In this document: one piece after another, positions 1 through 64,000 of the stretch
Position numbering within the stretch: position 1 is the first letter of the stretch
Layout: each line of letters opens with the position of its first letter
DNA from: Propionivibrio soli
GTDB taxonomy: Bacteria; Pseudomonadota; Gammaproteobacteria; Burkholderiales; Rhodocyclaceae
DNA length: 64,000 nucleotides
Direction of reading: 5' to 3'
Assembly: GCF_025770765.1 (NCBI RefSeq)
Contig: NZ_JANZKY010000007.1
Location: forward strand, 62,001 to 126,000
Position numbers and translations under genes: made by a program
Notes under the pieces: generated by a model
What the model saw: the letters and a program-made list of their open reading frames with translations, nothing else
The model's database searches: none
Told to the model about the DNA's origin: nothing

Positions 1-161
1 AACCGAGCGGAAAATATCCCGCCGTGATCCAGTTCGCTGAGGAGATAGACGGACAGACAAGGTGATCGGTTGACAAGCGCATGTGCGCCTTAGGCACGGT
101 ATCCCGCGAACCTTTCGTGGTTTCCTGTAGAGGGACCCCTTCGCGGCGTATTTCCCCGCTC

Positions 162-614
162 TCAGGGGAGGTTCTTGCGCAAGACGCGCATCGCCGACTC
201 GCCGAAACCCAACCGGCGATAGAACCCGAGTGCCGGGGCATTGTCCTTGTCGGCGAGCAGCGTTACTCGCGGACAACCATTGGCGGCGGCCCAGGCAAGA
301 ATGTGTTCGACGAGCCGACGTCCGAGGCCAAGGCCGCGATAGGCCGCGCTGACGATCACGTCTTCGAGCAGAACCACGCGTTTGCCTTCGGCGGTACTGA
401 CCGTATGGAGCGCGTTCGCCATGCCGGCGACCTTGCCGTCGGCGCGTAGTACGAACAACTGGCCGACGGCCGGGTTGTCGAGGATCAGACGTAAGCCGTC
501 GAGCTGTTTGGCGCGCTCGGGTTTGAAGTCGCTCTCGAGCGTAAACAACTCGGCGAGCAGGTCCGCCATCGACTCGAGATCTTCGCGAGTTGCAAACTCC
601 ACTTGGGTTTTCAT
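162..614 (-). CDS. GNAT family N-acetyltransferase
   Basis: A 150-residue protein of the GNAT fold, which transfers an acetyl group from acetyl-CoA to an amine. The acetyl-CoA pyrophosphate loop is visible as R-G-L-G-L-G-R near residues 94-100, after the beta strand LLEDVIVS, and the C-terminal half ends in the usual ALGFYRRLGF block. The substrate cannot be told from sequence. It starts 25 bp downstream of modC on the same strand, so it is probably the last gene of the mod transcript. A role in molybdate metabolism is not implied by the fold. The ribosome site is weak. Positions 1-161 beyond its stop show no gene. Confidence 0.85.
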   Translation of the reverse strand: MKTQVEFATREDLESMADLLAELFTLESDFKPERAKQLDGLRLILDNPAVGQLFVLRADGKVAGMANALHTVSTAEGKRVVLLEDVIVSAAYRGLGLGRRLVEHILAWAAANGCPRVTLLADKDNAPALGFYRRLGFGESAMRVLRKNLP

Positions 615-639
615 TGTTTTTGCCTATCCGCTGTCCGTG

Positions 640-1719
640 CTATCCGATGAGGGCCACGGCCTTGATCTGCGCCCATATCGGCAGGCCTGGCCGCAGACCG
701 AGGTGCGCCGCCGAGCGCCGCGTGACGCGGGCAATCAACGGAGTTCCGGCGACGTCGAGCCGGACCAGTGCGAGGGCCGGATGTGCCTCGTCGGCTACGG
801 CGACCACATGCGCCAACAACGCGTTGAGGATGCTGGAATCGTCCCCATGGGTGTGGGCCAGACTGACGTCGCGGGCGAGGATGCGCACGCGTGCGCGGTG
901 ACCGACCGCCATGCCCGTGTCGCGAACCCAAACGCTGCCGCCGGCGAACGAGGCGCGTACGAGATGCCACTGCTCGTCGCGTTCAGCGACGACGGCGTCG
1001 ATGACCACGCCGGTGTCTTCTCCCAACCGGATCGGCAGGTCCAGCCGCGCCAGCGTTTCACCGAGCGGGCCGGAAGCGAGGGCGCGGCCGTCTTCCAGTA
1101 CCACGAGGTGATCGGCGATACGGGCGACCTCGTCGGGAGCATGGCTGACGTAGAGCACCGGCACTTCGAGCTCGTCATGCAACCGTTCGAGGTACGGGAG
1201 GATTTCCTGCTTGCGATCGTGATCGAGCGCCGCCAGCGGTTCGTCCAAAAGCAGTAGACGGGGGCTGACGGCGAGGGCGCGCGCGATCGCGACGCGGCTC
1301 CTTTCGCCCCCGGATAGACGGTCGGGTTTGCGTTCGAGCAGATGGCCGATGCCGAGCAGGTCGATCGCGTGTTCGAGGCTCACGCCTTGACCGTTGGCGA
1401 TGGTCTTCGCACGCCGCAAGCCATAACGTAGGTTGCCGAGTACCGAGAGATGCGGGAACAGGCTGGCTTCCTGGAACACGTAGCCGAGCGGGCGGCGATG
1501 CGGCGGTAACCAGGTGCGTTCGTCCTGCCACGTATCGCCGTTGATGCTCAACTTGCCGACGGGTGGCCGTTCCAGCCCCGCGATGCAGCGCAGCAGCGTC
1601 GTTTTGCCCGAACCGGAATGGCCGAACAGCACGGTCACGCCGCGTCCGGGCAGAGCAATATCGACATCCAGGCCAAAGCCGGGCCAGGCGAGCTGGAAGC
1701 GCGCTTGGATTCGGTTCAT
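640..1719 (-). CDS. modC: Molybdate ABC transporter ATP-binding protein ModC
   Basis: ATPase subunit of the ModABC molybdate importer, on the inner face of the membrane. The 359 residues show Walker [10 protein letters not shown] (about 34-42), the signature [15 protein letters not shown], Walker [13 protein letters not shown], and a C-terminal TOBE/MOP domain of about 70 residues (from around 290) that binds molybdate in this family. Length is normal for ModC. It begins one base after the modB stop, so the two are translationally coupled in a modE-modA-modB-modC order. Nitrogenase needs Mo for FeMo-co, which fits the adjacent nif genes. Confidence 0.96.
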
Positions 1720-1720
1720 C

Positions 1721-2398
1721 TCAGGCCCCCTTCCTTGCGCCCGGCCGCCAGGCGTAGAGCGCGAGCAGCACGAGGAAGGCGAATACCAGCATGACCGCCG
1801 ACAGCCGATGCGCCGACGCGTATTCGAACGCTTCGACGTGATCGTAGATTTGTACCGACGCGACGCGCGTGACGCCGGGGAGGTTGCCGCCGATCATCAG
1901 CACGACGCCGAACTCGCCGACAGTGTGCGCGAAGGTGAGCACCGACGCGGTCAAAAACCCCGGCAACGCCAGCGGCACGGCGACGGTGAAGAAGGCGTCG
2001 AGCGGCGAGGCACGCAGCGTCGCCGCTACCTCAAGCGGGCGTTCGCCGATGCTTTCGAACGCCGTCTGCAACGGTTGCACCATGAACGGCAGCGAGTAGA
2101 AGACGGAAGCGACGACGAGTCCCCAGAAGGTGAAGGGCAGCCGTCCGAGGCCAAGCGCTTCGGTCAACTGCCCGATCGGGCCGTGCGGTCCCATGACGAG
2201 TAGCAGGTAGAAGCCGAGCACCGATGGCGGCAGCACCAGCGGCAGGGCGACGATGGCGGCGATCGGTCCTTTCCAGCGGCAACGCGTACGTGCCAGCCAC
2301 CAGGCGATCGGCGTACCGATCAGCAGCAGGATCGTCGTGACGACCGCGGCCAAGCGGACGGTGAGCCAGAGAGCCTGAAGTTCGTCGGAGGTGAGCAT
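1721..2398 (-). CDS. modB: Molybdate ABC transporter permease ModB
   Basis: Membrane channel subunit of the molybdate importer. The 225-residue protein has about five hydrophobic helices, the first at about residues 10-35, and the EAA-type loop ([25 protein letters not shown]) that docks with ModC. Length is typical of ModB. It lies 30 bp after modA and one base before modC, as expected for one transport operon. Confidence 0.95.
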
Positions 2399-2428
2399 GC
2401 GTTGTAGTGGTGAGCCGCGCAGCGGCGG

Positions 2429-3223
<795 letters not shown>

Positions 3224-4030
3224 TTATGCGCCAACGGCGAGAATGACGTGCGAGGCCTTGATCAGCGCGCACGCACGCTTGCCTTCCTTGAGACCCAATT
3301 CGCGGATGCTCTCGTTGGTGATCGTCGCGACCACCAGCTTGCCGCCCGGTAGTTCAATGACGACTTCGCCGTTGATCGCGCCTTCGTGGCAGCGGACGAC
3401 GGTGCCGCACAGGCGATTGCGGGCGCTCGTCTTCAACGAATCGTCCGTAGTCACGATCACCCACGGCGCCTTTACCAGGGCGTAGGCTTCCATCCCTTCG
3501 ACGAGGCCGAGATGCTCGGTGCTTTCGTTGGTGATTACCGCCGCAATCTCGTCGCCGCCGCCGATGTCGAGGATGATCTCGGCGCTGATCGGTCCGTGCT
3601 TCACCGACTTGATCTTGCCGAGGAACTGGTTGCGGGCACTTGTTTTCATGTCGAATCTCCTGATGAGTTGGTAGTACTGTTCAAAGTCGTCCATGATCTG
3701 GCCGAGTGCCGCGAGCACTCTTTCACGTTCCTTCTCCAGGCGTCGGTAGGCGTTGACCACGCGACGTCCGTAGGTCGTGAGGTGCGTACCGCCGCCGTGG
3801 CGGCCGCCGGTCTGACGTTCCACGACCGGCTGCTCCGATAGGTTGTTCATGGTTTCAACGGCTTGCCAGGCCGCCTTGTAGCTCATTCCCATCGCCGCCG
3901 CCGCGCTGGTAATCGATCCGGTGGCGTCGATGCGCTCAAGTAGTTCCAGGTGATCCCAACGCCGCCCGCGAGGAAGCGGCAAGGATGGCGCTTTCGCCGT
4001 GGTTTTCATCGCGGTTGGCGCTGTGTTCAT
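3224..4030 (-). CDS. modE: Molybdate-responsive regulator ModE
   Basis: Transcription factor that binds molybdate and represses mod genes, and in other bacteria activates Mo-enzyme genes. The winged-helix domain (about residues 20-95 of the longer reading) has the LysR-like HTH SITSAAAAMGMSYKAAWQAVETM. It is followed by two tandem TOBE/MOP domains starting SARNQFLGKI and SARNRLCGTV, the normal ModE layout. I chose the ATG at 4030 (268 residues) because AAAGGA lies about 10 bases upstream. A GTG at 4054 would add 8 residues but would reach the ModE-type box at 4061-4085. That box just upstream implies autoregulation. Confidence 0.93.
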   Translation of the reverse strand: MNTAPTAMKTTAKAPSLPLPRGRRWDHLELLERIDATGSITSAAAAMGMSYKAAWQAVETMNNLSEQPVVERQTGGRHGGGTHLTTYGRRVVNAYRRLEKERERVLAALGQIMDDFEQYYQLIRRFDMKTSARNQFLGKIKSVKHGPISAEIILDIGGGDEIAAVITNESTEHLGLVEGMEAYALVKAPWVIVTTDDSLKTSARNRLCGTVVRCHEGAINGEVVIELPGGKLVVATITNESIRELGLKEGKRACALIKASHVILAVGA

Positions 4031-4060
4031 CGTGCAATCGTCCTTTCCTGACACTTATTT

Positions 4061-4085
4061 CGTTATTACCATAGACGACATAACG
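4061..4085. promoter_or_regulatory. Putative ModE-binding box
   Basis: CGTTAT at 4061-4066 and ATAACG at 4080-4085 form an inverted repeat separated by 13 bases, about 30 bp upstream of the modE ATG. The half-sites match those of the E. coli modA operator as I recall it (CGTTAT...ACATAACG, spacing 12). The one-base longer spacer is the main reservation. Likely role: Mo-dependent repression of modE-modABC. Confidence 0.65.
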
Positions 4086-4122
4086 CTAGCAACAAGAATG
4101 CCGGAATTCGAACCCGGCTGTC

Positions 4123-4731
4123 CTAAAGTGCAACATCCTCCGGACCGAAACAGAGCCGAAAGTCGCAGCAGTCGGCGCAATGGGGCGACTTGCAGATGAG
4201 CACGCCGGCACGCTCGCAGAGTTGGCGGTAGAAGAATTTCTTCCACTTCATGTCGTTTACGTTCAAGGCAGCGAGCGTCGGGAAGTGCGCCCGCATCAGC
4301 GCCGAAAGAACGGCGCGGTTTGGCAATCCCATGTCCTGCCAGAGATGGTTCTCGCCCATCGCCGCGGTGGCGATCGCGCAGGCGAGCCATCTTTCGCCGT
4401 CGTCGTCGGTCGCTCGGTGATCGAGCAGCAACGCGACCAGATCGTCGAATTCGTCGAATGCCTCGAATCCGTCGACCGCGTGGATCTCTTGGACGCCTTC
4501 GTGGGTAAAGGTGGGCCCGGAATCATTGTCAGGGACCCCGCTCGCGCCGTCGGCCGAGAAATACTCGTCAAGCATGGATCGGAAGTCCGCCTCGCCGAGG
4601 CCACGGATCAGCGGCCGGCGATTGCAATGAAGGGATTGCCGGATGACGCCGGCAAACGCGAGCGCTGCCGGGTCGTCGAGGTATCGCACGCGAAGCCTCA
4701 ATCCGGTCGAGCCGGTGTTTGCGGAAGGCAT
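4123..4731 (-). CDS. nifQ: Nitrogenase molybdenum-donor protein NifQ
   Basis: NifQ carries an Fe-S cluster and delivers Mo to the NifEN/NifH complex during FeMo-co assembly. The diagnostic C-terminal motif C-x4-C-x2-C-x5-C is intact ([15 protein letters not shown], about 12 residues before the end), preceded by the family's [16 protein letters not shown] block. The open frame extends to ATGs at 4776 and 4833. I chose the ATG at 4731 (202 residues) because a -24/-12 promoter predicts transcription from about 4777, which would exclude 4833 and make 4776 leaderless. None of the starts has a strong ribosome site, so the N terminus is uncertain. It diverges from nifE and is followed by modE. Confidence 0.9.
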
Positions 4732-4787
4732 AGGGTCCGGCGCGGTGGCGCGCAGCGATGTTTGCCAAGTCTCCATGTCCGGGCACG

Positions 4788-4803
4788 AGCAAGAAACCTT
4801 CCA
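4788..4803 (-). promoter_or_regulatory. Putative sigma-54 promoter of nifQ
   Basis: On the minus strand the sequence reads TGGAAGG-TTTC-TTGCT, with GG and GC exactly 10 bases apart. The consensus is TGGCACG-N4-TTGCW. The -12 element is perfect and the -24 element matches 5 of 7. Predicted transcription start is about 4777. NifA-type sites lie 68-125 bp upstream of that start. Confidence 0.65.
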
Positions 4804-4844
4804 GGCGGAAATACCCACCCCAAGCCGCTGCATCGTCGTTCGAA

Positions 4845-4860
4845 TGTCGGGTTTCGCACA
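4845..4860. promoter_or_regulatory. NifA upstream activator site 1 (TGT-N10-ACA)
   Basis: A perfect TGT-N10-ACA, the binding site of the nif enhancer protein NifA. It lies 68-83 bp upstream of the predicted nifQ start and 111-126 bp upstream of the predicted nifE start, within normal enhancer range for both divergent promoters. Confidence 0.8.
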
Positions 4861-4886
4861 ATGCGGCGTTCCGCGGGCGCGGTGTC

Positions 4887-4902
4887 TGTCGCGATCGGAA
4901 CA
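4887..4902. promoter_or_regulatory. NifA upstream activator site 2 (TGT-N10-ACA)
   Basis: A second perfect TGT-N10-ACA, 42 bp (about four helical turns) from site 1 and so on the same face of the DNA. It lies 69-84 bp upstream of the predicted nifE start and 110-125 bp upstream of the predicted nifQ start. Confidence 0.8.
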
Positions 4903-4944
4903 AAATCCGCAGCACTCTTGGCTTCCCGCTCAGGATTCCGGCCG

Positions 4945-4960
4945 TGGCACGGGCATTGCA
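4945..4960 (+). promoter_or_regulatory. Sigma-54 promoter of the nifENX operon
   Basis: TGGCACG-GGCA-TTGCA is a full match to the -24/-12 consensus, with GG and GC 10 bases apart. The predicted start is about 4971, so the leader is only about 14 bases and the GAAAGGA ribosome site of nifE (4972-4978) lies at its 5' end. Confidence 0.92.
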
Positions 4961-4984
4961 TTGAGCCGTGCGAAAGGATTCCGC

Positions 4985-6391
4985 ATGAAGACGAGCGAAA
5001 TAGCGGTCCTGCTCAACGAGCCGGCCTGCGCCCACAATGCGAAGGAGAAATCGGGCTGCTCCCGTCCGAAGCCGGGAGCCACGGCGGGTGGTTGCTCGTT
5101 CGACGGCGCGCAGATCGCGCTGCTGCCGATCGCCGACGTTGCCCACATCGTGCATGGGCCGATCGCGTGTGCCGGCAACTCGTGGGACAACCGTGGAGCG
5201 CGCACGACGGGCCGTGCGCTATATCGCGTCGGCATGACGACGGACCTCACGGAACAGGATATTGTCATGGGCCGAGGGGAGAAGCGGCTTTTCCATGCCA
5301 TCCGGCAGGCCGTCGACACCTACGCCCCGGAAGCCGTCTTCGTCTATGCGACCTGCGTGACGGCGATGATCGGCGACGACCTGGAGGCCGTCTGCAAAGC
5401 GGCATCGGGGCATTGGGGCGTTCCCGTCGTGCCGGTGGATTGCGCCGGGTTCTATGGCACGAAGAATCTGGGCAACCGCATCGCCGGCGAGGCGATCGTG
5501 CGGCACGTGATCGGCACACGCGAGCCGGACCCCGTACCGGAATCCGCGCAGCGGCCGGGAATCCAAGTGCACGACGTGAGCCTGATCGGCGAATACAACA
5601 TCGCCGGCGAGTTCTGGCAGGTCGCGCCGCTCTTCGACGAGCTGGGCCTGCGCATCATCGGCTCGCTTTCGGGCGACGCGCGTTATCGCGATATCCAGAC
5701 GATGCACCGGGCCGAAGCGAGCATGGTGGTGTGCGCCAAGGCGCTGCTCAATGTCGCGCGCAAGGTCCAGGGACGCTGGCGCGTGCCTTTTTTTGAAGGC
5801 AGCTTCTATGGGGTCGCCGATACGTCGCAGGCGTTTCGCGATTTCGCCCGTCTCATCGGCGATGACGATCTCTCGAAGCGCACCGAGGCGCTGATCGCGC
5901 GCGAGGAAGCGGCGATCGACGCACAGCTCGAACCGTGGCGCGAGCGATTGCGCGGTAAACGCGCCTTGCTGTACACCGGCGGCGTCAAGTCCTGGTCGGT
6001 CGTGTCGGCGCTTCAGGACCTCGGCATGGAGGTCGTGGCCACGGGCACCCGCAAGTCGACGGCGGAGGACAAGGCGCGCATCCGCGAGTTGATGGGCGAC
6101 GATGCACGGATGCTCGACGAGGGAGGCCCCGCGACGTTGCTCGGCACCTACGAGGAGTACGGCGCGGACATCCTGATCGCCGGCGGCCGCAATCTGTACA
6201 CGGCGCTCAAAGCGCGCATTCCCTTTCTCGATATCAACCAGGAACGGGAATTCGGTTACGCAGGCTATGCCGGCATGCTCGAACTTGCGCGTCAGCTCGC
6301 GCTGACCATCGAGAGCCCCGTATGGCGGGCGGTACGCCGGCCGGCGCCGTGGGCGGCGGAACGCGTGGCGGGAATTCCGTTGAACGCCTAA
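4985..6391 (+). CDS. nifE: Nitrogenase FeMo-cofactor scaffold subunit NifE
   Basis: Alpha-type subunit of the NifEN scaffold, on which the NifB-co precursor matures into FeMo-co. The ATG at 4985 gives 468 residues, normal for NifE, and is preceded by GAAAGGA. The reading frame stays open upstream to 4643, but that part overlaps the divergent promoter region and nifQ. Conserved cluster-ligand cysteines are visible at about residues 37 (GGCSFDGA) and 62 ([11 protein letters not shown]), and the [12 protein letters not shown] block follows. NifE resembles NifD. It is the first gene of the nif operon driven by the promoter at 4945. Confidence 0.97.
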
Positions 6392-6424
6392 AGACATCGA
6401 AACGACCGGGAGGCGAGGAGCGTC

Positions 6425-7807
6425 ATGGCCGAAGTGATCAAGCGCAGCAAAGCGCTGGCGGTAAACCCGCTCAAGGCGAGCCAGCCCGTCGGCGCCGCAC
6501 TCGCCTTCCTCGGGTTGCGCCACGCGATCCCGATGCTGCATGGCTCGCAGGGATGCACGGCATTCGGCAAGGTCTTCTTCGTGCGCCATTTCCGCGAGCC
6601 GATTCCACTGCAAACGACGGCAATGGATCAGGTATCGACCGTCATGAGCGCGGATGAAAATGTCATCGAAGGGCTGCGGACGCTGTGTGAAAAGAACCGG
6701 CCCGACGTCATCGGACTGCCCACCACCTGCCTCTCGGAGGCGCAGGGTACGGATATCCGACGCCTGGTCCGCGAGTTCCGCGCGCGCCATCCCGAGTTTG
6801 ACCGCGTGTCGGTCGTTCCGGTCAACACGCCGGACTACGTGGGATGCCTGGAATCGGGGTTCGCCTTGGCGCTCGAAGCCATCATCGATGATCTTGTCCC
6901 CCAGACGCGCCATGGGGGGCGTCGTCGGCGGCAGGTGAACATCCTTGCGTCGTCGATGCTCACGCCGGGCGACGTCGAGGCGATCAAGGAGTGGGTCGAG
7001 ACATTTGGCCTGCGACCGGTGGTTCTGCCGGATATCGGCGACGCGCTCGACGGACATTTGATCGACAAGGCGTTCAGCGCGCTGACCATCGGCGGCACGC
7101 CGCGTTCGGAGATCGAGGCGATGGGCGATTCCGTTGCCACCCTGGTCGTCGGCCGCTCGCTGGCGCGGGCCGCCGACCTGCTCAAGGAGAAAACCGGGGT
7201 GCCGGACTACCGTTTCGACCATCTGATGGGCCTGGATGCCGGCGACGCCTTCACGCAAATACTCGCCGACCTCTCCGGGCAGCCGGTTCCCGAACGGATC
7301 GAGCGGCAACGTGCGCAATTGCAGGACGCGATGGTCGACACGCATTTCATGCTCGGCTTCACGCGCATCGCGCTCGCGCTTGACCCGGACCTGCTGCTCG
7401 GTTTTGCGTCCTTTTTCTCGGGGCTGGGCGCCGAAATCGTCGCCGCCGTCGCTCCCGCGCGTGCCGAGGCGCTCGCCGACATCCTCTGCGATGCCGTCCA
7501 GATCGGCGACCTCGAGGACCTGGAAAACCTGGCACGGCGTACGGGCGCCCAACTCGTCGTATCCAATTCGCACGCCGTGCAGGTCGCCGAGCGCCTCAGC
7601 ATCCCTCTGCTGCGTGCCGGCTTCCCGCAGTACGACTGCGTCGGCGGCTATGCACGCGGCTGGGTGGGATACCGTCATGCGCGGCAGACGCTGTTCGACA
7701 TCGCCAACCTCATCCTGGGGCAGCACCATGGCATCCCGGCCTATCGATCGATCTACCGCAACGAACCGGAACCGGCGCGTGCTGGCGCTGGCCTGGCCCG
7801 GCACTGA
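6425..7807 (+). CDS. nifN: Nitrogenase FeMo-cofactor scaffold subunit NifN
   Basis: Beta-type partner of NifE in the FeMo-co scaffold, related to NifK. It has 460 residues, with the family landmarks [18 protein letters not shown] near the N terminus, [21 protein letters not shown] with its cluster cysteine, and the [11 protein letters not shown] block. A GGGAGG/GAGGAG ribosome region precedes the ATG, 33 bp after nifE. Confidence 0.96.
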
Positions 7808-7820
7808 GGCGACGCCAGCC

Positions 7821-8348
7821 ATGTTCAAGGTCGCCTTTGCCACCGACGACCGGGTCTCGGTCAATCAGCATTTCGGGGCCGCCGCCGGATTTGCCATCTA
7901 TGCGCTCGATGCCGAACGCGGCCGGCTCGTCCAAGCGGTCGAGTTCGCCGATGCTACCGAAGCGGCGCCGGGAGCCGAGTCCGCCTACGCCTGTCCCGAT
8001 CCGCGCGCCGACTCCGGATCCACTGCCGTCGACCACGCGGTAGATCGGGGAGAAATACCGGAAGCAGCCAACCGGCGCAACGAGGGCCGGCTCGACGAGA
8101 AGATCCGCGCTCTGGCGGGTTGTGCAGCGGTCTATTGCCTGGCCGTTGGAGCATCGGCGGTACGGCAGTTGTTGGCGGAAGGCATCCAGCCGATCCGGCT
8201 TGCCGACGAAACGGCCATCGAGTTGATCGTGCGCCAGTTGTGCGCCGCGATCCGTTCCGGCGGCGTCGCGTGGATCGACCGGCTGACGCAGCGTCCGGCC
8301 GATGCGGCACGTTTCGAACGCATGGCGGCGGAGGGCTGGCAGGAATGA
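7821..8348 (+). CDS. nifX: FeMo-cofactor carrier protein NifX
   Basis: Small cofactor-binding protein of the dinitrogenase iron-molybdenum cofactor family, which holds NifB-co or FeMo-co intermediates for NifEN. The ATG at 7821 opens MFKVAFATDDRVSVNQHFG, the typical NifX start, and the C-terminal half has GCAAVYCLAVGASAVRQLL. At 175 residues it is somewhat longer than common NifX proteins. The extra length seems to lie in a polar segment around residues 50-95. Its stop overlaps the next start (ATGA). Confidence 0.92.
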   Translation: MFKVAFATDDRVSVNQHFGAAAGFAIYALDAERGRLVQAVEFADATEAAPGAESAYACPDPRADSGSTAVDHAVDRGEIPEAANRRNEGRLDEKIRALAGCAAVYCLAVGASAVRQLLAEGIQPIRLADETAIELIVRQLCAAIRSGGVAWIDRLTQRPADAARFERMAAEGWQE

Positions 8349-8800
8349 ACCCGCGTACGCTCTGCGCCGAACGCCGAGGCGAAGTGATCGCCATCGACCA
8401 CGGCCTTGCCCGCATCCGGCTCGAACCAGCCGGGGCATGCAACGGTTGCGCGAGCCGCGGCGGGTGCGCTTCGACCGTCTCGGCCCCTCCGGTCGTCAGC
8501 CTGCCGGTGCCGCCGGGGACAGCGGTCGGCCGACGGGTGACGTTGTCTCTGCCGGAGACGTCGCTCGTGGCAGCCGCGCTCCTCGGCTACCTGCTGCCGG
8601 GGGTGTGTCTCCTGCTCGGCGCGTTGGGGGCGAATCTCTACTCGCCCGGCGATGCCAGTGCGGTCGCCGGCGCGGGCGCCGGTTTCGCGGCCGGCATTCT
8701 GATCGCGAGACTTATCCACCGTGGCTTTCCGGGCAGCGCGCTGGTGCTCGAAAGGCCGGTCCCTTATCCATTGCCTTCAACCCCTGGAGATCACTCATGA
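8345..8800 (+). CDS. RseC/MucC-like membrane redox protein within the nif operon
   Basis: A 151-residue protein of the RseC/MucC type. The N-terminal half carries C-x2-C-x5-C (CNGCASRGGC, about residues 28-37), the pattern found in E. coli RseC. Two hydrophobic helices follow (about 78-100 and 104-125), with a short tail. RseC belongs to the SoxR-reducing/Rnf-like system, so a link to electron transfer or Rnf is possible here but is inference. It overlaps nifX by ATGA and ends inside the next start (ATGA), so it is translationally coupled within nifX-DUF269. In the published nif clusters I know, nifX is usually followed directly by DUF269. Confidence 0.8.
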   Translation: MNPRTLCAERRGEVIAIDHGLARIRLEPAGACNGCASRGGCASTVSAPPVVSLPVPPGTAVGRRVTLSLPETSLVAAALLGYLLPGVCLLLGALGANLYSPGDASAVAGAGAGFAAGILIARLIHRGFPGSALVLERPVPYPLPSTPGDHS

Positions 8801-9264
8801 GCGCAAGCCTCGCGCCCTTCGCCGATCCGGTGCTTGACACCGATTTCATCCTCGAAATGGTTCGCCAGATGCGTGCCCTCGACACCTACGGCCGGCTCGA
8901 CGGCCAACCCGTTGATCAATTGCTCGCCGGTTTTGTGCTCACCAAGGCGCGCAAGGCCGAAATACCGCTCATCGGCGATCCCGACGAGACAACGCTGGCC
9001 CGGGTCCGCGCTTTCTATAACGCCATCGCGGTTCTGATCGAGAAGGAGTGCGGGCTGATGGCCAAGGCGCTCGTCCATTTGAGCCACGAAGGTTTCGGTC
9101 GCGGGTTGATCATCGTCGGCAAGCTGGTCGTTCTCGACCGGACCCTGCGCGACGTGCATCGCTTCGGCTTCGAGAGCCTTTCGAAAATGAAGAACGAGGC
9201 GGACAAATACCTGGCCGTCGCCCTTGAGATCGTCGGCAAGTACCCGGACGTCGCCGGGCTTTAA
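8797..9264 (+). CDS. NifX-associated nitrogen fixation protein (DUF269)
   Basis: A 155-residue protein of the DUF269 family, which almost always follows nifX in Mo-nitrogenase clusters. Exact biochemical role is not settled. Landmarks are FILEMVRQMRALDTYGRLDG near residues 16-35 and the C-terminal FGFESLSKMKNEADKYLAVAL. The start overlaps the RseC-like stop. The small DUF683 protein that often follows DUF269 is not present before fdxB. Confidence 0.92.
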   Translation: MSASLAPFADPVLDTDFILEMVRQMRALDTYGRLDGQPVDQLLAGFVLTKARKAEIPLIGDPDETTLARVRAFYNAIAVLIEKECGLMAKALVHLSHEGFGRGLIIVGKLVVLDRTLRDVHRFGFESLSKMKNEADKYLAVALEIVGKYPDVAGL

Positions 9265-9356
9265 ACATCGCGGCGGGGGCGGGGCCGCCGGGCCGAGCCA
9301 CCGACGGCGCGCCACGCAAAAAGCAAGAGGATTTCTCGCAACTGAAAGGAAATGAA

Positions 9357-9659
9357 ATGGAAAACATCACCGGCTTGACCCTGGGCGGTGGCGTCTGGAC
9401 GCCCGAGTTCGCCACCGTCCTCGACCCCAAGAAGTGCATAGGCTGCGGGCGCTGCTTCAAGGTCTGCCCGCGCGACGTGCTCGATCTCATCGATCGCGGT
9501 GAGGACATGGAACTCGACGACGATGAGGACTACGACGAGGACGACACCGCCTCCGTGATGACGCTCGCCAATCCGCGCGACTGCATCGGCTGCGGTGCCT
9601 GCGGGCGCGTTTGCCCGAAAGGGTGCTACAGCTACGCGGCGATGCCGGTCCAGCCTTAG
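9357..9659 (+). CDS. fdxB: Nif-specific ferredoxin III (FdxB type, 2x[4Fe-4S])
   Basis: A 100-residue ferredoxin with two cluster motifs, CIGCGRCFKVCP (about 24-35) and CIGCGACGRVCP (about 79-90). They are separated by an acidic linker rich in Asp/Glu (about 45-65), as seen in FdxB proteins of diazotrophs. It probably carries electrons for cofactor assembly or nitrogenase. AAAGGA precedes the ATG by about 7 bases. It starts 92 bp after DUF269 with no promoter signal visible in that gap. Confidence 0.93.
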   Translation: MENITGLTLGGGVWTPEFATVLDPKKCIGCGRCFKVCPRDVLDLIDRGEDMELDDDEDYDEDDTASVMTLANPRDCIGCGACGRVCPKGCYSYAAMPVQP

Positions 9660-9674
9660 GCGGGATAGGCGGGC

Positions 9675-9692
9675 CCCTCCCTGAGCGGAGGG
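9675..9692 (+). other. Hairpin between fdxB and nifU
   Basis: CCCTCC-CTGAGC-GGAGGG forms a 6-bp GC stem with a 6-base loop, 15 bp after fdxB. There is no U-tract, so it is more likely an mRNA stability or processing element than a full terminator. No -24/-12 promoter was found before nifU. Confidence 0.45.
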
Positions 9693-9764
9693 AGCGGTTG
9701 TAGTCGGAAGCCCGGTGCGTTGTGCCGGCACGGTTGAACAGCGTTTGCGCAAAGGAGCCACGCC

Positions 9765-10682
9765 ATGTGGGACTACTCGGAAAAGGTTCAGGAGCATTTC
9801 TTCAACCCCCGCAATGCCGGGCCGTTGCAGGATGCGAATGCCGTCGGCGACGTCGGCTCGATCCAGTGCGGCGATGCCTTGCGCTTGATGCTCAAGGTTG
9901 ACCCGGAAAGCGAGCGCATTCTCGACGCGCATTTTCAGACCTTCGGCTGCGGCTCGGCGATCGCCTCGTCGTCGGCGCTGACCGAGATCGTGAAAGGGCT
10001 CACGCTCGACGAAGCCCTGCAGGTTTCCAACCAGCAGATTGCCGATTATCTCGACGGATTGCCGCCCGAGAAAATGCACTGTTCGGTGATGGGCCGCGAA
10101 GCGTTGCAGGCGGCCGTCGCCAACTATCGCGGCGAGGCGTGGGCGGACGACCATACCGAAGGCGCGATGGTATGCAAGTGCTTCGCGGTCGATTCGTCGC
10201 TGATTGAGGAGGTCGTGCGCGCCAATGGACTCACCACGGTCGAGCAGGTGACGCATTACACCAAGGCCGGTGGCGGCTGTTGCAGTTGCCACGAAGGCAT
10301 CGAAGACATCCTGGCCGACATCTCGGCCGAGCGATGCACCGCACCGATGCCGCCCGCGCTTGCCGAAACCCCGAAGGAGACGGCGCCTGCCGAGTGCGCA
10401 CCGACGCCGAAACCGCGGCTGACGAACTTCCAGCGCATGCGACGGATCGAGGAGACGATCGAAGCGATCCGACCCATGCTGCAACGTGACCACGGTGACG
10501 TGGAAATCGTCGAGATCGACAGCAGGAACGTCTACGTCAACCTGCAGGGCGCTTGCCAGGGCTGCATGATGGAGCAGGCGACGCTGTCGGGCATACAGGC
10601 GCAACTCGTCGAGGCGCTTGGCGAATTCGTGCAGTTGCTACCCGCCAGCCTGATGACGAAACGGCAGGGTGGGGCAGCATGA
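9765..10682 (+). CDS. nifU: Fe-S cluster scaffold NifU
   Basis: Scaffold on which [2Fe-2S] and [4Fe-4S] clusters are built for nitrogenase proteins. All three modules are present in 305 residues. The IscU-like domain has cysteines in SIQCGD (35), TFGCGS and MHCSVM. The central [2Fe-2S] BFD-like domain has VCKCFAV and [10 protein letters not shown]. The C-terminal NifU domain has the CxxC of GACQGCMM. A linker rich in Pro/Ala/Glu (about 190-215) joins the last two. AAAGGAG precedes the ATG. The stop overlaps the nifS start (ATGA). Confidence 0.97.
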
Positions 10683-11917
10683 ATCCGATCTATCTCGACA
10701 ACAATGCGACGACGGCGTGCGATCCAGCCGTCGTCGAGGCCATGCTGCCTTTTTTCACGGAACAATTCGGCAACGCGTCGTCGATGCACAGCTTCGGCAA
10801 CAAGGTCGCGCAAGCGATCAAGGACGCGCGCGCCGGCGTGTGCGAACTGCTCGGCGCCGAGTACGAGTCGGAAATCGTGTTCACCTCATGCGGCACCGAG
10901 TCCGATTCGACGGCCATCCTCTCGGCCCTCAAAGCTCAGCCTGAGCGCAACCAGGTGATCACGACCGCCGTCGAGCATCCGGCCGTTCTAGCGCTGTGCG
11001 AGTATCTGGAAAAGGAAGGCGTCGTCGTGCATCGTCTCGGCGTCGACCGTAAGGGCCGGCTCGATCTCGACGAGTACCGAGCCCTCCTGTCGCCGCGCAC
11101 GGCGATTGTCTCGGCCATGTGGGCGAACAACGAAACCGGAACGATTTTCCCGATCGAAGAAATGGCCGAAATGGCCCACGACGTCGGTGCGATGTTCCAT
11201 ACCGATGCCGTGCAGGCGGTCGGCAAGGTGGATATTGACGTGCGCCGCACGTGCATCGACATGCTCTCGCTCTCGGGCCACAAACTGCATGCGCCGAAGG
11301 GCATCGGAGTTCTTTACCTGCGCCGCAACACCCGTTTTCGGCCGCTGTTGCGGGGAGGGCATCAGGAACGCGGGCGACGCGCGGGTACCGAAAACGCGGC
11401 GTCGATCGTCGGCCTGGGCGTCGCGGCGCGTCTCGCGCTCGAGCACATGGCCTATGAAAACGGCGAGGTGAAGCGCCTGCGCGACCGCCTGGAAAGCGGC
11501 ATCCTGGCCCAGGTGCCGTGTGCGTTTGCAACCGGCGACACGACAAACCGCTTGCCCAATACGAGCAACATCGCGTTTGAGTTCGTCGAGGGCGAAGCAA
11601 TCCTGTTGCTGCTCAACAAACAGGGCATCGCCGCGTCCAGCGGATCGGCGTGCACGTCGGGCTCGCTCGAACCCTCGCATGTGATGCGCGCGATGGGTAT
11701 CCCCTACACTGCGGCGCACGGAACGATCCGCTTCTCGCTTTCGCGTTATACGACCGAGGCGGAGGTCGACCGCGTGATCGAAGCCGTTCCGCCGATCATC
11801 GCCGCCTTGCGCGATCTGTCGCCGTACTGGGCGGATCAGGCGGCGGAGAGAACGGCCGAGAAAAGGGCCAGCACCGCGGGGCCCAGCACAGCGGCCTTCA
11901 AACCGTCGTTCGCCTGA
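10679..11917 (+). CDS. nifS: Cysteine desulfurase NifS
   Basis: PLP enzyme that takes sulfur from cysteine and passes it to NifU. It has 412 residues. The PLP lysine lies in [10 protein letters not shown] at residue 202 and the catalytic cysteine in SSGSACTSG at residue 325. Both numbers equal those of Azotobacter vinelandii NifS as I know it, so there are no internal insertions before them. The start at 10679 overlaps the nifU stop. It is the last recognised nif gene here, followed by a convergent gene. The last 20 or so residues are a low-complexity tail. Confidence 0.97.
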
Positions 11918-11983
11918 AGCGGGGTGCTCCGGACACGAGGATACGCGCTAAGCGAGCCGGAGTAATTGCGGCGACTTGCCGGC

Positions 11984-12400
11984 TTACCAGTAGAAATGCA
12001 CGTCCTTGTTGCCTCGGGCCTGCACCTGTGCGGTCTGCGTCACGGGTTTGCCGTTGTACGTGGCAGTTACCTTGTACTTGCCCGGCGGCACTTTGGCGAA
12101 GAACATCGGGCCGGGCGATTCGGCTTCGACCACCGGGTTACCCTTCGCGTCCTGGATCGCCACCTTGACGTCAGCGAGGTACTCACCTTCACCCTTGCCG
12201 GCGAAAACGAGATAGAGGTTGTAGTCCCGTTTGGTCGCCAGTACGGGGTCGTCTTCACCGACCCCACCGCTGACATAGGGTACTGATCCTGCCCCCATCG
12301 ATGTTGAGGCGTCGGCAGCATTTGCTGCCCCGGCGCTAAGGACGCCGGCAAGCAGTGCGAAGAGCACGGTGTTGAGTATGGGTCTTTTCGATTGCTTCAT
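11984..12400 (-). CDS. Secreted carboxypeptidase-regulatory-like (beta-sandwich) protein
   Basis: A 138-residue protein with a clear signal peptide (about 1-29, ending AANAA-DA). Its mature part ends in a small beta-sandwich resembling carboxypeptidase regulatory domains (VKVAIQDAKGNPVVEAES, GPMFFAKVPPGKYKVTATYNGKPVTQTAQVQ). No catalytic residues are evident, so it is likely a periplasmic or outer-membrane binding module of unknown function. AAGGAAGGAG lies upstream of the ATG. It converges with nifS and there is no reason to tie it to nitrogen fixation. Confidence 0.8.
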   Translation of the reverse strand: MKQSKRPILNTVLFALLAGVLSAGAANAADASTSMGAGSVPYVSGGVGEDDPVLATKRDYNLYLVFAGKGEGEYLADVKVAIQDAKGNPVVEAESPGPMFFAKVPPGKYKVTATYNGKPVTQTAQVQARGNKDVHFYW

Positions 12401-12749
12401 TTTTTCTCCTTCCTTTCAAGCAATTGAACGGAACTGCGAAGCCTTTACCCCGGCCGATCGGCCTTCGCTATGAGGAAGGCGAAGGCTTGTGCCGATTTGA
12501 CCTGATCGGTCAGGAAAGCCCGGCGGGAAATCCGTGACTCCTTACCGCGTAGATGGAGACGACAGGCTCGAAGGTCAACCGATTGAATGAGCAGGTGAGC
12601 AAAACAAGAATGGGTGCTGGACCGCTCGGGCTGTCACGAGGCCGACGGTGGGCGAAGGCTGCAACTCAATTGCAGCATACGGCGTGCCGAGCCCGGGGGA
12701 GCCACTTGCCAGGCGGCCTCCACCGCGGTGCCCGGCGGCCGGGTTCCTT
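12401..12749. other. Intergenic region with inverted repeats
   Basis: No gene is supported here. It contains GCCTTCGC at 12461-12468 facing GCGAAGGC at 12479-12486 (8-bp stem, 10-base loop). The left arm overlaps the palindrome GGCCGATCGGCC (12452-12463) and could instead pair with GCGAAG at 12436-12441. It probably includes the promoter of the leftward secreted protein and the 3' end of mgsA. Confidence 0.5.
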
Positions 12750-13235
12750 CTACGGAGCTGTTTCCTCGAGGACCGGATCCATCCGGCTACGGTAGAGCTC
12801 GAAATCGGGCATCTGCCGCTCATACGCCGACGACATCAGCGGCGACGAGATCATGAAGTCTGCGGAAGCCCGGTTGCAGGCAACCGGGATGTTCCAAACC
12901 ACCGCAATGCGCAACAACGCCTTCACGTCGGGATCGTGCGGCTGAGGTTCCAGCGGATCCCAGAAGAAGATCACGAGGTCGATCAGTCCTTCCGCGATGC
13001 GTGCGCCGATCTGCTGGTCGCCTCCGAGGGGACCGCTCTGCAGCTTGAGGATTTCCGTGCCGAGCGATTTTTCGAGCAAGGCGCCGGTCGTTCCGGTCGC
13101 GCACAACTCGTGCTTGATGAGCAGGCCGCGGTTGTACTGCGCCCATTCGAGCAGGTCGAGTTTGCGGTTGTCGTGGGCAACCAGAGCAATCCGCTTGCGT
13201 TGTGGTACGGGTAACGAGCCGTCGTTTTCCAGCAT
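12750..13235 (-). CDS. mgsA: Methylglyoxal synthase
   Basis: Converts dihydroxyacetone phosphate to methylglyoxal and phosphate, a glycolytic bypass under phosphate limitation. It has 161 residues from the ATG at 13235, which has AAGGAG six bases upstream. Family motifs are [11 protein letters not shown] at the N terminus, TGTTG, the catalytic-Asp block [39 protein letters not shown], and the closing NRASADF. Length is close to E. coli MgsA (152). It follows a TPR gene on the same strand by 57 bp. Confidence 0.95.
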
Positions 13236-13292
13236 CACGTTCTCCTTATTGTTGGTGCCGGCCTCAGGAGCGACCGGCTGCCCCCACACCCG

Positions 13293-13964
13293 TCAGGCCG
13301 CTTTTCGTCGGCTGGCGAGGTGATCAAGACCCGCGTGATCGCCGCGCAAGAGTCGAGCTCTGACAAAACAGGCGCGCGCCGTCGCGAAATCCCGGCGTTT
13401 CCGGTAAACCTGTCCAAGTCCGATATAGGCGTCGGCGTTGTTCGGTTCGATGGCCTGCAAACGTGAGAACCCATCCTGTGCGCGGCACAGGTCGCCGACA
13501 CGCAACGCCGTGCGGGCCAGGGCGAGCATGGCACGCGTCGAATCCGGCTGGGCCACGAGCGAATTGTGGAATGCCGGAACAGCGAGTTCGTACTTCTTCA
13601 GGTCGACGAGTGTCGTTCCGAGGTCGTACCAAACCTGTGCGAGTTCCGGATCCGTGCGGGTGACTTCGCGATAGAAAGCCGCAGCGGCAGAACCGCCACG
13701 CACGTTCGGAGTGGCCGGCCTGTTCGCCTTGGCTTGGCCGAGCGCCGCTTTCCGCTTTGGGAAGACCTGCTTCGGCAGGATCTTGTCGAAAATGCGCACA
13801 GCATCGAGGATGCGGCCGCTGCGGTAATACGCAAGGCCCAGGAACTGCAGCGAGATGGGGTCGCCGGGAACCGTCGAGTGGATGCTGCGCGCGATCGCCT
13901 CGGCGTTGGGTAGATCATTGTTCGCATAGAAACTGCGGAACAGGTCGACCAGTGTACTGATCAT
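13293..13964 (-). CDS. TPR-repeat protein
   Basis: A 223-residue protein with tetratricopeptide-type helical repeats between about residues 15 and 210 (for example LAQVWYDLGTTLVDLKKYELAVPAFHNSLVAQPDS and NADAYIGLGQVYRKRRDFATARACF). No signal peptide is seen, so it is probably a cytoplasmic scaffold. The ATG at 13964 is preferred over one 27 codons upstream because CAGGAG lies 8 bases before it. It is probably co-transcribed with mgsA. The partner is unknown. Confidence 0.8.
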   Translation of the reverse strand: MISTLVDLFRSFYANNDLPNAEAIARSIHSTVPGDPISLQFLGLAYYRSGRILDAVRIFDKILPKQVFPKRKAALGQAKANRPATPNVRGGSAAAAFYREVTRTDPELAQVWYDLGTTLVDLKKYELAVPAFHNSLVAQPDSTRAMLALARTALRVGDLCRAQDGFSRLQAIEPNNADAYIGLGQVYRKRRDFATARACFVRARLLRGDHAGLDHLASRRKAA

Positions 13965-14318
13965 CTTGAATCTCCTGTTGTTGGCGCCTGGGCCCAAATG
14001 GGGCACAGTCTGTGGAAGAGGAATGACGGTTTGGAGCCAGAGCATCTCTGGCAGTCAAGCCGGCCGCGACAGAATGGTTTGATCATCGTCTAAAGCGACC
14101 TCCATTTGGGTTCGCTTATGTGCCGGAATGTAACCTTGCGTGACGGCTTCGCGGCCATCCGACATTGCGGCAGTATCCGCCGCAAAGATTACCGGCTGAT
14201 GTCCGAAAAACCCTGCTACGGGAAGGGATTGGGCAGATATCAGCCGTAAGCGACTTTCAGTGATCCTTTTCCCGCCTACGTTGTCCAATCCGTCAGATCG
14301 AAGCGCAGGACGATTGGC
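13965..14318. other. Divergent intergenic region with one stem-loop
   Basis: Lies between the leftward TPR gene and the rightward kinase and should contain both promoters. TTGCGGC at 14165-14171 pairs with GCCGCAA at 14179-14185 (7-bp stem, 7-base loop). A long minus-strand open frame crosses it, but its third-base GC content is low for this genome, so I do not call it. Confidence 0.4.
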
Positions 14319-15446
14319 ATGGATGATTCGCCACGCAACGACTCCCGGGGCACAGCACACGGTTTCCCGTCGACGGTTTCTCCTTGTCGGCCAGACTCGC
14401 CGGCCGGTACGGCGGTGCCGCTGAGCGAAGACACCTACCGGCGCGTCATCGAGTGTGCGCCGAGCGCGCTGGTGATGATCGACGAGCAGGGGACGATCAT
14501 CCTCGTTAACGCGCAAACCGAACTGCTCTTCGGATATACGCGAGAGCAGATGCTCGGGCACCCCGTCGAAATGCTGATGCCCATTCGCTTCCGCGAGCAC
14601 CATTGCACATACCGTGCCGGCTATTATCGCGACCCAAGTCCCCGGCCGATGGGCGTCGGCCGCGACTTGCTCGGTACGCGTGCCGACGGCAGCGAATTCC
14701 CGATCGAGATCGGGCTCAACCCGATTGCCACGGAAACCGGAATGATGGTCCTTGCATCGATCGTCGACATCACGGAGCGGTTGCGGGCGCAGCGGCGCCT
14801 CGAAGACGCGTTGCGCGAGAAGATCGTGCTGTTGAACGAGGTGCATCACCGCGTCAAGAACAATCTTCAGGTGGTCACCAGCTTGCTCAACCTGCAAGCC
14901 GATCATGCCGCCGACCCCCAATTGCAGGCAATCTTGCGCGAGAGCTGCGGTCGGGTGAAGGCGATGTCGCTGACCCACCAGTTGCTATACGAACACAAGG
15001 ATTTTTCGCATCTCGATCTGGCCGATTATCTGACGCGCCTGGTGCAGTCGATACGCGCCACCTACCGCTCGGGCGGTGGTCGCATCGCGTTGCGCCTGGA
15101 ATTGCCGCCTGACGGCATCCATCTTGAGCTCGAAAGCTCGATTTCGTGCGGGTTGCTGGTCAATGAGCTGGTGACGAATGCCTTCAAGCATGCCTTCCCG
15201 GGCGAACGCTCCGGCGAAATCGTGATCAAACTCGCCGAAGAGGACGGCGACCAGATTCGCTTCGAGGTCGCCGACGATGGCGTTGGGTTACCTCCGGAGA
15301 GTGAATTCAGCGGGTCTTCGCTTGGCTTGCAGCTGGTCCCGCTGTTCGTCGAACAGCTACATGGCGTCCTCGACATCGAGCGCGACCGTGGCACGCGCTT
15401 CTGCGTGCGCTTTCCCAAACGGCCTGAAATGAAGGATCCTTCTTGA
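14319..15446 (+). CDS. PAS sensor histidine kinase, HisKA_2 type
   Basis: A 375-residue soluble kinase. One PAS domain (about residues 35-150; EMLMPIRFREHH and the PMGVGRDLLGTRADGSEFPIEI loop) precedes a HisKA_2 dimerisation domain with the phospho-acceptor His in LLNEVHHRVKNNLQVV (about 170-185). A HATPase domain follows, with N-box LVNELVTNAFKHAF and G-box ADDGVGLP. No membrane helices. Its stop overlaps the TTG start of the next gene, so it probably signals to that REC-GGDEF-EAL protein. The sensed ligand is unknown. Confidence 0.9.
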   Translation: MDDSPRNDSRGTAHGFPSTVSPCRPDSPAGTAVPLSEDTYRRVIECAPSALVMIDEQGTIILVNAQTELLFGYTREQMLGHPVEMLMPIRFREHHCTYRAGYYRDPSPRPMGVGRDLLGTRADGSEFPIEIGLNPIATETGMMVLASIVDITERLRAQRRLEDALREKIVLLNEVHHRVKNNLQVVTSLLNLQADHAADPQLQAILRESCGRVKAMSLTHQLLYEHKDFSHLDLADYLTRLVQSIRATYRSGGGRIALRLELPPDGIHLELESSISCGLLVNELVTNAFKHAFPGERSGEIVIKLAEEDGDQIRFEVADDGVGLPPESEFSGSSLGLQLVPLFVEQLHGVLDIERDRGTRFCVRFPKRPEMKDPS

Positions 15447-17893
15447 ATGCGCGATTGCCTGTGAACCTGATGCTTGTGGAGGACGAACGCATCGTCGCTT
15501 TCGACCTCAAACGCCAACTGAGCAGCTTCGGCTATCACGTCGGGGCGGTGGTCGCCAGCGGCGAGCAGGCGATCGACCGCGTCGGCGAGGAAAAGCCCGA
15601 CCTCGTGCTCATGGATATCCATTTGGAAGGCCACCTCGACGGTATCGAGGCAGCCAAGGTCATCCGCGACAAACACCATATCCCGGTGGTTTTCCTCACC
15701 GCATACGCGGAGGAAAACACGCTCAACCGTGCGCTCGACAGCCGCCCGTTCGGTTATCTCGTGAAGCCCTGCGAGGCGCGCGAACTGCATGCCACGATCC
15801 AGATGGCGCTTGCGCGCCACGAAGATGAGGTGGCGATTCAACAAAGCGAGGAACGGCTGCAACTCGCGCTCGACGCCGGTTCGTTCGGCGTTCTCGAGTG
15901 GAGCCCGATCACAGACCGCCTGCAGGGCGACATTCACCTCGGCATGCTTTTCGGCGGCCAGCAGCTGCCGCTCGACGAACCGCGGAATGTCTTTCTGGCG
16001 CGCGTGCATCCGGAAGACCGCGAGCGGGTCGAGGCGGCGCTTGACCCCGGGGCGGTAGGCGCGAAAGCGATGCGCGTTGAGTTCCGCACGGTCGGCGACG
16101 GCTCGCCGCCGCGCTACATGGAGGCGCAGGTGAAGGCCTACGGCAGTCCGGGGGCGGAAGGTCGCATTGTCGGCATTCTGCAAGACGTGACCCAACGGCG
16201 GCGCAATGAGGAACGGCTACGTCAGTCCAGCGTTGTTTTTCACACGAGCGCCGAGGCAATCGTGATCACCGACGCCGCGCGGCGCACGGTGGCGACGAAT
16301 CCCGCTTTTTCGCGCATTACCGGATTCAGCGAGGAAGAAGCGCTCGGTCTCGACCCCGACACGATGTTGCGAGCCAATCCAGGTGCCGAAGACTACCTGC
16401 CGTTTCTCGTCGAGGGAACGACCGGATTCTGGCACGGCGAGGTACGCTGCTATCGCAAGAACGGGGAGGGTTTCCCGGCGTGGCAGAGCGTGAGCGTCGT
16501 ACGCGACGCCGAAGGCCAAGTCACGCATGTGGTCACCGCATTTTCCGACGTCAGTGCGATTTACGAAGCGCAGCGGCAATTGCAGCATTTGGCGCATCAC
16601 GATCCGCTGACCGGGCTTCCCAATCGGTTGCTGTTCGACGACCGACTCAAATACGCCATCGAGCAGGGCTTGCGTCACAGCGAGCGTTGTCTGCTGCTCT
16701 TTCTCGACCTGGATGGGTTCAAGGTCATCAACGACACGCTTGGCCACGCCGTTGGCGACGAACTGCTGCGCGTCGTCGGGTTGCGCCTGCGCAGCGTGCT
16801 GCGTGCCAGCGATACGGTGGCACGCCTGGGCGGAGACGAGTTCGTCGTGCTGGCGGGCAGCACGAGCCCGGAGTACGCGGCCCAACTGGCGCAGAAGATC
16901 CTTGAGCAATTGCGTGTGCCTATCCTGCTTTCCGGCCACGCGCTTTCGGTGACCGGTAGTCTTGGTATCGCCGTTTTCCCGGACAATGGGTCGGACAGTC
17001 AGCAGTTGATGCGCGCGGCCGACATGGCGATGTACTCGGCCAAGGCCGAGGGACGTAACCGCTACCATTTCTATTCGGAAGACATGTCCGCCCGCGCCGA
17101 CGAACGCATGTACGTCGAGCAGGGTTTGCGGCGCGCGATGGCCAACCGCGAGTTGATCGTGTGGTATCAGCCGCGCATCCGGCTGGAAGACGGACACATC
17201 GTGGGCGTTGAAGCCCTCGTGCGCTGGCCGCATGCCGAACGCGGCATCATTTCTCCAGGGGCTTTCATCGGTGTCGCCGAGGAAAGCGGCATGATCGAGG
17301 AACTCGGACGCTGGGTGCTGACCCACGCCTGTCGCGAAATGCTCGGGCTGGCACGGCAAATGAAAGCGGAGGGGCGTCACTTCCATCTGGCGGTGAACGT
17401 ATCGCCACGGCAGTTCATCGGCAACGACTTTGCCGGCGTCGTGCGTTCGGCTCTGCAGCAGACGGAGTTCCCGGCCGACGCCCTGGAACTCGAGATTACC
17501 GAGAGCACCTTGCAGGGAACCGAGCGTAGCCTGGCAATTCTGAATGCGTTGCAGGAAATGGGCGTCTCAGTGAGCATTGACGATTTCGGCACCGGCTATT
17601 CGTCGCTGAGCGTACTGCGCGACCTGCCGATCGACCGCGTGAAGATTGACCGCTCGTTTATCGTCGACCTGCCGCAGAGCGAGAGCCAACGTGCCATCGT
17701 GACGGCCATCGTCGCCTTGAGCCGGGTCATGCGCATGGCGATCACCGTCGAGGGGATCGAACGACGCGAACAGGCCGAATTACTGCAGCAGCTCGGCTGC
17801 CACGAGGGGCAGGGCTACTATTTCGGTCACCCGATGCCCTTTACGGCACTGAGCCGGATGCTCGATGCGGAGTGGCCCGGACTTCCCACCTGA
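15443..17893 (+). CDS. Response regulator with PAS, GGDEF and EAL domains
   Basis: A cyclic-di-GMP protein of 816 residues. A REC domain (about 7-125, phospho-acceptor Asp58 in LVLMD) is followed by two PAS-type domains (about 135-265 and 265-375). The GGDEF domain comes next (385-545, motif GGDEF intact) and then an EAL domain (560-810; VEALVRW, and DDFGTGYSSLS with catalytic acids). Both enzyme motifs look intact, so it could make or degrade c-di-GMP. A TTG start at 15443 overlaps the kinase stop, with AAGGA about 7 bases before it. The coupling implies the kinase phosphorylates this REC domain. Confidence 0.92.
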   Translation: MNARLPVNLMLVEDERIVAFDLKRQLSSFGYHVGAVVASGEQAIDRVGEEKPDLVLMDIHLEGHLDGIEAAKVIRDKHHIPVVFLTAYAEENTLNRALDSRPFGYLVKPCEARELHATIQMALARHEDEVAIQQSEERLQLALDAGSFGVLEWSPITDRLQGDIHLGMLFGGQQLPLDEPRNVFLARVHPEDRERVEAALDPGAVGAKAMRVEFRTVGDGSPPRYMEAQVKAYGSPGAEGRIVGILQDVTQRRRNEERLRQSSVVFHTSAEAIVITDAARRTVATNPAFSRITGFSEEEALGLDPDTMLRANPGAEDYLPFLVEGTTGFWHGEVRCYRKNGEGFPAWQSVSVVRDAEGQVTHVVTAFSDVSAIYEAQRQLQHLAHHDPLTGLPNRLLFDDRLKYAIEQGLRHSERCLLLFLDLDGFKVINDTLGHAVGDELLRVVGLRLRSVLRASDTVARLGGDEFVVLAGSTSPEYAAQLAQKILEQLRVPILLSGHALSVTGSLGIAVFPDNGSDSQQLMRAADMAMYSAKAEGRNRYHFYSEDMSARADERMYVEQGLRRAMANRELIVWYQPRIRLEDGHIVGVEALVRWPHAERGIISPGAFIGVAEESGMIEELGRWVLTHACREMLGLARQMKAEGRHFHLAVNVSPRQFIGNDFAGVVRSALQQTEFPADALELEITESTLQGTERSLAILNALQEMGVSVSIDDFGTGYSSLSVLRDLPIDRVKIDRSFIVDLPQSESQRAIVTAIVALSRVMRMAITVEGIERREQAELLQQLGCHEGQGYYFGHPMPFTALSRMLDAEWPGLPT

Positions 17894-17999
17894 ACCCGAA
17901 CCCTAGCTTCGCGCTCCATGTGCCGCAGGCGGAACTGACTGCAATCGGCCGAGCCCCCGTCAATTACGGTGTTGCCCGCCCGAAGAGCATATGGCCGGT

Positions 18000-20090
18000 T
18001 CAGACGGCGACACGCTGCAAGGTCAGCAGGAAGGAAACGCCGTTGTCTGTGTTGCGGGCACCGATCGTTCCGCCCATTTTCGCCATGTAGGTCCGAGCGA
18101 CGAACAAACCCTGGCCGCGGTTACCTGATGCGCCATGACCCGATTCGGCATCATGACCGGAGACACCGTACTCGAACACCTTTTCGAGCAACCCGTCGGG
18201 GATCGGCGACCCTTGGTTGTGGATTTCAATGGTCGCCGTCGTCGGCGCAGTTTCCAGGCGCAGCGTGATCGGCGTTCCCGGCGTGCGATGCCGGTCGGCA
18301 TTTTTCAGGACATGCGAGAAGACGTCTTCGAGCGGGTATTCGTCGGCACGTACGAGGACCGGCGCATCGGCAGCGACGCAAGCCACGTCGGCGATTCCCG
18401 CATTCTCGGCGACATTGCGTAGGAACTCGGCGATGTCGAGCGGTTGGACGGTCAGGTACGAGGATTGGAACGCCTCGCTTGGACTGGCGCCGCCGTAAAG
18501 AACGCGCACTGCCTGCTGCATGCGGCTGATGTAACGGTGGCTCGGATCGTCGGCATTGCCGTGCAAGGCGAGCAACGATTGCAGCGGCGACATGATTTCG
18601 TGGCCGACGGCGTGCCACATGTCTTTTTCCTGTTCGGCGCGGATACGCTCGCGTTCCGCGTCTTCCTTGACGCGGCGGAGGAGGTCATCAAGGCCGGTGG
18701 CCAGGATGCCGAGTTCGTCGTGCCCGCGCAGGTCGGCCCAGTCGTAGCGGTCGTAGCGTTCGCTACCGCCTTCTGTCTGCACGGTGCGCGAGAGGCCGCG
18801 CGTACGCCGGGTCAATTTCGCAATGCGGCGGATAATCCCCACTTCGATCACCAGCCAGGCGAGAACGATGGCGCCGAGCATGGCGCCGACGAACGAGGAC
18901 ACTCGGGTGGCGACAGCGGAGAGTGTCTTGTTCACGCTACGTGCGTCACCACGCAGATGCAGCTCGTAGCGACCGAGAGGCGTATTGATCTCGTCTTCGA
19001 ACTCGACGACTGGCGTGTCGATGTGCTCGACGGGCAGGACGCGGATCAGTCGAGTGAGCAGGGGTGACGTGATCTCCTGCGCTTCGTCGCGGCCGCCCAG
19101 TTGCACGATGCTGGCATTACGGGACCCTGCTTTGCGCAAGGTCAGCGTCTCTCCCGGCAAGAGCAGGGAACTGAGTTCGTGCAGCGAGAACGGCGAGACG
19201 GCGCTGGCCGTCTGGTTGTCAAAGAGCGGGGCACCTTCGCCGGGGGCTAGTACCTCGATGCGGACCTTGAATTGGTCGAGGTCGAGTGGCGGCCATTGCG
19301 GTTTTGGCTCTCGGAACAACGCGTCGCGCAATGCGTCGATCGGCAAGCGCAACGAGAAGAACGACTGATGCGGGCAGGTAGCGGAGTCGCCATCGTTGCC
19401 TTCTCCATCGGCGCAGCGCTCGGCCTGCCAGACCCACCCGCGAAACTCGCGCACCGGGCGGGCGCCCTTGTAGTTGCGTTGCTCTTGCTCGACGTATCCG
19501 GTGAAGCGGCCACGCATGCCACCGGCGCCCGCGGAAGCTCCAGACAACAGTTCGAAGGGCGCGATCCAGCGCCATGTCTGTTCGCGCAATGCGACCGTGA
19601 CGCGTACGCGATGCGCGCCGTCAAGGTATTCGTCGCCGATGCGATGCGCCTCGAGCGGGCCGCTGGCGAAGGTACCGGCCGCGTAAATGAAACCGCCAGC
19701 CCAAGGGTTGTTGCCGATGGCCACGCACAGGCTGGCGTGGTTTCGGTAGGGCACGAGACAACCGGCCATCTCGATGGCGTTGCGCGCTTTGGTCTGATCG
19801 TCGAAATCGATGGCCGCAAACGGCAGGACGACGGGGCGACCCTGCGCGGCCGCTTCGGCATCCCAGCGCGGATTGAGCAGCGCGAGCAGGCCCGACGGCT
19901 GGTACAGCCGGTTGATGATTTGCGCCTTGGTCTTCGCGAAGCTCGCTCGGTAGTTGTCGTAGCTGCGCTGCTTTTCTTCCTGCAGCACGGCGACGGCCAT
20001 GGCGATCACGGCCACGATGAGCAGCAGGAAGGCGGTGCGCAGCAGCGTGCGCAAGCGGAAACTGGCGAGCCAGATGAAGAACGCGCGCAT
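18000..20090 (-). CDS. Membrane sensor histidine kinase
   Basis: A 696-residue kinase. TM1 lies at about residues 12-36, a large periplasmic sensor region follows (about 40-375), then TM2 near 395-415 (VGAMLGAIVLAWLVIEVGII), a HAMP-like linker, a HisKA domain with the His in WHAVGHEIMSPLQSLLAL, and a HATPase domain (VFSHVLKNADRH, NRGQGLFVARTYMAKMGG). The start at 20090 (MRAFFIWL) overlaps the stop of the upstream regulator (ATGA), giving a regulator-kinase operon. The sensor domain is not one I recognise. It converges with the GGDEF-EAL gene. Confidence 0.9.
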   Translation of the reverse strand: MRAFFIWLASFRLRTLLRTAFLLLIVAVIAMAVAVLQEEKQRSYDNYRASFAKTKAQIINRLYQPSGLLALLNPRWDAEAAAQGRPVVLPFAAIDFDDQTKARNAIEMAGCLVPYRNHASLCVAIGNNPWAGGFIYAAGTFASGPLEAHRIGDEYLDGAHRVRVTVALREQTWRWIAPFELLSGASAGAGGMRGRFTGYVEQEQRNYKGARPVREFRGWVWQAERCADGEGNDGDSATCPHQSFFSLRLPIDALRDALFREPKPQWPPLDLDQFKVRIEVLAPGEGAPLFDNQTASAVSPFSLHELSSLLLPGETLTLRKAGSRNASIVQLGGRDEAQEITSPLLTRLIRVLPVEHIDTPVVEFEDEINTPLGRYELHLRGDARSVNKTLSAVATRVSSFVGAMLGAIVLAWLVIEVGIIRRIAKLTRRTRGLSRTVQTEGGSERYDRYDWADLRGHDELGILATGLDDLLRRVKEDAERERIRAEQEKDMWHAVGHEIMSPLQSLLALHGNADDPSHRYISRMQQAVRVLYGGASPSEAFQSSYLTVQPLDIAEFLRNVAENAGIADVACVAADAPVLVRADEYPLEDVFSHVLKNADRHRTPGTPITLRLETAPTTATIEIHNQGSPIPDGLLEKVFEYGVSGHDAESGHGASGNRGQGLFVARTYMAKMGGTIGARNTDNGVSFLLTLQRVAV

Positions 20091-20815
20091 CAGCGCTTTT
20101 CCGCGCCGGGGCCGGTGGACCAACGGAAGCCCTTCATCGGTACGTTCTCAATGCGGTCGAAATGCTCGTCGAGCTCGCGGAACGCTTCGCGGATGGCGCT
20201 GATGTGTTTGCGAATGTTGTCGCGGTTGCGGCCGCTTTTCACGACGTCGAACAATTCGTCGTAGGAAACGACATCGCCGCGCCGCTGGTAGAGCGCGGCA
20301 AGAATCCGCTGCGCGGTCAGCGGCAGGTTGACGCGCTGGCCGCGCCAGAGCGGTGTGCTCTGGTGGATCGGATCGAGCGATAGCTCGTCGTCTCTGGTTC
20401 CCTGCGCGGCCTTGACATCGTGGTTGGGCACGCGGTCACGCGCGGCGCGCAGGATTTCGAGAAAGGTCTCGATGAAGTCCGCTTCGTCGAAAGCCGTTTT
20501 CTGCAGGTAATCCCAGGCGTCGAGCGCCTTCATGATGCTGCGGTAAATGGCCGCCGGCATGGCGGACACCACCAACACAGGCGTGCCCCGGCCCGTCTTG
20601 TTGATGGCGTTGATGATCGCGACACCGGCGTGGCGCTCGCGTCCGAGTTCGATATCGAGGGTGACGACGTCGTAGTCTTCGCGCACGATCGCCGCTTCCG
20701 CTTCGTCGCGGTTGAACCATTGATCCACTCGGATATCCGGACTCGCGGCCAGTATCCATTCCTTCAGCTGGTTGCTGGTGGGCTTGTCGTCTTCGATGAC
20801 CGCGACCTTGAACAT
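20090..20815 (-). CDS. Response regulator with winged-helix output domain
   Basis: A 241-residue protein. The REC domain (about 1-125) has acidic pocket residues EDD near 8-10 and phospho-acceptor Asp54 (VTLD). It is followed by a C-terminal winged-helix DNA-binding domain of the OmpR/PhoB type (about 160-235; LPLTAQRILAALYQRRGDVVSYDEL, DNIRKHISAIREAF). The ATG at 20815 (MFKVAVIED) is the natural REC start. The frame stays open upstream to 20878. It is coupled to the kinase at 18000. Confidence 0.9.
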   Translation of the reverse strand: MFKVAVIEDDKPTSNQLKEWILAASPDIRVDQWFNRDEAEAAIVREDYDVVTLDIELGRERHAGVAIINAINKTGRGTPVLVVSAMPAAIYRSIMKALDAWDYLQKTAFDEADFIETFLEILRAARDRVPNHDVKAAQGTRDDELSLDPIHQSTPLWRGQRVNLPLTAQRILAALYQRRGDVVSYDELFDVVKSGRNRDNIRKHISAIREAFRELDEHFDRIENVPMKGFRWSTGPGAEKR

Positions 20816-20950
20816 ACGATGCCTGCGTCTTGAACGTTCGATGGCGGCAAGTATCGCCGTTTTCACGAGGCAAATCACGTCTTGGCCGTGAGCGTTTGTT
20901 CACACCCCGGAAGAGACTCGTACGCCGGATAACCAAACTTGGTACCCGGC

Positions 20951-20996
20951 GGCATGGAGTCCTCCTGGCCGTGTCCGGCACGATGCCCTCCATGCC
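20951..20996. repeat. 9-bp perfect inverted repeat with an inner hairpin
   Basis: GGCATGGAG at 20951-20959 is the exact reverse complement of CTCCATGCC at 20988-20996. The 28-base spacer contains a smaller GCCG/CGGC hairpin. It lies between the divergent regulator and SPFH genes, 80 bp before the SPFH ATG. It could be an operator or a structured leader; the sequence does not decide. Confidence 0.5.
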
Positions 20997-21075
20997 AACC
21001 GGATGCGGACCGATCTTCCCGCAGGCGGTGCAGGAGGTGGCCGAACGAAGATCGACAGACAACAAGGAGAACATC

Positions 21076-22329
21076 ATGTCGGAACGTGTCAGGATCATTG
21101 TCGAAAACGTACGCAAGGCTTTTGGCGCAGCGGGTGGCTGCGCACAACGGTCGCGCGGCAGCTTGATTGCTCTGGGAATTCTGGCAGTCGGTGGCTATGC
21201 GCTCTACGCCAACCCGCCGATGCAGGGCGTAAGCCGCGGCGAAGTCGCGGTGCGCCTGAACCAGATCACCGGTGGCACGAAAGAATTCCAGGAAGGCGCG
21301 GTTGTCGTTGTGCCCGGGCTGCACAGCCTGCGCCGCTTCTCGTTGCGGGACCAGATCTATCGTCCCGAGGGGAGCGATCGTGCGGATGGACCGGCGCCTT
21401 TTCAGACGGTCGAGGGGCTTTCGATCGGGCTCGACGTCTCGATCCGGTATGCGCTCGACCCGGCGCAAATCGCCACGGTGGCCCGTGCGCTGCCGGACGA
21501 TATCGGCGGCCAGGTCGTGCAGCCGGCGGTGCAGGGCGTGCTGTACAAGACGCTATCACGGTACACCGTACGCGAGGTGTTCTCGACCAAGCGTCAGGAA
21601 ATAAAAGAGAGCGTCGAGAGCGAACTCAAGCCCCTCCTGGCACGTGACGGCATCCGGCTGCAAGCCGTCCTGATCGGCAAGATCGACCTGCCGCGCGACT
21701 ACAAGGCCGGCATGGAGAAGTTACTGGCCGAGGAACTCGCAAGCGAAAAGATGCGCTACACGCTCGAACTCAAAGAGAAGCAGGTGAAGCAGACCGACCT
21801 CGAAGCGCAGGCCGATAAAGTGCGCCGCGAGAAGGCCGCCGAGGCGGCTGCCGAGGAGCAGATCATTGCCGCCAAGGCGCAGGCCGAGGCAATGAAGCAC
21901 GTGCTGCCGTTCAAGCAGAAACAGATCGAGCAGCGCGGCCTGGAGGCCGAGGCGGAGAAGATCGCGCGCATCAAGAATGCCGAGGCATCAGCGCAGGCGC
22001 GCCAGATCGAGGCCGCCGGTGAAGCCGAGTCGCGGCGCAAGCTCGCCGACGCCGAAGCGTACCGGCAAGACCGCATCGGCAAGATCGCCAGCGAACAGCT
22101 GGCGCGCGACGGCGCCCTGATCCAGAAGAATCCGCTGCTGATCCAGAAGACGATGGCCGACAAGCTCTCGGACAAGATCTCGGTGATCATCGCTCCCACT
22201 CCGGCAGACGGCGGCTTCATCGGCTCCGCGCTGCTCGGTGCCGCCAAGACCGGCGGGCGCACCGCACCGGTTCCCGCTGCGCAGAATGTGGAAGAAAACG
22301 TAGAGAACGCCGAGGAGAATGGGCAATGA
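21076..22329 (+). CDS. SPFH/Band 7 (prohibitin-like) membrane protein
   Basis: A 417-residue membrane-anchored SPFH protein. A single TM helix (about 30-48, LIALGILAVGGYALYANPP) is followed by the Band 7 domain (about 50-240; RGEVAVRLNQITG, GLSIGLDVSIRYALDP). A long Ala/Glu/Lys-rich coiled coil (about 240-350) and a Gly/Pro tail complete it. Such proteins form large ring or microdomain assemblies at membranes. The ATG has AAGGAGA eight bases upstream. Its stop overlaps the start of the next gene, a partner of unknown function. Confidence 0.88.
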   Translation: MSERVRIIVENVRKAFGAAGGCAQRSRGSLIALGILAVGGYALYANPPMQGVSRGEVAVRLNQITGGTKEFQEGAVVVVPGLHSLRRFSLRDQIYRPEGSDRADGPAPFQTVEGLSIGLDVSIRYALDPAQIATVARALPDDIGGQVVQPAVQGVLYKTLSRYTVREVFSTKRQEIKESVESELKPLLARDGIRLQAVLIGKIDLPRDYKAGMEKLLAEELASEKMRYTLELKEKQVKQTDLEAQADKVRREKAAEAAAEEQIIAAKAQAEAMKHVLPFKQKQIEQRGLEAEAEKIARIKNAEASAQARQIEAAGEAESRRKLADAEAYRQDRIGKIASEQLARDGALIQKNPLLIQKTMADKLSDKISVIIAPTPADGGFIGSALLGAAKTGGRTAPVPAAQNVEENVENAEENGQ

Positions 22330-23765
22330 TGCTCGCTACGGCACTCACGATTATCGCCATCGTCACTCAGGATCAAAGCGCATTGCGTGCGGCGCCGCGC
22401 GAGACCGCTGCACAGCAGGCGGTACTCTGGCAAGGCGACCGCCTTGAGATACGAGCCGAAAAGGGCGACTACCTGCAGGTGTACGACCATCGCCGGGAAC
22501 GCGCCGGTTACGTCCGGACCACGCAGGTCCGCGTGCAGTCGATCAAGCCCGAGGCGGCGCCCGAGCTGCTGTCCATTGTGCGCTTCCTGAAGGACGCGCC
22601 AGGCTCGGAAGCGCTGGGCATAGGCTATGCAAGCGCCTACCTGATGGCCGTGCCGCCGGGACAACTCGACCCAGCGGCCATCGATGCCTTGGGCACGATG
22701 GCCGAACGCCTGGCCCGCCGCGCCTCGATGCCGCGCTCGTCGAAGGCGACGGCGGAAGCCGTGGCAGCGCATCTCGAAGTCGCGGCCGAGTACGGTGTCG
22801 GCATGACGAACGTCGAGCGCGAGGACCAGATGCAGCTCTGCTACGACGGCGAAGCCTTCAAGCGCGTTCTCGCCCTGCCGGCGACCGATGTGCAGAAGGC
22901 CGACGCGGCGCTTGCGCTGACCCGGCACGATTGCGTGCCGCCATCCCTGACGCCGGTTGAGCGCTTTGCGTTCGACAATTGGCGTGCCGAGCTGCTCGAT
23001 CGCGTATCGATGGGCAACCTGCCGGAAGTGAAGAAGAACCGCATGCATCTACGCAAAGCGGGTGTTTGGGCGAGCCTCGCCTTTCAACTTGCGCGGCGGC
23101 CGGAATCGGGCGCTGCCGCGATGCAGGCCGCCGCGGGCCGGTCACTCGAGGAGTTGGCGGCCGTCAACAAGAGTGAGCTCATGGAAAGCGACGCCTGGGC
23201 GTACAGCGAGGCGGCGATCCGCGTCGGCGCATCGCGTTGGGCGGCGGTTCCCGCAATTCCTACCGCCCCGGTCAAGAATCCGGGGCGCGTGTCCGTGGTA
23301 GCGACCCCGGGACAGGCGGGCGAAACATGCATCCACCTCATCGATGCGAAGCATGGTGCCGACAAGCCGTTGGTGAGTCGTTGCACCTACGCCATCGTGT
23401 GGACCGCGTCGGTGACCGCCAACCGCGACGGTACCGCCTTGGCACTCGCCGTGCAGCCGCTCGATACGTGGCGCGAGATGTGGGTATTCAAGCAAGGCCC
23501 GGACGGCTGGAGCGTGGACATTGTGCCGCCGGGCTTCGATGTTCCAAATCTGGGTTACGTCGAGTTCGCCGGTTGGGTGCCCGGAAACTCACATGTCCTG
23601 GCCGCCCGCGAAGTCAAGGCCGAGGGGCGTTTCCGCCTTAGTTTCGAAACCTTGCGGTTCGCCGATCTCGGCGTCGACAAACAGGCCGATAAGCCGGGAA
23701 ACCTCAGCCTCTTCTACCGTTGGCAGGATCCTGTGTGGAAAGCGCAGACGGTCAGCTTGCGTTGA
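22326..23765 (+). CDS. Unknown protein coupled to the SPFH gene, with N-terminal SH3-like segment
   Basis: I do not recognise this 479-residue protein. It has a short hydrophobic N terminus (about 1-15), possibly a signal peptide. Next is an SH3-like stretch (VLWQGDRLEIRAEKGDYLQVYDHRRERAGYVRTTQV, about 34-70), a largely helical middle and a beta-rich C-terminal part (about 310-475). It overlaps the SPFH gene by ATGA, so the two are translationally coupled and probably act together at the envelope. GC and codon use match its neighbours. Confidence 0.75.
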   Translation: MMLATALTIIAIVTQDQSALRAAPRETAAQQAVLWQGDRLEIRAEKGDYLQVYDHRRERAGYVRTTQVRVQSIKPEAAPELLSIVRFLKDAPGSEALGIGYASAYLMAVPPGQLDPAAIDALGTMAERLARRASMPRSSKATAEAVAAHLEVAAEYGVGMTNVEREDQMQLCYDGEAFKRVLALPATDVQKADAALALTRHDCVPPSLTPVERFAFDNWRAELLDRVSMGNLPEVKKNRMHLRKAGVWASLAFQLARRPESGAAAMQAAAGRSLEELAAVNKSELMESDAWAYSEAAIRVGASRWAAVPAIPTAPVKNPGRVSVVATPGQAGETCIHLIDAKHGADKPLVSRCTYAIVWTASVTANRDGTALALAVQPLDTWREMWVFKQGPDGWSVDIVPPGFDVPNLGYVEFAGWVPGNSHVLAAREVKAEGRFRLSFETLRFADLGVDKQADKPGNLSLFYRWQDPVWKAQTVSLR

Positions 23766-23842
23766 GCACATGGCGGCGTCCGATGGCAAGCGAGCCGGCG
23801 GAGAGAACGCCGTTTGCCTCAGGCAAGCGAGCCTGAGCGGAA

Positions 23843-23892
23843 ACGGGCCGCCGCCGGCAGCACGCGGCGACGGCACTGAGTTGGCGGCCCGT
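23843..23892. terminator. 10-bp inverted repeat between convergent genes
   Basis: ACGGGCCGCC at 23843-23852 pairs exactly with GGCGGCCCGT at 23883-23892 (30-base spacer). Just before it CTCAGG/CCTGAG forms a second short stem. The position between convergent genes fits transcription termination, although there is no U-tract. Confidence 0.45.
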
Positions 23893-23901
23893 GGGGCCGT
23901 G

Positions 23902-24252
23902 TCAGTCGTCGTCGTCAGGAAACAGCGCGTCGGCCTTCGCGGCGCATATGAAGTCGTTTTCCGACAAACCGCCGATCGCGTGCGTCGAATAGCGCACCCG
24001 GCAAGTCCGGTAACCGACTTCAAGGTCGGGATGGTGATCTTCCTGATGTGAGACCCAGGCGATTGCGTTCACGAAAGCGATGGTTTCGTAGTAGTTGCTG
24101 AAGGAGTAGGTTTTGTGTAGCACGTTGTCCGCAACCTCCCAGCCAACGAGGTCTTTCATCAAGCGCTCGATTTCCGGCAGGGCGAGCGGTGGAACACCGC
24201 CCTCGCACGGCAGGCAGCGTTTCTCACTCAGTGGAGCAGGTGCTGTGTCCAT
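23902..24252 (-). CDS. phhB: Pterin-4a-carbinolamine dehydratase
   Basis: Dehydrates 4a-hydroxytetrahydropterin, recycling the cofactor of aromatic amino acid hydroxylases. It has 116 residues from the ATG at 24252. Family signature: WEVADNVLHKTYSFSNYYETIAFVNAIAWVSHQEDHHPDLEVGY, with the His-His-Pro-Asp active-site motif, then RVRYSTHAIGGLSENDFICAAKAD. An N-terminal CLPCEGG stretch is common in bacterial forms. No phenylalanine hydroxylase gene lies nearby. Confidence 0.94.
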   Translation of the reverse strand: MDTAPAPLSEKRCLPCEGGVPPLALPEIERLMKDLVGWEVADNVLHKTYSFSNYYETIAFVNAIAWVSHQEDHHPDLEVGYRTCRVRYSTHAIGGLSENDFICAAKADALFPDDDD

Positions 24253-24561
24253 CGTTGTCTCCTTGCGAGTTCGGTTAGGGGAAAAAGGGGCGAGGTTTGG
24301 CGTGTTTGGGAGGGGCGCCAGAGGAAAGAGGGGCCGTATAGCCATAGGGCGTTCGACATGACGCGGACCGGGCCGTTCCGTGAGCGGTAAGGACATGACG
24401 AAGCGGGAGCAGAGTGGTCAGCGGCGGCGAACGAAAGTCCGCGACAAGTTTCAAATTCCGTACCGCCGCTTCCCGGTCGCCACCGCGATAGCCAAACGTA
24501 GCGCATCGTAAGGAAGAGGTAAGCCGCACCAAGCAATCTGCAAGCGCAACGAGGTCGATTC
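24253..24561. other. Divergent intergenic region, nothing recognised
   Basis: Lies between phhB (leftward) and a membrane protein (rightward). It is G-rich on the plus strand around 24281-24340. I see no reading frame, repeat or clear promoter. Confidence 0.4.
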
Positions 24562-25011
24562 ATGGATGAAAATCGAGCGCACGGCCATGAAGCCGCTGAT
24601 TCGAGTGACGCCGAAGCCGCGGGAGGACGAGCTGGCTCGGCGAAGGACACCAGTCAGCGGCCGCACGACGCATCCGACGAGGCACCGAACTCCCAGGAAT
24701 CGCTGTGGCACCTCTTGTACCGCTTCCTCTGGCCTTTTCAATATTTTCGCGATGCGGGCCGGGGGGATCGTTTGCAGCAGCAGGCGAACTATCGGCACAA
24801 CCGGGGGATGCGTTTCTGCCTGCCGGGATTCATCCTCAAATGGTCGGCGCTTTCGGCGCACTGGTTCGCCTGGGGCGCTTTCTTCGATAGCACCCTGAGT
24901 TTCACGTTGCTCGTCGCGGGTTGTTTCGTCGCCGCCACGATGGCGCTGATCATGGCCTTGATCCTCGGTATCGACTGGCTGTGGCTCGGCCGCTTTTCCG
25001 ATCGCTTCTGA
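24562..25011 (+). CDS. Small membrane protein of unknown function
   Basis: A 149-residue protein with a charged, disordered-looking N terminus (about 1-45), a middle stretch rich in aromatic residues (WHLLYRFLWPFQYF), and two hydrophobic helices (about 93-112 and 114-142). The ATG has only a modest ribosome site (GAGGT, about 9 bases upstream). I do not recognise the family. The neighbours are small exported proteins. Confidence 0.65.
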   Translation: MDENRAHGHEAADSSDAEAAGGRAGSAKDTSQRPHDASDEAPNSQESLWHLLYRFLWPFQYFRDAGRGDRLQQQANYRHNRGMRFCLPGFILKWSALSAHWFAWGAFFDSTLSFTLLVAGCFVAATMALIMALILGIDWLWLGRFSDRF

Positions 25012-25117
25012 TCTCGCGCGCAAGACTACCTGCCAAGAAGGAATGGGACAGCGGCCCGCACAACGGCGCGAAAGTTCCGCGCCTCGCAAGACGGCGTCGG
25101 TTCGTTCGCTTTCCTTA

Positions 25118-25495
25118 CTACTTCTTGGCCTTGTAGATCGACCATGCTTTGCGGAATTGGCTGCGCGTGAGCTTCCCCGTTCCACGTGTATCGACGGCGG
25201 CAAACGCCGTGTCGAACCCGAGTAGATCTTGCGTGTCGTCGATGGTCACGTAACCGCGTCCGCCTTTATCAAGTTCGGCGAAGACTTTGTCGGCGTCGTC
25301 AACGGCGCTGGGAGCGACCTCCGGTTTGACGATCTCCGGTGGCGTCGTCGGACCTCCGGGCGAGACGGCATTTGCGCCGGCGGGTGGGTTGGCGGATTGC
25401 GCCGCTGCTTCTTCGTTGAGGCCGATCATACCGCCCAGGAACCCGAGCGCCAGCAAGAGAGTGCCGGGGCGACAGCTGCGCCCCGCACTCGGCAT
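25118..25495 (-). CDS. Exported EF-hand-like protein
   Basis: A 125-residue protein with an N-terminal signal sequence (about 1-33, LLLALGFLGGMIGL then EEAAAQS) and a Pro-rich linker. Two EF-hand-like calcium-binding loops follow: DKGGRGYVTIDD (about 76-87) and DTRGTGKLTRSQF (about 101-113). The first loop residues are partly non-canonical, so calcium binding is likely but not certain. The ATG at 25495 has GGAAGAG about 8 bases upstream. It may be a periplasmic calcium sensor or structural protein. Confidence 0.75.
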   Translation of the reverse strand: MPSAGRSCRPGTLLLALGFLGGMIGLNEEAAAQSANPPAGANAVSPGGPTTPPEIVKPEVAPSAVDDADKVFAELDKGGRGYVTIDDTQDLLGFDTAFAAVDTRGTGKLTRSQFRKAWSIYKAKK

Positions 25496-25616
25496 GACGT
25501 TCTCTTCCGGATCGCGGTTGAGCGAAGCTAGGGCGGATGACAGGGGACGATTACCACCGTCCGCCCGCCTATCCGTCCACTGAACCGGTTGCACGGCAGG
25601 CCCGCAGGCCGGCAGC

Positions 25617-25967
25617 CTATGAGCCACTCTTGGCTGGCTCACTCGAGGTGGAGCCCGACGGCGGAGCGGCCGAGTCCGTCGCCGATGGTGCGCTCGTGCC
25701 TCCGGATGGCATCGAAGAGTCGCTTGCGGCCGGCGGCGTGCTGCCCGACGGCGTACTCGAATCGGAAGCGCTACCCGGAGCCGGGGTGGCGGGCGGAATG
25801 CCCGCGGCCGGCGGCGCGCTTTCCAACGTCCGATCCGGGCTGGCCGGCGCGGCCGCCTGGGTTTGATCGGAAGAGCGTGACGCTACCGGAGATTGTTCGT
25901 CGCGACTGCAGGCGACGACGAGCAGCGGAATAGCCAGGGTGGCCAGAAGAGCCGATTTGCTTTTCAT
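25617..25967 (-). CDS. Ser/Pro/Ala-rich lipoprotein
   Basis: A 116-residue predicted lipoprotein with a signal peptide and lipobox LVVAC (Cys20). The rest is low complexity, rich in Ser, Pro, Thr, Ala and Gly, with repeated SDSSTPSGSTPPAA-like units (about 65-105), and is probably an unstructured surface or periplasmic tether. The ATG at 25967 has AAAGGAGT about 9 bases upstream. No enzymatic domain is visible. Confidence 0.72.
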   Translation of the reverse strand: MKSKSALLATLAIPLLVVACSRDEQSPVASRSSDQTQAAAPASPDRTLESAPPAAGIPPATPAPGSASDSSTPSGSTPPAASDSSMPSGGTSAPSATDSAAPPSGSTSSEPAKSGS

Positions 25968-26062
25968 TGCTGATACTCCTTTCGTCTGAGGGAAAACAAG
26001 ACGGGGAGGTGAGAACTTGCCGTGGACGGCTTGCCGAACTTCCTCGTCCTTGAAACCCGCCG

Positions 26063-26689
26063 TTAGGCGGCGGGAGCCGATGAATCGAGCTTGCGGTTTT
26101 TTTCCTGCATGGCCTTGAGCAGGCCTTCGATACCGCCCTTCTCGATTTCGTTGGCGAAACTGCTGCGGTAATTCGTGACCAGGCTGACGTTGGCAATCGT
26201 GACGTCGAACACCTTCCACCCCGCATCGCCCTTGCTCAGGCTGTAGTCAAGCGGGATGGGTCGCGCGCCCGGCTTGTTGATCTGGCTGCGTACGGTCACT
26301 TCGTTGCCATCCGCCGGTTTGGCGGGCGGTTTGAAAGCCACGGTCTGGTCCCGGTAGGCGGTAAGCGAATTGGCATAAGTGCGCACGAGAAGCTGGCGAA
26401 ACTCGTCCGTCAGTGCCTTGCGTTGTTCAGCACTTGCCTCCTGCCATTTGCGGCCTACGGCGAGGCCCGTCATCCGTTCGAAGTCGAAATGCGGCGCGAC
26501 CTTCGTTTCGATCAGCGACATTGCCTTCTGGACGTTGCCGGACTGTATTCCCTTGTCTTCCCGCAGAATCGTCATTACTTCTTCGGTGACGCCTTTTACC
26601 AGTGCGTCGGGGTCCGAGGTCTGCGCGCGTACCGGGGCGGTTGCCAGGAAAAAAATGGGCAGCAACCAAGTTATGCATCTTCGCAGCAT
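26063..26689 (-). CDS. MlaC/Ttg2D-family phospholipid-binding periplasmic protein
   Basis: A 208-residue periplasmic protein with a signal peptide (1-22, ending VRA-QT). It has the MlaC family fold: KMSLIETKVAPHFDFERMTGLAVGRKWQEASAEQRKALTDEFRQLL, followed by DYSLSKGDAGWKVFDVTIANVSLVTNYRSSFANEI. MlaC shuttles phospholipids between membranes. The mlaEFD/mlaA genes are not next to it, so this is an orphan copy. AGGAG precedes the ATG. It may share a transcript with the two small leftward genes downstream. Confidence 0.9.
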   Translation of the reverse strand: MLRRCITWLLPIFFLATAPVRAQTSDPDALVKGVTEEVMTILREDKGIQSGNVQKAMSLIETKVAPHFDFERMTGLAVGRKWQEASAEQRKALTDEFRQLLVRTYANSLTAYRDQTVAFKPPAKPADGNEVTVRSQINKPGARPIPLDYSLSKGDAGWKVFDVTIANVSLVTNYRSSFANEIEKGGIEGLLKAMQEKNRKLDSSAPAA

Positions 26690-27066
26690 CGTTTTCTCCT
26701 ATCGGTGATTGTTTCATTCTTGATTTATCCGCCGCCCCAACGCAGCGGATGTCGGGCAGATGTGGATTGGCTGTAGTTGCTTGCTGAACGGCGGTTGCCT
26801 GCTCGACACCTTTTATGGGCAAATGCCGTGCGCGCGCACCGATGGCAGCCTGTTGAGCAACTCCGCTTCCGACCGAGTTTTCCAACAAAAAGGGTTGTCG
26901 TTTCAATTACTTGAAGTCGCGCGCACGATGTTTGCCCGGCGCTGTGCGCCTACGGGCACAACCGGCTGTCATGCCCTTGCGCTAACGACAATGGGGTGAG
27001 AGCGGACAGCCAAATCCTGCCCAATTCAACATCAACGAAACGGGTATTTGCCGAAAGGAGTCATCA
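26690..27066. other. Divergent intergenic region, nothing recognised
   Basis: Lies between mlaC-like (leftward) and a BON gene (rightward), so it should hold both promoters. It is less GC-rich than its neighbours around 26700-26930. I see no gene, long repeat or clear operator. Confidence 0.4.
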
Positions 27067-27399
27067 ATGAAAATGACGAAAACTCTCATCGCTACGAGTT
27101 GCCTGGTCCTCGCCGCGACCCTGTCGCCGGTTACCGTGAATGCCGCTGACGCCGGCGATGCGGGACAGCGCGCCAAAACCTTCGTTAAGGATTCGGCGAT
27201 CACCACCAAGGTGAAGGCAAAGCTAGCGGCGGAGAAGCCGAGCAGTCTGGCGACAGTGAATGTCGATACCGATGCCAGCGGCGTTGTGACACTGAGCGGG
27301 ACGTTGAAGACAAAGGAAGAGGCGGACAAGGCGGTCTCCATTGCGCACGCGACCGAAGGCGTGAAGTCGGTTACCAACAACATCAAGGTCTCGCCCTGA
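27067..27399 (+). CDS. Periplasmic BON-domain protein (OsmY-like)
   Basis: A 110-residue exported protein with a signal peptide (1-26, VNAA-DA). One BON domain follows (about 40-108; DSAITTKVKAKLAAEKPSSLATVNVDTDASGVVTLSGTLKTKEEADKAVSIAHATEGVKSVTNNI). BON proteins such as OsmY bind membranes and are commonly induced by osmotic stress. AAAGGAG precedes the ATG. A second BON protein lies at 34152. Confidence 0.9.
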   Translation: MKMTKTLIATSCLVLAATLSPVTVNAADAGDAGQRAKTFVKDSAITTKVKAKLAAEKPSSLATVNVDTDASGVVTLSGTLKTKEEADKAVSIAHATEGVKSVTNNIKVSP

Positions 27400-27447
27400 G
27401 TCTTAATCTCCGAGTCGCTGGCTGACAACACTCGGCCGCATTCCACA

Positions 27448-27471
27448 CGATGGCTCCCGAGGGGGCCATCG
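27448..27471 (+). terminator. Possible terminator hairpin after the BON gene
   Basis: CGATGGC (27448-27454) and GCCATCG (27465-27471) form a 7-bp stem with a 10-base loop, 48 bp after the BON stop. No U-tract follows. The rest of the gap up to 27657 holds nothing recognisable. Confidence 0.35.
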
Positions 27472-27657
27472 ATGGTGAGGGATGCAATTCGGCGCTTGCG
27501 AATCCTGCGGTTTCCCACCTCGCACGGCGCGACGGTCGTTTGAGGCTTCTCCTTAGCGTTAGGCAAACTGGCGCATCAAACGCAACCGCCTACTATCATC
27601 GACCGGACGGCGCATGCCGCGTCTGGCATCCGCGCCCCTTTCTGCTGCATACCGCAA

Positions 27658-29079
27658 TTACTTGGCCGCCGAGATAGCGCTCTGCAACGCCTCGGCAAGG
27701 GTCGGGTGGATGTGGATGGCGTCTGTCATGATCTTTGCAGGCACTTTCGCGTTCATGAGGACGACATAGGCGTGGACGAGTTCGGATGCCTCGAAGCAGA
27801 GCAACGCGGCGCCCCGCAGCTTGTCGCTGTCCGCATCGATTATCACCTTGATCAGTCCTTCCGTTTCTCCCAACTCGCGAGCCTTGCCGTTGTTGCGGAG
27901 TTCGAAGCAGCCGACCTTGACGTCGAGCCCACTGGCGCGCGCCTCGCTCTCCGTTATGCCGACGCGAGCGAGTTCGGGGTCAGTAAAAACAGCATAAGGG
28001 ACGATGCGATCGAGCGTATGCAAACGATCGCCGAGCATCTGCGATTCGACGATGCGGTAATCGTCCCAGGACGTATGGGTGAACATCGGGCCGCCGCGGA
28101 TATCGCCGACAGCCCAGACGCCAGGGACGGACGTCGCCAGCCGCTCGTCCACGCGTATGAAGCCCGCTTTGTCCTGCTCAACGCCGAGCGTTTCAAGCCC
28201 CAGGCTGTCGGTATTCGGTATCCGCCCGCTGGCGACGAATACGTGCGACACCTCGATTTCGTGTTGAGCAGAAGAGCCTTCGCCGTTTCGTTCGGTCTCC
28301 AGCGTCGCGGCGATGCCGCCATTGCGCTGCCGTAGCGCGGAGACTTTTGTCTTGAGGTGAAAGTGAATTCCCTCGGCGGCGAGCAGTTCCTGCAGCTTGC
28401 TGGCGATCTCCGGGTCTTCGCGTTCGGCAATCTGTCCGACGGCCTGCACCACGGTCACCGAACTGCCCATGCGTCGATAGAACTGAGCCATTTCGAGTCC
28501 GATGTATCCGCCACCAATGACGAGCAAATGGGCGGGCAAGTCTTCGCGATCAACCCAGTTTTCGCTGCACAACGGATTGACGTCGGCCAAGCCTTCGATC
28601 GACGGTATCGAACTGCGTGTTCCGGTATCGAGGATGACATCGCGCGTGCGGATCTCGACATCTTCGGCTGTTCCGGCGCGGCGTTCGATGAGAACGCGGA
28701 GATGGTCGCCGTCACGTCCGAGCAGGCGGGCGTGGCCGCGATAGAGTTCGATGTTCGCTTCTCCCGACAGCGTGTGTTCGAGGGATACGCGTGAAGAACC
28801 GGCGATTTCCCGCGCGCGCTGCAACACTCGCGGAAAATCAACGCGCACGTCGCCGACGCTCACGCCATAGCTCGCGGCGCGGCGCGCGACCTGTGTGACG
28901 CGGGCGGAGGCGATTGCCGCTTTGGTCGGCGTGCACCCAAAGTTGACGCACGATCCGCCCATGTCCTTCTGTTCGGCCAGTGCCACGCGGCGTCCCGCTC
29001 GCGCTAGTGCCAGTGCCAGGGGGATTCCCGCCTGCCCACCGCCGACAACAACGGCGTCATAAATCGGATTCGTCGTCAT
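27658..29079 (-). CDS. FAD-dependent pyridine nucleotide-disulfide oxidoreductase (mercuric-reductase/lipoamide-dehydrogenase-like)
   Basis: A 473-residue flavoprotein. Order of features: FAD site VVVGGGQAGIPLALALARAG (about 10-29), the redox disulfide CVNFGC (44 and 49), NAD(P)H site VIGGGYIGLEMAQFYRRMG, second FAD motif VWAVGDIRGG, and a dimerisation domain ending HIHPTLAEALQ with the active-site His-Pro. It is probably a disulfide or quinone reductase. It lacks the N-terminal metal-binding and C-terminal Cys-Cys features of true MerA, and no pyruvate dehydrogenase genes lie nearby, so the substrate is unknown. AAGGAGG precedes the ATG. Confidence 0.9.
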   Translation of the reverse strand: MTTNPIYDAVVVGGGQAGIPLALALARAGRRVALAEQKDMGGSCVNFGCTPTKAAIASARVTQVARRAASYGVSVGDVRVDFPRVLQRAREIAGSSRVSLEHTLSGEANIELYRGHARLLGRDGDHLRVLIERRAGTAEDVEIRTRDVILDTGTRSSIPSIEGLADVNPLCSENWVDREDLPAHLLVIGGGYIGLEMAQFYRRMGSSVTVVQAVGQIAEREDPEIASKLQELLAAEGIHFHLKTKVSALRQRNGGIAATLETERNGEGSSAQHEIEVSHVFVASGRIPNTDSLGLETLGVEQDKAGFIRVDERLATSVPGVWAVGDIRGGPMFTHTSWDDYRIVESQMLGDRLHTLDRIVPYAVFTDPELARVGITESEARASGLDVKVGCFELRNNGKARELGETEGLIKVIIDADSDKLRGAALLCFEASELVHAYVVLMNAKVPAKIMTDAIHIHPTLAEALQSAISAAK

Positions 29080-29236
29080 TTTCTTCCTCCTTGGTTGGTC
29101 AAAACGTTCGGCAGCGGAACGGAAACTGCCGGTGAAAAGCGTCGGCGGCTACGGCCTGTCAGAAAAACGATAGCTACACGAGCTTCGGCTCAAAGTCGCC
29201 CGATTCGTTCATGCAAGCATCCGAAAAGGAGACACC

Positions 29237-29620
29237 ATGCCCAACAGAATGCCGGGAACGCTGAAACGTTCGCCCACCAAGGCGCAGAAGACATACGCCA
29301 AAACGCTTGAGAACGCGGAGCGCGAATACGGGAGCGGTGAACGCGCGTCACGAACCGCCTATGCGGCGCTCAAGCATACCTTCGAGAAAGTGGGGGACCA
29401 CTGGGAACCGAAAGATAAGCCGGGTCCCTCTGATCCCCGTGCACGCCAATCCGCACACGGCGGTCGGCGCACGGACCAAGGGGAGAGCTTCGGTGGCGTC
29501 GACGTGGAGGGCCATACGCGGCAAGAACTCCTGGATCGAGCGAGAGCGCACGGCATCGACGTCAACACCCGAATGATGAAGGCCGAGATCGCCCGCCGGC
29601 TTGCGCGCAAGCAGGGTTGA
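29237..29620 (+). CDS. ChaB-family protein with C-terminal Rho-N/SAP-like segment
   Basis: A 127-residue basic protein. The N-terminal ~60 residues match the ChaB pattern (KRSPTKAQKTYAKTLENAEREYGSGERASRTAYAALKHTFEKVGDHWEPK). The C-terminal ~45 residues (HTRQELLDRARAHGIDVNTRMMKAEIARRLARKQ) look like a Rho-N/SAP-type helical hairpin that often binds nucleic acid. A polar linker joins them. AAAAGGAG precedes the ATG. ChaB function is poorly defined; a stress or DNA/RNA-associated role is inference. Confidence 0.85.
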   Translation: MPNRMPGTLKRSPTKAQKTYAKTLENAEREYGSGERASRTAYAALKHTFEKVGDHWEPKDKPGPSDPRARQSAHGGRRTDQGESFGGVDVEGHTRQELLDRARAHGIDVNTRMMKAEIARRLARKQG

Positions 29621-29867
29621 GACGCGGGATGATGAAGTCATTTTCGGCATGCGACGGGGCTTTCCGCCGTGAAACTTCAGATCGTTCGGGGGACAGTAAA
29701 TTTTTCAAGGCCTGGTAATTCGTACAAGCGCTTTTAAGGACGGCTAATCGCCGGGCTGAAGAAGGGAGCGCGGGCACCGTTTTCGTCGATTCGACGCGCC
29801 ACGCTTCGGGAATGGGCCTTGCAGCGAGAAGCAGGCACGTTCCATGTTGCAAAGAAAGGAGAGATGT

Positions 29868-30305
29868 ATGCAAGTCAGCAAAGCAATGAGCCGCGACGTT
29901 CGCATCGCGAGTCCCGACCAAAGCCTGTGCGACGTAGCGCGCATCATGGCGGATTGCGATGTCGGCTCCGTGCCGGTTGGAGAAGGAGACCGCCTCGTCG
30001 GCATGATTACCGACCGCGATATCGCCGTACGGGCCGTTGCCCTAGGAAAATCCCCGGAGACCAAAGTGCGCGAAGTGATGACTTCCGACATCAAGTATTG
30101 CTTCGAAGACGAGGAAATTTCCCACGTCGTGCAGAACATCGGCGATTTTCAGCTACATCGGCTGCCGGTTCTGAATCGCGAGAAGCGTCTGGTCGGAATC
30201 CTCGCACTCGCCGATATTGCCGCGACCGAGGGACCACGAGCGGCCGGTGAAGCGGTTTCCGGGATTCTCTCGGGAGCGCATCAAGGCAGTTCGGCTCGTC
30301 ACTGA
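29868..30305 (+). CDS. CBS-domain pair protein
   Basis: A 145-residue protein made of two CBS motifs forming one Bateman module: VSKAMSRDVRIASPDQSLCDVARIMADCDVGSVPVGEGDRLVGMITDRDIAVRA (about 3-57) and VREVMTSDIKYCFEDEEISHVVQNIGDFQLHRLPVLNREKRLVGILALADIA (about 68-120). Such stand-alone modules bind adenine nucleotides and regulate partners. The ATG at 29868 is chosen because AAAGGAG lies 6 bases upstream. An in-frame ATG 8 codons earlier lacks one. Confidence 0.88.
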   Translation: MQVSKAMSRDVRIASPDQSLCDVARIMADCDVGSVPVGEGDRLVGMITDRDIAVRAVALGKSPETKVREVMTSDIKYCFEDEEISHVVQNIGDFQLHRLPVLNREKRLVGILALADIAATEGPRAAGEAVSGILSGAHQGSSARH

Positions 30306-30434
30306 TCGTCTTCAAGTACGAGCCCTCACGGCGCCCGTAATGTCGGGTCTGGATAGACCGGGCACGGCGGGCGCCTTCGTTCGTCTGGTTGTCGAGTTCG
30401 CGAAGCAGTGTTCAAGAGAAGAATGGATCGATGC

Positions 30435-30488
30435 GGGTAGAAATGTGGGTAGAAACGCGGGCAGGGGCGGGCAGGGGCGGGCAGGGGT
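30435..30488 (+). repeat. Tandem G-rich repeats
   Basis: GGGTAGAAAYGY occurs twice in tandem (30435-30446 and 30447-30458). It is followed directly by three tandem copies of GGGCAGGGGC (30459-30468, 30469-30478, 30479-30488, the last ending in T). The plus strand thus has eight G-runs of three or more within 54 bases, enough for a G-quadruplex. Confidence 0.85.
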
Positions 30489-30673
30489 TCTACTGAATGC
30501 GGAAAAGACTCCAAAGAAGTTCGAATTGCTCCGCGCAGCGGAGCGAGAAAGGCTGGAAGGAGTCATGAACGGTGATAGCGAGAGCGCCGTCCGGAGGCGA
30601 TGAGGTTCCTCCGGACAGAGGCCCACGAACTACGCAGGCACAGGCGTCGGGAAAACGCAAGATCGGATTCGCC

Positions 30674-30711
30674 GAAGCGGGCAGTGCTTCACGAAGCGGG
30701 CAGTGCTTCAC
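30674..30711 (+). repeat. Perfect 19-bp tandem duplication
   Basis: GAAGCGGGCAGTGCTTCAC is present twice without spacer (30674-30692 and 30693-30711). Each copy carries GAAGC/GCTTC arms that could form a small hairpin. Confidence 0.85.
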
Positions 30712-31017
30712 CCGTGGCTGGATCTCTTGCTCCCAAAGACGCCGTTGGCGCTCTCACCCCATACATGGCAAGCGGCGTACCGCATCATGCATTCAACGAG
30801 CGGCACGCATCCCCGCGCGTTCTTTTGCCGGCCGGCGCGATACCGGAACGCCTATTGCCGAGCAGAAATGTGAAACGGCGGAGTGAAAAACGCCTGAGCC
30901 ATGCCGAAAGAATAACGTTGGAATGGCCGAGGTACGCGCCGAGTGTGTCAGCCGCTCTGAAGCAATGGGCTGGCGGTTGAGTCAGACGCCGTAGGGTACG
31001 GATTCAATGGAGATGTC

Positions 31018-31335
31018 ATGCAACGCTATACGGAGCGCCGGACGCCGCCAGCATCGCCTCACACCGTCTATGAGGATATGCGCACGGGTGCCGCCGTGGG
31101 GGTCCTTGCCGGTTTTACTCTGGCCTGGGTGGCGGAAGGGTCGCTGTTGCTGTTTCAGTTCTTGGTTGTGGTCGGCGCAGGCATCGGCGCAATTGGCGGG
31201 CTCATGCTGTGGATAGGGTCGCTGGCTCAGCCCGAGGAGAAAATTATCCCGCCACGAAGCGGCCAAAGACGCGGGCGAATCCGCGATACCGACGAATATC
31301 AGCCAGTTGAACGGCGACGCCAGGAACGTGTGTGA
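31018..31335 (+). CDS. Small membrane protein of unknown function
   Basis: A 105-residue protein with a polar N terminus, one long or two short hydrophobic helices (about 24-68, TGAAVGVLAGFTLAWVAEGSLLLFQFLVVVGAGIGAIGGLMLWIGSL), and a charged Arg/Glu-rich tail. The ATG has GGAGA six bases upstream. Family not recognised. Its position among CBS, ChaB and OsmC genes hints at envelope stress, but that is only context. Confidence 0.65.
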   Translation: MQRYTERRTPPASPHTVYEDMRTGAAVGVLAGFTLAWVAEGSLLLFQFLVVVGAGIGAIGGLMLWIGSLAQPEEKIIPPRSGQRRGRIRDTDEYQPVERRRQERV

Positions 31336-31791
31336 GAGCAAAGGCGTTGAATCCCTCGCAGGAGTCAAAGAAGGAACAGTAGGGAGTTCCGAGGCTGAAT
31401 GGGGAATCACTCTGTGAAAATGGCTTCTGAGAATTGAGTGGGGTTCTGAGACTTAATCCAGGTGATTTAGCTCTGGCGCGGTCTTCCGGCCTGAGAGACC
31501 GCCAAGCACGCGCCTCTGTTAGGCACCGCCTTTGCCAAGACAAGGCCGAGCTTGATGAACGTTGAAGCGTGAAGGACGTTTCCCGGCCCCGTGTTTCGTG
31601 CCTTCAATCCGCGTTTGCGGGCCCGTTCGATTCCCAAGGTTTGCCTCGCTGTATTGAATCGAGAGTTGCGATTCAAATCGACGCGCCATTCGGGATGTCG
31701 CGTTCGGAGGACACGAGAACGAGTGCGCGCACGGCGAGGAATTAAGGGAAGGGCGTCGTCGTTTCCATTCTTGAGCATTGGAGGTATCGGC
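31336..31791. other. Intergenic region, nothing recognised
   Basis: A 456-bp gap between a small membrane protein and the OsmC gene. The first 150 bp are less GC-rich than average. An in-frame extension of the OsmC frame upstream to 31591 exists, but it lacks a ribosome site and family similarity. No repeats stand out. Confidence 0.4.
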
Positions 31792-32217
31792 ATGAAACGT
31801 ACAGCATGGGCGGCCTGGGCCGGCCGCCTCAAAGATGGCATCGGTAGTATCTCGACCGAAAGCGGTGTGTTGAGCAACACGCGTTACGGCTATGGCTCGC
31901 GCTTCGGCAACTCGGTCGGGACGAATCCGGAGGAGTTGGTCGGTGCGGCGTTGGCGGGGTGCTTTTCGATGGCGCTGGTGTCCCAGCTGGAAGAGAGCGG
32001 ATTGAGACCGGAGAGCATGCGCACAGAGGCGACCGTGACGATGGAGCAGGGCCCGGGTGGTTACTCGATACCGGCGATTCACCTCAGTACGGTCGCCAAA
32101 GTCCCCGGAGCGACACGCCAAGGCTTCGAGGCGGCCGCCGCCCAAGCCCAGGCCGGGTGCCCGGTTTCGAAACTGGTCAAGGCCCGAGTTACGCTCGCAG
32201 CGAAGCTCGAAGACTGA
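31792..32217 (+). CDS. OsmC-family peroxiredoxin
   Basis: A 141-residue OsmC/Ohr-fold protein, which reduces organic hydroperoxides in the cytoplasm using two cysteines. These are visible at residue 57 (LAGCFSMAL) and residue 123 (AGCPVSKL). N-terminal AAWAGRLKDGIGSISTESGVLSNTRYGYGSRF is typical of the OsmC subgroup. The ATG at 31792 has GGAGG about 8 bases upstream. OsmC genes are usually induced by osmotic or peroxide stress. Confidence 0.92.
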   Translation: MKRTAWAAWAGRLKDGIGSISTESGVLSNTRYGYGSRFGNSVGTNPEELVGAALAGCFSMALVSQLEESGLRPESMRTEATVTMEQGPGGYSIPAIHLSTVAKVPGATRQGFEAAAAQAQAGCPVSKLVKARVTLAAKLED

Positions 32218-32640
32218 CTCGCTTAAGTTGTTGCGAGCGGATGCCGACGTCCGTTCGTGGCCAAGGGGTGCGGCCGTGGTGGGAGGGAAGCCGTGCCTTC
32301 GTTGTTTTTCCCGTCATTCCAGGGCGCCAAGATCGTGTGCCGAAGACGTTTCGTGTTCGGCTGGCCGACTTACGCTCTCCTGAAGATTCCCAGCGGAAAT
32401 TGCTCGTTGCCCGAACCAGCCAAGGCGAATTCGTCTAGGGGACGGATGGCCACTCGTGTGGCGGTGACGCTGCACCCGACCTGCTTGTCCCGCTGCTATC
32501 CACCGGTCATGGCACGGCGTTTGCCCTCCGGCCGGTGAACCGGGTTGAAAGGGTTATCCAGAGAATCGCAACCGGCTGAGAGCCGACCGTCCTAACCCAC
32601 CGGCAAGTTCATCAGCAGAACGGAGCGAAGGAGGTTCGGT
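32218..32640. other. Intergenic region, nothing recognised
   Basis: A 423-bp gap after OsmC without a supported gene, repeat or terminator. A good ribosome site for the next lipoprotein lies at its right edge. Confidence 0.4.
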
Positions 32641-32901
32641 ATGCGAATCGACGATGCGGCGTTACAAGCAGTTCTGATCACGGCATTGCTTCTTCTGGTG
32701 CTCGGCGGGTGCCAACGGCATGACGCCCCGGCGCCAAAAAGCGCGGCGATCACGAGGCAGGGTGCGGTCGTCAGCGGCGAGACGCGGGAATCGCCTCGCA
32801 CGCCGCAGCAGAACGCTCGGGCGAAGGCGGATGCCGCGCAACGCGAAGGAGCGCCCGATCGAGCACCGCTGCGGCGCAGCCCGCGGCTTGTATCGGCCTG
32901 A
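32641..32901 (+). CDS. Small lipoprotein of unknown function
   Basis: An 86-residue predicted lipoprotein: hydrophobic leader (about 8-22), lipobox LGGC (Cys24), then a highly polar, Arg/Ala/Gln-rich tail with no fold I recognise. GAAGGAGG lies 6 bases before the ATG, a strong ribosome site, which is the main support for it being real. It is followed by two more exported-protein genes in the same direction. Confidence 0.65.
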   Translation: MRIDDAALQAVLITALLLLVLGGCQRHDAPAPKSAAITRQGAVVSGETRESPRTPQQNARAKADAAQREGAPDRAPLRRSPRLVSA

Positions 32902-32966
32902 TCCCCGGTCGCATGTCGGATATGACAAAAGGTGGGCCAACCGCCTTTAACCAAAGAGGTGACGGA

Positions 32967-33305
32967 ATGGACAAACATTTATTAAGACCGGCGTGGCGGC
33001 GTCCCGCGCGCGTGATCGCGACAAGAGACATGGGAAACGACGGGCTGACCATTGAGCTTCGCTGGCGCGCGGCGTGTCTCGCCTCCGTACTGGTCTGCGC
33101 CGTGGTCCTTCTGGCCGGCTGTGGCGGCGATTACTACCAGGTCACCGATGCGGCGGGCGGGAAGACCTACTACACCCGCTCCATCGATCACGAGGATGGC
33201 AGTGTGCGCTTCAAGGACGAAGCAAGCGGCGATGAGGTGATTCTGAATAGCTCGGAAGTACGTGAAGTGACGTCTCAACAGTACCGCCACGCGGTGGGAG
33301 ACTGA
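32967..33305 (+). CDS. Small lipoprotein with YgdI/YgdR-like beta domain
   Basis: A 112-residue protein. An unusually long, basic N-terminal segment (about 1-32) precedes a hydrophobic leader with lipobox LLAGC (about residue 52). The small domain that follows, YYQVTDAAGGKTYYTRSIDHEDGSVRFKDEASGDEVILNSSEV, resembles YgdI/YgdR-type SH3-like lipoproteins. The ATG at 32967 has GAGGTG upstream. An internal ATG at 33030 would give a more normal signal-peptide length. Confidence 0.7.
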   Translation: MDKHLLRPAWRRPARVIATRDMGNDGLTIELRWRAACLASVLVCAVVLLAGCGGDYYQVTDAAGGKTYYTRSIDHEDGSVRFKDEASGDEVILNSSEVREVTSQQYRHAVGD

Positions 33306-33308
33306 ACG

Positions 33309-33977
33309 ATGAACCGCGCCGAAGAAAAAAACCGTTTGTCCCTCGGTTGCCTCGAACAAGGACGCACTCACGGCAAAGGTCTGGCGCGGACCGCGGCGGT
33401 CTGTTGCCTCGTTGTCGGAACCGCTTGTCTGCCGGCGCTGGCGGCCGGGCCGATTGAATTAGCCCAATCATCAGGCTCCTCCGGCGCCACGACAGCCTCG
33501 CCACCGACATCCACCATGCCGCCGGCGACCACGGCTACTCCGCCAGGTACGACGAACATCCCGCCGGCGACGACGGCGACACCTCCGGGAACCACCAACA
33601 TTCCGCCAGCAACCACAGCGACACCGCCCGGAACGGCGAACTCGCCCACGACCTCAGTGCCGCCCAATACGAGTGGAATTCCTCCGGCAAGTGCAACTCC
33701 CCCGGGGGCGCGTTCCATCCCGCCGGTCACGACGTCGCCGTCGACCCGCAGTAACCGGCGGAGTGAGGGAGGTACGAGAGGCACGAGAGATACGACAACG
33801 GTTCCCTCGCTGCCCGAGCCGCCCGTCTCGCCTTCGGTTCCCGCTACCCCACCGACGCTTCCCATGCCGCCGGATAGTTCGCAACCGGTGTCGCCGGCCG
33901 CTCCTTCGGGAACAGGGACTTCGCTGGGGCCGTCGTCGTTCGCGCCACGGTATGCCCCGGACCGCCATGCGACTTGA
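33309..33977 (+). CDS. Exported Pro/Thr-rich repeat protein
   Basis: A 222-residue protein that begins 3 bp after the lipoprotein stop. A signal-like hydrophobic stretch (about 26-46, ending LAAGP) is followed by low-complexity Pro/Thr/Ser-rich sequence. Residues 71-112 are three near-identical 14-residue repeats, PPATTATPPGTTNI. The remainder is similar but irregular. It is probably an extended wall- or surface-spanning segment, possibly glycosylated. No catalytic domain. Confidence 0.65.
   Translation: MNRAEEKNRLSLGCLEQGRTHGKGLARTAAVCCLVVGTACLPALAAGPIELAQSSGSSGATTASPPTSTMPPATTATPPGTTNIPPATTATPPGTTNIPPATTATPPGTANSPTTSVPPNTSGIPPASATPPGARSIPPVTTSPSTRSNRRSEGGTRGTRDTTTVPSLPEPPVSPSVPATPPTLPMPPDSSQPVSPAAPSGTGTSLGPSSFAPRYAPDRHAT
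33519..33644 (+). repeat. Three 42-bp in-frame tandem repeats
   Basis: Encode residues 71-112 of the Pro/Thr-rich protein as three 14-residue units. The DNA copies differ at several third positions, so the repeat is old enough to have diverged silently while the protein sequence was kept. Confidence 0.85.
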
Positions 33978-34151
33978 CGGATTTGAATGCCTCTGGTGTG
34001 CCAGCGACGCTGGCGGCGGCCCTGGAGACACGCCAACCGAAAGACCAAGGCGCCGCGCGGTGACGGCGCCGGCAGAAGAACAGAAAAACTCGTCACCGAT
34101 GAGTCAGGAGAAGCTTTTCCCACCTTTAACAACGTAGTGAAAGGAAACGCC

Positions 34152-34466
34152 ATGTCGAAACTTAGAAGCACACTTGCCATCGCCGCACTGACCGCTGTTC
34201 TCGCCGCTTGCAGTGGCGGCCCAACCCGAGAAAGCACGGGTGAATACATCGACGACGCAACGATCACCACGCGCGTGAAGACCGCGTTCGTTCGCGACAA
34301 GGAGGTGAGCGCGATGGACGTGAAGGTCGAAACGTTCAAAGGCACCGTACAGCTCTCGGGCTACGCGGACAATTCAACCGAGATCGAGCGTGCCGTTCGC
34401 ATCGCGCGCGAGACTCCGGGAGTCCAATCGGTAAAAAATGACATCCGCCTGAAGTCGCGGCAATAG
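34152..34466 (+). CDS. BON-domain lipoprotein
   Basis: A 104-residue predicted lipoprotein with signal peptide and lipobox LAAC (Cys20) followed by SGGP. One BON domain occupies about 34-102 (DDATITTRVKTAFVRDKEVSAMDVKVETFKGTVQLSGYADNSTEIERAVRIARETPGVQSVKNDIR). AAAGGAAA precedes the ATG. It is a paralogue of the periplasmic BON protein at 27067 but membrane-anchored. Confidence 0.9.
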   Translation: MSKLRSTLAIAALTAVLAACSGGPTRESTGEYIDDATITTRVKTAFVRDKEVSAMDVKVETFKGTVQLSGYADNSTEIERAVRIARETPGVQSVKNDIRLKSRQ

Positions 34467-34486
34467 GCCTAGGTTATAGGCGGCAT

Positions 34487-34513
34487 GGACGGGGTAACCA
34501 ATCTACCCCGTCC
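34487..34513 (+). terminator. Terminator-like hairpin after the BON lipoprotein
   Basis: GGACGGGGTA and TACCCCGTCC form a perfect 10-bp stem with a 7-base loop, 20 bp after the stop. There is no strong U-tract. The rest of the gap to 34872 holds nothing else I can name apart from the treS ribosome site. Confidence 0.65.
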
Positions 34514-34872
34514 ACCGATTCTCCACGGCGAAGCAAACAGACACTCACAGATCGTTCCGGGTTTATCGGGTCTCGTTTGCCTAGCGAGCCGCTAACCGAT
34601 CGTGAGTTGGATCAGCTGGATCATGGAACTTCGCCGGGGAGATGAGACTCTTGACCCGAAGACGAAGCGTTGCGCGTCAGGGTAGCCGCCTGCGGCCGGC
34701 CGGCTAAAATGAAGTTCGCATTGGTGGAGCGGAACATCCTGAGTCCATGGATCCCAGCCCTTTCCGGTCGCGGGTAATGGGCAGTGGGTTGCGGGGAGAT
34801 TAGTTCCGTGGACGAATCGATGCGTATCCACTGAACAACGAAACGGTTGAACGAAACGCCCAGGAGGCACCG

Positions 34873-37800
34873 ATGCATGCCGAACCGAAAGCGCAAGAAG
34901 CCGCTCCGGAGACCGCTTCTGCGGCTTCCGCAGGAGACGATCTGTGGTACAAGGACGCCATCGTCTACGAACTGCACGTCAAGGCGTTCTCCGACAGCAA
35001 CGACGACGGTATCGGCGATTTTCAGGGGCTCATCCAGAAGCTCGATTATCTTCAAGACCTCGGGGTCACGGCGATCTGGCTGCTGCCGTTCTACCCGTCC
35101 CCATTGCGCGACGACGGCTACGACATTGCCGACTACCACGGCGTAAATCCTCAATACGGCACGCGCGCCGATCTTCTGCATTTCGTGCGCCAGGCGCATC
35201 GGCGAGGCCTCAAGGTCATCACCGAGCTCGTTGTTAACCACACCTCGGACGCGCATCCCTGGTTCCAGGCGGCGCGTCGCGCGCCCGCCGGGTCGAGCAA
35301 ACGCAATTTTTACGTCTGGAGCGACGATCCGACGCTGTATTCCGGTACGCGCATCATCTTCAGCGATACCGAAAAGTCGAACTGGACATACGATGAAGTC
35401 GCCAAGTCGTATTATTGGCACCGCTTCTTTTCGCACCAGCCCGATTTGAATTTCGACAATCCCTCGGTGCGCAAGGCGATCGTCAAAGTCATGCGCTTCT
35501 GGCTCGATACCGGGGTCGATGGCTTCCGTCTCGACGCGATTCCTTACCTCTGCGAGCGCGACGGGACGAACAATGAGAATCTTCCCGAGACGCACGCGGT
35601 GATCAAGGAAATCCGTGCCGTCATCGACGAGCATTATCGTGGCCGCCTGTTGCTCGCGGAGGCCAACCAGTGGCCCGAAGACGTGCGCGACTATTTCGGT
35701 GAAGGCGACGAATGCCAAATGGCATATCACTTTCCGCTGATGCCGCGCATGTACATGGCCATTGCCCAGGAAGACCGGCACCCGGTGGTGGAAATCATGC
35801 AGCAGACGCCGGCGATTCCGGATCTCTGCCAATGGGCGATCTTCCTGCGCAACCACGACGAGTTGACGCTCGAGATGGTGACGAGCAAGGAACGCGACTA
35901 CATGTACCAGATGTACGCCGCCGACCGCCGCGCTCGCATCAATCTCGGCATCCGCCGCCGGCTCGCGCCGCTGATGGAGAACGACCCGGATCGCATCAAG
36001 CTGATGAATGCGCTCCTCATGTCGATGCCCGGGTCGCCGATCATCTACTACGGCGACGAGATTGGCATGGGCGACAACGTCTATCTGGGCGACCGCGATG
36101 GGGTGCGTACGCCGATGCAGTGGAGCCCGGACCGTAACGCCGGGTTTTCGAAAGCCGACCCGCAGCGCCTGTACCTGCCGCCGATCATGGACGCTGTGTA
36201 TGGCTACAACGCGGTGAACGTGGAAGCGCAGTCGCGCGATCCGTCGTCGCTGCTCAATTGGACGCGGCGTCTCCTTGCCGTGCGCAAGGGCTACAGCGCC
36301 TTCGGGCGCGGCAACCTCGTGTTCCTGCATCCTGGCAACCGGAAAATCCTCGCTTACCTGCGCGAATACGGCGATCAGACGCTGCTCTGCGTCGCCAATC
36401 TGTCGCGCACGGCGCAGCCGGTGGAACTCGATCTCTCGGCTTACAAAGGCCGTGTGCCAATCGAGCTCTTCGGTCGCATTCCTTTTCCGCCGATTGGCGA
36501 ATTGCCTTACCTCATTACCCTTCAAGGCTACAGTTTCTACTGGTTCCGGCTCGCATCGGGCGAGCAGGCGCCGAGTTGGCACGCCGACCGGCTGGCCGCC
36601 GAGGAAGCGCCGGTGCTCGTTTTCTTCGACGGCTGGCACAGCATCTTCCGTGACCGCGTCGTGCCCTGGCGTATCGCGCTGGCCGAGAAGTTACGCGCGC
36701 AACTCGAAACGGAAACCCTGCCGCGCTTCATCGTTCGCCAGCGCTGGTACGGGGCGCAGGAGGATGCTGTGCGTCGCGTCGCGCTTTCCGATCACTTCGA
36801 ATGGAAGGATACGCGCGGCGCTGTCTGGTTCCTGGCGCTGTTCCGTGTCGATACCGGAACGGGGCCCGCGGCCCGCGTCGGCAACTATTTCCTGCCATTG
36901 ACGCTGGTCTGGGAGACCGAAGAAGAACGAATGCGCGCGATGCAGGCCGTAACGGTCGCCAAGGTTCGCCAACAAGCGCAGATCGGAGTACTTGGTGACG
37001 CCTTCGCCGACGAAGCCTTCGTGCGTGCCTTGGTCGAGGCCATCGGCGCCGGTCACGAATTCCGTTGCGCGCACGGAGCCATCCGGTGCACGCCGACCGG
37101 CGCTTACGCCGGTATCGCGGGCAACGAGTCGTTGCAATCGCTCACCGTGCGGCCGCCGGCGGCGCAGAGCAGCAATAGCATCAGCCTGCTTGGCGACAAG
37201 CTTTTCCTGAAGATTTATCGCCGGCTACAGAGCGGAGTATCGTCCGAACTCGAAATCGGGCGCTTCCTGACCGACGTGGCGCATTTCCCGAACTGCGTGC
37301 CGGTGGCGGGCGCCATCGAATACATACCCGACGCAGAGGCGCCGGGTGGCGGTTCGCCGACGACGCTGGCCTTGCTGCAAGCCTACGTCAAGAATCAGGG
37401 CGACGGGTGGGGCTACACCCTCGGTTACCTGGAACGCTTCCTCGAGCAGATCAACGCCACGACCACGCCTGCGCCGCCTGAAGCGCCGGACAGTCACGGC
37501 GCCTACCTGACGTTGATCCATACCTTGGGGCGTCGGACGGCCGAACTGCATCTCGCGCTGGCGATGCGTACCGGCAATGCCGCGTTCGACCCGGAACCGG
37601 TGACGGCAACCGATATCTCTTCCTGGACGACGACCGCGAACAGCGAAGCCGCGGCGACGATTGAACAGCTCGAACGGGCGATGCCCACGTTGCCGCCGGC
37701 GGCCAGGGCCGGCGCGGAGGCGTTGCTTGCCAAGCGCTCTCAACTGCTGATGGAGATCGGCAGTGCCGCACCGGCGAGCTTCTCCGGCCTGAAAACGCGC

Positions 37801-38265
37801 GTACACGGCGATTATCATCTGGGGCAGGTGCTCGTCGCGCAAAACGACTTCTTCATCATCGACTTCGAGGGCGAGCCGCTACGTACCGTGGCCCAACGTC
37901 AGCAGAAGAACTCGCCGTTGCGCGACGTCGCCGGCATGCTGCGTTCGTTCGACTATGCGGCGCGCACGGTGCTGGCGCGAGCCGCAAGCGAACAGCTCAA
38001 GGAATCCGCCGAACTCGCCAAGCAGACCGGCGCGTGGCAGGAGCAGGTGGAGAAGGCTTTCGTCGAAAGTTACGCGGAGACCGTGGCGAATGGCGCGCCC
38101 CGGCTATATGGCGAGTGGTCGGAGGCGTTACGGCTGCTCAGACTCTTCCTGCTCGAGAAGGCACTGTACGAACTGCGCTATGAGCTATCCCACCGGCCGG
38201 ACTGGGTGCAATACCCGGTGCTGGCCATCTTGGAGATCCTATCCAGCCCCGCCGGCAGCCGCTGA
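34873..38265 (+). CDS. treS: Trehalose synthase-maltokinase fusion (TreS-Pep2)
   Basis: A bifunctional 1130-residue protein. The N-terminal GH13 domain (about 20-560) interconverts maltose and trehalose: [29 protein letters not shown] at the start, [13 protein letters not shown] with the catalytic Asp (about 218), [12 protein letters not shown] with the acid Glu, and [11 protein letters not shown]. The C-terminal maltokinase domain (about 600-1125) phosphorylates maltose; its kinase motifs are [11 protein letters not shown] (about 976) and IIDFEGEP (about 995). CAGGAGG precedes the ATG. Maltose 1-phosphate normally feeds GlgE glucan synthesis, but glgE is not in the window. Confidence 0.95.
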
Positions 38266-38292
38266 CGCCGGTTCGGTCACAAGGAGAATCAA

Positions 38293-38985
38293 ATGGTACC
38301 GATCGACATGACGCTGGAAACGCTGCGTACCTTTCTCGCCGCGGTTGCCGCTTTCCTGCCCAATGTCCTGCTGGCGATCGTCATCGCTATCGCCGGCTGG
38401 CTATTGGCCAAAGCGGTACGCTTCACGGTGGTCAAAGGCTTGCGCTCGATCAACTTCCATATTCTGACCGAACGGGCGCGTATCGACTCCTTCCTGCAGA
38501 TGGGTGGAACGGGGGCCGATACAACGGCGGTGATCGGAATGCTCGTCTATTGGCTGGTGATCGTCGCCGCGCTCATCCTCGCCTGCAACACGCTCGGCCT
38601 GACCTACGTTACGGACCTTCTGTCGAAGATTGCGCTCTTCGTGCCGCGTGTGATCCTTGCCGTTGTGATTCTGGCTTTCGGTGCGTACTTCGCGCTCTTC
38701 ATCGACGGAACGGTCACGCTGTACGGGCGCAACGTCGGTTTCGACGAGGCGCCGGTGCTCGGTCGCTTGGCGCGCTACGCGGTGCTGCTCTTCGTGGCAC
38801 TGATTGCGCTCGACCAACTCGGGATCGGCGGCGACATCATCCGCCAGAGTTTCCTGATTATCCTCGCCGGTATCGTGCTCGCCCTGGCACTGGCTTTCGG
38901 GCTGGGCGGGCGCGATTGGGCGGCGGCGCTGCTCGACCGCTGGTGGCCGCAAAGGAAACGAAACGACCGGTACGGGGACGATTGA
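38293..38985 (+). CDS. Mechanosensitive-channel-like TM-helix repeat protein
   Basis: A 230-residue membrane protein with about five hydrophobic helices. It shows the conserved TM-helix repeats found in the N-terminal part of small-conductance mechanosensitive channels (LPNVLLAIVIAIAGWLLAKAV, LFVPRVILAVVILAFGAYFALFI, SFLIILAGIVLALALAFGLGGRDWAAALL). The beta domain of full MscS is absent, so it may be a regulator or minimal channel. AAGGAG precedes the ATG, 27 bp after treS. Co-transcription with a trehalose gene fits osmotic adaptation. Confidence 0.8.
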   Translation: MVPIDMTLETLRTFLAAVAAFLPNVLLAIVIAIAGWLLAKAVRFTVVKGLRSINFHILTERARIDSFLQMGGTGADTTAVIGMLVYWLVIVAALILACNTLGLTYVTDLLSKIALFVPRVILAVVILAFGAYFALFIDGTVTLYGRNVGFDEAPVLGRLARYAVLLFVALIALDQLGIGGDIIRQSFLIILAGIVLALALAFGLGGRDWAAALLDRWWPQRKRNDRYGDD

Positions 38986-39083
38986 GCCGGGCGAGTGACT
39001 CGCCCTGCACTGGAGAAGCCACCCCGGGAACGAAACGGAACGGTCCAGGTCGGAGTCGGCACTCAGAACGCTCAGAAAATAAA

Positions 39084-39119
39084 AATCGGGGAAAGGCCTC
39101 TGCCCGCCTTTCCCCGATT
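39084..39119 (-). terminator. Strong intrinsic terminator facing the minus strand
   Basis: Arms 39084-39097 and 39106-39119 are a perfect 14-bp inverted repeat around an 8-base loop. On the minus strand the stem is followed by TTTTTATTTTC (U-rich), the classic Rho-independent form. On the plus strand only CCGGAG follows. Both flanking genes are on the plus strand, so the orientation is unexplained by annotated genes. Confidence 0.85.
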
Positions 39120-39305
39120 CCGGAGCCCTCCCTGGCCCTCTGTCTTGCTAAGACGCCGGCCGATTCGGCCCGCGTTGCCCGGGGATCATCGCTGGAACGC
39201 GGCCCGGGAAGAAACTGGCGGCCATTATGGCCCCGCTTTTGCGGCTTGTGTGTGCATTTCGTCGCAAGTAAATTGGAACCCGGTCCGAGCCCCTGAACGA
39301 CGTTG
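39084..39305 (-). ncRNA. Candidate structured RNA ending at the minus-strand terminator
   Basis: Reading leftward on the minus strand, a series of hairpins precedes the terminator: CCGC-AAAA-GCGG (39233-39244), GGCCAT-A-ATGGCC (39220-39232), a 7-bp stem between 39196-39202 and 39170-39176, GGCCGA-A-TCGGCC (39158-39170), and GTCTT-AGC-AAGAC (39142-39154). A TAAGAT -10-like hexamer lies at 39312-39317. The -35 is poor, so the 5' end is a guess. No coding frame in the stretch looks real. The family is not recognised and the call is inference from structure. Confidence 0.35.
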
Positions 39306-39346
39306 GGCGCGATCTTAAACCTTTTTTTGGCCGGTGGGGAACTCCA

Positions 39347-40600
39347 ATGAACGACAAGCCGGCGTCCAACCGCGACGGTGTTGTACGCATGCCGACAGCA
39401 GGCGGAAACGATGCGCTGAAAACCATCGAAATCTGCGCTGAAAAAGCGACCGCGCTCATGCGCTGCAACCTTGGTGCGCAAGGGTTTCTGGCCGCGACAC
39501 CGGGAACAGGCGCCCGCGCGCGCGGGTATGATCGCGTCTTCGGGCGCGACGCGGCGATCTGCGCGATTGCCGCGGCGCATTGCGGCGACGAGGAACTCCT
39601 TGCCGGCGCCGAACGCAGCCTGATTTCGCTTGCCGCGCAGCAGGCGCCGAATGGTCAGATTCCCAAGTACGTGGAGGCGGCGGGCGCCGATTTCTGGTAC
39701 CTCGGCTGCATCGACGCGACGCTGTGGTGGTTGATCGCGCTAGCGCATGTGAAGATGCGCGTTCCCGATTTGCCGGTGCGCCTGCAGTCGAACGTCGAGC
39801 GGGCGCTGGCTTGGCTTTCCTGCCAAGAGCATCAGCAGATTTACCTGTTGCAGCAGAACGAAGCCAGCGACTGGGCCGACATCATGCCGCGCTCGGGCTT
39901 CGTGTTGTATACGAATGCGCTCTGGTACTACGTCAAAGGGCTGTATCGCCTGTCACATGCCCCAGAGACGAGGCAGCACTTCAATCACCTGTTTCACCCG
40001 ACCGGGAACCATTACGCCGAGTACAAACGCCTGCGCCTGCTCATGCACTATGCGCGCGCCGGCATCGCGAATCGCGACATGTATCTGAGCTTCGTCAACC
40101 TCGGCTCCCGCGGCGACGAGGGCGACGTCTTCGGTAACCTGCTCGCCGTGCTCTTCGGCCTGGCCGACGACCACCGCAGTCGCCGCATTCTCGGGCATAT
40201 CGCCAAGAACCAGGACGGTGCGGCTTTTCCGGTACGCGTCACCTGTACGCCGATCGGCCGTGAGGACCCGTTCTGGCGAACTTACATGGGGCGTCACCGG
40301 CAGAACCTCGAACATCGCTATCACAATGGCGGTATCTGGCCGTTCGTAGGCGGGTTCTGGGCGTTGGCGCTGTCCTCGAGCGGTCGTACGGGAGAAGCGG
40401 AGTCGGTTCTGCTCGGCTTGGCGAAAGCGGCGGCCGTGAACGGCTGGCAGTTCAATGAGTGGTTCCACGGTTTGACGGGAGAACCCGAGGGGATGCCCGG
40501 GCAGACCTGGAACGCGGCGATGTTTCTCCTGGCACGCCACGGGCTGACGAACCGTGTGTTCCGCCGCATCTACGAGCGCAGCGATACCGCTTCCCGCTGA
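39347..40600 (+). CDS. (alpha/alpha)6 glycoside hydrolase, amylo-alpha-1,6-glucosidase-like
   Basis: A 417-residue cytoplasmic protein resembling the catalytic C-terminal part of glycogen-debranching enzymes and related (alpha/alpha)6 hydrolases. Landmarks are GYDRVFGRDAAICAIAA (about 65-81), NGQIPKYVEA, DFWYLGCIDATLWWLIAL, and near the end NGGIWPFVGGFWALAL and QFNEWFHGLTGEPEGMPGQTWNAAMFLLA. The N-terminal domain of full debranching enzymes is missing. The substrate could be a branched alpha-glucan or, as in GH100 relatives, sucrose. GGTGGGGA precedes the ATG. Proximity to treS supports a glucan role. Confidence 0.8.
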   Translation: MNDKPASNRDGVVRMPTAGGNDALKTIEICAEKATALMRCNLGAQGFLAATPGTGARARGYDRVFGRDAAICAIAAAHCGDEELLAGAERSLISLAAQQAPNGQIPKYVEAAGADFWYLGCIDATLWWLIALAHVKMRVPDLPVRLQSNVERALAWLSCQEHQQIYLLQQNEASDWADIMPRSGFVLYTNALWYYVKGLYRLSHAPETRQHFNHLFHPTGNHYAEYKRLRLLMHYARAGIANRDMYLSFVNLGSRGDEGDVFGNLLAVLFGLADDHRSRRILGHIAKNQDGAAFPVRVTCTPIGREDPFWRTYMGRHRQNLEHRYHNGGIWPFVGGFWALALSSSGRTGEAESVLLGLAKAAAVNGWQFNEWFHGLTGEPEGMPGQTWNAAMFLLARHGLTNRVFRRIYERSDTASR

Positions 40601-40625
40601 CCGCCGGCGATCGGGCGGAAGCGAA

Positions 40626-41645
40626 CTAGGCCGCGAATTGGGCGGCGAGCCAGCTGAAGAGACCGCCGACGATGACGAGGTGGGCGAACAGCACGCCGCC
40701 GAGCAGCAGCGGCCGAATGCCGGCCTTGCCCAGGCGACCGACGTTGGTATCGATGCCGAGGGCGGCCATCGCGGCCGTCAGCAGGAGCATGCCGGTGGTG
40801 CGCAACGTGTCGACGATCGGGGTCGGCACAATCCCCAGCGAATTGACGCCGGCAATGGCGACGAACCCGACGGCGAACCAGGGGATCGGCAGAGCCTCGT
40901 GCCGTCCGGTCGTTCGCTTGGCTCGTATAGCCCCGACGATGAGCAGAAAGGGGACAAGCAGCATCACGCGGATCATTTTGGCGATGACCGCGCTGCTCGC
41001 CACGTCGTCCCCCAGTGCGCTGCCGATGGCGACGACCTGCGCGACCTCATGCACCGTCGAACCGACGTAGATGCCGAAATCGAAACGGTCCGGACCCAAC
41101 CAACCGTAAATCAAGGGGTAAATGAGCATCGCCAAGGTGCCGAAACACACGACGGTCGCCACCGCGATGGCGCTCTTCTCGGCTACCGTTTTTTCGTCGA
41201 GGCGGAGCATGGGCACGGTGGCGACGACGGCGGCCGCGCCGCAAATGGCGCTGCCGGCGGAGGCCAGCAACACCGTCTCCGCATCAAGCTTCAGAATGCG
41301 GCGACCGATGATCCAGCCGAGGCCCAAGGTGGTCGTCACGACCAAAACGTCGATCAGGATACCGGTGCTGCCAACCTGAAGAATCTGTTGCACGCTGAGG
41401 TTGAAGCCGTACAAAGCGACGCCGGTGCGCAGGAAGCGCCGCTGAGCGAGCGCGAGTCCGCCGCGGAACCGGTCACCACTAAGCGTGGGCAGCGAGTTGC
41501 CAAGTAGAGCGCCGATCAGGATAGCCAACGTCAGGGGGCCGATACCGTAATGCTTCGCTGCGTCGAGCTGGCCGATGCCAAAGGCGAGGCCGCAAATGGC
41601 CATTACGGGGAGAAGGCCGGGGAGAAAGGTTTTGGTGGGCGTCAC
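40626..41645 (-). CDS. yeiH: YeiH-family membrane transporter (putative sulfate exporter)
   Basis: A 339-residue inner-membrane protein with about ten hydrophobic helices. Family blocks are IGPLTLAILIGALLGN, FLRTGVALYGFNLSVQQI, LLASAGSAICGAAAVVATVPML, YVGSTVHEVAQVVAIG, and AMAALGIDTNVGRLGKAG near the end. The family is annotated as putative sulfate/sulfite exporters on limited evidence. It starts with GTG and has a weak ribosome site. The divergent LysR gene 99 bp away is the usual partner. Confidence 0.9.
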   Translation of the reverse strand: MTPTKTFLPGLLPVMAICGLAFGIGQLDAAKHYGIGPLTLAILIGALLGNSLPTLSGDRFRGGLALAQRRFLRTGVALYGFNLSVQQILQVGSTGILIDVLVVTTTLGLGWIIGRRILKLDAETVLLASAGSAICGAAAVVATVPMLRLDEKTVAEKSAIAVATVVCFGTLAMLIYPLIYGWLGPDRFDFGIYVGSTVHEVAQVVAIGSALGDDVASSAVIAKMIRVMLLVPFLLIVGAIRAKRTTGRHEALPIPWFAVGFVAIAGVNSLGIVPTPIVDTLRTTGMLLLTAAMAALGIDTNVGRLGKAGIRPLLLGGVLFAHLVIVGGLFSWLAAQFAA

Positions 41646-41716
41646 TTTTCTTTTTCAGTAAGCCATGCGAACGGTGCGCAGGTTAGTCCTCTCTACTACA
41701 ATCCGTAAAACAGATA

Positions 41717-41733
41717 ATTTAGATCGTATAAAT
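41717..41733. promoter_or_regulatory. LysR-type operator between yeiH and the LysR gene
   Basis: ATTTA-N7-TAAAT is a perfect dyad containing the T-N11-A pattern of LysR-type binding sites. It lies 12 bp before the LysR gene start in the 99-bp divergent gap, in locally AT-rich DNA. It is likely bound by the LysR protein to control itself and yeiH. Confidence 0.6.
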
Positions 41734-41744
41734 AAGCAAAACTG

Positions 41745-42626
41745 ATGAAAGTGACCCTTCGCCAATTGGAAATTTTTGCCGCCATAGCAACCTATGGGCA
41801 GGTGACGCGGGCAGCCGAAGGTGTCGCGATGACCCAGTCAGCGGCGAGCATGGCGCTCAGCGATCTCGAGCGGCAGCTCGGGTCTCCTCTGTTCGACCGG
41901 GTCGGCCGGCAGCTTGTATTGAATGAAGCGGGTCGGCAGCTCTTGCCAAAGGCCCTTCAGGTCCTCGATAGCGTGCGTGAAATCGAAACCGCCGCGAGTT
42001 CTTCCACGGCGGCATTCGATCTACGGCTTGGCGCGAGTTTGACGATCGGCAACCATTTGTTGCCGGGACTTCTTGCGCAGTTGCAGGAGCGTTACCCGAG
42101 TAGCCGTTTCGACGTTTCGCTGCGCAACACCGAACAGGTGGTGGCCGATCTGCTGGCCTACCGCATCGATATCGGCTTCGTCGAAGGGCCGGTCCAGGAT
42201 GAACGCTTGCAGCGCTTCTTCTGGCGGCACGACCGGCTCTCCGTTTTCGTACCGCCCGAGCATCGCCTCGCGGGGAAAGTCGCGACGCAGGACGATCTCG
42301 TCGGCGTATCGTGGATACTGCGCGAACGGGGCTCCGGCACCCGGGAAGTTTTCGACCGTGCGCTTGCCAACGCGACACTACCGGTGCGCATCGCCTTTGA
42401 ACTCGAACAGCCGGAAGCCATCCGCCAGTTCGTGCGCGCCGGCCTCGGGCTCGGCTGCCTGCCCTGGCTCGAATTGCGCGATGCCTGCGCAGCCGGCTGG
42501 CTGGCGCTGGTCGATACGCCTTTTCTCAATCTCCAACGCCAGTTCCAGGCCGTCGTCCATCGCGACAAACACCTGAGCCTGGGCATCCGCTCGGTGTTGT
42601 CCTTGTGCGGCGTCGACCTCGTCTGA
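41745..42626 (+). CDS. LysR-family regulator (YeiE-like)
   Basis: A 293-residue LysR-type regulator. The N-terminal winged HTH is VTLRQLEIFAAIATYGQVTRAAEGVAMTQSAASMALSDLERQLGSPLFDRVGRQLVLNEAG (about 2-62), followed by the two-lobed co-inducer domain (about 90-290). RERGSGTREVFDRAL is typical of CysB/CbbR/YeiE relatives. Divergent pairing with yeiH matches the E. coli yeiE-yeiH layout. Sulfite or another sulfur compound is a plausible effector, by analogy only. Confidence 0.92.
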   Translation: MKVTLRQLEIFAAIATYGQVTRAAEGVAMTQSAASMALSDLERQLGSPLFDRVGRQLVLNEAGRQLLPKALQVLDSVREIETAASSSTAAFDLRLGASLTIGNHLLPGLLAQLQERYPSSRFDVSLRNTEQVVADLLAYRIDIGFVEGPVQDERLQRFFWRHDRLSVFVPPEHRLAGKVATQDDLVGVSWILRERGSGTREVFDRALANATLPVRIAFELEQPEAIRQFVRAGLGLGCLPWLELRDACAAGWLALVDTPFLNLQRQFQAVVHRDKHLSLGIRSVLSLCGVDLV

Positions 42627-42905
42627 GAGATCTCAGACCTCTGTCGCTCCTGTGAAAGCAGGTGGTTCGTGATAATGCCCGGAGAATAACCTATGGGCAT
42701 ATCTATTGTCGGTCGGCAATGTACTCTGCTCAGCTACATTGCTGTCCGTGTTGCCCCAATCTCAGCTCGCCAACCGCAGATGACTCATGATTCTCGGATC
42801 AGTCGTCTATGATAAATGGAGCAATGACACCAGAACGCTTGGCGGTCTGATTGCAGCGCTGATCGTAACGGCGAAATCCGTAGCGGGAATCGCGAGAGGG
42901 GGCGT

Positions 42906-45890
42906 ATGACAAAAGAGAACAGCCACCACAAAACAGGCCGGCCCGTTTGGTTATGCCGAATGGGTTATGCTGGCTTTCGGGAACCCCCCATTTCGGGCAT
43001 TTTCCCTTGGCTACTACTGATCTTCGTTGTTTTCTTACCGGTCATTTCCGTCACCGCGGAGGAGAAGCCGCTGCTCTTCCTCGGCAACAAGAACCTCGCT
43101 CCCGTCATTTATCTCGAGGACGGCAAACCGAGCGGACTCGTCGTGGATCTCGTGCGGGCGCTTGAGCCGACGATCGGACGGCCGATCGAAATCGTCTGCA
43201 TGGACTGGTCAACCGCCCAAGAGCGAGTGGCCAGGGGAGAAGCCGATGCGCTCATGCAGATCAACTACACGAAAGAACGCGACAAGCTCTTCGATTTCTC
43301 GTCCCCTTTGCTGCAGTCCAGGTTCTCCATCTTTACGCGCAGCAGCCGCGGCGACATTACGGATGCGACCAGCCTGCGCGGATTGCGGGTCGGAGTGGAG
43401 AAGGGCGGTCTGCCGCAGCACGTGCTGCAGGATGACGCGGCGATTCTCCTCACGATCATTCCCGATTTCCTCGACGGCTTCCGCCGGCTGGCGACGGAAG
43501 AACTGGACGCCGTTGTCGTCGATTACCGGATCGGCGCTTATGTGCTGGCGCGCAACCACATCAGCGGCGTCAAGGTGTCGGGGGAACCGGTGGCTTTCTC
43601 CGACTCGGCGATCGCCGTCAAGGAAGGGAATGCGGAGTTGCTGGCGGCGATTAACCGCGGCCTCGATCAGATTCGACGCGACGGGACGTACGCGCGCATC
43701 GTCAGCCAATGGGAACCGAAGGAGGTCGTTTTTCTGACCAAGGAACAAATGGCTACGCGCACGCAAGCCATGGTAATCGGTGTGCTCGTCTTTATTTGCT
43801 TCATTGCGGCGGTCTGGATGACGACGCTTTATCGAGAGCTGCGCAGGCGGCGCCGTGCCGAGGAGCAATGGCGGGTCATGTTCGAGAGTTCGCCAGTCTC
43901 GCTGTGGGTGGTCGATTTTTCCGCGGTCGGCGAGTGGTTCGACGAGTTGCGTGAGCGCGGCGTTGTCGATCTCGATGCTTACTTTGAGCAACACCCCGAA
44001 GCGGTTCACCGGTGCACCGAACTGGCCCGGGTGGTGGACACCAACGAGGCTACCCTCGCTCTGCTCGGCGCGGAGAGCAAGGCAACGTTGTATGCCGGGT
44101 TGGCCGGCGCGTTCACGACGGAGTCGCTCGAGACGTTCCGCGAACAACTCCTCACGTTGTGGAGCGGAAAAACGCGCAGCGTGAAAGACGGTATCGTCAA
44201 TACGCTGGCCGGGGAAAGACGCCATGTGACGGTCCACATGGCGGTTTGCCTTGGGCACGAAAGTGCGCTATCCCGCGTGCTGCTTGCACTTGCCGATATC
44301 ACGGAGCGAGCCCAGGGTGAAGAAGCGATGCGGCGGTACAAGGACGAGCTCGAGGAAACCGTGCACAGGCGCACGGCCGAACTGCGCCTTGCCCGCGATG
44401 CTGCGGAGGCGGCGAACAAAGCAAAGAGCGTTTTTCTCGCCAACATGAGCCACGAACTGCGGACACCGCTGAACGCCATCCTCGGTTTCTCCAGTCTCAT
44501 GCGCCGGGATGCGGAGCTTTCCGAGGGGCAACGCGAGAACCTTGAAATTATCAATCGCAGCGGCGAACACCTGCTTGCGCTGATCAACGACGTGCTCGAA
44601 ATCGCCAAGATCGAAGCCGGTAAGCTGCAGCTCGAGGCTGTACCGCTCGACCTCGGTCATCTGGTGCGTGACGTGTACGACATGATGCAGTTGCGCGCCC
44701 GGCAAAAGGGCTTGCAGCTATTGCTCGACATGGCGTCGGATTTCCCGCGCTTCATCCGCGGCGATGAAGCGCGTCTGCGACAGATACTCGTCAATCTTGT
44801 TGGCAATGCGGTGAAGTTTACCGAACACGGCGCCGTCACCATGCGCCTGGGGACGCGCGAGAACGACCACTTGCACTTAGTGATCGAGATCGAAGACACG
44901 GGGCCCGGCATCCGGCCAGAAGACCAGCGGCGGCTGTTCAAACCGTTCGTCCAGATCGAAGGCGGGGAGCAGCCTGGCACGGGCCTTGGGCTGGCGATTA
45001 CGCGGCAGTTCGTCGAACTGATGGGAGGCAGCATTTCGGTCGACAGCGCCGAAGGGCAGGGTGCCTTGTTTCGTGTCGAGCTTCCGGTGGAATTGGCGGG
45101 CGCGGCGAACGTTGCCCGACAGGACAAAGAGTCAGCGGCCGAAATCGTCGGGTTGGCGCCTGGGCAGCCCTGTTACCGCGTGTTGATCGTCGAGGACCAG
45201 CGCGAAAACCGCGTTCTGCTCAATCGCCTAATGACGGCGGTGGGGATGGACGTCCGTGAGGTGGAGAACGGCGAGGAGTGCCTCCGCGTTTTCGAAGAAT
45301 GGCGGCCCGATCTCATCTGGATGGATCGCCGGATGCCGGTAATGGATGGCGAAGAAGCGGCGCGTCACCTCCGCAGGCTGCCGGGTGGCGACAAGGTGAA
45401 AATCGTTGCGGTGACCGCTTCGGCGTTCAAGGAGGAACAGCAGGCGATGTTCGACGCCGGAATGGACGACTTCGTGCGTAAACCGTATCGCTTCGGCGAG
45501 ATCTACGACTGCATGGCAAGACAACTGGGTGTCCGCTATCGTTACGGTGATCATGCCCAACCCGTGCTTCAGGAGACGCAACTTGCGCCGACGGCGTTCG
45601 CGAGCGTGCCGGACAGACTCAGAACCGACTTGATGAACGCCTTGGAAAGCTTGGACAGCCGTCGTATCGAGCGGTCGATTGAAGGTGTTGCCCGTTACGA
45701 TCCGCCTTTAGCGCTCATCCTCAAGGGGTTTGCGGAAGGGTTCGACTACCCGGCTATACTGAGGGCGCTGAAGGACGTGGGTGAACACCGGGCGATCGAG
45801 GACGTACCGGATGGAGCTGGTGGACCAAAGACGGGTGGTGGCGCTGGCGAACGCGCCGAACTTGGTCGTCCATGCCCCGAAGATGCCTGA
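42906..45890 (+). CDS. Hybrid histidine kinase with periplasmic SBP_bac_3 sensor
   Basis: A 994-residue hybrid kinase. It begins with a leader TM (about 30-50) and a periplasmic amino-acid-binding-protein-like domain (about 52-275; PLLFLGNKNLAPVIYLEDGKPSGLVVDLVRAL). TM2 lies at about 288-308, followed by a PAS-like region (about 325-475) and HisKA with the phospho-acceptor His in MSHELRTPLN (about 514). HATPase has NLVGNAVKF and GTGLGLAITRQFV, and REC has LIWMDRRMPVMDG (Asp about 804). The tail after REC has no Hpt histidine. It is a paralogue of the next gene, and the REC-HD-GYP protein downstream is a likely target. Confidence 0.93.
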   Translation: MTKENSHHKTGRPVWLCRMGYAGFREPPISGIFPWLLLIFVVFLPVISVTAEEKPLLFLGNKNLAPVIYLEDGKPSGLVVDLVRALEPTIGRPIEIVCMDWSTAQERVARGEADALMQINYTKERDKLFDFSSPLLQSRFSIFTRSSRGDITDATSLRGLRVGVEKGGLPQHVLQDDAAILLTIIPDFLDGFRRLATEELDAVVVDYRIGAYVLARNHISGVKVSGEPVAFSDSAIAVKEGNAELLAAINRGLDQIRRDGTYARIVSQWEPKEVVFLTKEQMATRTQAMVIGVLVFICFIAAVWMTTLYRELRRRRRAEEQWRVMFESSPVSLWVVDFSAVGEWFDELRERGVVDLDAYFEQHPEAVHRCTELARVVDTNEATLALLGAESKATLYAGLAGAFTTESLETFREQLLTLWSGKTRSVKDGIVNTLAGERRHVTVHMAVCLGHESALSRVLLALADITERAQGEEAMRRYKDELEETVHRRTAELRLARDAAEAANKAKSVFLANMSHELRTPLNAILGFSSLMRRDAELSEGQRENLEIINRSGEHLLALINDVLEIAKIEAGKLQLEAVPLDLGHLVRDVYDMMQLRARQKGLQLLLDMASDFPRFIRGDEARLRQILVNLVGNAVKFTEHGAVTMRLGTRENDHLHLVIEIEDTGPGIRPEDQRRLFKPFVQIEGGEQPGTGLGLAITRQFVELMGGSISVDSAEGQGALFRVELPVELAGAANVARQDKESAAEIVGLAPGQPCYRVLIVEDQRENRVLLNRLMTAVGMDVREVENGEECLRVFEEWRPDLIWMDRRMPVMDGEEAARHLRRLPGGDKVKIVAVTASAFKEEQQAMFDAGMDDFVRKPYRFGEIYDCMARQLGVRYRYGDHAQPVLQETQLAPTAFASVPDRLRTDLMNALESLDSRRIERSIEGVARYDPPLALILKGFAEGFDYPAILRALKDVGEHRAIEDVPDGAGGPKTGGGAGERAELGRPCPEDA

Positions 45891-46114
45891 AAACCGGCGT
45901 CGTCGATCGTCGGCAAGAGGGGTGAAATGGGGCGCTGGCGGACGTCAACTCGACGCGTACGAGAAGCCGGGAATTGCGACCTTGGACGCAAGGTAGAGCA
46001 ACGGTGGAAGCGAGTCAGTCGACGGAACTCCGCCAACGGCGCGTTTGGAATGTTTACAACGTTTGGAATGGGCGAGAGCGAACAACCGGGGTATACCGGT
46101 GATTCGAATCGATC

Positions 46115-49100
46115 ATGAATTTCTCCCCACATACGGCGATGCGCTCCTTGACGGCACGTCTGGTTGCCGGGATCGCTGTCACCGTCATTATCGTTTCGCT
46201 CATCGCGGTCGCCGCCATGTCAAGCGTGCTGGGGGACGCGGCACAACGCCACCTGGAAAACCGCGCAGACGAAACGCTTTCCTACCTGGTGGCCTCGCTC
46301 CAGTTGCCGCTCTGGAACGTCGACTACGAAGGCGTGAGGACGATCGGCGAGGCGATCTCCCACGAGGAATCCGTGGCGCAACTTGTAGTGCGGAACGAAA
46401 CCGGCGACACGGTGTACGAAATGGTGCGGGCAAATGAGAGTGGCGTGGCGCAGCGCTCGGCAGCCGTCATGCACTCGCTGCCGGAAGGCGAACGTACCGT
46501 AGGCGAAGTGTCTCTGGCACTGAGCGCCAAACCTTACACGGCCGCCAACCAACGCGTGCTTTTATCCTCGGTGATCATCATTGGCGCCATCTTGGCTGCC
46601 GTTCTCCTGGTGACCTTCGTTTACGTGCGCGGTGCGCTAAGGAAACCGCTGCGTGCGCTCAACGAGATCGCGACGCGCTTCGCAAACGCGGATTACGGAG
46701 TGTCCCCGGAGGTGCTTCCGTATCGAGAATTCCAGCCTTTCGGACGCGCCTTGCGCCAACTGGCGGACACGGTAGAGGAGCAGATTGCCGCCGTGAAAGA
46801 CGCGGAAGGCAAATACCGCAGCATTTTCGAGAATGTGTTGGAAGGGATGTTCCAGAGCACGCTGCAAGGGCGTTTCCTCAAGGCCAACCCGGCGTTGGCC
46901 AGGATTCTCGGCTACGCCTCGACCGATGAGTTGATCACCCGCGCCGGAGACATCGCCGGCAACGTGTACATGGCCGCCGATGAACGTCAGCGTTTCGTCG
47001 CGCTCCTGCAGGAAAGCGATGGGGTGAACGGTCACGAGGTCCGCCTGCGTTGCCGTGACGGAGCGGAAATCTGGGCGTCGGTAAGCGCGCGGCTGGTGCG
47101 TGATGATTCGGGGAGACCGGTCCTGATCGAGGGTTTCGTTACTGACATTACCCAGCGCAAGCACGACGAAATCAAGCTGCGTCGTCTGAATCGGGAGCTG
47201 CTCGCCGTCAGCAGTTGCCATCAGCTTCTCATGCGCGCCGGAGACGAGCGGAGCCTTCTCGAGGATGTCTGCCGTGTGGTTTGCGAGCAAGCCGGGTATC
47301 GCATGGCCTGGGTCGGTTATCTCGATTCCGGCGAGGACCGCCTCATCCGGCCAGTGGCGTGGGCTGGCGCGGAGTCCGGTTTTCTCGGGCAAGCGGCGAT
47401 CGGATGGAACGATGATGCGGACGGGCAAAGCCCGAGCGGCCTCGCGGCACGGCGTGGCGAATGCGCATGTGTGCAGGATTTTGGGGCTGGCCCGGGGAAT
47501 GAACGGTGGCGGCGTGCGGCGCTTGACCGTGGGTATGCGTCAGGGGTCGGGCTGCCGCTAAAGGACGAGAGCGGCGCCACGTTCGGGGTATTGACCATCT
47601 ACGCGGAGGAGTCGGAAGCCTTTACGCCGGACGAGATACGGCTGTTGGGCGAGCTTGCCTCGGATCTGTCGTTCGGGATCATTGTCCTGCGCGCGCGTAC
47701 CGAGCGAGCGCGTGCCGAGCAAACGGCGGCATTGACAAGCTTTGCCTTGCACAACGTACGCGAAGCGGCCTTCATTGTCGGCGCCGATGGGCGTTTTGTG
47801 TTTGTGAACGAGCAGTGTGGGCGGGTGCTCGGTTACTCCCCGTCCGAACTTGCCGGGTTGGGTGTGCAGGACGTCGATCCCGAGTTCCCAATGGAACGAT
47901 GGAACAACCACTGGGATGAACTGCGCGAACGCCGGTTGATTACGTTCGAGCGCAAACTGCTGACCAAGGATGGCCGGCAGATTCCGATGGAAATCACCAG
48001 CACCTATTTCGAATACGAAGGACAGGGCTACAACCTGGCGCTGGCGCGCGACGTTACCGATCGCAAGCAGCTCGAAGAGGAGCGGGTACGTTACCGGGAT
48101 GAGCTCGAGGGCATGGTGCTGCAGCGCACTACGGAGCTTCTGCTCGCGCGGGATGCCGCTGAGACGGCAAACAAGGCGAAGAGCGTGTTCCTTGCCAACA
48201 TGAGCCATGAGTTGCGCACGCCATTGAACGCCATCCTGGGTTTTTCGGGGATGCTGCGACATGATGCCCAATTGCCGCAAAGCGCCGTTCAGTATGTCGA
48301 CATCATTAATCGCAGCGGCGAGCACCTGCTGAGCCTGATCAATGACGTTCTCGAAATGGCCAAGATCGAGGCCGGCCGCGTGCAGTTGGAGAACGCGCCA
48401 TTCGACCTCGGGGGAATGGTACGTGACGTGACCGACATGATGGAAATCCGGGCACGCGAAAAGGGGCTGCGGCTGCTCGTCGATCAAACATCGGAGTTTC
48501 CACGCTACATCGTCGGTGACGAGGCCCGGTTGCGTCAGGTACTGATCAACCTGGTGGGCAACGGCGTCAAGTTCACCGAACAGGGTGGGGTCACCGTCCG
48601 GCTCGGGACCAAACAGAACCATGCGGCGCACCTGGTCATCGAAGTCGAGGATTCCGGCCCGGGCATTGCCGAGGGGGACCAACAGTTCATCTTCGAGCCG
48701 TTTGCGCAGCTCGGCGAACAGCGCGACAACAAGGGAACCGGGCTTGGCCTGACGATTACGCGGCAGTTTGTGGAAATGATGGGCGGCCAGATCTCGCTCA
48801 AGAGCACGCCGGGCCAAGGCTCTCTGTTCCGCGTCGATCTGCCGTTGACCGAGGCGGCGGAGACGGAAGTCGTCCGCATCGATTCCGAACCTCAAGGACG
48901 CATCATCGGTTTGGTTCCGGGGCAGCCGCCGTACCGGGTACTGATTGTCGAGGACCAGATCGAAAACCAGTTGCTGTTGGCCAAACTGATGGATTCGATC
49001 GGCTTCGAGGTCAAGGTGGCGGCGAACGGCGAGGAAGGTGTCGATCTTTTCCAAAAGTGGAGCCCGCATCTGATCTGGATGGACCGCAAGATGCCGGCTA

Positions 49101-49537
49101 TGGACGGTCTGGAAGCGGCCCGACGGATTCGCCGCCTCCCGGGCGGACAGGAGGTAAAGATTGTGGCCGTTACTGCCTCGGCCTTCCAGGAGCAGCGGGC
49201 GGAGATGCTCGAAGCGGGGATGGATGACTTCGTGCGCAAGCCTTTCCGTTTCGAAGAAATCTACGACTGCCTTGAACGCCACTTGCAGGCCCGCTTCATC
49301 CGCGAGAGGAATTTGCCCGACGAGCGGCCGGTTAGGTTGCAGCCGGATGCGCTGTCGCCGCTGCCGCAAGCGTTGCGGAGTGAGCTCGCTGGCGCTCTGG
49401 AAAGCCTGGATGCCGAACGGATTTCGGTTGCCATCGGCAAGGTGGGGACCTACGATCAGCAACTGGAGAAATTGCTCAAACGGCTTGCCGATCGCTTTGA
49501 CTATCCGACCATACTGGACGCGCTGAACAAGACCTGA
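46115..49537 (+). CDS. Hybrid histidine kinase (HAMP-PAS-GAF-PAS-HisKA-HATPase-REC)
   Basis: A 1140-residue hybrid kinase. TM1 (about 10-32) and TM2 (about 148-172) bracket a short periplasmic sensor, then HAMP (about 172-225), PAS (about 230-350), GAF (about 365-530) and PAS (about 540-655). HisKA follows with MSHELRTPLN (His about 696), then HATPase (NLVGNGVKF, GTGLGLTITRQFV) and REC with LIWMDRKMPAMDG (Asp about 986). From the HisKA onward it is strikingly similar to the preceding kinase, including the C-terminal tail ending FDYPTILDALN. The gene starts 224 bp after it. The start codon has no strong ribosome site. Confidence 0.93.
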   Translation: MNFSPHTAMRSLTARLVAGIAVTVIIVSLIAVAAMSSVLGDAAQRHLENRADETLSYLVASLQLPLWNVDYEGVRTIGEAISHEESVAQLVVRNETGDTVYEMVRANESGVAQRSAAVMHSLPEGERTVGEVSLALSAKPYTAANQRVLLSSVIIIGAILAAVLLVTFVYVRGALRKPLRALNEIATRFANADYGVSPEVLPYREFQPFGRALRQLADTVEEQIAAVKDAEGKYRSIFENVLEGMFQSTLQGRFLKANPALARILGYASTDELITRAGDIAGNVYMAADERQRFVALLQESDGVNGHEVRLRCRDGAEIWASVSARLVRDDSGRPVLIEGFVTDITQRKHDEIKLRRLNRELLAVSSCHQLLMRAGDERSLLEDVCRVVCEQAGYRMAWVGYLDSGEDRLIRPVAWAGAESGFLGQAAIGWNDDADGQSPSGLAARRGECACVQDFGAGPGNERWRRAALDRGYASGVGLPLKDESGATFGVLTIYAEESEAFTPDEIRLLGELASDLSFGIIVLRARTERARAEQTAALTSFALHNVREAAFIVGADGRFVFVNEQCGRVLGYSPSELAGLGVQDVDPEFPMERWNNHWDELRERRLITFERKLLTKDGRQIPMEITSTYFEYEGQGYNLALARDVTDRKQLEEERVRYRDELEGMVLQRTTELLLARDAAETANKAKSVFLANMSHELRTPLNAILGFSGMLRHDAQLPQSAVQYVDIINRSGEHLLSLINDVLEMAKIEAGRVQLENAPFDLGGMVRDVTDMMEIRAREKGLRLLVDQTSEFPRYIVGDEARLRQVLINLVGNGVKFTEQGGVTVRLGTKQNHAAHLVIEVEDSGPGIAEGDQQFIFEPFAQLGEQRDNKGTGLGLTITRQFVEMMGGQISLKSTPGQGSLFRVDLPLTEAAETEVVRIDSEPQGRIIGLVPGQPPYRVLIVEDQIENQLLLAKLMDSIGFEVKVAANGEEGVDLFQKWSPHLIWMDRKMPAMDGLEAARRIRRLPGGQEVKIVAVTASAFQEQRAEMLEAGMDDFVRKPFRFEEIYDCLERHLQARFIRERNLPDERPVRLQPDALSPLPQALRSELAGALESLDAERISVAIGKVGTYDQQLEKLLKRLADRFDYPTILDALNKT

Positions 49538-49548
49538 TCGAGGGTGCC

Positions 49549-50571
49549 ATGGAAGCCAAAGGAAGGATTCTCGCCGTTGACGATACCCCGGCAACGCTCA
49601 AGTTGCTGACCGACATTCTCAAGGAAGAGGGGTACGAAGTCCGCTCCGCGATCAACGGCGAGCTTGCGTTGCGCTCGGCGATCGCGAACCCGCCTGAACT
49701 CGCGTTGCTCGATATCCGCATGCCGGAAATGGACGGCTTCGAGGTCTGTCGGCAATTGAAGGCGCATCCCAACACGCGCGACGTCCCGGTGATCTTCGTC
49801 AGCGCGGTGATGGATACCGATGAGAAAGTGCAGGGCTTCGAGTTGGGGGCTGTCGATTTCGTCACCAAGCCGTATCAGCGTAACGAACTGCTTGCCCGGG
49901 TGCGCACTCACCTCGAAGTCGACCGCCTGCGCAATCACCTTGAGGAACTCGTTGAACAGCGGACCTTCGAATTGCGCGAGAGCGAGAAAAAGCAGCGCGC
50001 CAGCCTGCTTGATTTCATCGCCGCCATCGCCGCAACGATCGAAATGCGCGATCCATACACCGCCGGGCATCAGCGGCGCGTTGCGCGCCTGGCGACGCTG
50101 ATCGCGGGTGAACTGGATCTGCCCGAGGATCAGACCGAAGGGCTCTACCTTGCCGGTGTCGTTCATGACATCGGGAAAATCCGCACGCCAGCCGAGATTC
50201 TCAGCAAACCGGGAAAGCTCAATGACATCGAGTTCGGCCTGATCAAGCAGCATGCCGAAACCGGGTACGAAATCCTAAAAGCGATTGCGTTCCCGTGGCC
50301 CATTGCAGGTGCCGTCCTGCAGCATCATGAACGCATGAACGGCAAGGGGTATCCGTATGGCATCGACGGCAAGGATATCCTGCTCGAAGCCCGCATTATC
50401 GCCGTCGCCGATGTCGTCGAGGCGATGATCTCCTTCCGCCCGTACCGCCCGGGCCTCGGCGTGACCTCCGCACTCGAGGAAATCACCCGTTTCCGGGGTG
50501 AGCGCTACGACGCGGACGTCGTGGACGCCTGCCTGACGTTATTCAGGGAAAAGGGCTTCGCGTTCGAGTAG
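49549..50571 (+). CDS. Response regulator with HD-GYP c-di-GMP phosphodiesterase domain
   Basis: A 340-residue REC-HD-GYP protein. The REC domain (about 5-122) has the acceptor Asp55 in LALLDIRMPEMDG. A helical linker (about 125-160) leads to the HD-GYP domain (about 160-335), with AGHQRR, VVHDIGK (about 204-210), HHERMNGKGYP (GYP complete, about 267-269) and the closing ALEEI block. Intact metal ligands suggest active c-di-GMP hydrolysis. It begins 11 bp after the second hybrid kinase, with GAGGG upstream, so one operon is likely. Confidence 0.94.
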   Translation: MEAKGRILAVDDTPATLKLLTDILKEEGYEVRSAINGELALRSAIANPPELALLDIRMPEMDGFEVCRQLKAHPNTRDVPVIFVSAVMDTDEKVQGFELGAVDFVTKPYQRNELLARVRTHLEVDRLRNHLEELVEQRTFELRESEKKQRASLLDFIAAIAATIEMRDPYTAGHQRRVARLATLIAGELDLPEDQTEGLYLAGVVHDIGKIRTPAEILSKPGKLNDIEFGLIKQHAETGYEILKAIAFPWPIAGAVLQHHERMNGKGYPYGIDGKDILLEARIIAVADVVEAMISFRPYRPGLGVTSALEEITRFRGERYDADVVDACLTLFREKGFAFE

Positions 50572-50896
50572 GGCTTTCTCGTCCCGTTACCGTTCCTCCG
50601 CTGTTGCCGGTATTTGCACAACTCGCACAGCGTCATAAGCGTTTCACCCTCGCCTTGGGGATTCGAAACGCCGCAGCCTCACAAGTTCGCCCCCGCCTGA
50701 GTGCCTGCCAGCACGGTTTTTCCCTCTCCTTTATGGGCAGGTAGGTTCTGGGCGAGCGAAGCGCTGTTTTCTCTGTCCAGGGCGGCGTTCTATTTTCATG
50801 AAATGTCTCCTTACTCTTTTCTCCTTATCATATAAGTCAATAATGTCTTGTAACATCAGCAAGTTAGTAGTTAAATTAATTAACCGTTGACCTGAA
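50572..50896. other. Gap between HD-GYP gene and GntR operator
   Basis: No gene is supported. The left half is GC-rich with nothing recognisable. From about 50800 the sequence becomes strongly AT-rich, unlike the rest of the window, leading into the inverted repeat at 50897-50942. The GntR operon promoter is probably here. Confidence 0.45.
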
Positions 50897-50942
50897 ATTA
50901 GATATCCGATAACCTCTTTATCCAAGTTATCGGATATCTAAT
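50897..50942. promoter_or_regulatory. Perfect 17-bp inverted repeat, probable GntR operator
   Basis: ATTAGATATCCGATAAC (50897-50913) is exactly repeated in inverse orientation (50926-50942) around a 12-base spacer. It ends 14 bp before the GntR gene start. Length and perfection suggest a dimer or tetramer operator for autoregulation of the transporter operon. An RNA hairpin in the leader is an alternative. Confidence 0.75.
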
Positions 50943-50956
50943 AAGAGGGTCAGACG

Positions 50957-51694
50957 ATGCTTAAGCGGTCACGGGAACCGGGCTTGATCCGTATCATTCA
51001 GGAACGGATCAAGCAGATCATTACGGAGAATGAGCTGCAGCCGGGCGATCTCCTTCCGCCGGAAGGACAGTTGGCTGAAGACCTCGGCGTGAGCCGAGGT
51101 TCGGTGCGCGAAGCGGTCAAATCGCTAGAGTCGCTCGGGATCGTCGAATCGCGGCATGGTGAAGGCGTCGGCGTCCGCGAGTTCAACTTTGACTCCGTCC
51201 TCGACTTCCTTTCGTTTGGGCTCGCATTTCAGCCCGCACGCGCCTCCGAAATCCTGCAGATTCGCGAATGGTTGGAAGAATCGGCCGTCGTTGCGGTCAC
51301 GCCGCTCATCGACCAGGCGCAACTCGATCAGATCGAGAAGCTGCTCGTCGTCTGGGAAAAGAAAGCCGCGGCCGGGGAATCGACCTCCGACGAAGACCGC
51401 AGCTTCCACCGTATGTTGTATTCACCGCTAGGCAACGCTTCGTTGCTGAGTCTGATCGACATCTTCTGGGTTGTCTATAACGCGCTCGCGATCCGCAAGG
51501 TCCCGGAAGACCGCGATCCGCTGCTCACCGTGCAGGCGCACCGCGAGCTGTTCGAAGCCGTTTGCCATCGCGATGCACCGTTGGCGCGTCAGCGCCTCAG
51601 CGAACACTTCCGCAGCATCGAGCTTCGCTTCAAGCAAGGGCTCGAAAGCGGAGCAGGAAAGAACGCCGCGTCCAACGCCACGGTCACGGAGTAG
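50957..51694 (+). CDS. GntR-family regulator, FadR/NanR subgroup
   Basis: A 245-residue regulator with an N-terminal winged HTH (about 8-75; QERIKQIITENELQPGDLLPPEGQLAEDLGVSRGSVREAVKSLESLGIVESRHGEGVGV). The C-terminal all-helical FCD-type ligand domain (about 90-235) has the metal-binding histidine region DRSFHRMLY and HRELFEAVCHRD. It heads an operon of importer and aldolase genes and probably derepresses them when the substrate or product binds. The AGAGGG ribosome site lies directly after the perfect inverted repeat. Confidence 0.92.
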   Translation: MLKRSREPGLIRIIQERIKQIITENELQPGDLLPPEGQLAEDLGVSRGSVREAVKSLESLGIVESRHGEGVGVREFNFDSVLDFLSFGLAFQPARASEILQIREWLEESAVVAVTPLIDQAQLDQIEKLLVVWEKKAAAGESTSDEDRSFHRMLYSPLGNASLLSLIDIFWVVYNALAIRKVPEDRDPLLTVQAHRELFEAVCHRDAPLARQRLSEHFRSIELRFKQGLESGAGKNAASNATVTE

Positions 51695-51696
51695 CC

Positions 51697-52701
51697 ATGC
51701 CGTCCCTGCTTGAGGTCCGTGACCTCGTGACCCGGTTTTATTCCGAGGGCGCGGTGATTCACGCTGTCAATGGCGTCTCGTTCAGTCTCGACACCGGCGC
51801 CTCGATGGCCATCGTGGGTGAGAGCGGCAGCGGAAAATCGGTGACGGTGATGTCGCTGATGCGCTTGGTGCGCTTTCCACCCGGCCGTATCGAGGGCGGC
51901 GAAGTGATTTTCGAAGAGCGCGACTTGCTGCGGCTCAGCGAAGAGGAAATGCGGCGAATTCGCGGCAACCGCATTGCCATGATCTTCCAGGACCCGATGA
52001 CCTCGCTCAACCCGGTATTGTCGATCGGGCTGCAAATGACCGAGGGTTTGCGTGCGCATCTCGGCCTGGGCGAGCGCGCGGCACGGGATCGGGCGGCGGA
52101 AATGCTCTCGCTGGTCGGCCTGCCGAGGCCGAAGGAACGTCTCGACGACTACCCGCATCAATTCTCCGGGGGCCAGCGGCAGCGGATCATGATCGCGCTT
52201 GCACTGTCCTGTAATCCGGCACTGTTGATTGCCGACGAACCGACCACGGCGCTCGACGTAACGGTGCAGGCGCAGATCGTCGAGTTGATCCAGGGGCTGC
52301 GAGAAAAACTCGGCATGGCGGTCATCTGGATCAGCCATAACCTCGGCCTTGTCGCTGGCGTTGTCGACAAGGTCGCCGTCATGTACGGCGGGCACATCGT
52401 TGAACAGTCGCCAGTCGACGAACTGTACGAGCACCCGCGGCATCCTTACACGCTCGGCCTGCTGAAAGCGATCCCGAAGATGGACGGACGCGACCAAGGC
52501 CGTTTGTTCTCGATCGACGGGATGCCGCCCGATCTGAGGCGTCCGCCCGAATCTTGTCCCTTTGCCCCGCGCTGCATCTATGCCGTTGATCGTTGCCGGC
52601 AGGCTTTGCCGCCGCTGGATGAACTGGGCGCAGGGCAATCCGTGCGCTGCTGGCGCGCCGACGAGGTGGCGGCGCTCAACGTGGCGGGAGCGATGCGATG
52701 A
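51697..52701 (+). CDS. Peptide-family ABC transporter ATPase (OppD/DppD type)
   Basis: First ATPase of a two-ATPase importer, 334 residues from the ATG at 51697, two bases after the GntR stop. Walker A GESGSGKS (about 41-48), Q-loop [13 protein letters not shown], signature [15 protein letters not shown], Walker [13 protein letters not shown], switch His in WISHNLG, and the C-terminal oligopeptide-type extension with four cysteines ([14 protein letters not shown]...CW). Length and the Cys extension are typical of OppD/DppD. It overlaps the next gene by ATGA. Confidence 0.94.
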
Positions 52702-53708
52702 GAACGGCCGAACACAAGGACGTCCTCGTCCGCGTCGAAGACCTGAAAGTGCATTTCCCCATCCTGCGCGGACTGCTCAAGCGGCAAGTTGGGGCCGTGC
52801 GTGCCGTCGACGGCGTGTCGTTCGACCTCTTCCAAGGCGAGACCCTGGGGCTCGTCGGCGAAAGCGGTTGCGGCAAATCGACCACCGGGCTGGCGATGTT
52901 GCGATTGCTTGACCCGACCTCGGGACGGATCGTCTTCGGCGGTCGCGATGTGGCGTCGCTCGACCAGCGCGAATTGCGGGCCTCGCGCAAGCATATGCAG
53001 ATGGTCTTTCAGGACCCGTATTCGTCGCTCAACCCACGTATGACGGTCGGCAGCATCATCATCGAGCCGCTCAACGTGCACAAGATCGGCACGCCGGCCG
53101 AGCGACGCGGACGCGTACAGGAACTGATGCGCCTCGTCGGGCTGAATCCTTCGTTCATCAATCGCTACCCCCACGAGTTTTCTGGCGGCCAACGCCAACG
53201 CATTGGATTGGCACGTGCGTTGGCCACGAATCCGTCGTTGATCGTCGCCGACGAGCCGATCTCTGCCCTCGACGTGTCGATTCAGGCGCAGGTCGTGAAC
53301 CTGATGGCCGATCTGCGCGGACAGCTCGGTCTTACCTACCTGATGGTGTCGCACGACCTGTCGATGGTCCGCTACATCAGCGACCGCGTGGCCGTCATGT
53401 ACCTCGGCCGCATCGTCGAGCTCGGTCGGCGCGATCCGGTCTTCGATACCCCGCGGCACCCGTACACGCGCGCTTTGCTGTCCGCGATACCGACGCCGAA
53501 TCCGAAACGCGAACGCGAGCGGCGCCGCATCGTTCTGCAGGGCGATGTGCCGAACCCGGCGAATCCGCCGTCCGGCTGCCGGTTCCATCCTCGCTGCCCG
53601 CTTGCCACCGACGTTTGCCGCGAAGCCGATCCGGCGCTTCGCAATATCGGCGGCCTGCCGGATGGCCCGCCTCATCTCGTGGCGTGCCACCACGCCGAGA
53701 ACGTCTGA
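52698..53708 (+). CDS. Peptide-family ABC transporter ATPase (OppF/DppF type)
   Basis: Second ATPase, 336 residues. Walker [10 protein letters not shown]-loop [16 protein letters not shown], signature [15 protein letters not shown], Walker [13 protein letters not shown], switch VSHDLSMV, and the C-terminal Cys-containing extension ([14 protein letters not shown]). It is translationally coupled to the first ATPase. The pair powers the permeases at 55468 and 56441. Confidence 0.94.
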
Positions 53709-53771
53709 AAAACACGGTTTCACTCTTTGCGCTGCAATCGTTATCCAAAATCAATGAAAGGAAACTTTGCA

Positions 53772-55388
53772 ATGAAAACTCGCAAGACCCTTATCGCCGC
53801 GTCCGCCGCGCTCGTCGCGCTGTCATTGCTCGTCTCTCCCCTGATGGCATCGGCACAGGCAAAGACCGACAAGACGATCCGCCAGGCTTTCCGCACGGGT
53901 TGTATGGCCGGCCCGCTGTACACGACCTGCGGCAACCGCCTCGACGAAACCGTTCTGCAAGGATTGGCCCACGTGACGTGGAAGGGCGACGGCGTCAAGG
54001 CGCTGTTGGCCGAATCGTGGAGCACGCCGGACAAGGGCGCGACGTGGATTTTCAAGCTGCGCAAGGGCGTCAAGTGGCATGACGGCAAGCCCTTCACCGC
54101 CGATGACGTTGTCTTTTCCTACAACACCTATGCCGATCCGGCCGTCGCTTCGATTATCGCCAACAACCTCTCCGACGTGAAGGGCTACGAGGAGTTCCGG
54201 TCCGGCAAGGCCAGCAGCCTGAGCGGCGTGTCGAAGATCGACGACCATACGGTGAAGTTCGAACTCAACGGTCCGCGGCCGCTGTGGGTCGAGTTGAAAC
54301 AGATCTATTTCTCGATCCTGCCCAAGCACATCCTGGGCGACGTCAAACCGTCGGAACTTGCGCGCTCTCCGTTCTGGACACAGAACCGCGTCGGCACCGG
54401 TCCGTTCAAGTGGTCGAAGTACGTCCCCGATCAGTATGTCGAGGTGGTGCGCAACGACGACTATTTCCTGGGCAAGCCGAAGGCGGACCGCATCGTCTAT
54501 CGCATCTTCGCCGACATTCCGAGCATCCTCAATGCGCTGGCGGCGAACGAAGTCGACGTGATGTCGTATGAAGGCGGCGGCATCCCGGTGAGCGACATCG
54601 AGCGCATGCAGAAAGTGCCGACGCTGACCGTGCTTCCGAACGTCGACGCCGGCCTGCCGACCTACTTGCAGTTCAACTTCGCGCAGCCCTTCCTCAAGGA
54701 TGTGCGTGTGCGCCAAGCAATGATCTACGCGATCGACCGCGAAAAGATCATCGCCACGGTGCGCAAGGGGACTGGAAAAATCTCGAACACGATGTTCCCG
54801 GCCACCTGGGCGCAATCGCCGTCGCTCAATCCCTACAAGTACGATCCGGTCAAGGCGAAGCAGTTGCTCAAGGAAGCCGGTTGGGATTCGAGCCGCAAGA
54901 TCGACTTCATCTACTACTACGCCGATCAGGTCAATAAGGACACGGTGACCGCGATTCAGGCCTACCTCGCGGCGGTCGGCGTGAATATCGTGCCGCGTCT
55001 GCTCAACCCGGCGGAGATTCAGACGGTCTACAAGGACGGCACGTTCGAGATGGGCTATTTCGCCAACGGGCAAGGCCTCGATCCGTCGCTCGGCGCGCTT
55101 ACCAGCACCTGCGGCGCGCAGCTTTCCTTCACCTATTGCAACAAGCGGGTGGACGAGCTGTATGACCTGGGGCTGAGCGAATCGCAACGTGAAAAACGCG
55201 CGCCGTACTACCAGGAAATCTCGAAGATTCTCAACGAAGAGGCGTTCCGCGGCTGGCTCTGGTACGAAGTGCGCCCGCTGGCCTTCAACAAGCGGGTGAT
55301 CGGCGCCAGCGAACATTACGCGGAGATGCCGACGTTGATCTTCAACCTGCCGGTGTACAACGAAGTGGAGAAGTGGGACGTCAAGTAA
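53772..55388 (+). CDS. Extracytoplasmic solute-binding protein, family 5
   Basis: A 538-residue periplasmic binding protein with a signal peptide (1-29, ending ASA-QA). It has the SBP_bac_5 signature WIFKLRKGVKWHDGKPFTADDVVFSYNTYADP, and later VRQAMIYAIDREKIIATV and LLKEAGWD. The family binds peptides, nickel or opines, and in one known case (Haemophilus ducreyi SatA) sialic acid. The ATG at 53772 is preferred to one 15 codons upstream because AAAGGA lies about 9 bases before it. It lies between the ATPase and permease genes. Confidence 0.93.
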   Translation: MKTRKTLIAASAALVALSLLVSPLMASAQAKTDKTIRQAFRTGCMAGPLYTTCGNRLDETVLQGLAHVTWKGDGVKALLAESWSTPDKGATWIFKLRKGVKWHDGKPFTADDVVFSYNTYADPAVASIIANNLSDVKGYEEFRSGKASSLSGVSKIDDHTVKFELNGPRPLWVELKQIYFSILPKHILGDVKPSELARSPFWTQNRVGTGPFKWSKYVPDQYVEVVRNDDYFLGKPKADRIVYRIFADIPSILNALAANEVDVMSYEGGGIPVSDIERMQKVPTLTVLPNVDAGLPTYLQFNFAQPFLKDVRVRQAMIYAIDREKIIATVRKGTGKISNTMFPATWAQSPSLNPYKYDPVKAKQLLKEAGWDSSRKIDFIYYYADQVNKDTVTAIQAYLAAVGVNIVPRLLNPAEIQTVYKDGTFEMGYFANGQGLDPSLGALTSTCGAQLSFTYCNKRVDELYDLGLSESQREKRAPYYQEISKILNEEAFRGWLWYEVRPLAFNKRVIGASEHYAEMPTLIFNLPVYNEVEKWDVK

Positions 55389-55397
55389 TTCCGTCCC

Positions 55398-55443
55398 CAC
55401 AGGCGGCGGCGAGGGCGCTTACCGTCCGTTCCGCCCGCCTGTG
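55398..55443 (+). other. Intergenic stem-loop after the binding-protein gene
   Basis: CACAGGCGG (55398-55406) pairs exactly with CCGCCTGTG (55435-55443). It lies 10 bp after the binding-protein stop and 24 bp before the permease. Hairpins here in ABC operons commonly protect the binding-protein mRNA and reduce permease expression. Confidence 0.6.
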
Positions 55444-55467
55444 TCCAGACAATCCTGAGAAACCCCG

Positions 55468-56424
55468 ATGACCACCTACATCTTGCGCCGCTTGCTGGTC
55501 AGCATCCCCATCCTGTTGGGGATTACCGTGATCGTGTTTTTCGTCGCATCCAAAATGCCCGGCGACGCGGTGCTGGCGATGATTTCGACGGAAACGCCGC
55601 AGGCCGAGGACCTGATCAAATTGCGGCGCGGCCAGCTCGGCCTGGACTTGCCGCTGTACGTGCAATACGGGCGCTGGCTGTGGCAACTGCTGCAAGGAAA
55701 TCTCGGCTATTCGTTTCAGACTGGCGAATCGGTGATCGACATTCTGCTGGCGCGGATTCCGGCGACGCTGCAATTGATGGGCACGGCCTTGCTCATCGCC
55801 ATCGTGCTCGGTGTCGCGATGGGGGTCGTCTCGGCGCTCAAACAGTATTCGCGTACCGATTACACCTTCACCTTTCTCGGATTCGCCGGCATCTCGATCC
55901 CGGATTTCTTCCTCGGGATGGTGCTCGTCTACCTGCTTGCGATCCAATGGCCCTTGTTTCCGACGTCGGGGATCTCGACCGCCGGCGAGCCGTATTCGCT
56001 GGTCGATAACCTGCGCCACCTTGCACTTCCCGCGCTGGCGCTCGGCCTCGTGCGCACGGCGACGTTCATGCGCTACACGCGGACGAGCGTGCTCGAAGTC
56101 ATGAACAACGACTACGTGCGGACAGCCCGCGCGAAAGGCTTGAGCGAATGGCTGGTGGTGGTCAGGCACATCCTGCGCAACGCGCTGATTCCGGTCGTTA
56201 CCGTGATCGGCCTCACGCTGCCGGTGCTCTTCGGCGGTTCGGTAATCATCGAGATGATCTTCCAGTGGCCCGGGATCGGTTTGATGTTCATTGGCGCCGT
56301 TACCGCCCGCGATTCACCGGTCATCATGGGCTACGTGCTCTTCTCGGCGGTGATGGTGCAGGCCAGCAACCTGCTCACCGACATGGCCTATAGCTTCCTG
56401 GATCCTCGGATCCGCTACGACTGA
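55468..56424 (+). CDS. Peptide-family ABC transporter permease (DppB type)
   Basis: A 318-residue permease with about six TM helices (first at about 9-29, YILRRLLVSIPILLGITVIVFFV) and the EAA loop ARAKGLSEWLVVVRHILRNALIPVVT that contacts an ATPase. The N-terminal MTTYILRRLL and the FFLGMVLVYLLAIQWPLFPTSG block are typical of the DppB/GsiC subgroup. It precedes its partner permease by 16 bp. The ribosome site is weak. Confidence 0.94.
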   Translation: MTTYILRRLLVSIPILLGITVIVFFVASKMPGDAVLAMISTETPQAEDLIKLRRGQLGLDLPLYVQYGRWLWQLLQGNLGYSFQTGESVIDILLARIPATLQLMGTALLIAIVLGVAMGVVSALKQYSRTDYTFTFLGFAGISIPDFFLGMVLVYLLAIQWPLFPTSGISTAGEPYSLVDNLRHLALPALALGLVRTATFMRYTRTSVLEVMNNDYVRTARAKGLSEWLVVVRHILRNALIPVVTVIGLTLPVLFGGSVIIEMIFQWPGIGLMFIGAVTARDSPVIMGYVLFSAVMVQASNLLTDMAYSFLDPRIRYD

Positions 56425-56440
56425 AGATTGAGGGTACTTG

Positions 56441-57343
56441 ATGATCGCCACTTCTTCCGAACCGCTCGCCGCCGGCGCCGAGCCGATGCCCACCGGCGAG
56501 AGCCTGTGGGCCAAAGCGCGCAAGCGGTTTTTTCGCCACAAGCTGGCCGTTCTCGGGCTCGTGGTCCTGACCGTTCTCGTGCTCATGGCCGTTCTCGCAC
56601 CTCTGATCGAACGCTATTCGCCGATCGACCTCGACCTCGGATCGATGAGCCAGGCGCCGAGCGCCGCGCACTGGCTTGGAACCGACACGACGGGACGCGA
56701 CGTGTGGTCGCGCATCGTCCATGCCGGGCGGGTTTCGCTCTCCGTCGGCCTGGTTGCCGTATCGATCTCGACGTTCATCGGCGTCCTCATTGGCGGTATC
56801 TCGGGTTATGCCGCCGGCAAAGTGGATATGGCGCTGATGCGTTTCACCGACATCGTGATGGCATTTCCGTCGCTGGTGATGATTATCACGATTGCCTCGG
56901 TGCTCGGGCCGAGCATCTACAACACCATGCTGGTGATCGGGATACTGACCTGGCCGGGTATCGCGCGACTCGTGCGCGGGCAGTTCCTGTCGTTCCGCGA
57001 ACAGCAGTTCGTACTTGCAGCACGCTCGATCGGCGTGACCCCGTTTCAGATCATGGTGCGGCACCTCTTCCCCAACGTCGTGGGTACCGTCACGGTGGCG
57101 GCCACGTTCGGCATGGCGAACGCGATCCTGCAGGAAGCCTCCCTGTCGTTCCTCGGACTCGGGGTCCAGGCGCCCACGCCGAGCTGGGGGAACATGCTGC
57201 AGGATGCCCAGTCGCACGCCATCCTCGAAGGCACGCCGTGGTTATGGATTGCGCCCGGCCTGATGATCGCGCTCGCGGTGCTCAGCATCAATTTCATCGG
57301 AGACGGGCTGCGCGATGCGCTCGATCCCCGTTCGGTACATTGA
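56441..57343 (+). CDS. Peptide-family ABC transporter permease (DppC type)
   Basis: A 300-residue permease. A cytoplasmic N-terminal segment with LWAKARKRFFRHKLAVLGLVVL (about 23-44), then LGTDTTGRDVWSRIVHAGRVSL and six TM helices, and the EAA-type loop AARSIGVTPFQIMVRHLFPNVVGTV are typical of DppC/GsiD. The ATG at 56441 follows GAGGGT. It completes a five-gene importer with the two ATPases, the binding protein and the other permease. Confidence 0.94.
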   Translation: MIATSSEPLAAGAEPMPTGESLWAKARKRFFRHKLAVLGLVVLTVLVLMAVLAPLIERYSPIDLDLGSMSQAPSAAHWLGTDTTGRDVWSRIVHAGRVSLSVGLVAVSISTFIGVLIGGISGYAAGKVDMALMRFTDIVMAFPSLVMIITIASVLGPSIYNTMLVIGILTWPGIARLVRGQFLSFREQQFVLAARSIGVTPFQIMVRHLFPNVVGTVTVAATFGMANAILQEASLSFLGLGVQAPTPSWGNMLQDAQSHAILEGTPWLWIAPGLMIALAVLSINFIGDGLRDALDPRSVH

Positions 57344-57358
57344 CTCATGGAGAACAAC

Positions 57359-58276
57359 ATGTCGAAGCAATTCTGGATGTCGGGCCTGATTCCGGCCACC
57401 TTTACGCCGATGCACGAGGATGGCCGCCTGAATCTCCCGTTGGTACCGGCGATGGTTGAGCGTCTGCTCGCGTTCAAGGTCTCCTCGCTCTTCGTCTGCG
57501 GCACGACCGGCGAAAGCGCCTCGTTGACCACCACCGAACGCAAGCAAACGCTCGAAGCTTTCCTGGATGCCGCCGGGGGTCGCATTCCGGTCATCGCTCA
57601 CGTGGGGCATACGGCGGTCGCCGAGTCGCGCGATCTCGCCAAGCATGCCGCGCAGGCCGGTGCCGTCGCGATCGCGGCCACGCCGCCGTTCTACTTCCGG
57701 CCGGGTTCCGTCTCGGTGCTCGTCGAATGCATGGCCGAGGTGGCGGCGGCGACGCCGGAGTTGCCATTCTACTACTACCACATCCCCAGCCTCACGGGCG
57801 CCGCGCTCGACATGGACGAGTTTCTGAGAGCCGCCAGCCGGCGAATTCCAAATCTCGCGGGGATCAAATACACGGCGCCGACACTGTATGAATTCCAGAC
57901 CTGCGCCGCCCTGGAAGACGCACGTTTCAACATGGTGTTCGGCGTCGATGAAATGCACCTGAGCGGCCTCGCGGCCGGAGCGCAGGGTGCGGTCGGCAGC
58001 ACTTACAACCTGGCTGCGCCGCTGTACCACCGGATCCGCGAAAGCTTCGAGGCGGGTCAAATCGACGAGGCGCGGCGTCTGCAGTTGCTCTCCGCGCAGA
58101 TGGTCGTTATCGCGAAAAAATACCGGGGGCTGCCGGCGATCAAAGCCATGATGCAATTCGCGGGCATCGACTGCGGACCGGTGCGCTTGCCGTTGGTTCG
58201 GCTAACTGCTGAAGAGACTCGGGAACTGCGTCGAGGGCTGGAGGAACTCGATTTCCTTCGCTGGATGCAACCGTAG
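57359..58276 (+). CDS. DapA-superfamily aldolase, N-acetylneuraminate-lyase-like
   Basis: A 305-residue TIM-barrel aldolase. The ATG at 57359 has GGAG six bases upstream. An earlier ATG at 57347 lacks one. Family residues are visible: GTTGES (48-53), Tyr140 in YYYHIPSLTG and the Schiff-base Lys170 in AGIKYT. The YYYHIPSLTG and FGVDEMHLSGLAAGAQGAVGSTYN blocks resemble N-acetylneuraminate lyases, including the vertebrate enzyme, more than DapA. The likely reaction is cleavage of a sialic acid or similar 2-keto acid to pyruvate plus an aldehyde. NanK, NanE and NagAB genes are absent here, so the substrate is not proved. Confidence 0.85.
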   Translation: MSKQFWMSGLIPATFTPMHEDGRLNLPLVPAMVERLLAFKVSSLFVCGTTGESASLTTTERKQTLEAFLDAAGGRIPVIAHVGHTAVAESRDLAKHAAQAGAVAIAATPPFYFRPGSVSVLVECMAEVAAATPELPFYYYHIPSLTGAALDMDEFLRAASRRIPNLAGIKYTAPTLYEFQTCAALEDARFNMVFGVDEMHLSGLAAGAQGAVGSTYNLAAPLYHRIRESFEAGQIDEARRLQLLSAQMVVIAKKYRGLPAIKAMMQFAGIDCGPVRLPLVRLTAEETRELRRGLEELDFLRWMQP

Positions 58277-58299
58277 GACGCGCTAGGACTCGCTGAGGG

Positions 58300-58316
58300 G
58301 AGAAGCCGGCCTTCTC
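58300..58316. terminator. Hairpin between convergent aldolase and otsB
   Basis: GAGAAG-CCGGC-CTTCTC is a 6-bp stem with a 5-base loop, 24 bp after the aldolase stop and before the convergent otsB end. It is a plausible bidirectional terminator, although the U-run is weak. Confidence 0.5.
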
Positions 58317-58338
58317 GATTCTTCCCGATTCGAATGCG

Positions 58339-59148
58339 TCAGGGGCCGTTTCCCGCCACGTCGGGTTGGGGAGTGCCGGTGAGCCGAGGAACCGGGTGTC
58401 CGCCGGCTTTTGCGGCGCCGGCCAGCCACTCCCGGACGGCGGTGACGTCGGCGAGCACATAGTGCGCGTTGACACAGTCAGGGCCCACGCCGATGGAGAC
58501 GCCGCCGCGTTCGTTGACGGCCATGAAGCCGTGTTCATCGGTGCTGTCGTCACCGACGAAGACCGGACGGCGACCGGCAAACGGCGGCTCGTTGAGGTAG
58601 GCGGCCACTGCCGTCGCTTTCGTGATCGCCGCCGGCTTTACCTCGACGATGCACTTGCCTTCCTGCACGACGAGGCCGGAGCCGACGCGTTCGACGAGTT
58701 GTCGCATCAAGTCTTTCACGTACTGCGCGAGGTCCGGCGCTCGCCGGTAGTGCAGTGCAAGGCTCAATCCCTTGTCTTCGAGAAGGAGCCCGGTGTGCTG
58801 TCGCAACACGGGGTCGAGCGCGTCCTGGATGGCCTGCTTGGCGCGTGTGGGTGCCGCGTGTACCCAGAGGCGGCCTTCGGCATCGCCACGTTCGAGCCCG
58901 TGTTGACCGGCCTTGGCGATCTGGGGGAGGCCGACACGGCGTTCCAGGTCGGTGAGCGCGCGGCCGCTTACCAAGGCCACGGCGCCGTCCGTTGCGCGAT
59001 GGAGTGCCGTCAGGAGCTCAGGCAACGTGTGGTCGACGCGGACCGCGCCCGGCGTCGGGGCGAGTTCGATCAACGTGCCGTCGAAGTCGAGGAAATAGGC
59101 CCAGTCGGGCTGGGCGGCGGGCGGAGGTCCGATGATTTCGCTTGCCAT
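58339..59148 (-). CDS. otsB: Trehalose-6-phosphate phosphatase
   Basis: Removes phosphate from trehalose 6-phosphate. It has 269 residues from the ATG at 59148. The longer frame to 59385 runs into otsA. HAD-type motifs: nucleophile FLDFDGTLIELAPTPGAV (Asp about 20 and 22), ALVSGRAL, GLERGD, and the late VFVGDDSTDEHGFMAV acidic motif. It follows otsA by 17 bp on the same strand, the standard OtsAB pathway for making trehalose from UDP-glucose and glucose 6-phosphate. Confidence 0.93.
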   Translation of the reverse strand: MASEIIGPPPAAQPDWAYFLDFDGTLIELAPTPGAVRVDHTLPELLTALHRATDGAVALVSGRALTDLERRVGLPQIAKAGQHGLERGDAEGRLWVHAAPTRAKQAIQDALDPVLRQHTGLLLEDKGLSLALHYRRAPDLAQYVKDLMRQLVERVGSGLVVQEGKCIVEVKPAAITKATAVAAYLNEPPFAGRRPVFVGDDSTDEHGFMAVNERGGVSIGVGPDCVNAHYVLADVTAVREWLAGAAKAGGHPVPRLTGTPQPDVAGNGP

Positions 59149-59165
59149 TGCTGCAGTCGGATGTC

Positions 59166-61454
59166 CTAGGTTGGAGAAGGTGTCGGTACAGCCGGCGGTG
59201 CGCCGGTGTTGCCGACGGGAGTGTCCGGAAGCTTGCTGCGCCGACGCATGAGCGCGGCATCGAGCAGCATGCGGCCGGCCCAGCGGTAGACGTTGAACTC
59301 GGCGATCAGCCCGCGCATCAAGCGCATGCGGTCCGCCTGTTCCTGCTCGGGCATCGTCAGCGCCACATGCAATGCGGCAGCGCACTGATCGACATCGTAA
59401 GGGTTGACCACCACCGACTCGGGCAGTTCACGTGATGCACCGGTGAATTGCGAGAGGACGAGCACACCGCGCTCATCGTCGCGCGAGGCGACGAATTCCT
59501 TCGCCACCAAGTTCATGCCGTCGTGCAGGCTGCCGACAAAGCAGAGTTCAGCCGCTCGGTAGTATTCGTATACCTGCCACGGTTCGTGGTGTTCGACCTT
59601 AAGCAGGATCGCGGGCGCGGCGCCGCTGAAACGCGCATTGATACGTTCGGCGAGGGCGACGACGGCGTCGTGGTGGTTGCGGTAATCGTCGATACTCGCC
59701 CGGCTGGGCGCGGCGATCTGAATGAAGGTGAAGCGTCCGATCCATTGCGGGTTGAGGTCGAACAGGCGCTCCACGGCAAGGAAGCGTTCGAGAATGCCCT
59801 TCGTGTAGTCGAGGCGGTCCACGCCGACGCCGATCGCCTGATCGGGGGGCAAGCCATTCAGCTCGCGAATATGGCTTCGGCAATCGGCCACGGGCTTGCC
59901 GACCATTTCCTCGGAGGGCGGCCAGGCGATTGAAATCGGGTAGCGGCGGACAGCGGTCAGCTTGCCGCCCTGGCTGACCGTGAATGCTTCGCGGTCGACG
60001 CGCGCTTCGATCAGCCGGTCCACGGTGTCGACGAAATTATTCACATGGTATTGCGTGTGAAAGCCGAGAATGCTGCTGCCGAGCAACCCGCTGACGATAT
60101 CGGCGGCCCACGGGCAGATGGCGAACGATTCGGGGTTCGGCCAGGGGATGTGCCAGAAGGTGATTACCGTTGCGTCTGGCAACGCCTCGCGAATCATGCG
60201 CGGCAGGAGTGCGAAGTGGTAGTCCTGGACGAGAACGATCGGGTCCCGGGTTTTCGATTCGCTGACCACGGCGTCAGCGAACTTGCGATTCGCGGCCACG
60301 TAATGGGCCCAATCGCCGGAGCGGAAGATCGGGCGCACGTGCGCAATATGGCACAGCGGCCAGAGGCCCTCGTTGGAGAACCCGTAGTAATAACCGGCTT
60401 CTTCTTCGGGCGTCATCCACACGCGGCGGAGCTGGTAGGCGGGTTTGTCGGGAGGCACGGCGACGCGGTCCCGAGTATCCACGACGTCGCGGTCGGCGCT
60501 GCCGGTACCTGTCGCGATCCAGACACCGGAGCACGCGCGCATGATCGGTTCCAGCGCCGTCACCAGACCGCTGGCCGGTCGCTGCACTTCGATATGGTCG
60601 CCCTTGCGCTGATGGATGTAGGGCTCGCGGTTCGATACGACGATCACGTCTTCCCCGCGCAACTCGCCATGAAGAATGGCGCGCAGCGTTTCAGGGGCCC
60701 AGGTGAGCTGGCTTTCGTCGCGCGCCGCGCGCTCGGCTTCGAGGTCGCGGATCAGGCGTTGCAGGTCGCGGGCGATGGGGCGGAATTCAGGAGCCGGCGG
60801 GACGATCTCGCTCGCCTTCGGTGGCGCCGGTGGCGAGGTGACGGGTTGCCGCAGGAGTCCCTCGCCACGCAGCAACGCTCGTGTCCCGGCGACCCAGCCG
60901 CGCCATGAAAGCTGCGCGATGATGACGGTGATCAGGGAGACGGCGGCGGCGAGCCCGAGGAAAAAGTAGAACAGGTAGCGGCGGGTTTCCTGGCTGCGCC
61001 GTTCAAGGAAATTCATGTCCTGCACGAGGATCAGGCGGCCCTCCGGGTGCGTCTCGCCCACCAGCGGCCGGACGGCAACGTGCAGGGGACCTTTCGGCAG
61101 GTGGAGGACCGATCCGCGCGGAGCGTTCCAGCGCTCCAGGTCGTTACAGCGTATCTCGGCGGGCACCGAGCGCGTCGCTTGCAGCTTGGCCTGCGGCGTC
61201 GCACAGTAACCGATCGCGTAGAGCCGCTCATCCTGGCTGATGCGCGAGAAGAACGTCATGATCTTGTTCGACGAGCCGGTGACCAACGCATCTTCGAGCG
61301 GTTCCTCGACCGCCTTGGCGATAACGGTTGAGCGGGCGTCGAGGTCGCGCAGGGACCAACGCAGCGTGAGTTCGTCGACGAGCGGAGCGACCACGTAGGC
61401 AATGGCCGCGAGAATAAGCAACAGGGGTAAGACGAAGCGCAGGGATAGCCGCAT
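59166..61454 (-). CDS. otsA: Trehalose-6-phosphate synthase with N-terminal membrane sensor-like module
   Basis: A 762-residue GT20 enzyme joining glucose from UDP-glucose to glucose 6-phosphate. The catalytic part (about 283-745) has [67 protein letters not shown] and [15 protein letters not shown]. It is preceded by about 280 residues not found in E. coli OtsA. These comprise TM1 (5-28), a periplasmic segment (about 30-165), TM2 (about 168-192) and a HAMP-like polar linker. The ATG at 61454 has AGAGGA about 9 bases upstream. The fusion suggests envelope-sensed control of trehalose synthesis. Confidence 0.93.
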
Positions 61455-61795
61455 TATGAGTTCCTCTGTTATGTCGCGGAAGAAGCCTGCGACCGGACGG
61501 CGTCTGCCGTCGCCGCGGACTGCGTAGCGGAACATCAGAAAGGAAAAGTGAAATCCCGGAAGGGCTCGCTCGATTCGCTTCGGTTCCTGCCACGGTGAGA
61601 TCGATCGTTGTCGGTGTTTCCTCCTTCGTTGGTGCCGTTCCCCATCGGCGTATTGAAAACTGCTGCCGTATTGCCGTACGTGTTCGTCGGCAACAACATT
61701 TACGTTGCCGCTGTCGAGCGCCACAGAAAGCTGCGCGAGCACGATGCGTGCCACGCGCGCGTCGCAAGCAATCAAGGCGCGATCTAGGAGGGAAG
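61455..61795. other. Intergenic region upstream of otsA
   Basis: A 341-bp gap between the leftward otsA start and the small rightward ORF at 61796. The otsA frame stays open through it but has no GT20 or membrane features. It presumably holds both divergent promoters. No repeats were recognised. Confidence 0.4.
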
Positions 61796-61915
61796 ATGCG
61801 GTTTTTTGAGCTGACGCAAGAAGCTGAACGCGAAAACCGATTGTTATTCCGTATTCTTGTCGGTTTTGTTTGGCGAATGACGGAAAAACTCGGTCAGATT
61901 CTGGAAAAAATCTAA
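61796..61915 (+). CDS. Candidate 39-residue small protein
   Basis: ATG at 61796 is preceded by TAGGAGGGA, an almost ideal Shine-Dalgarno sequence 5 bases away. The 39-residue product is charged, with E-x3-E/R-rich first and last thirds around a hydrophobic centre (LLFRILVGFVW, about 16-26), and is probably an amphipathic or membrane-associated helix. The DNA is clearly less GC-rich than its surroundings. No family recognised. Hairpins follow within 90 bp. The support is the ribosome site and isolation; there is no similarity evidence. Confidence 0.5.
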   Translation: MRFFELTQEAERENRLLFRILVGFVWRMTEKLGQILEKI

Positions 61916-61962
61916 CAAAACGTGCTTTAACGCGGATTGTTTAGGCGAAAAGAGGTGATTTG

Positions 61963-62003
61963 GCTGAGAACTCAGCAGGTGAGCTTGCTTCGCGCGGCGA
62001 AGC
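61963..62003 (+). other. Two adjacent hairpins downstream of the small ORF
   Basis: GCTGAG-AA-CTCAGC (61963-61976) and GCTTCGC-GCG-GCGAAGC (61987-62003, 7-bp stem, 3-base loop) lie 48-88 bp after the small ORF stop. They may terminate it or form a structured 3' end. The rest of the gap to 62181 is unremarkable. Confidence 0.45.
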
Positions 62004-62181
62004 GGTTTCCCACTCTTACCGGTAATTCTTTCAAGACAGGGTTGGGCGGCGGGAATCACCTGGTCGCTCTGAACTACCCTGAACTACTCGTCCGTTCAAA
62101 TGCCTGGCGGAGAAAACACGGGCAAAGCGGACAGTTGGGTCTGCCTTCGCGTTGCGGACGGCAACGAAGGGCGGCTACCCC

Positions 62182-62844
62182 TCAATCTCCCGTACTCGGC
62201 GGCAGAACGGCACGCAACTCTTCGCGCAGGCTGGCGAGTTCCCGTTCGAGCCGTTCGACACGCGCTTCGAGCACGGCACAACGATCCGGATCGGTGGCCG
62301 GTCCCAGTACCGGTTCGTTTTCCATGGCCATGGACACTGGCCCACAGAGAAGATGCATCCAACGATGCTCACGTGACCCGGGCGCTTTCGGCAATCGCAC
62401 GGCCAGCGGCCCTTCGGCGCGAGTGGCGAGTTCCTCGAGATAGGCTTCGACCGACGAGGCATCGCCGAAGCGATGCAGCCTTTCGCAATTGGCGCGCAAC
62501 TCGCTTGCGGTCTGCGGCCCGCGCAGCATGAGGATGGCGAGAAGGGCTGCCGACCCGGCCGGAACCCCGTAACACTTGCCGAAGTTATGCGCGTAGCGCA
62601 GCACGCGGCCGGAAGCTCCATAGGTTTCGAGCACCAGCAAACGGTTGCGCAGCTCCTCCAGGGCCGTCTGGATCTCGGCTTCGCTGACGTTCATGACGGG
62701 ATGGCGCGAGGTCTTCTGGTTGCAGCCGGCCGCCAGGCCGTTGACGGTCAGAGGGTAGGCGTCGGGCGTGGTTTTTTCCTTTTCCATTAGCACGCCGAGA
62801 ATGCGGGCTTCGAGGGCAGTCAGTTCGGGCAGAGGGGAGGTCAT
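62182..62844 (-). CDS. yceH: YceH/DUF480-family protein
   Basis: A 220-residue protein of the YceH family, built of two winged-helix-like domains. Signature stretches: LTALEARILGVLMEKEKTTPDAYPLTVNGLAAGCNQKTSRHPVM (about 7-50), then LAILMLRGPQTASELRANCERLHRF, and a C-terminal coiled coil (LEARVERLERELASLREEL) that sets trimer or dimer contacts in some members. The cellular role is unknown. The ATG at 62844 fits the family start. The open frame continues to 62904. Confidence 0.93.
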   Translation of the reverse strand: MTSPLPELTALEARILGVLMEKEKTTPDAYPLTVNGLAAGCNQKTSRHPVMNVSEAEIQTALEELRNRLLVLETYGASGRVLRYAHNFGKCYGVPAGSAALLAILMLRGPQTASELRANCERLHRFGDASSVEAYLEELATRAEGPLAVRLPKAPGSREHRWMHLLCGPVSMAMENEPVLGPATDPDRCAVLEARVERLERELASLREELRAVLPPSTGD

Positions 62845-63002
62845 CGGCGTGTCCTTGGCAGCTTCGGATACGCGAATTGTCCCAAGCCCTGGGCGGGGCG
62901 GCAAGGAGAAGAAAAATGCCGAACAGGAAGGAGGGCGGATTGGCGCCGGGTCGATCGGTGCGCTTCATTGGCCCGGCCGTGACACGCCAGGCAGGTCGCC
63001 TG

Positions 63003-63191
63003 TTAGCTCGGAAGAGTGGGCGCGGAGGAAGCGGGGGCGAGACCTATGCGGGTTGTGCTTGCCGAATCCGCCTGAACGGGAGTTTTTTGGGCCAGGGTAT
63101 GCACCGAATGCAGCGCGCAAGCGCCGAGCAAGAAATAAAGCATGGCGACGAGGCGCAAGGAGGGTTTCGGGCGGGGCTTCTTCGGGGGCAT
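63003..63191 (-). CDS. Small exported or membrane protein
   Basis: A 62-residue product: basic N terminus (PPKKPRPKPSLR), one hydrophobic helix (about 14-33, LVAMLYFLLGACALHSVHTLA), then a short polar tail. AGGAG lies 7 bases before the ATG, and basic plus hydrophobic order fits a signal anchor. An overlapping frame (62965-63210) lacks these features. Family not recognised. Confidence 0.55.
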   Translation of the reverse strand: MPPKKPRPKPSLRLVAMLYFLLGACALHSVHTLAQKTPVQADSASTTRIGLAPASSAPTLPS

Positions 63192-63226
63192 CGCTATCTC
63201 CTGCTGACAAGTCCTAGGCGAGCAGG

Positions 63227-63796
63227 TTAGCCGTCATGCGTTACACCCTCATGACCCGTCTTGCGCTTGTTCGTGGATCGGAGCTTTGTTTCCTCGGCCC
63301 TGAGGCGTCGGCGATCCCGTGCCGCAGTAAACAGAGTGCCGGCAAGAAGCCCGATGCCGAACATCGCGTACACGCCGAACAACGCCTTCGCTGAAAGGTG
63401 GTGTTGAAAACCGGGCGTCAGCCGATGCGGGACGACGGCGAGATCGACGGCGGCGGCAAGCGCCGTGATCAAGCCTGCACCTGCGACGTGGGCCCCGAGC
63501 GAGTGTCCGGGCTCAAAGGGGCGTAGCGACTGCGTATGAATAAGCGCCCAAAAGCCGGATGAGAGATGGTGCACCAGCACGCCGGCGACGGTATAGCGTA
63601 CGCTCGGCCGGTGCTGCCCTAGCGCGGGGTTGCCCCAGATCCAGTGGCTCGGTGCGTTGACCGCGGCCCACACTGAACCGTTCTCGCGCCGACAGTGCGC
63701 CGACATGGCGGCGAGCGACGTAAGGCTCGCTACGCTGCCGACAATCGCGGCGTCCCTTAACGCCGTTCTCCACGTTTTCCGAGTTCCGGTTTGCAT
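63227..63796 (-). CDS. Membrane protein of unknown function
   Basis: A 189-residue protein with about four hydrophobic segments (roughly 14-32, 68-88, 100-120 and 135-160) and a basic C-terminal tail. It resembles integral membrane proteins of the YagU/DUF1440 style in length and layout, but I cannot place it firmly. AAAGGA lies about 9 bases before the ATG. It precedes the 62-residue gene on the same strand by 35 bp. From 63797 to the window end no gene is supported. Confidence 0.65.
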   Translation of the reverse strand: MQTGTRKTWRTALRDAAIVGSVASLTSLAAMSAHCRRENGSVWAAVNAPSHWIWGNPALGQHRPSVRYTVAGVLVHHLSSGFWALIHTQSLRPFEPGHSLGAHVAGAGLITALAAAVDLAVVPHRLTPGFQHHLSAKALFGVYAMFGIGLLAGTLFTAARDRRRLRAEETKLRSTNKRKTGHEGVTHDG

Positions 63797-64000
63797 CCTC
63801 AGTTCCTTTCACGTCGCCGCGGCCATTTCGATTGCCGGGGGGCAGCGTGCGTGGGAATCCGTGTCGCTCGCTGCGTCCGGGCGAATGCGGCCGGCTTGGT
63901 CGGAGTTGTCGCTCGACGGCCATCGTACCGGCTGATGGCCCATCGTTCGGGAACGCCTGCGGCCATTCGATGCGGCCTTCGGAACACCATTTGCCGGGTA

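Follow-up and report, generated by a model that had tools for sequence, protein, structure and literature searches.

The window, by which the whole analysed stretch of 64 kb is meant, comprises bases 62001 to 126000 of contig C34 in a genome of 4.76 Mb. Nif genes diverge here, with nifE (4985..6391, plus strand; TIGR01283 with 683 bits against a cut-off of 505) and nifN (6425..7807, plus strand; TIGR01285, above cut-off) running rightward from 4985, and nifQ (4123..4776, minus strand; Pfam PF04891, 4e-49) leading leftward to a modE-like gene and then to modA, modB, and modC. The names nifE and nifQ used in a preliminary description of this DNA hold, as shown by the TIGR01283 and PF04891 matches, respectively; none of the NCBIfam models matched the nifQ protein. 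Among the matches listed, the best named ones for NifE belonged to betaproteobacterial metagenome-assembled genomes, several of them Rhodocyclaceae. The modE-like gene 3' of nifQ (3224..4030, minus strand) contains PF00126 and two TOBE stretches, its Mop match is above the cut-off, and its ModE_repress score of 98.0 is just under the cut-off of 98.5. The following modA, modB, and modC (640..3208, minus strand) are all above cut-off with TIGR01256, TIGR02141, and TIGR02142. Just past nifQ on the minus strand, a stem at 4088-4118 (GCCGGGTTCGAATTCCGGC) followed by a T-rich tail resembles a terminator, and in our own reading the same stem also looks like a tRNA T-arm. A tRNA gene search across the window found none, and the core of the stem had no second copy in the genome at two or fewer mismatches. 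The stem is overlapped by a sigma-54-like site with a score of 29; in relatives, such a site between nifQ and modE scored only 16.8 to 23 in eight of nine cases and 27.3 in locus L035, with L034 cut by a contig end in this comparison. Due to the terminator-like stem and the sigma-54-like site between nifQ and modE, co-transcription of nifQ and modE-modABC as a single unit is no more than a possibility.

Two sigma-54 promoters of the -24/-12 type were found between nifQ and nifE, divergent as had been claimed earlier. The nifQ promoter is located at 4788..4803 on the minus strand (TGGAAGGTTTCTTGCT, TGGAAGG-N4-TTGCT; predicted start about 4777) and the nifE promoter at 4945..4960 on the plus strand (TGGCACGGGCATTGCA, TGGCACG-N4-TTGCA; predicted start about 4971). 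Starts were placed 12 bases past the C at -12, and the weights of the sigma-54 score were set by hand from the published consensus, which carries GG and GC in the -24/-12 elements and resembles TGGCACG-N4-TTGCW in the relevant passage of PMC4999443. The nifE promoter matches all fixed consensus bases and the nifQ promoter has two mismatches in the -24 element (TGGAAGG vs TGGCACG). The in-frame ATG 4776 directly adjoins the predicted nifQ transcript start, so that nifQ would be translated from the alternative ATG 4731, or else its transcript would be nearly leaderless. By itself the sigma-54 motif is not rare in the window: TGG-N3-G-N4-TTGCW matches only at TGGAAGGTTTCTTGCT and TGGCACGGGCATTGCA in the 64 kb where 0.93 matches are expected, and two or more matches were obtained in 24 of 100 shuffles.

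Between the two promoters lie two perfect TGT-N10-ACA sites, 42 bp apart as had been described, namely the nifQ-proximal NifA site 1 at 4845..4860 (TGTCGGGTTTCGCACA) and the nifE-proximal NifA site 2 at 4887..4902 (TGTCGCGATCGGAACA), with a spacer of 26 bp (4861..4886). The centre of site 1 (4852.5) is 75.5 bp from the predicted nifQ start and 118.5 bp from that of nifE, and the centre of site 2 (4894.5) is 76.5 bp from the predicted nifE start and 117.5 bp from that of nifQ. The promoter-to-site distances and the coinciding midpoints of sites and starts reported in the preliminary description are arithmetically correct to within one base. Over the whole window TGT-N10-ACA occurs at chance density (6 matches vs 5.87 expected). 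For the stretch separating the two -24 elements the expectation is 0.0116 perfect sites, and the Poisson probability of two or more is 6.6e-5, a value applying to a region picked after the fact. The grouping of the motifs, unlike either motif singly, is rare by chance.

One match to nifA above the cut-off and two rpoN genes above the family cut-off (C5:114931-116316 and C31:140138-141571) are present in the genome. A scan of 124 kb of contig C34 yielded 23 sigma-54-like sites with a score of at least 28, five of them preceded by a perfect NifA site at no more than 260 bp: the nifE and nifQ promoters and, on the same contig, those of nifL-nifA (24039), nifB (35139), and nifH (43298), for which the proteins are above curated cut-offs. 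The nifB promoter likewise has two perfect NifA sites upstream, at distances of 98.5 and 131.5 bp and 33 bp from each other. A loose form of the site-plus-promoter pattern applied genome-wide was discarded, with 38 matches including both pairs of the window vs 36 for the reversed-pattern control.

For comparison, NifE was searched in 28 genomes of the genus, of which 17 had a match and 11 an orthologue-like one (at least 75 percent identity), and NifQ in 150 genomes of the family, of which 76 had a match and from which 30 loci were kept; from a named collection the best 80 of at least 580 loci were retained. The sample overall represents the nearer relatives and contains 105 loci in which the nifE start was usable, or 93 distinct loci after subtraction of 12 copies. 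L001 is a copy of the window, L004 of L037, and L005 of L036. In the genus nifQ diverges from nifE in 10 of 11 loci, two of these ten (L039 and L040) being near copies. All ten are found on one side of one branch with a support of 95/74 in a midpoint-rooted NifE tree of 44 loci, a topology which allows a single origin of the arrangement. Locus L043 of the same genus has a nifE that branches separately from the rest, possibly acquired, no adjoining nifQ, and a single NifA site; the idea of a natural loss of site 1 in L043 was ruled out by the placement of its NifE elsewhere in the tree. Altogether 34 distinct loci with divergent nifQ and nifE were counted, including L014, which yields no promoter pair, and L065, left unscored with a gap of more than 800 bp; a modA or modE match occurred in the stretch examined in 19 of the 34.

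Both promoters and exactly two perfect NifA sites are present in all ten divergent loci of the genus. The spacing in relatives, a check proposed in the preliminary description, bears out the arrangement of the window, with the sites 42 bp apart and a spacer of 26 bp in nine of ten loci, and 41 and 25 bp, respectively, in L035. The spacer sequence is poorly kept (mean identity 0.38 over eight loci) and the inner ten bases of the two NifA sites are better kept than the spacer (0.67 and 0.81 over nine loci). The core promoter of nifQ reads TGGAARG-N4-TTGCT in nine of the ten loci, with TGGACAG-N4-TTGCT in L036, and that of nifE contains TGGCAC..TTGC in nine of ten, mostly as TGGCAC...TTGCA. Among the sampled Beta- and Gammaproteobacteria the site upstream of nifE is conserved: in 92 of the 93 distinct loci from the nearer relatives the predicted nifE start is preceded at 50-250 bp by a perfect site, and any such site appeared in 5 percent of shuffled 300-bp upstream regions (two-base-block shuffles). 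The sole miss, L014, has a NifA site and a -12 element that breaks the rule. The site is located at 76.5-79.5 bp in 55 of the 92 loci, with or without a divergent nifQ. It is found in all 59 loci without a divergent nifQ, ten of which have less than 3 kb upstream, where a more distant divergent nifQ could go unseen, and 41 of the 59 have it at 76.5-79.5 bp. Site 2 is thus the standard nifE site. Small P values for a helical periodicity of the nifE site distances were not used, the cluster at 77-79 bp, common by descent, dominating this analysis. A -24/-12 element, an upstream TGT-N10-ACA site, nifA and rpoN genes, and conservation in orthologues, the features by which NifA-activated sigma-54 promoters are recognised, were all found, and with this conservation, and with nifA and rpoN both encoded in the genome, control of both promoters by NifA and sigma-54 is well supported.

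How the two sites are divided between the promoters is a separate matter. The narrower explanation, that each promoter uses its own proximal site only and that the neighbouring sites are independent with no shared platform, is the best of the alternatives and may be given somewhat less than an even chance. It agrees with the NifA site at a customary distance from each promoter, and with L020 and L069, where nifQ has a separate site at 98.5 bp and nifE a pair of its own at about 80 and 100 bp. It also agrees with the lack of a site at 110-130 bp in all of the 59 loci without a divergent nifQ, from which it would follow that site 1 goes with nifQ. Against it stand the loci with a single site. 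Among the 34 distinct divergent loci, the promoters flank a single perfect site in 19 and the pair of the genus in ten, while L126 with two and L020 and L069 with three sites each are loci with long regions. In 17 of the 19 single-site loci, and hence in 17 of 34 divergent ones, the lone site is 50-150 bp from both predicted starts, a working distance for either promoter, and one NifA site likely serves both promoters in many relatives. Of 24 divergent loci from outside the genus, 17 have a sigma-54 site pointing leftward (score of at least 25) at 50-150 bp from the NifA site nearest to nifE, vs 2 of the 59 loci without a divergent nifQ (L121 and L127) and 4.6 percent of shuffles. The seven loci lacking it are L014, L018, L019, L020, L065, L069, and L126; in L018 and L019 a mere 42 bp or so separates the sole site from the best candidate nifQ promoter. 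From these counts it is plausible that both promoters draw on the sites between them. Of the single NifA platform proposed in the preliminary description the shared use can therefore be kept as plausible, while its mirror symmetry is not conserved.

Two or more sites before nifE were found in 13 of 33 loci with a divergent nifQ and in 3 of 59 without (Fisher P 6e-5, a value which overstates independence with 10 of the 13 loci coming from one genus); L020, L069, and L126 are the three such divergent loci outside the genus. In these three long nifQ-nifE regions the nifE site pair is 19-20 bp apart, about two helical turns. Within the genus the 42-bp pair stays intact where one promoter is displaced, another point against independent sites: in L036 the candidate nifQ promoter is about 100 bp further off (177.5 bp from the nearer NifA site) and a poorer match (25.0 vs 29.0), and in L037 and L038 the nifE start is about 100 bp further off (181.5 bp). 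These three loci hint at the two sites acting as one unit. A constraint on the 42-bp spacing is suggested, and only suggested, by the exact length kept in nine of ten loci despite a spacer identity of 0.38. A hand count of length changes on the NifE tree gave one (of 1 bp) for the middle segment compared with three or more on the nifE side and four or more on the nifQ side, which was judged not significant as the middle segment is shorter. A tentative and rather doubtful extension would be that the pair of NifA sites acts as a single bidirectional enhancer unit, its spacing held at four helical turns and a phased NifA pair driving both promoters, kept even with one promoter about 100 bp further off. 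If true, one NifA assembly would drive both molybdenum delivery and the scaffold of the iron-molybdenum cofactor.

The preliminary description had gone further and proposed a mirror-symmetric platform designed to set a fixed expression ratio of nifQ to nifEN. Site-pair and start midpoints indeed differ by -0.5 bp in the window, and by -1 bp in L035. The offsets in the remaining eight genus loci are +5, +50.5, -58, -58, and -6 bp (the last in four genomes), and as a conserved design the symmetry fails. The nearer site is 65.5 (six loci), 75.5, 87.5, 88.5, or 177.5 bp from the nifQ start, thus 65-89 bp in nine of ten loci, and 76.5-77.5 (seven loci), 90.5, or 181.5 bp (two loci) from the nifE start. 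Of the ten loci only the window has near distances agreeing within 1 bp on the two sides, and L035 joins it at a tolerance of 2 bp; random pairing of distances gave agreement within 1 and 2 bp in 2 and 8 percent of cases for the genus and in 6 and 10 percent for the wider set. With similar site distances at two divergent promoters the midpoints of sites and starts coincide automatically, and the mirror symmetry is unremarkable, arising once each promoter has its activator site at a usual distance. A fixed ratio is not borne out either, as the distances vary separately on each side and the core promoters of nifQ and nifE differ in a conserved way, so that equal distances alone would not give equal output. 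A designed symmetric platform is accordingly very improbable. Equally improbable are chance matches or sites of another regulator, a notion in line with the chance density of the motif window-wide but opposed by the retention of the sites across the genus and of the nifE site across the sampled Beta- and Gammaproteobacteria.

The preferred reading is that two ordinary NifA-activated, sigma-54-dependent promoters stand back to back and are, very probably, coordinately induced from the sites between them. In each, the centre of a NifA site would precede the predicted start by the customary distance of about 76 bp, and the site of the other promoter, about 42 bp further, would be four helical turns away and hence on about the same face of the DNA. 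From the positions of the motifs we infer that NifA bound at a site could touch sigma-54 polymerase at either promoter by looping of the short DNA between. Each promoter may use its near site alone, or the pair may act together. Site 1 would accompany the divergent nifQ promoter in the genus group, possibly as a later gain beside the standard nifE site. The predicted output is a coordinate induction, under nitrogen-fixing conditions, of nifQ, encoding the molybdenum donor NifQ, and of nifEN, encoding the cofactor scaffold, and perhaps of modE-modABC behind nifQ. In a number of Rhodocyclales-like bacteria the gene of the molybdenum donor would thereby be tied to those of the iron-molybdenum cofactor scaffold. 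The loci with one site, paired sites, separate sites, and displaced promoters form a natural series in which enhancer sharing and helical spacing could be tested. The understanding of nif promoters is unchanged, the arrangement being of a known kind and of low surprise; what deserves mild notice is that the 42-bp pair has been preserved and that, outside the genus, a nifQ promoter lies close enough to use the nifE site in 17 of 24 divergent loci.

A divergent pair is also formed by nifH and fixA of S. meliloti. No title or abstract in the open-access literature searched is on a divergent nifQ-nifE control region. The nearest likeness to the nifE side is seen in Azoarcus sp. BH72, where a predicted RpoN site and tandem NifA sites lie upstream of the NifA-regulated nifE (PMC3916325), as in the window; the main text of that paper does not contain the terms nifQ or divergent, and the site spacing is given in its supplement. 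The nifE promoter of R. capsulatus is described in a section of PMC6925177 as having two possible NifA sites, and with NifA and RpoN it likewise places nifE and nifQ under one NifA control, but nifQ is there inside the nifENX operon whereas that of the window is divergent. The M. loti nifQ has no NifA-type promoter of its own according to the pertinent part of PMC3538637, yet it is poorly expressed in a nifA2 mutant. On the side of molybdate transport, nifQ and modABC of H. seropedicae are stated in PMC3912193 to form one operon; as in the window nifQ adjoins molybdate transport genes within the nif cluster, but nifQ-modABC is located downstream of the nifHDKENX operon. According to a passage of PMC4999443, which gives both consensus motifs, modABC is NifA-regulated in some Alphaproteobacteria. 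The architecture itself has a counterpart in A. vinelandii, where Avin_02430 and Avin_02450 are reported in PMC9542535 to be served by sigma-54 promoters that diverge, depend on VnfA1, and flank a ChIP peak. This is likewise a divergent sigma-54 promoter pair with an activator signal between and both promoters activator-dependent, although the activator is the paralogous VnfA1 and the genes are others.
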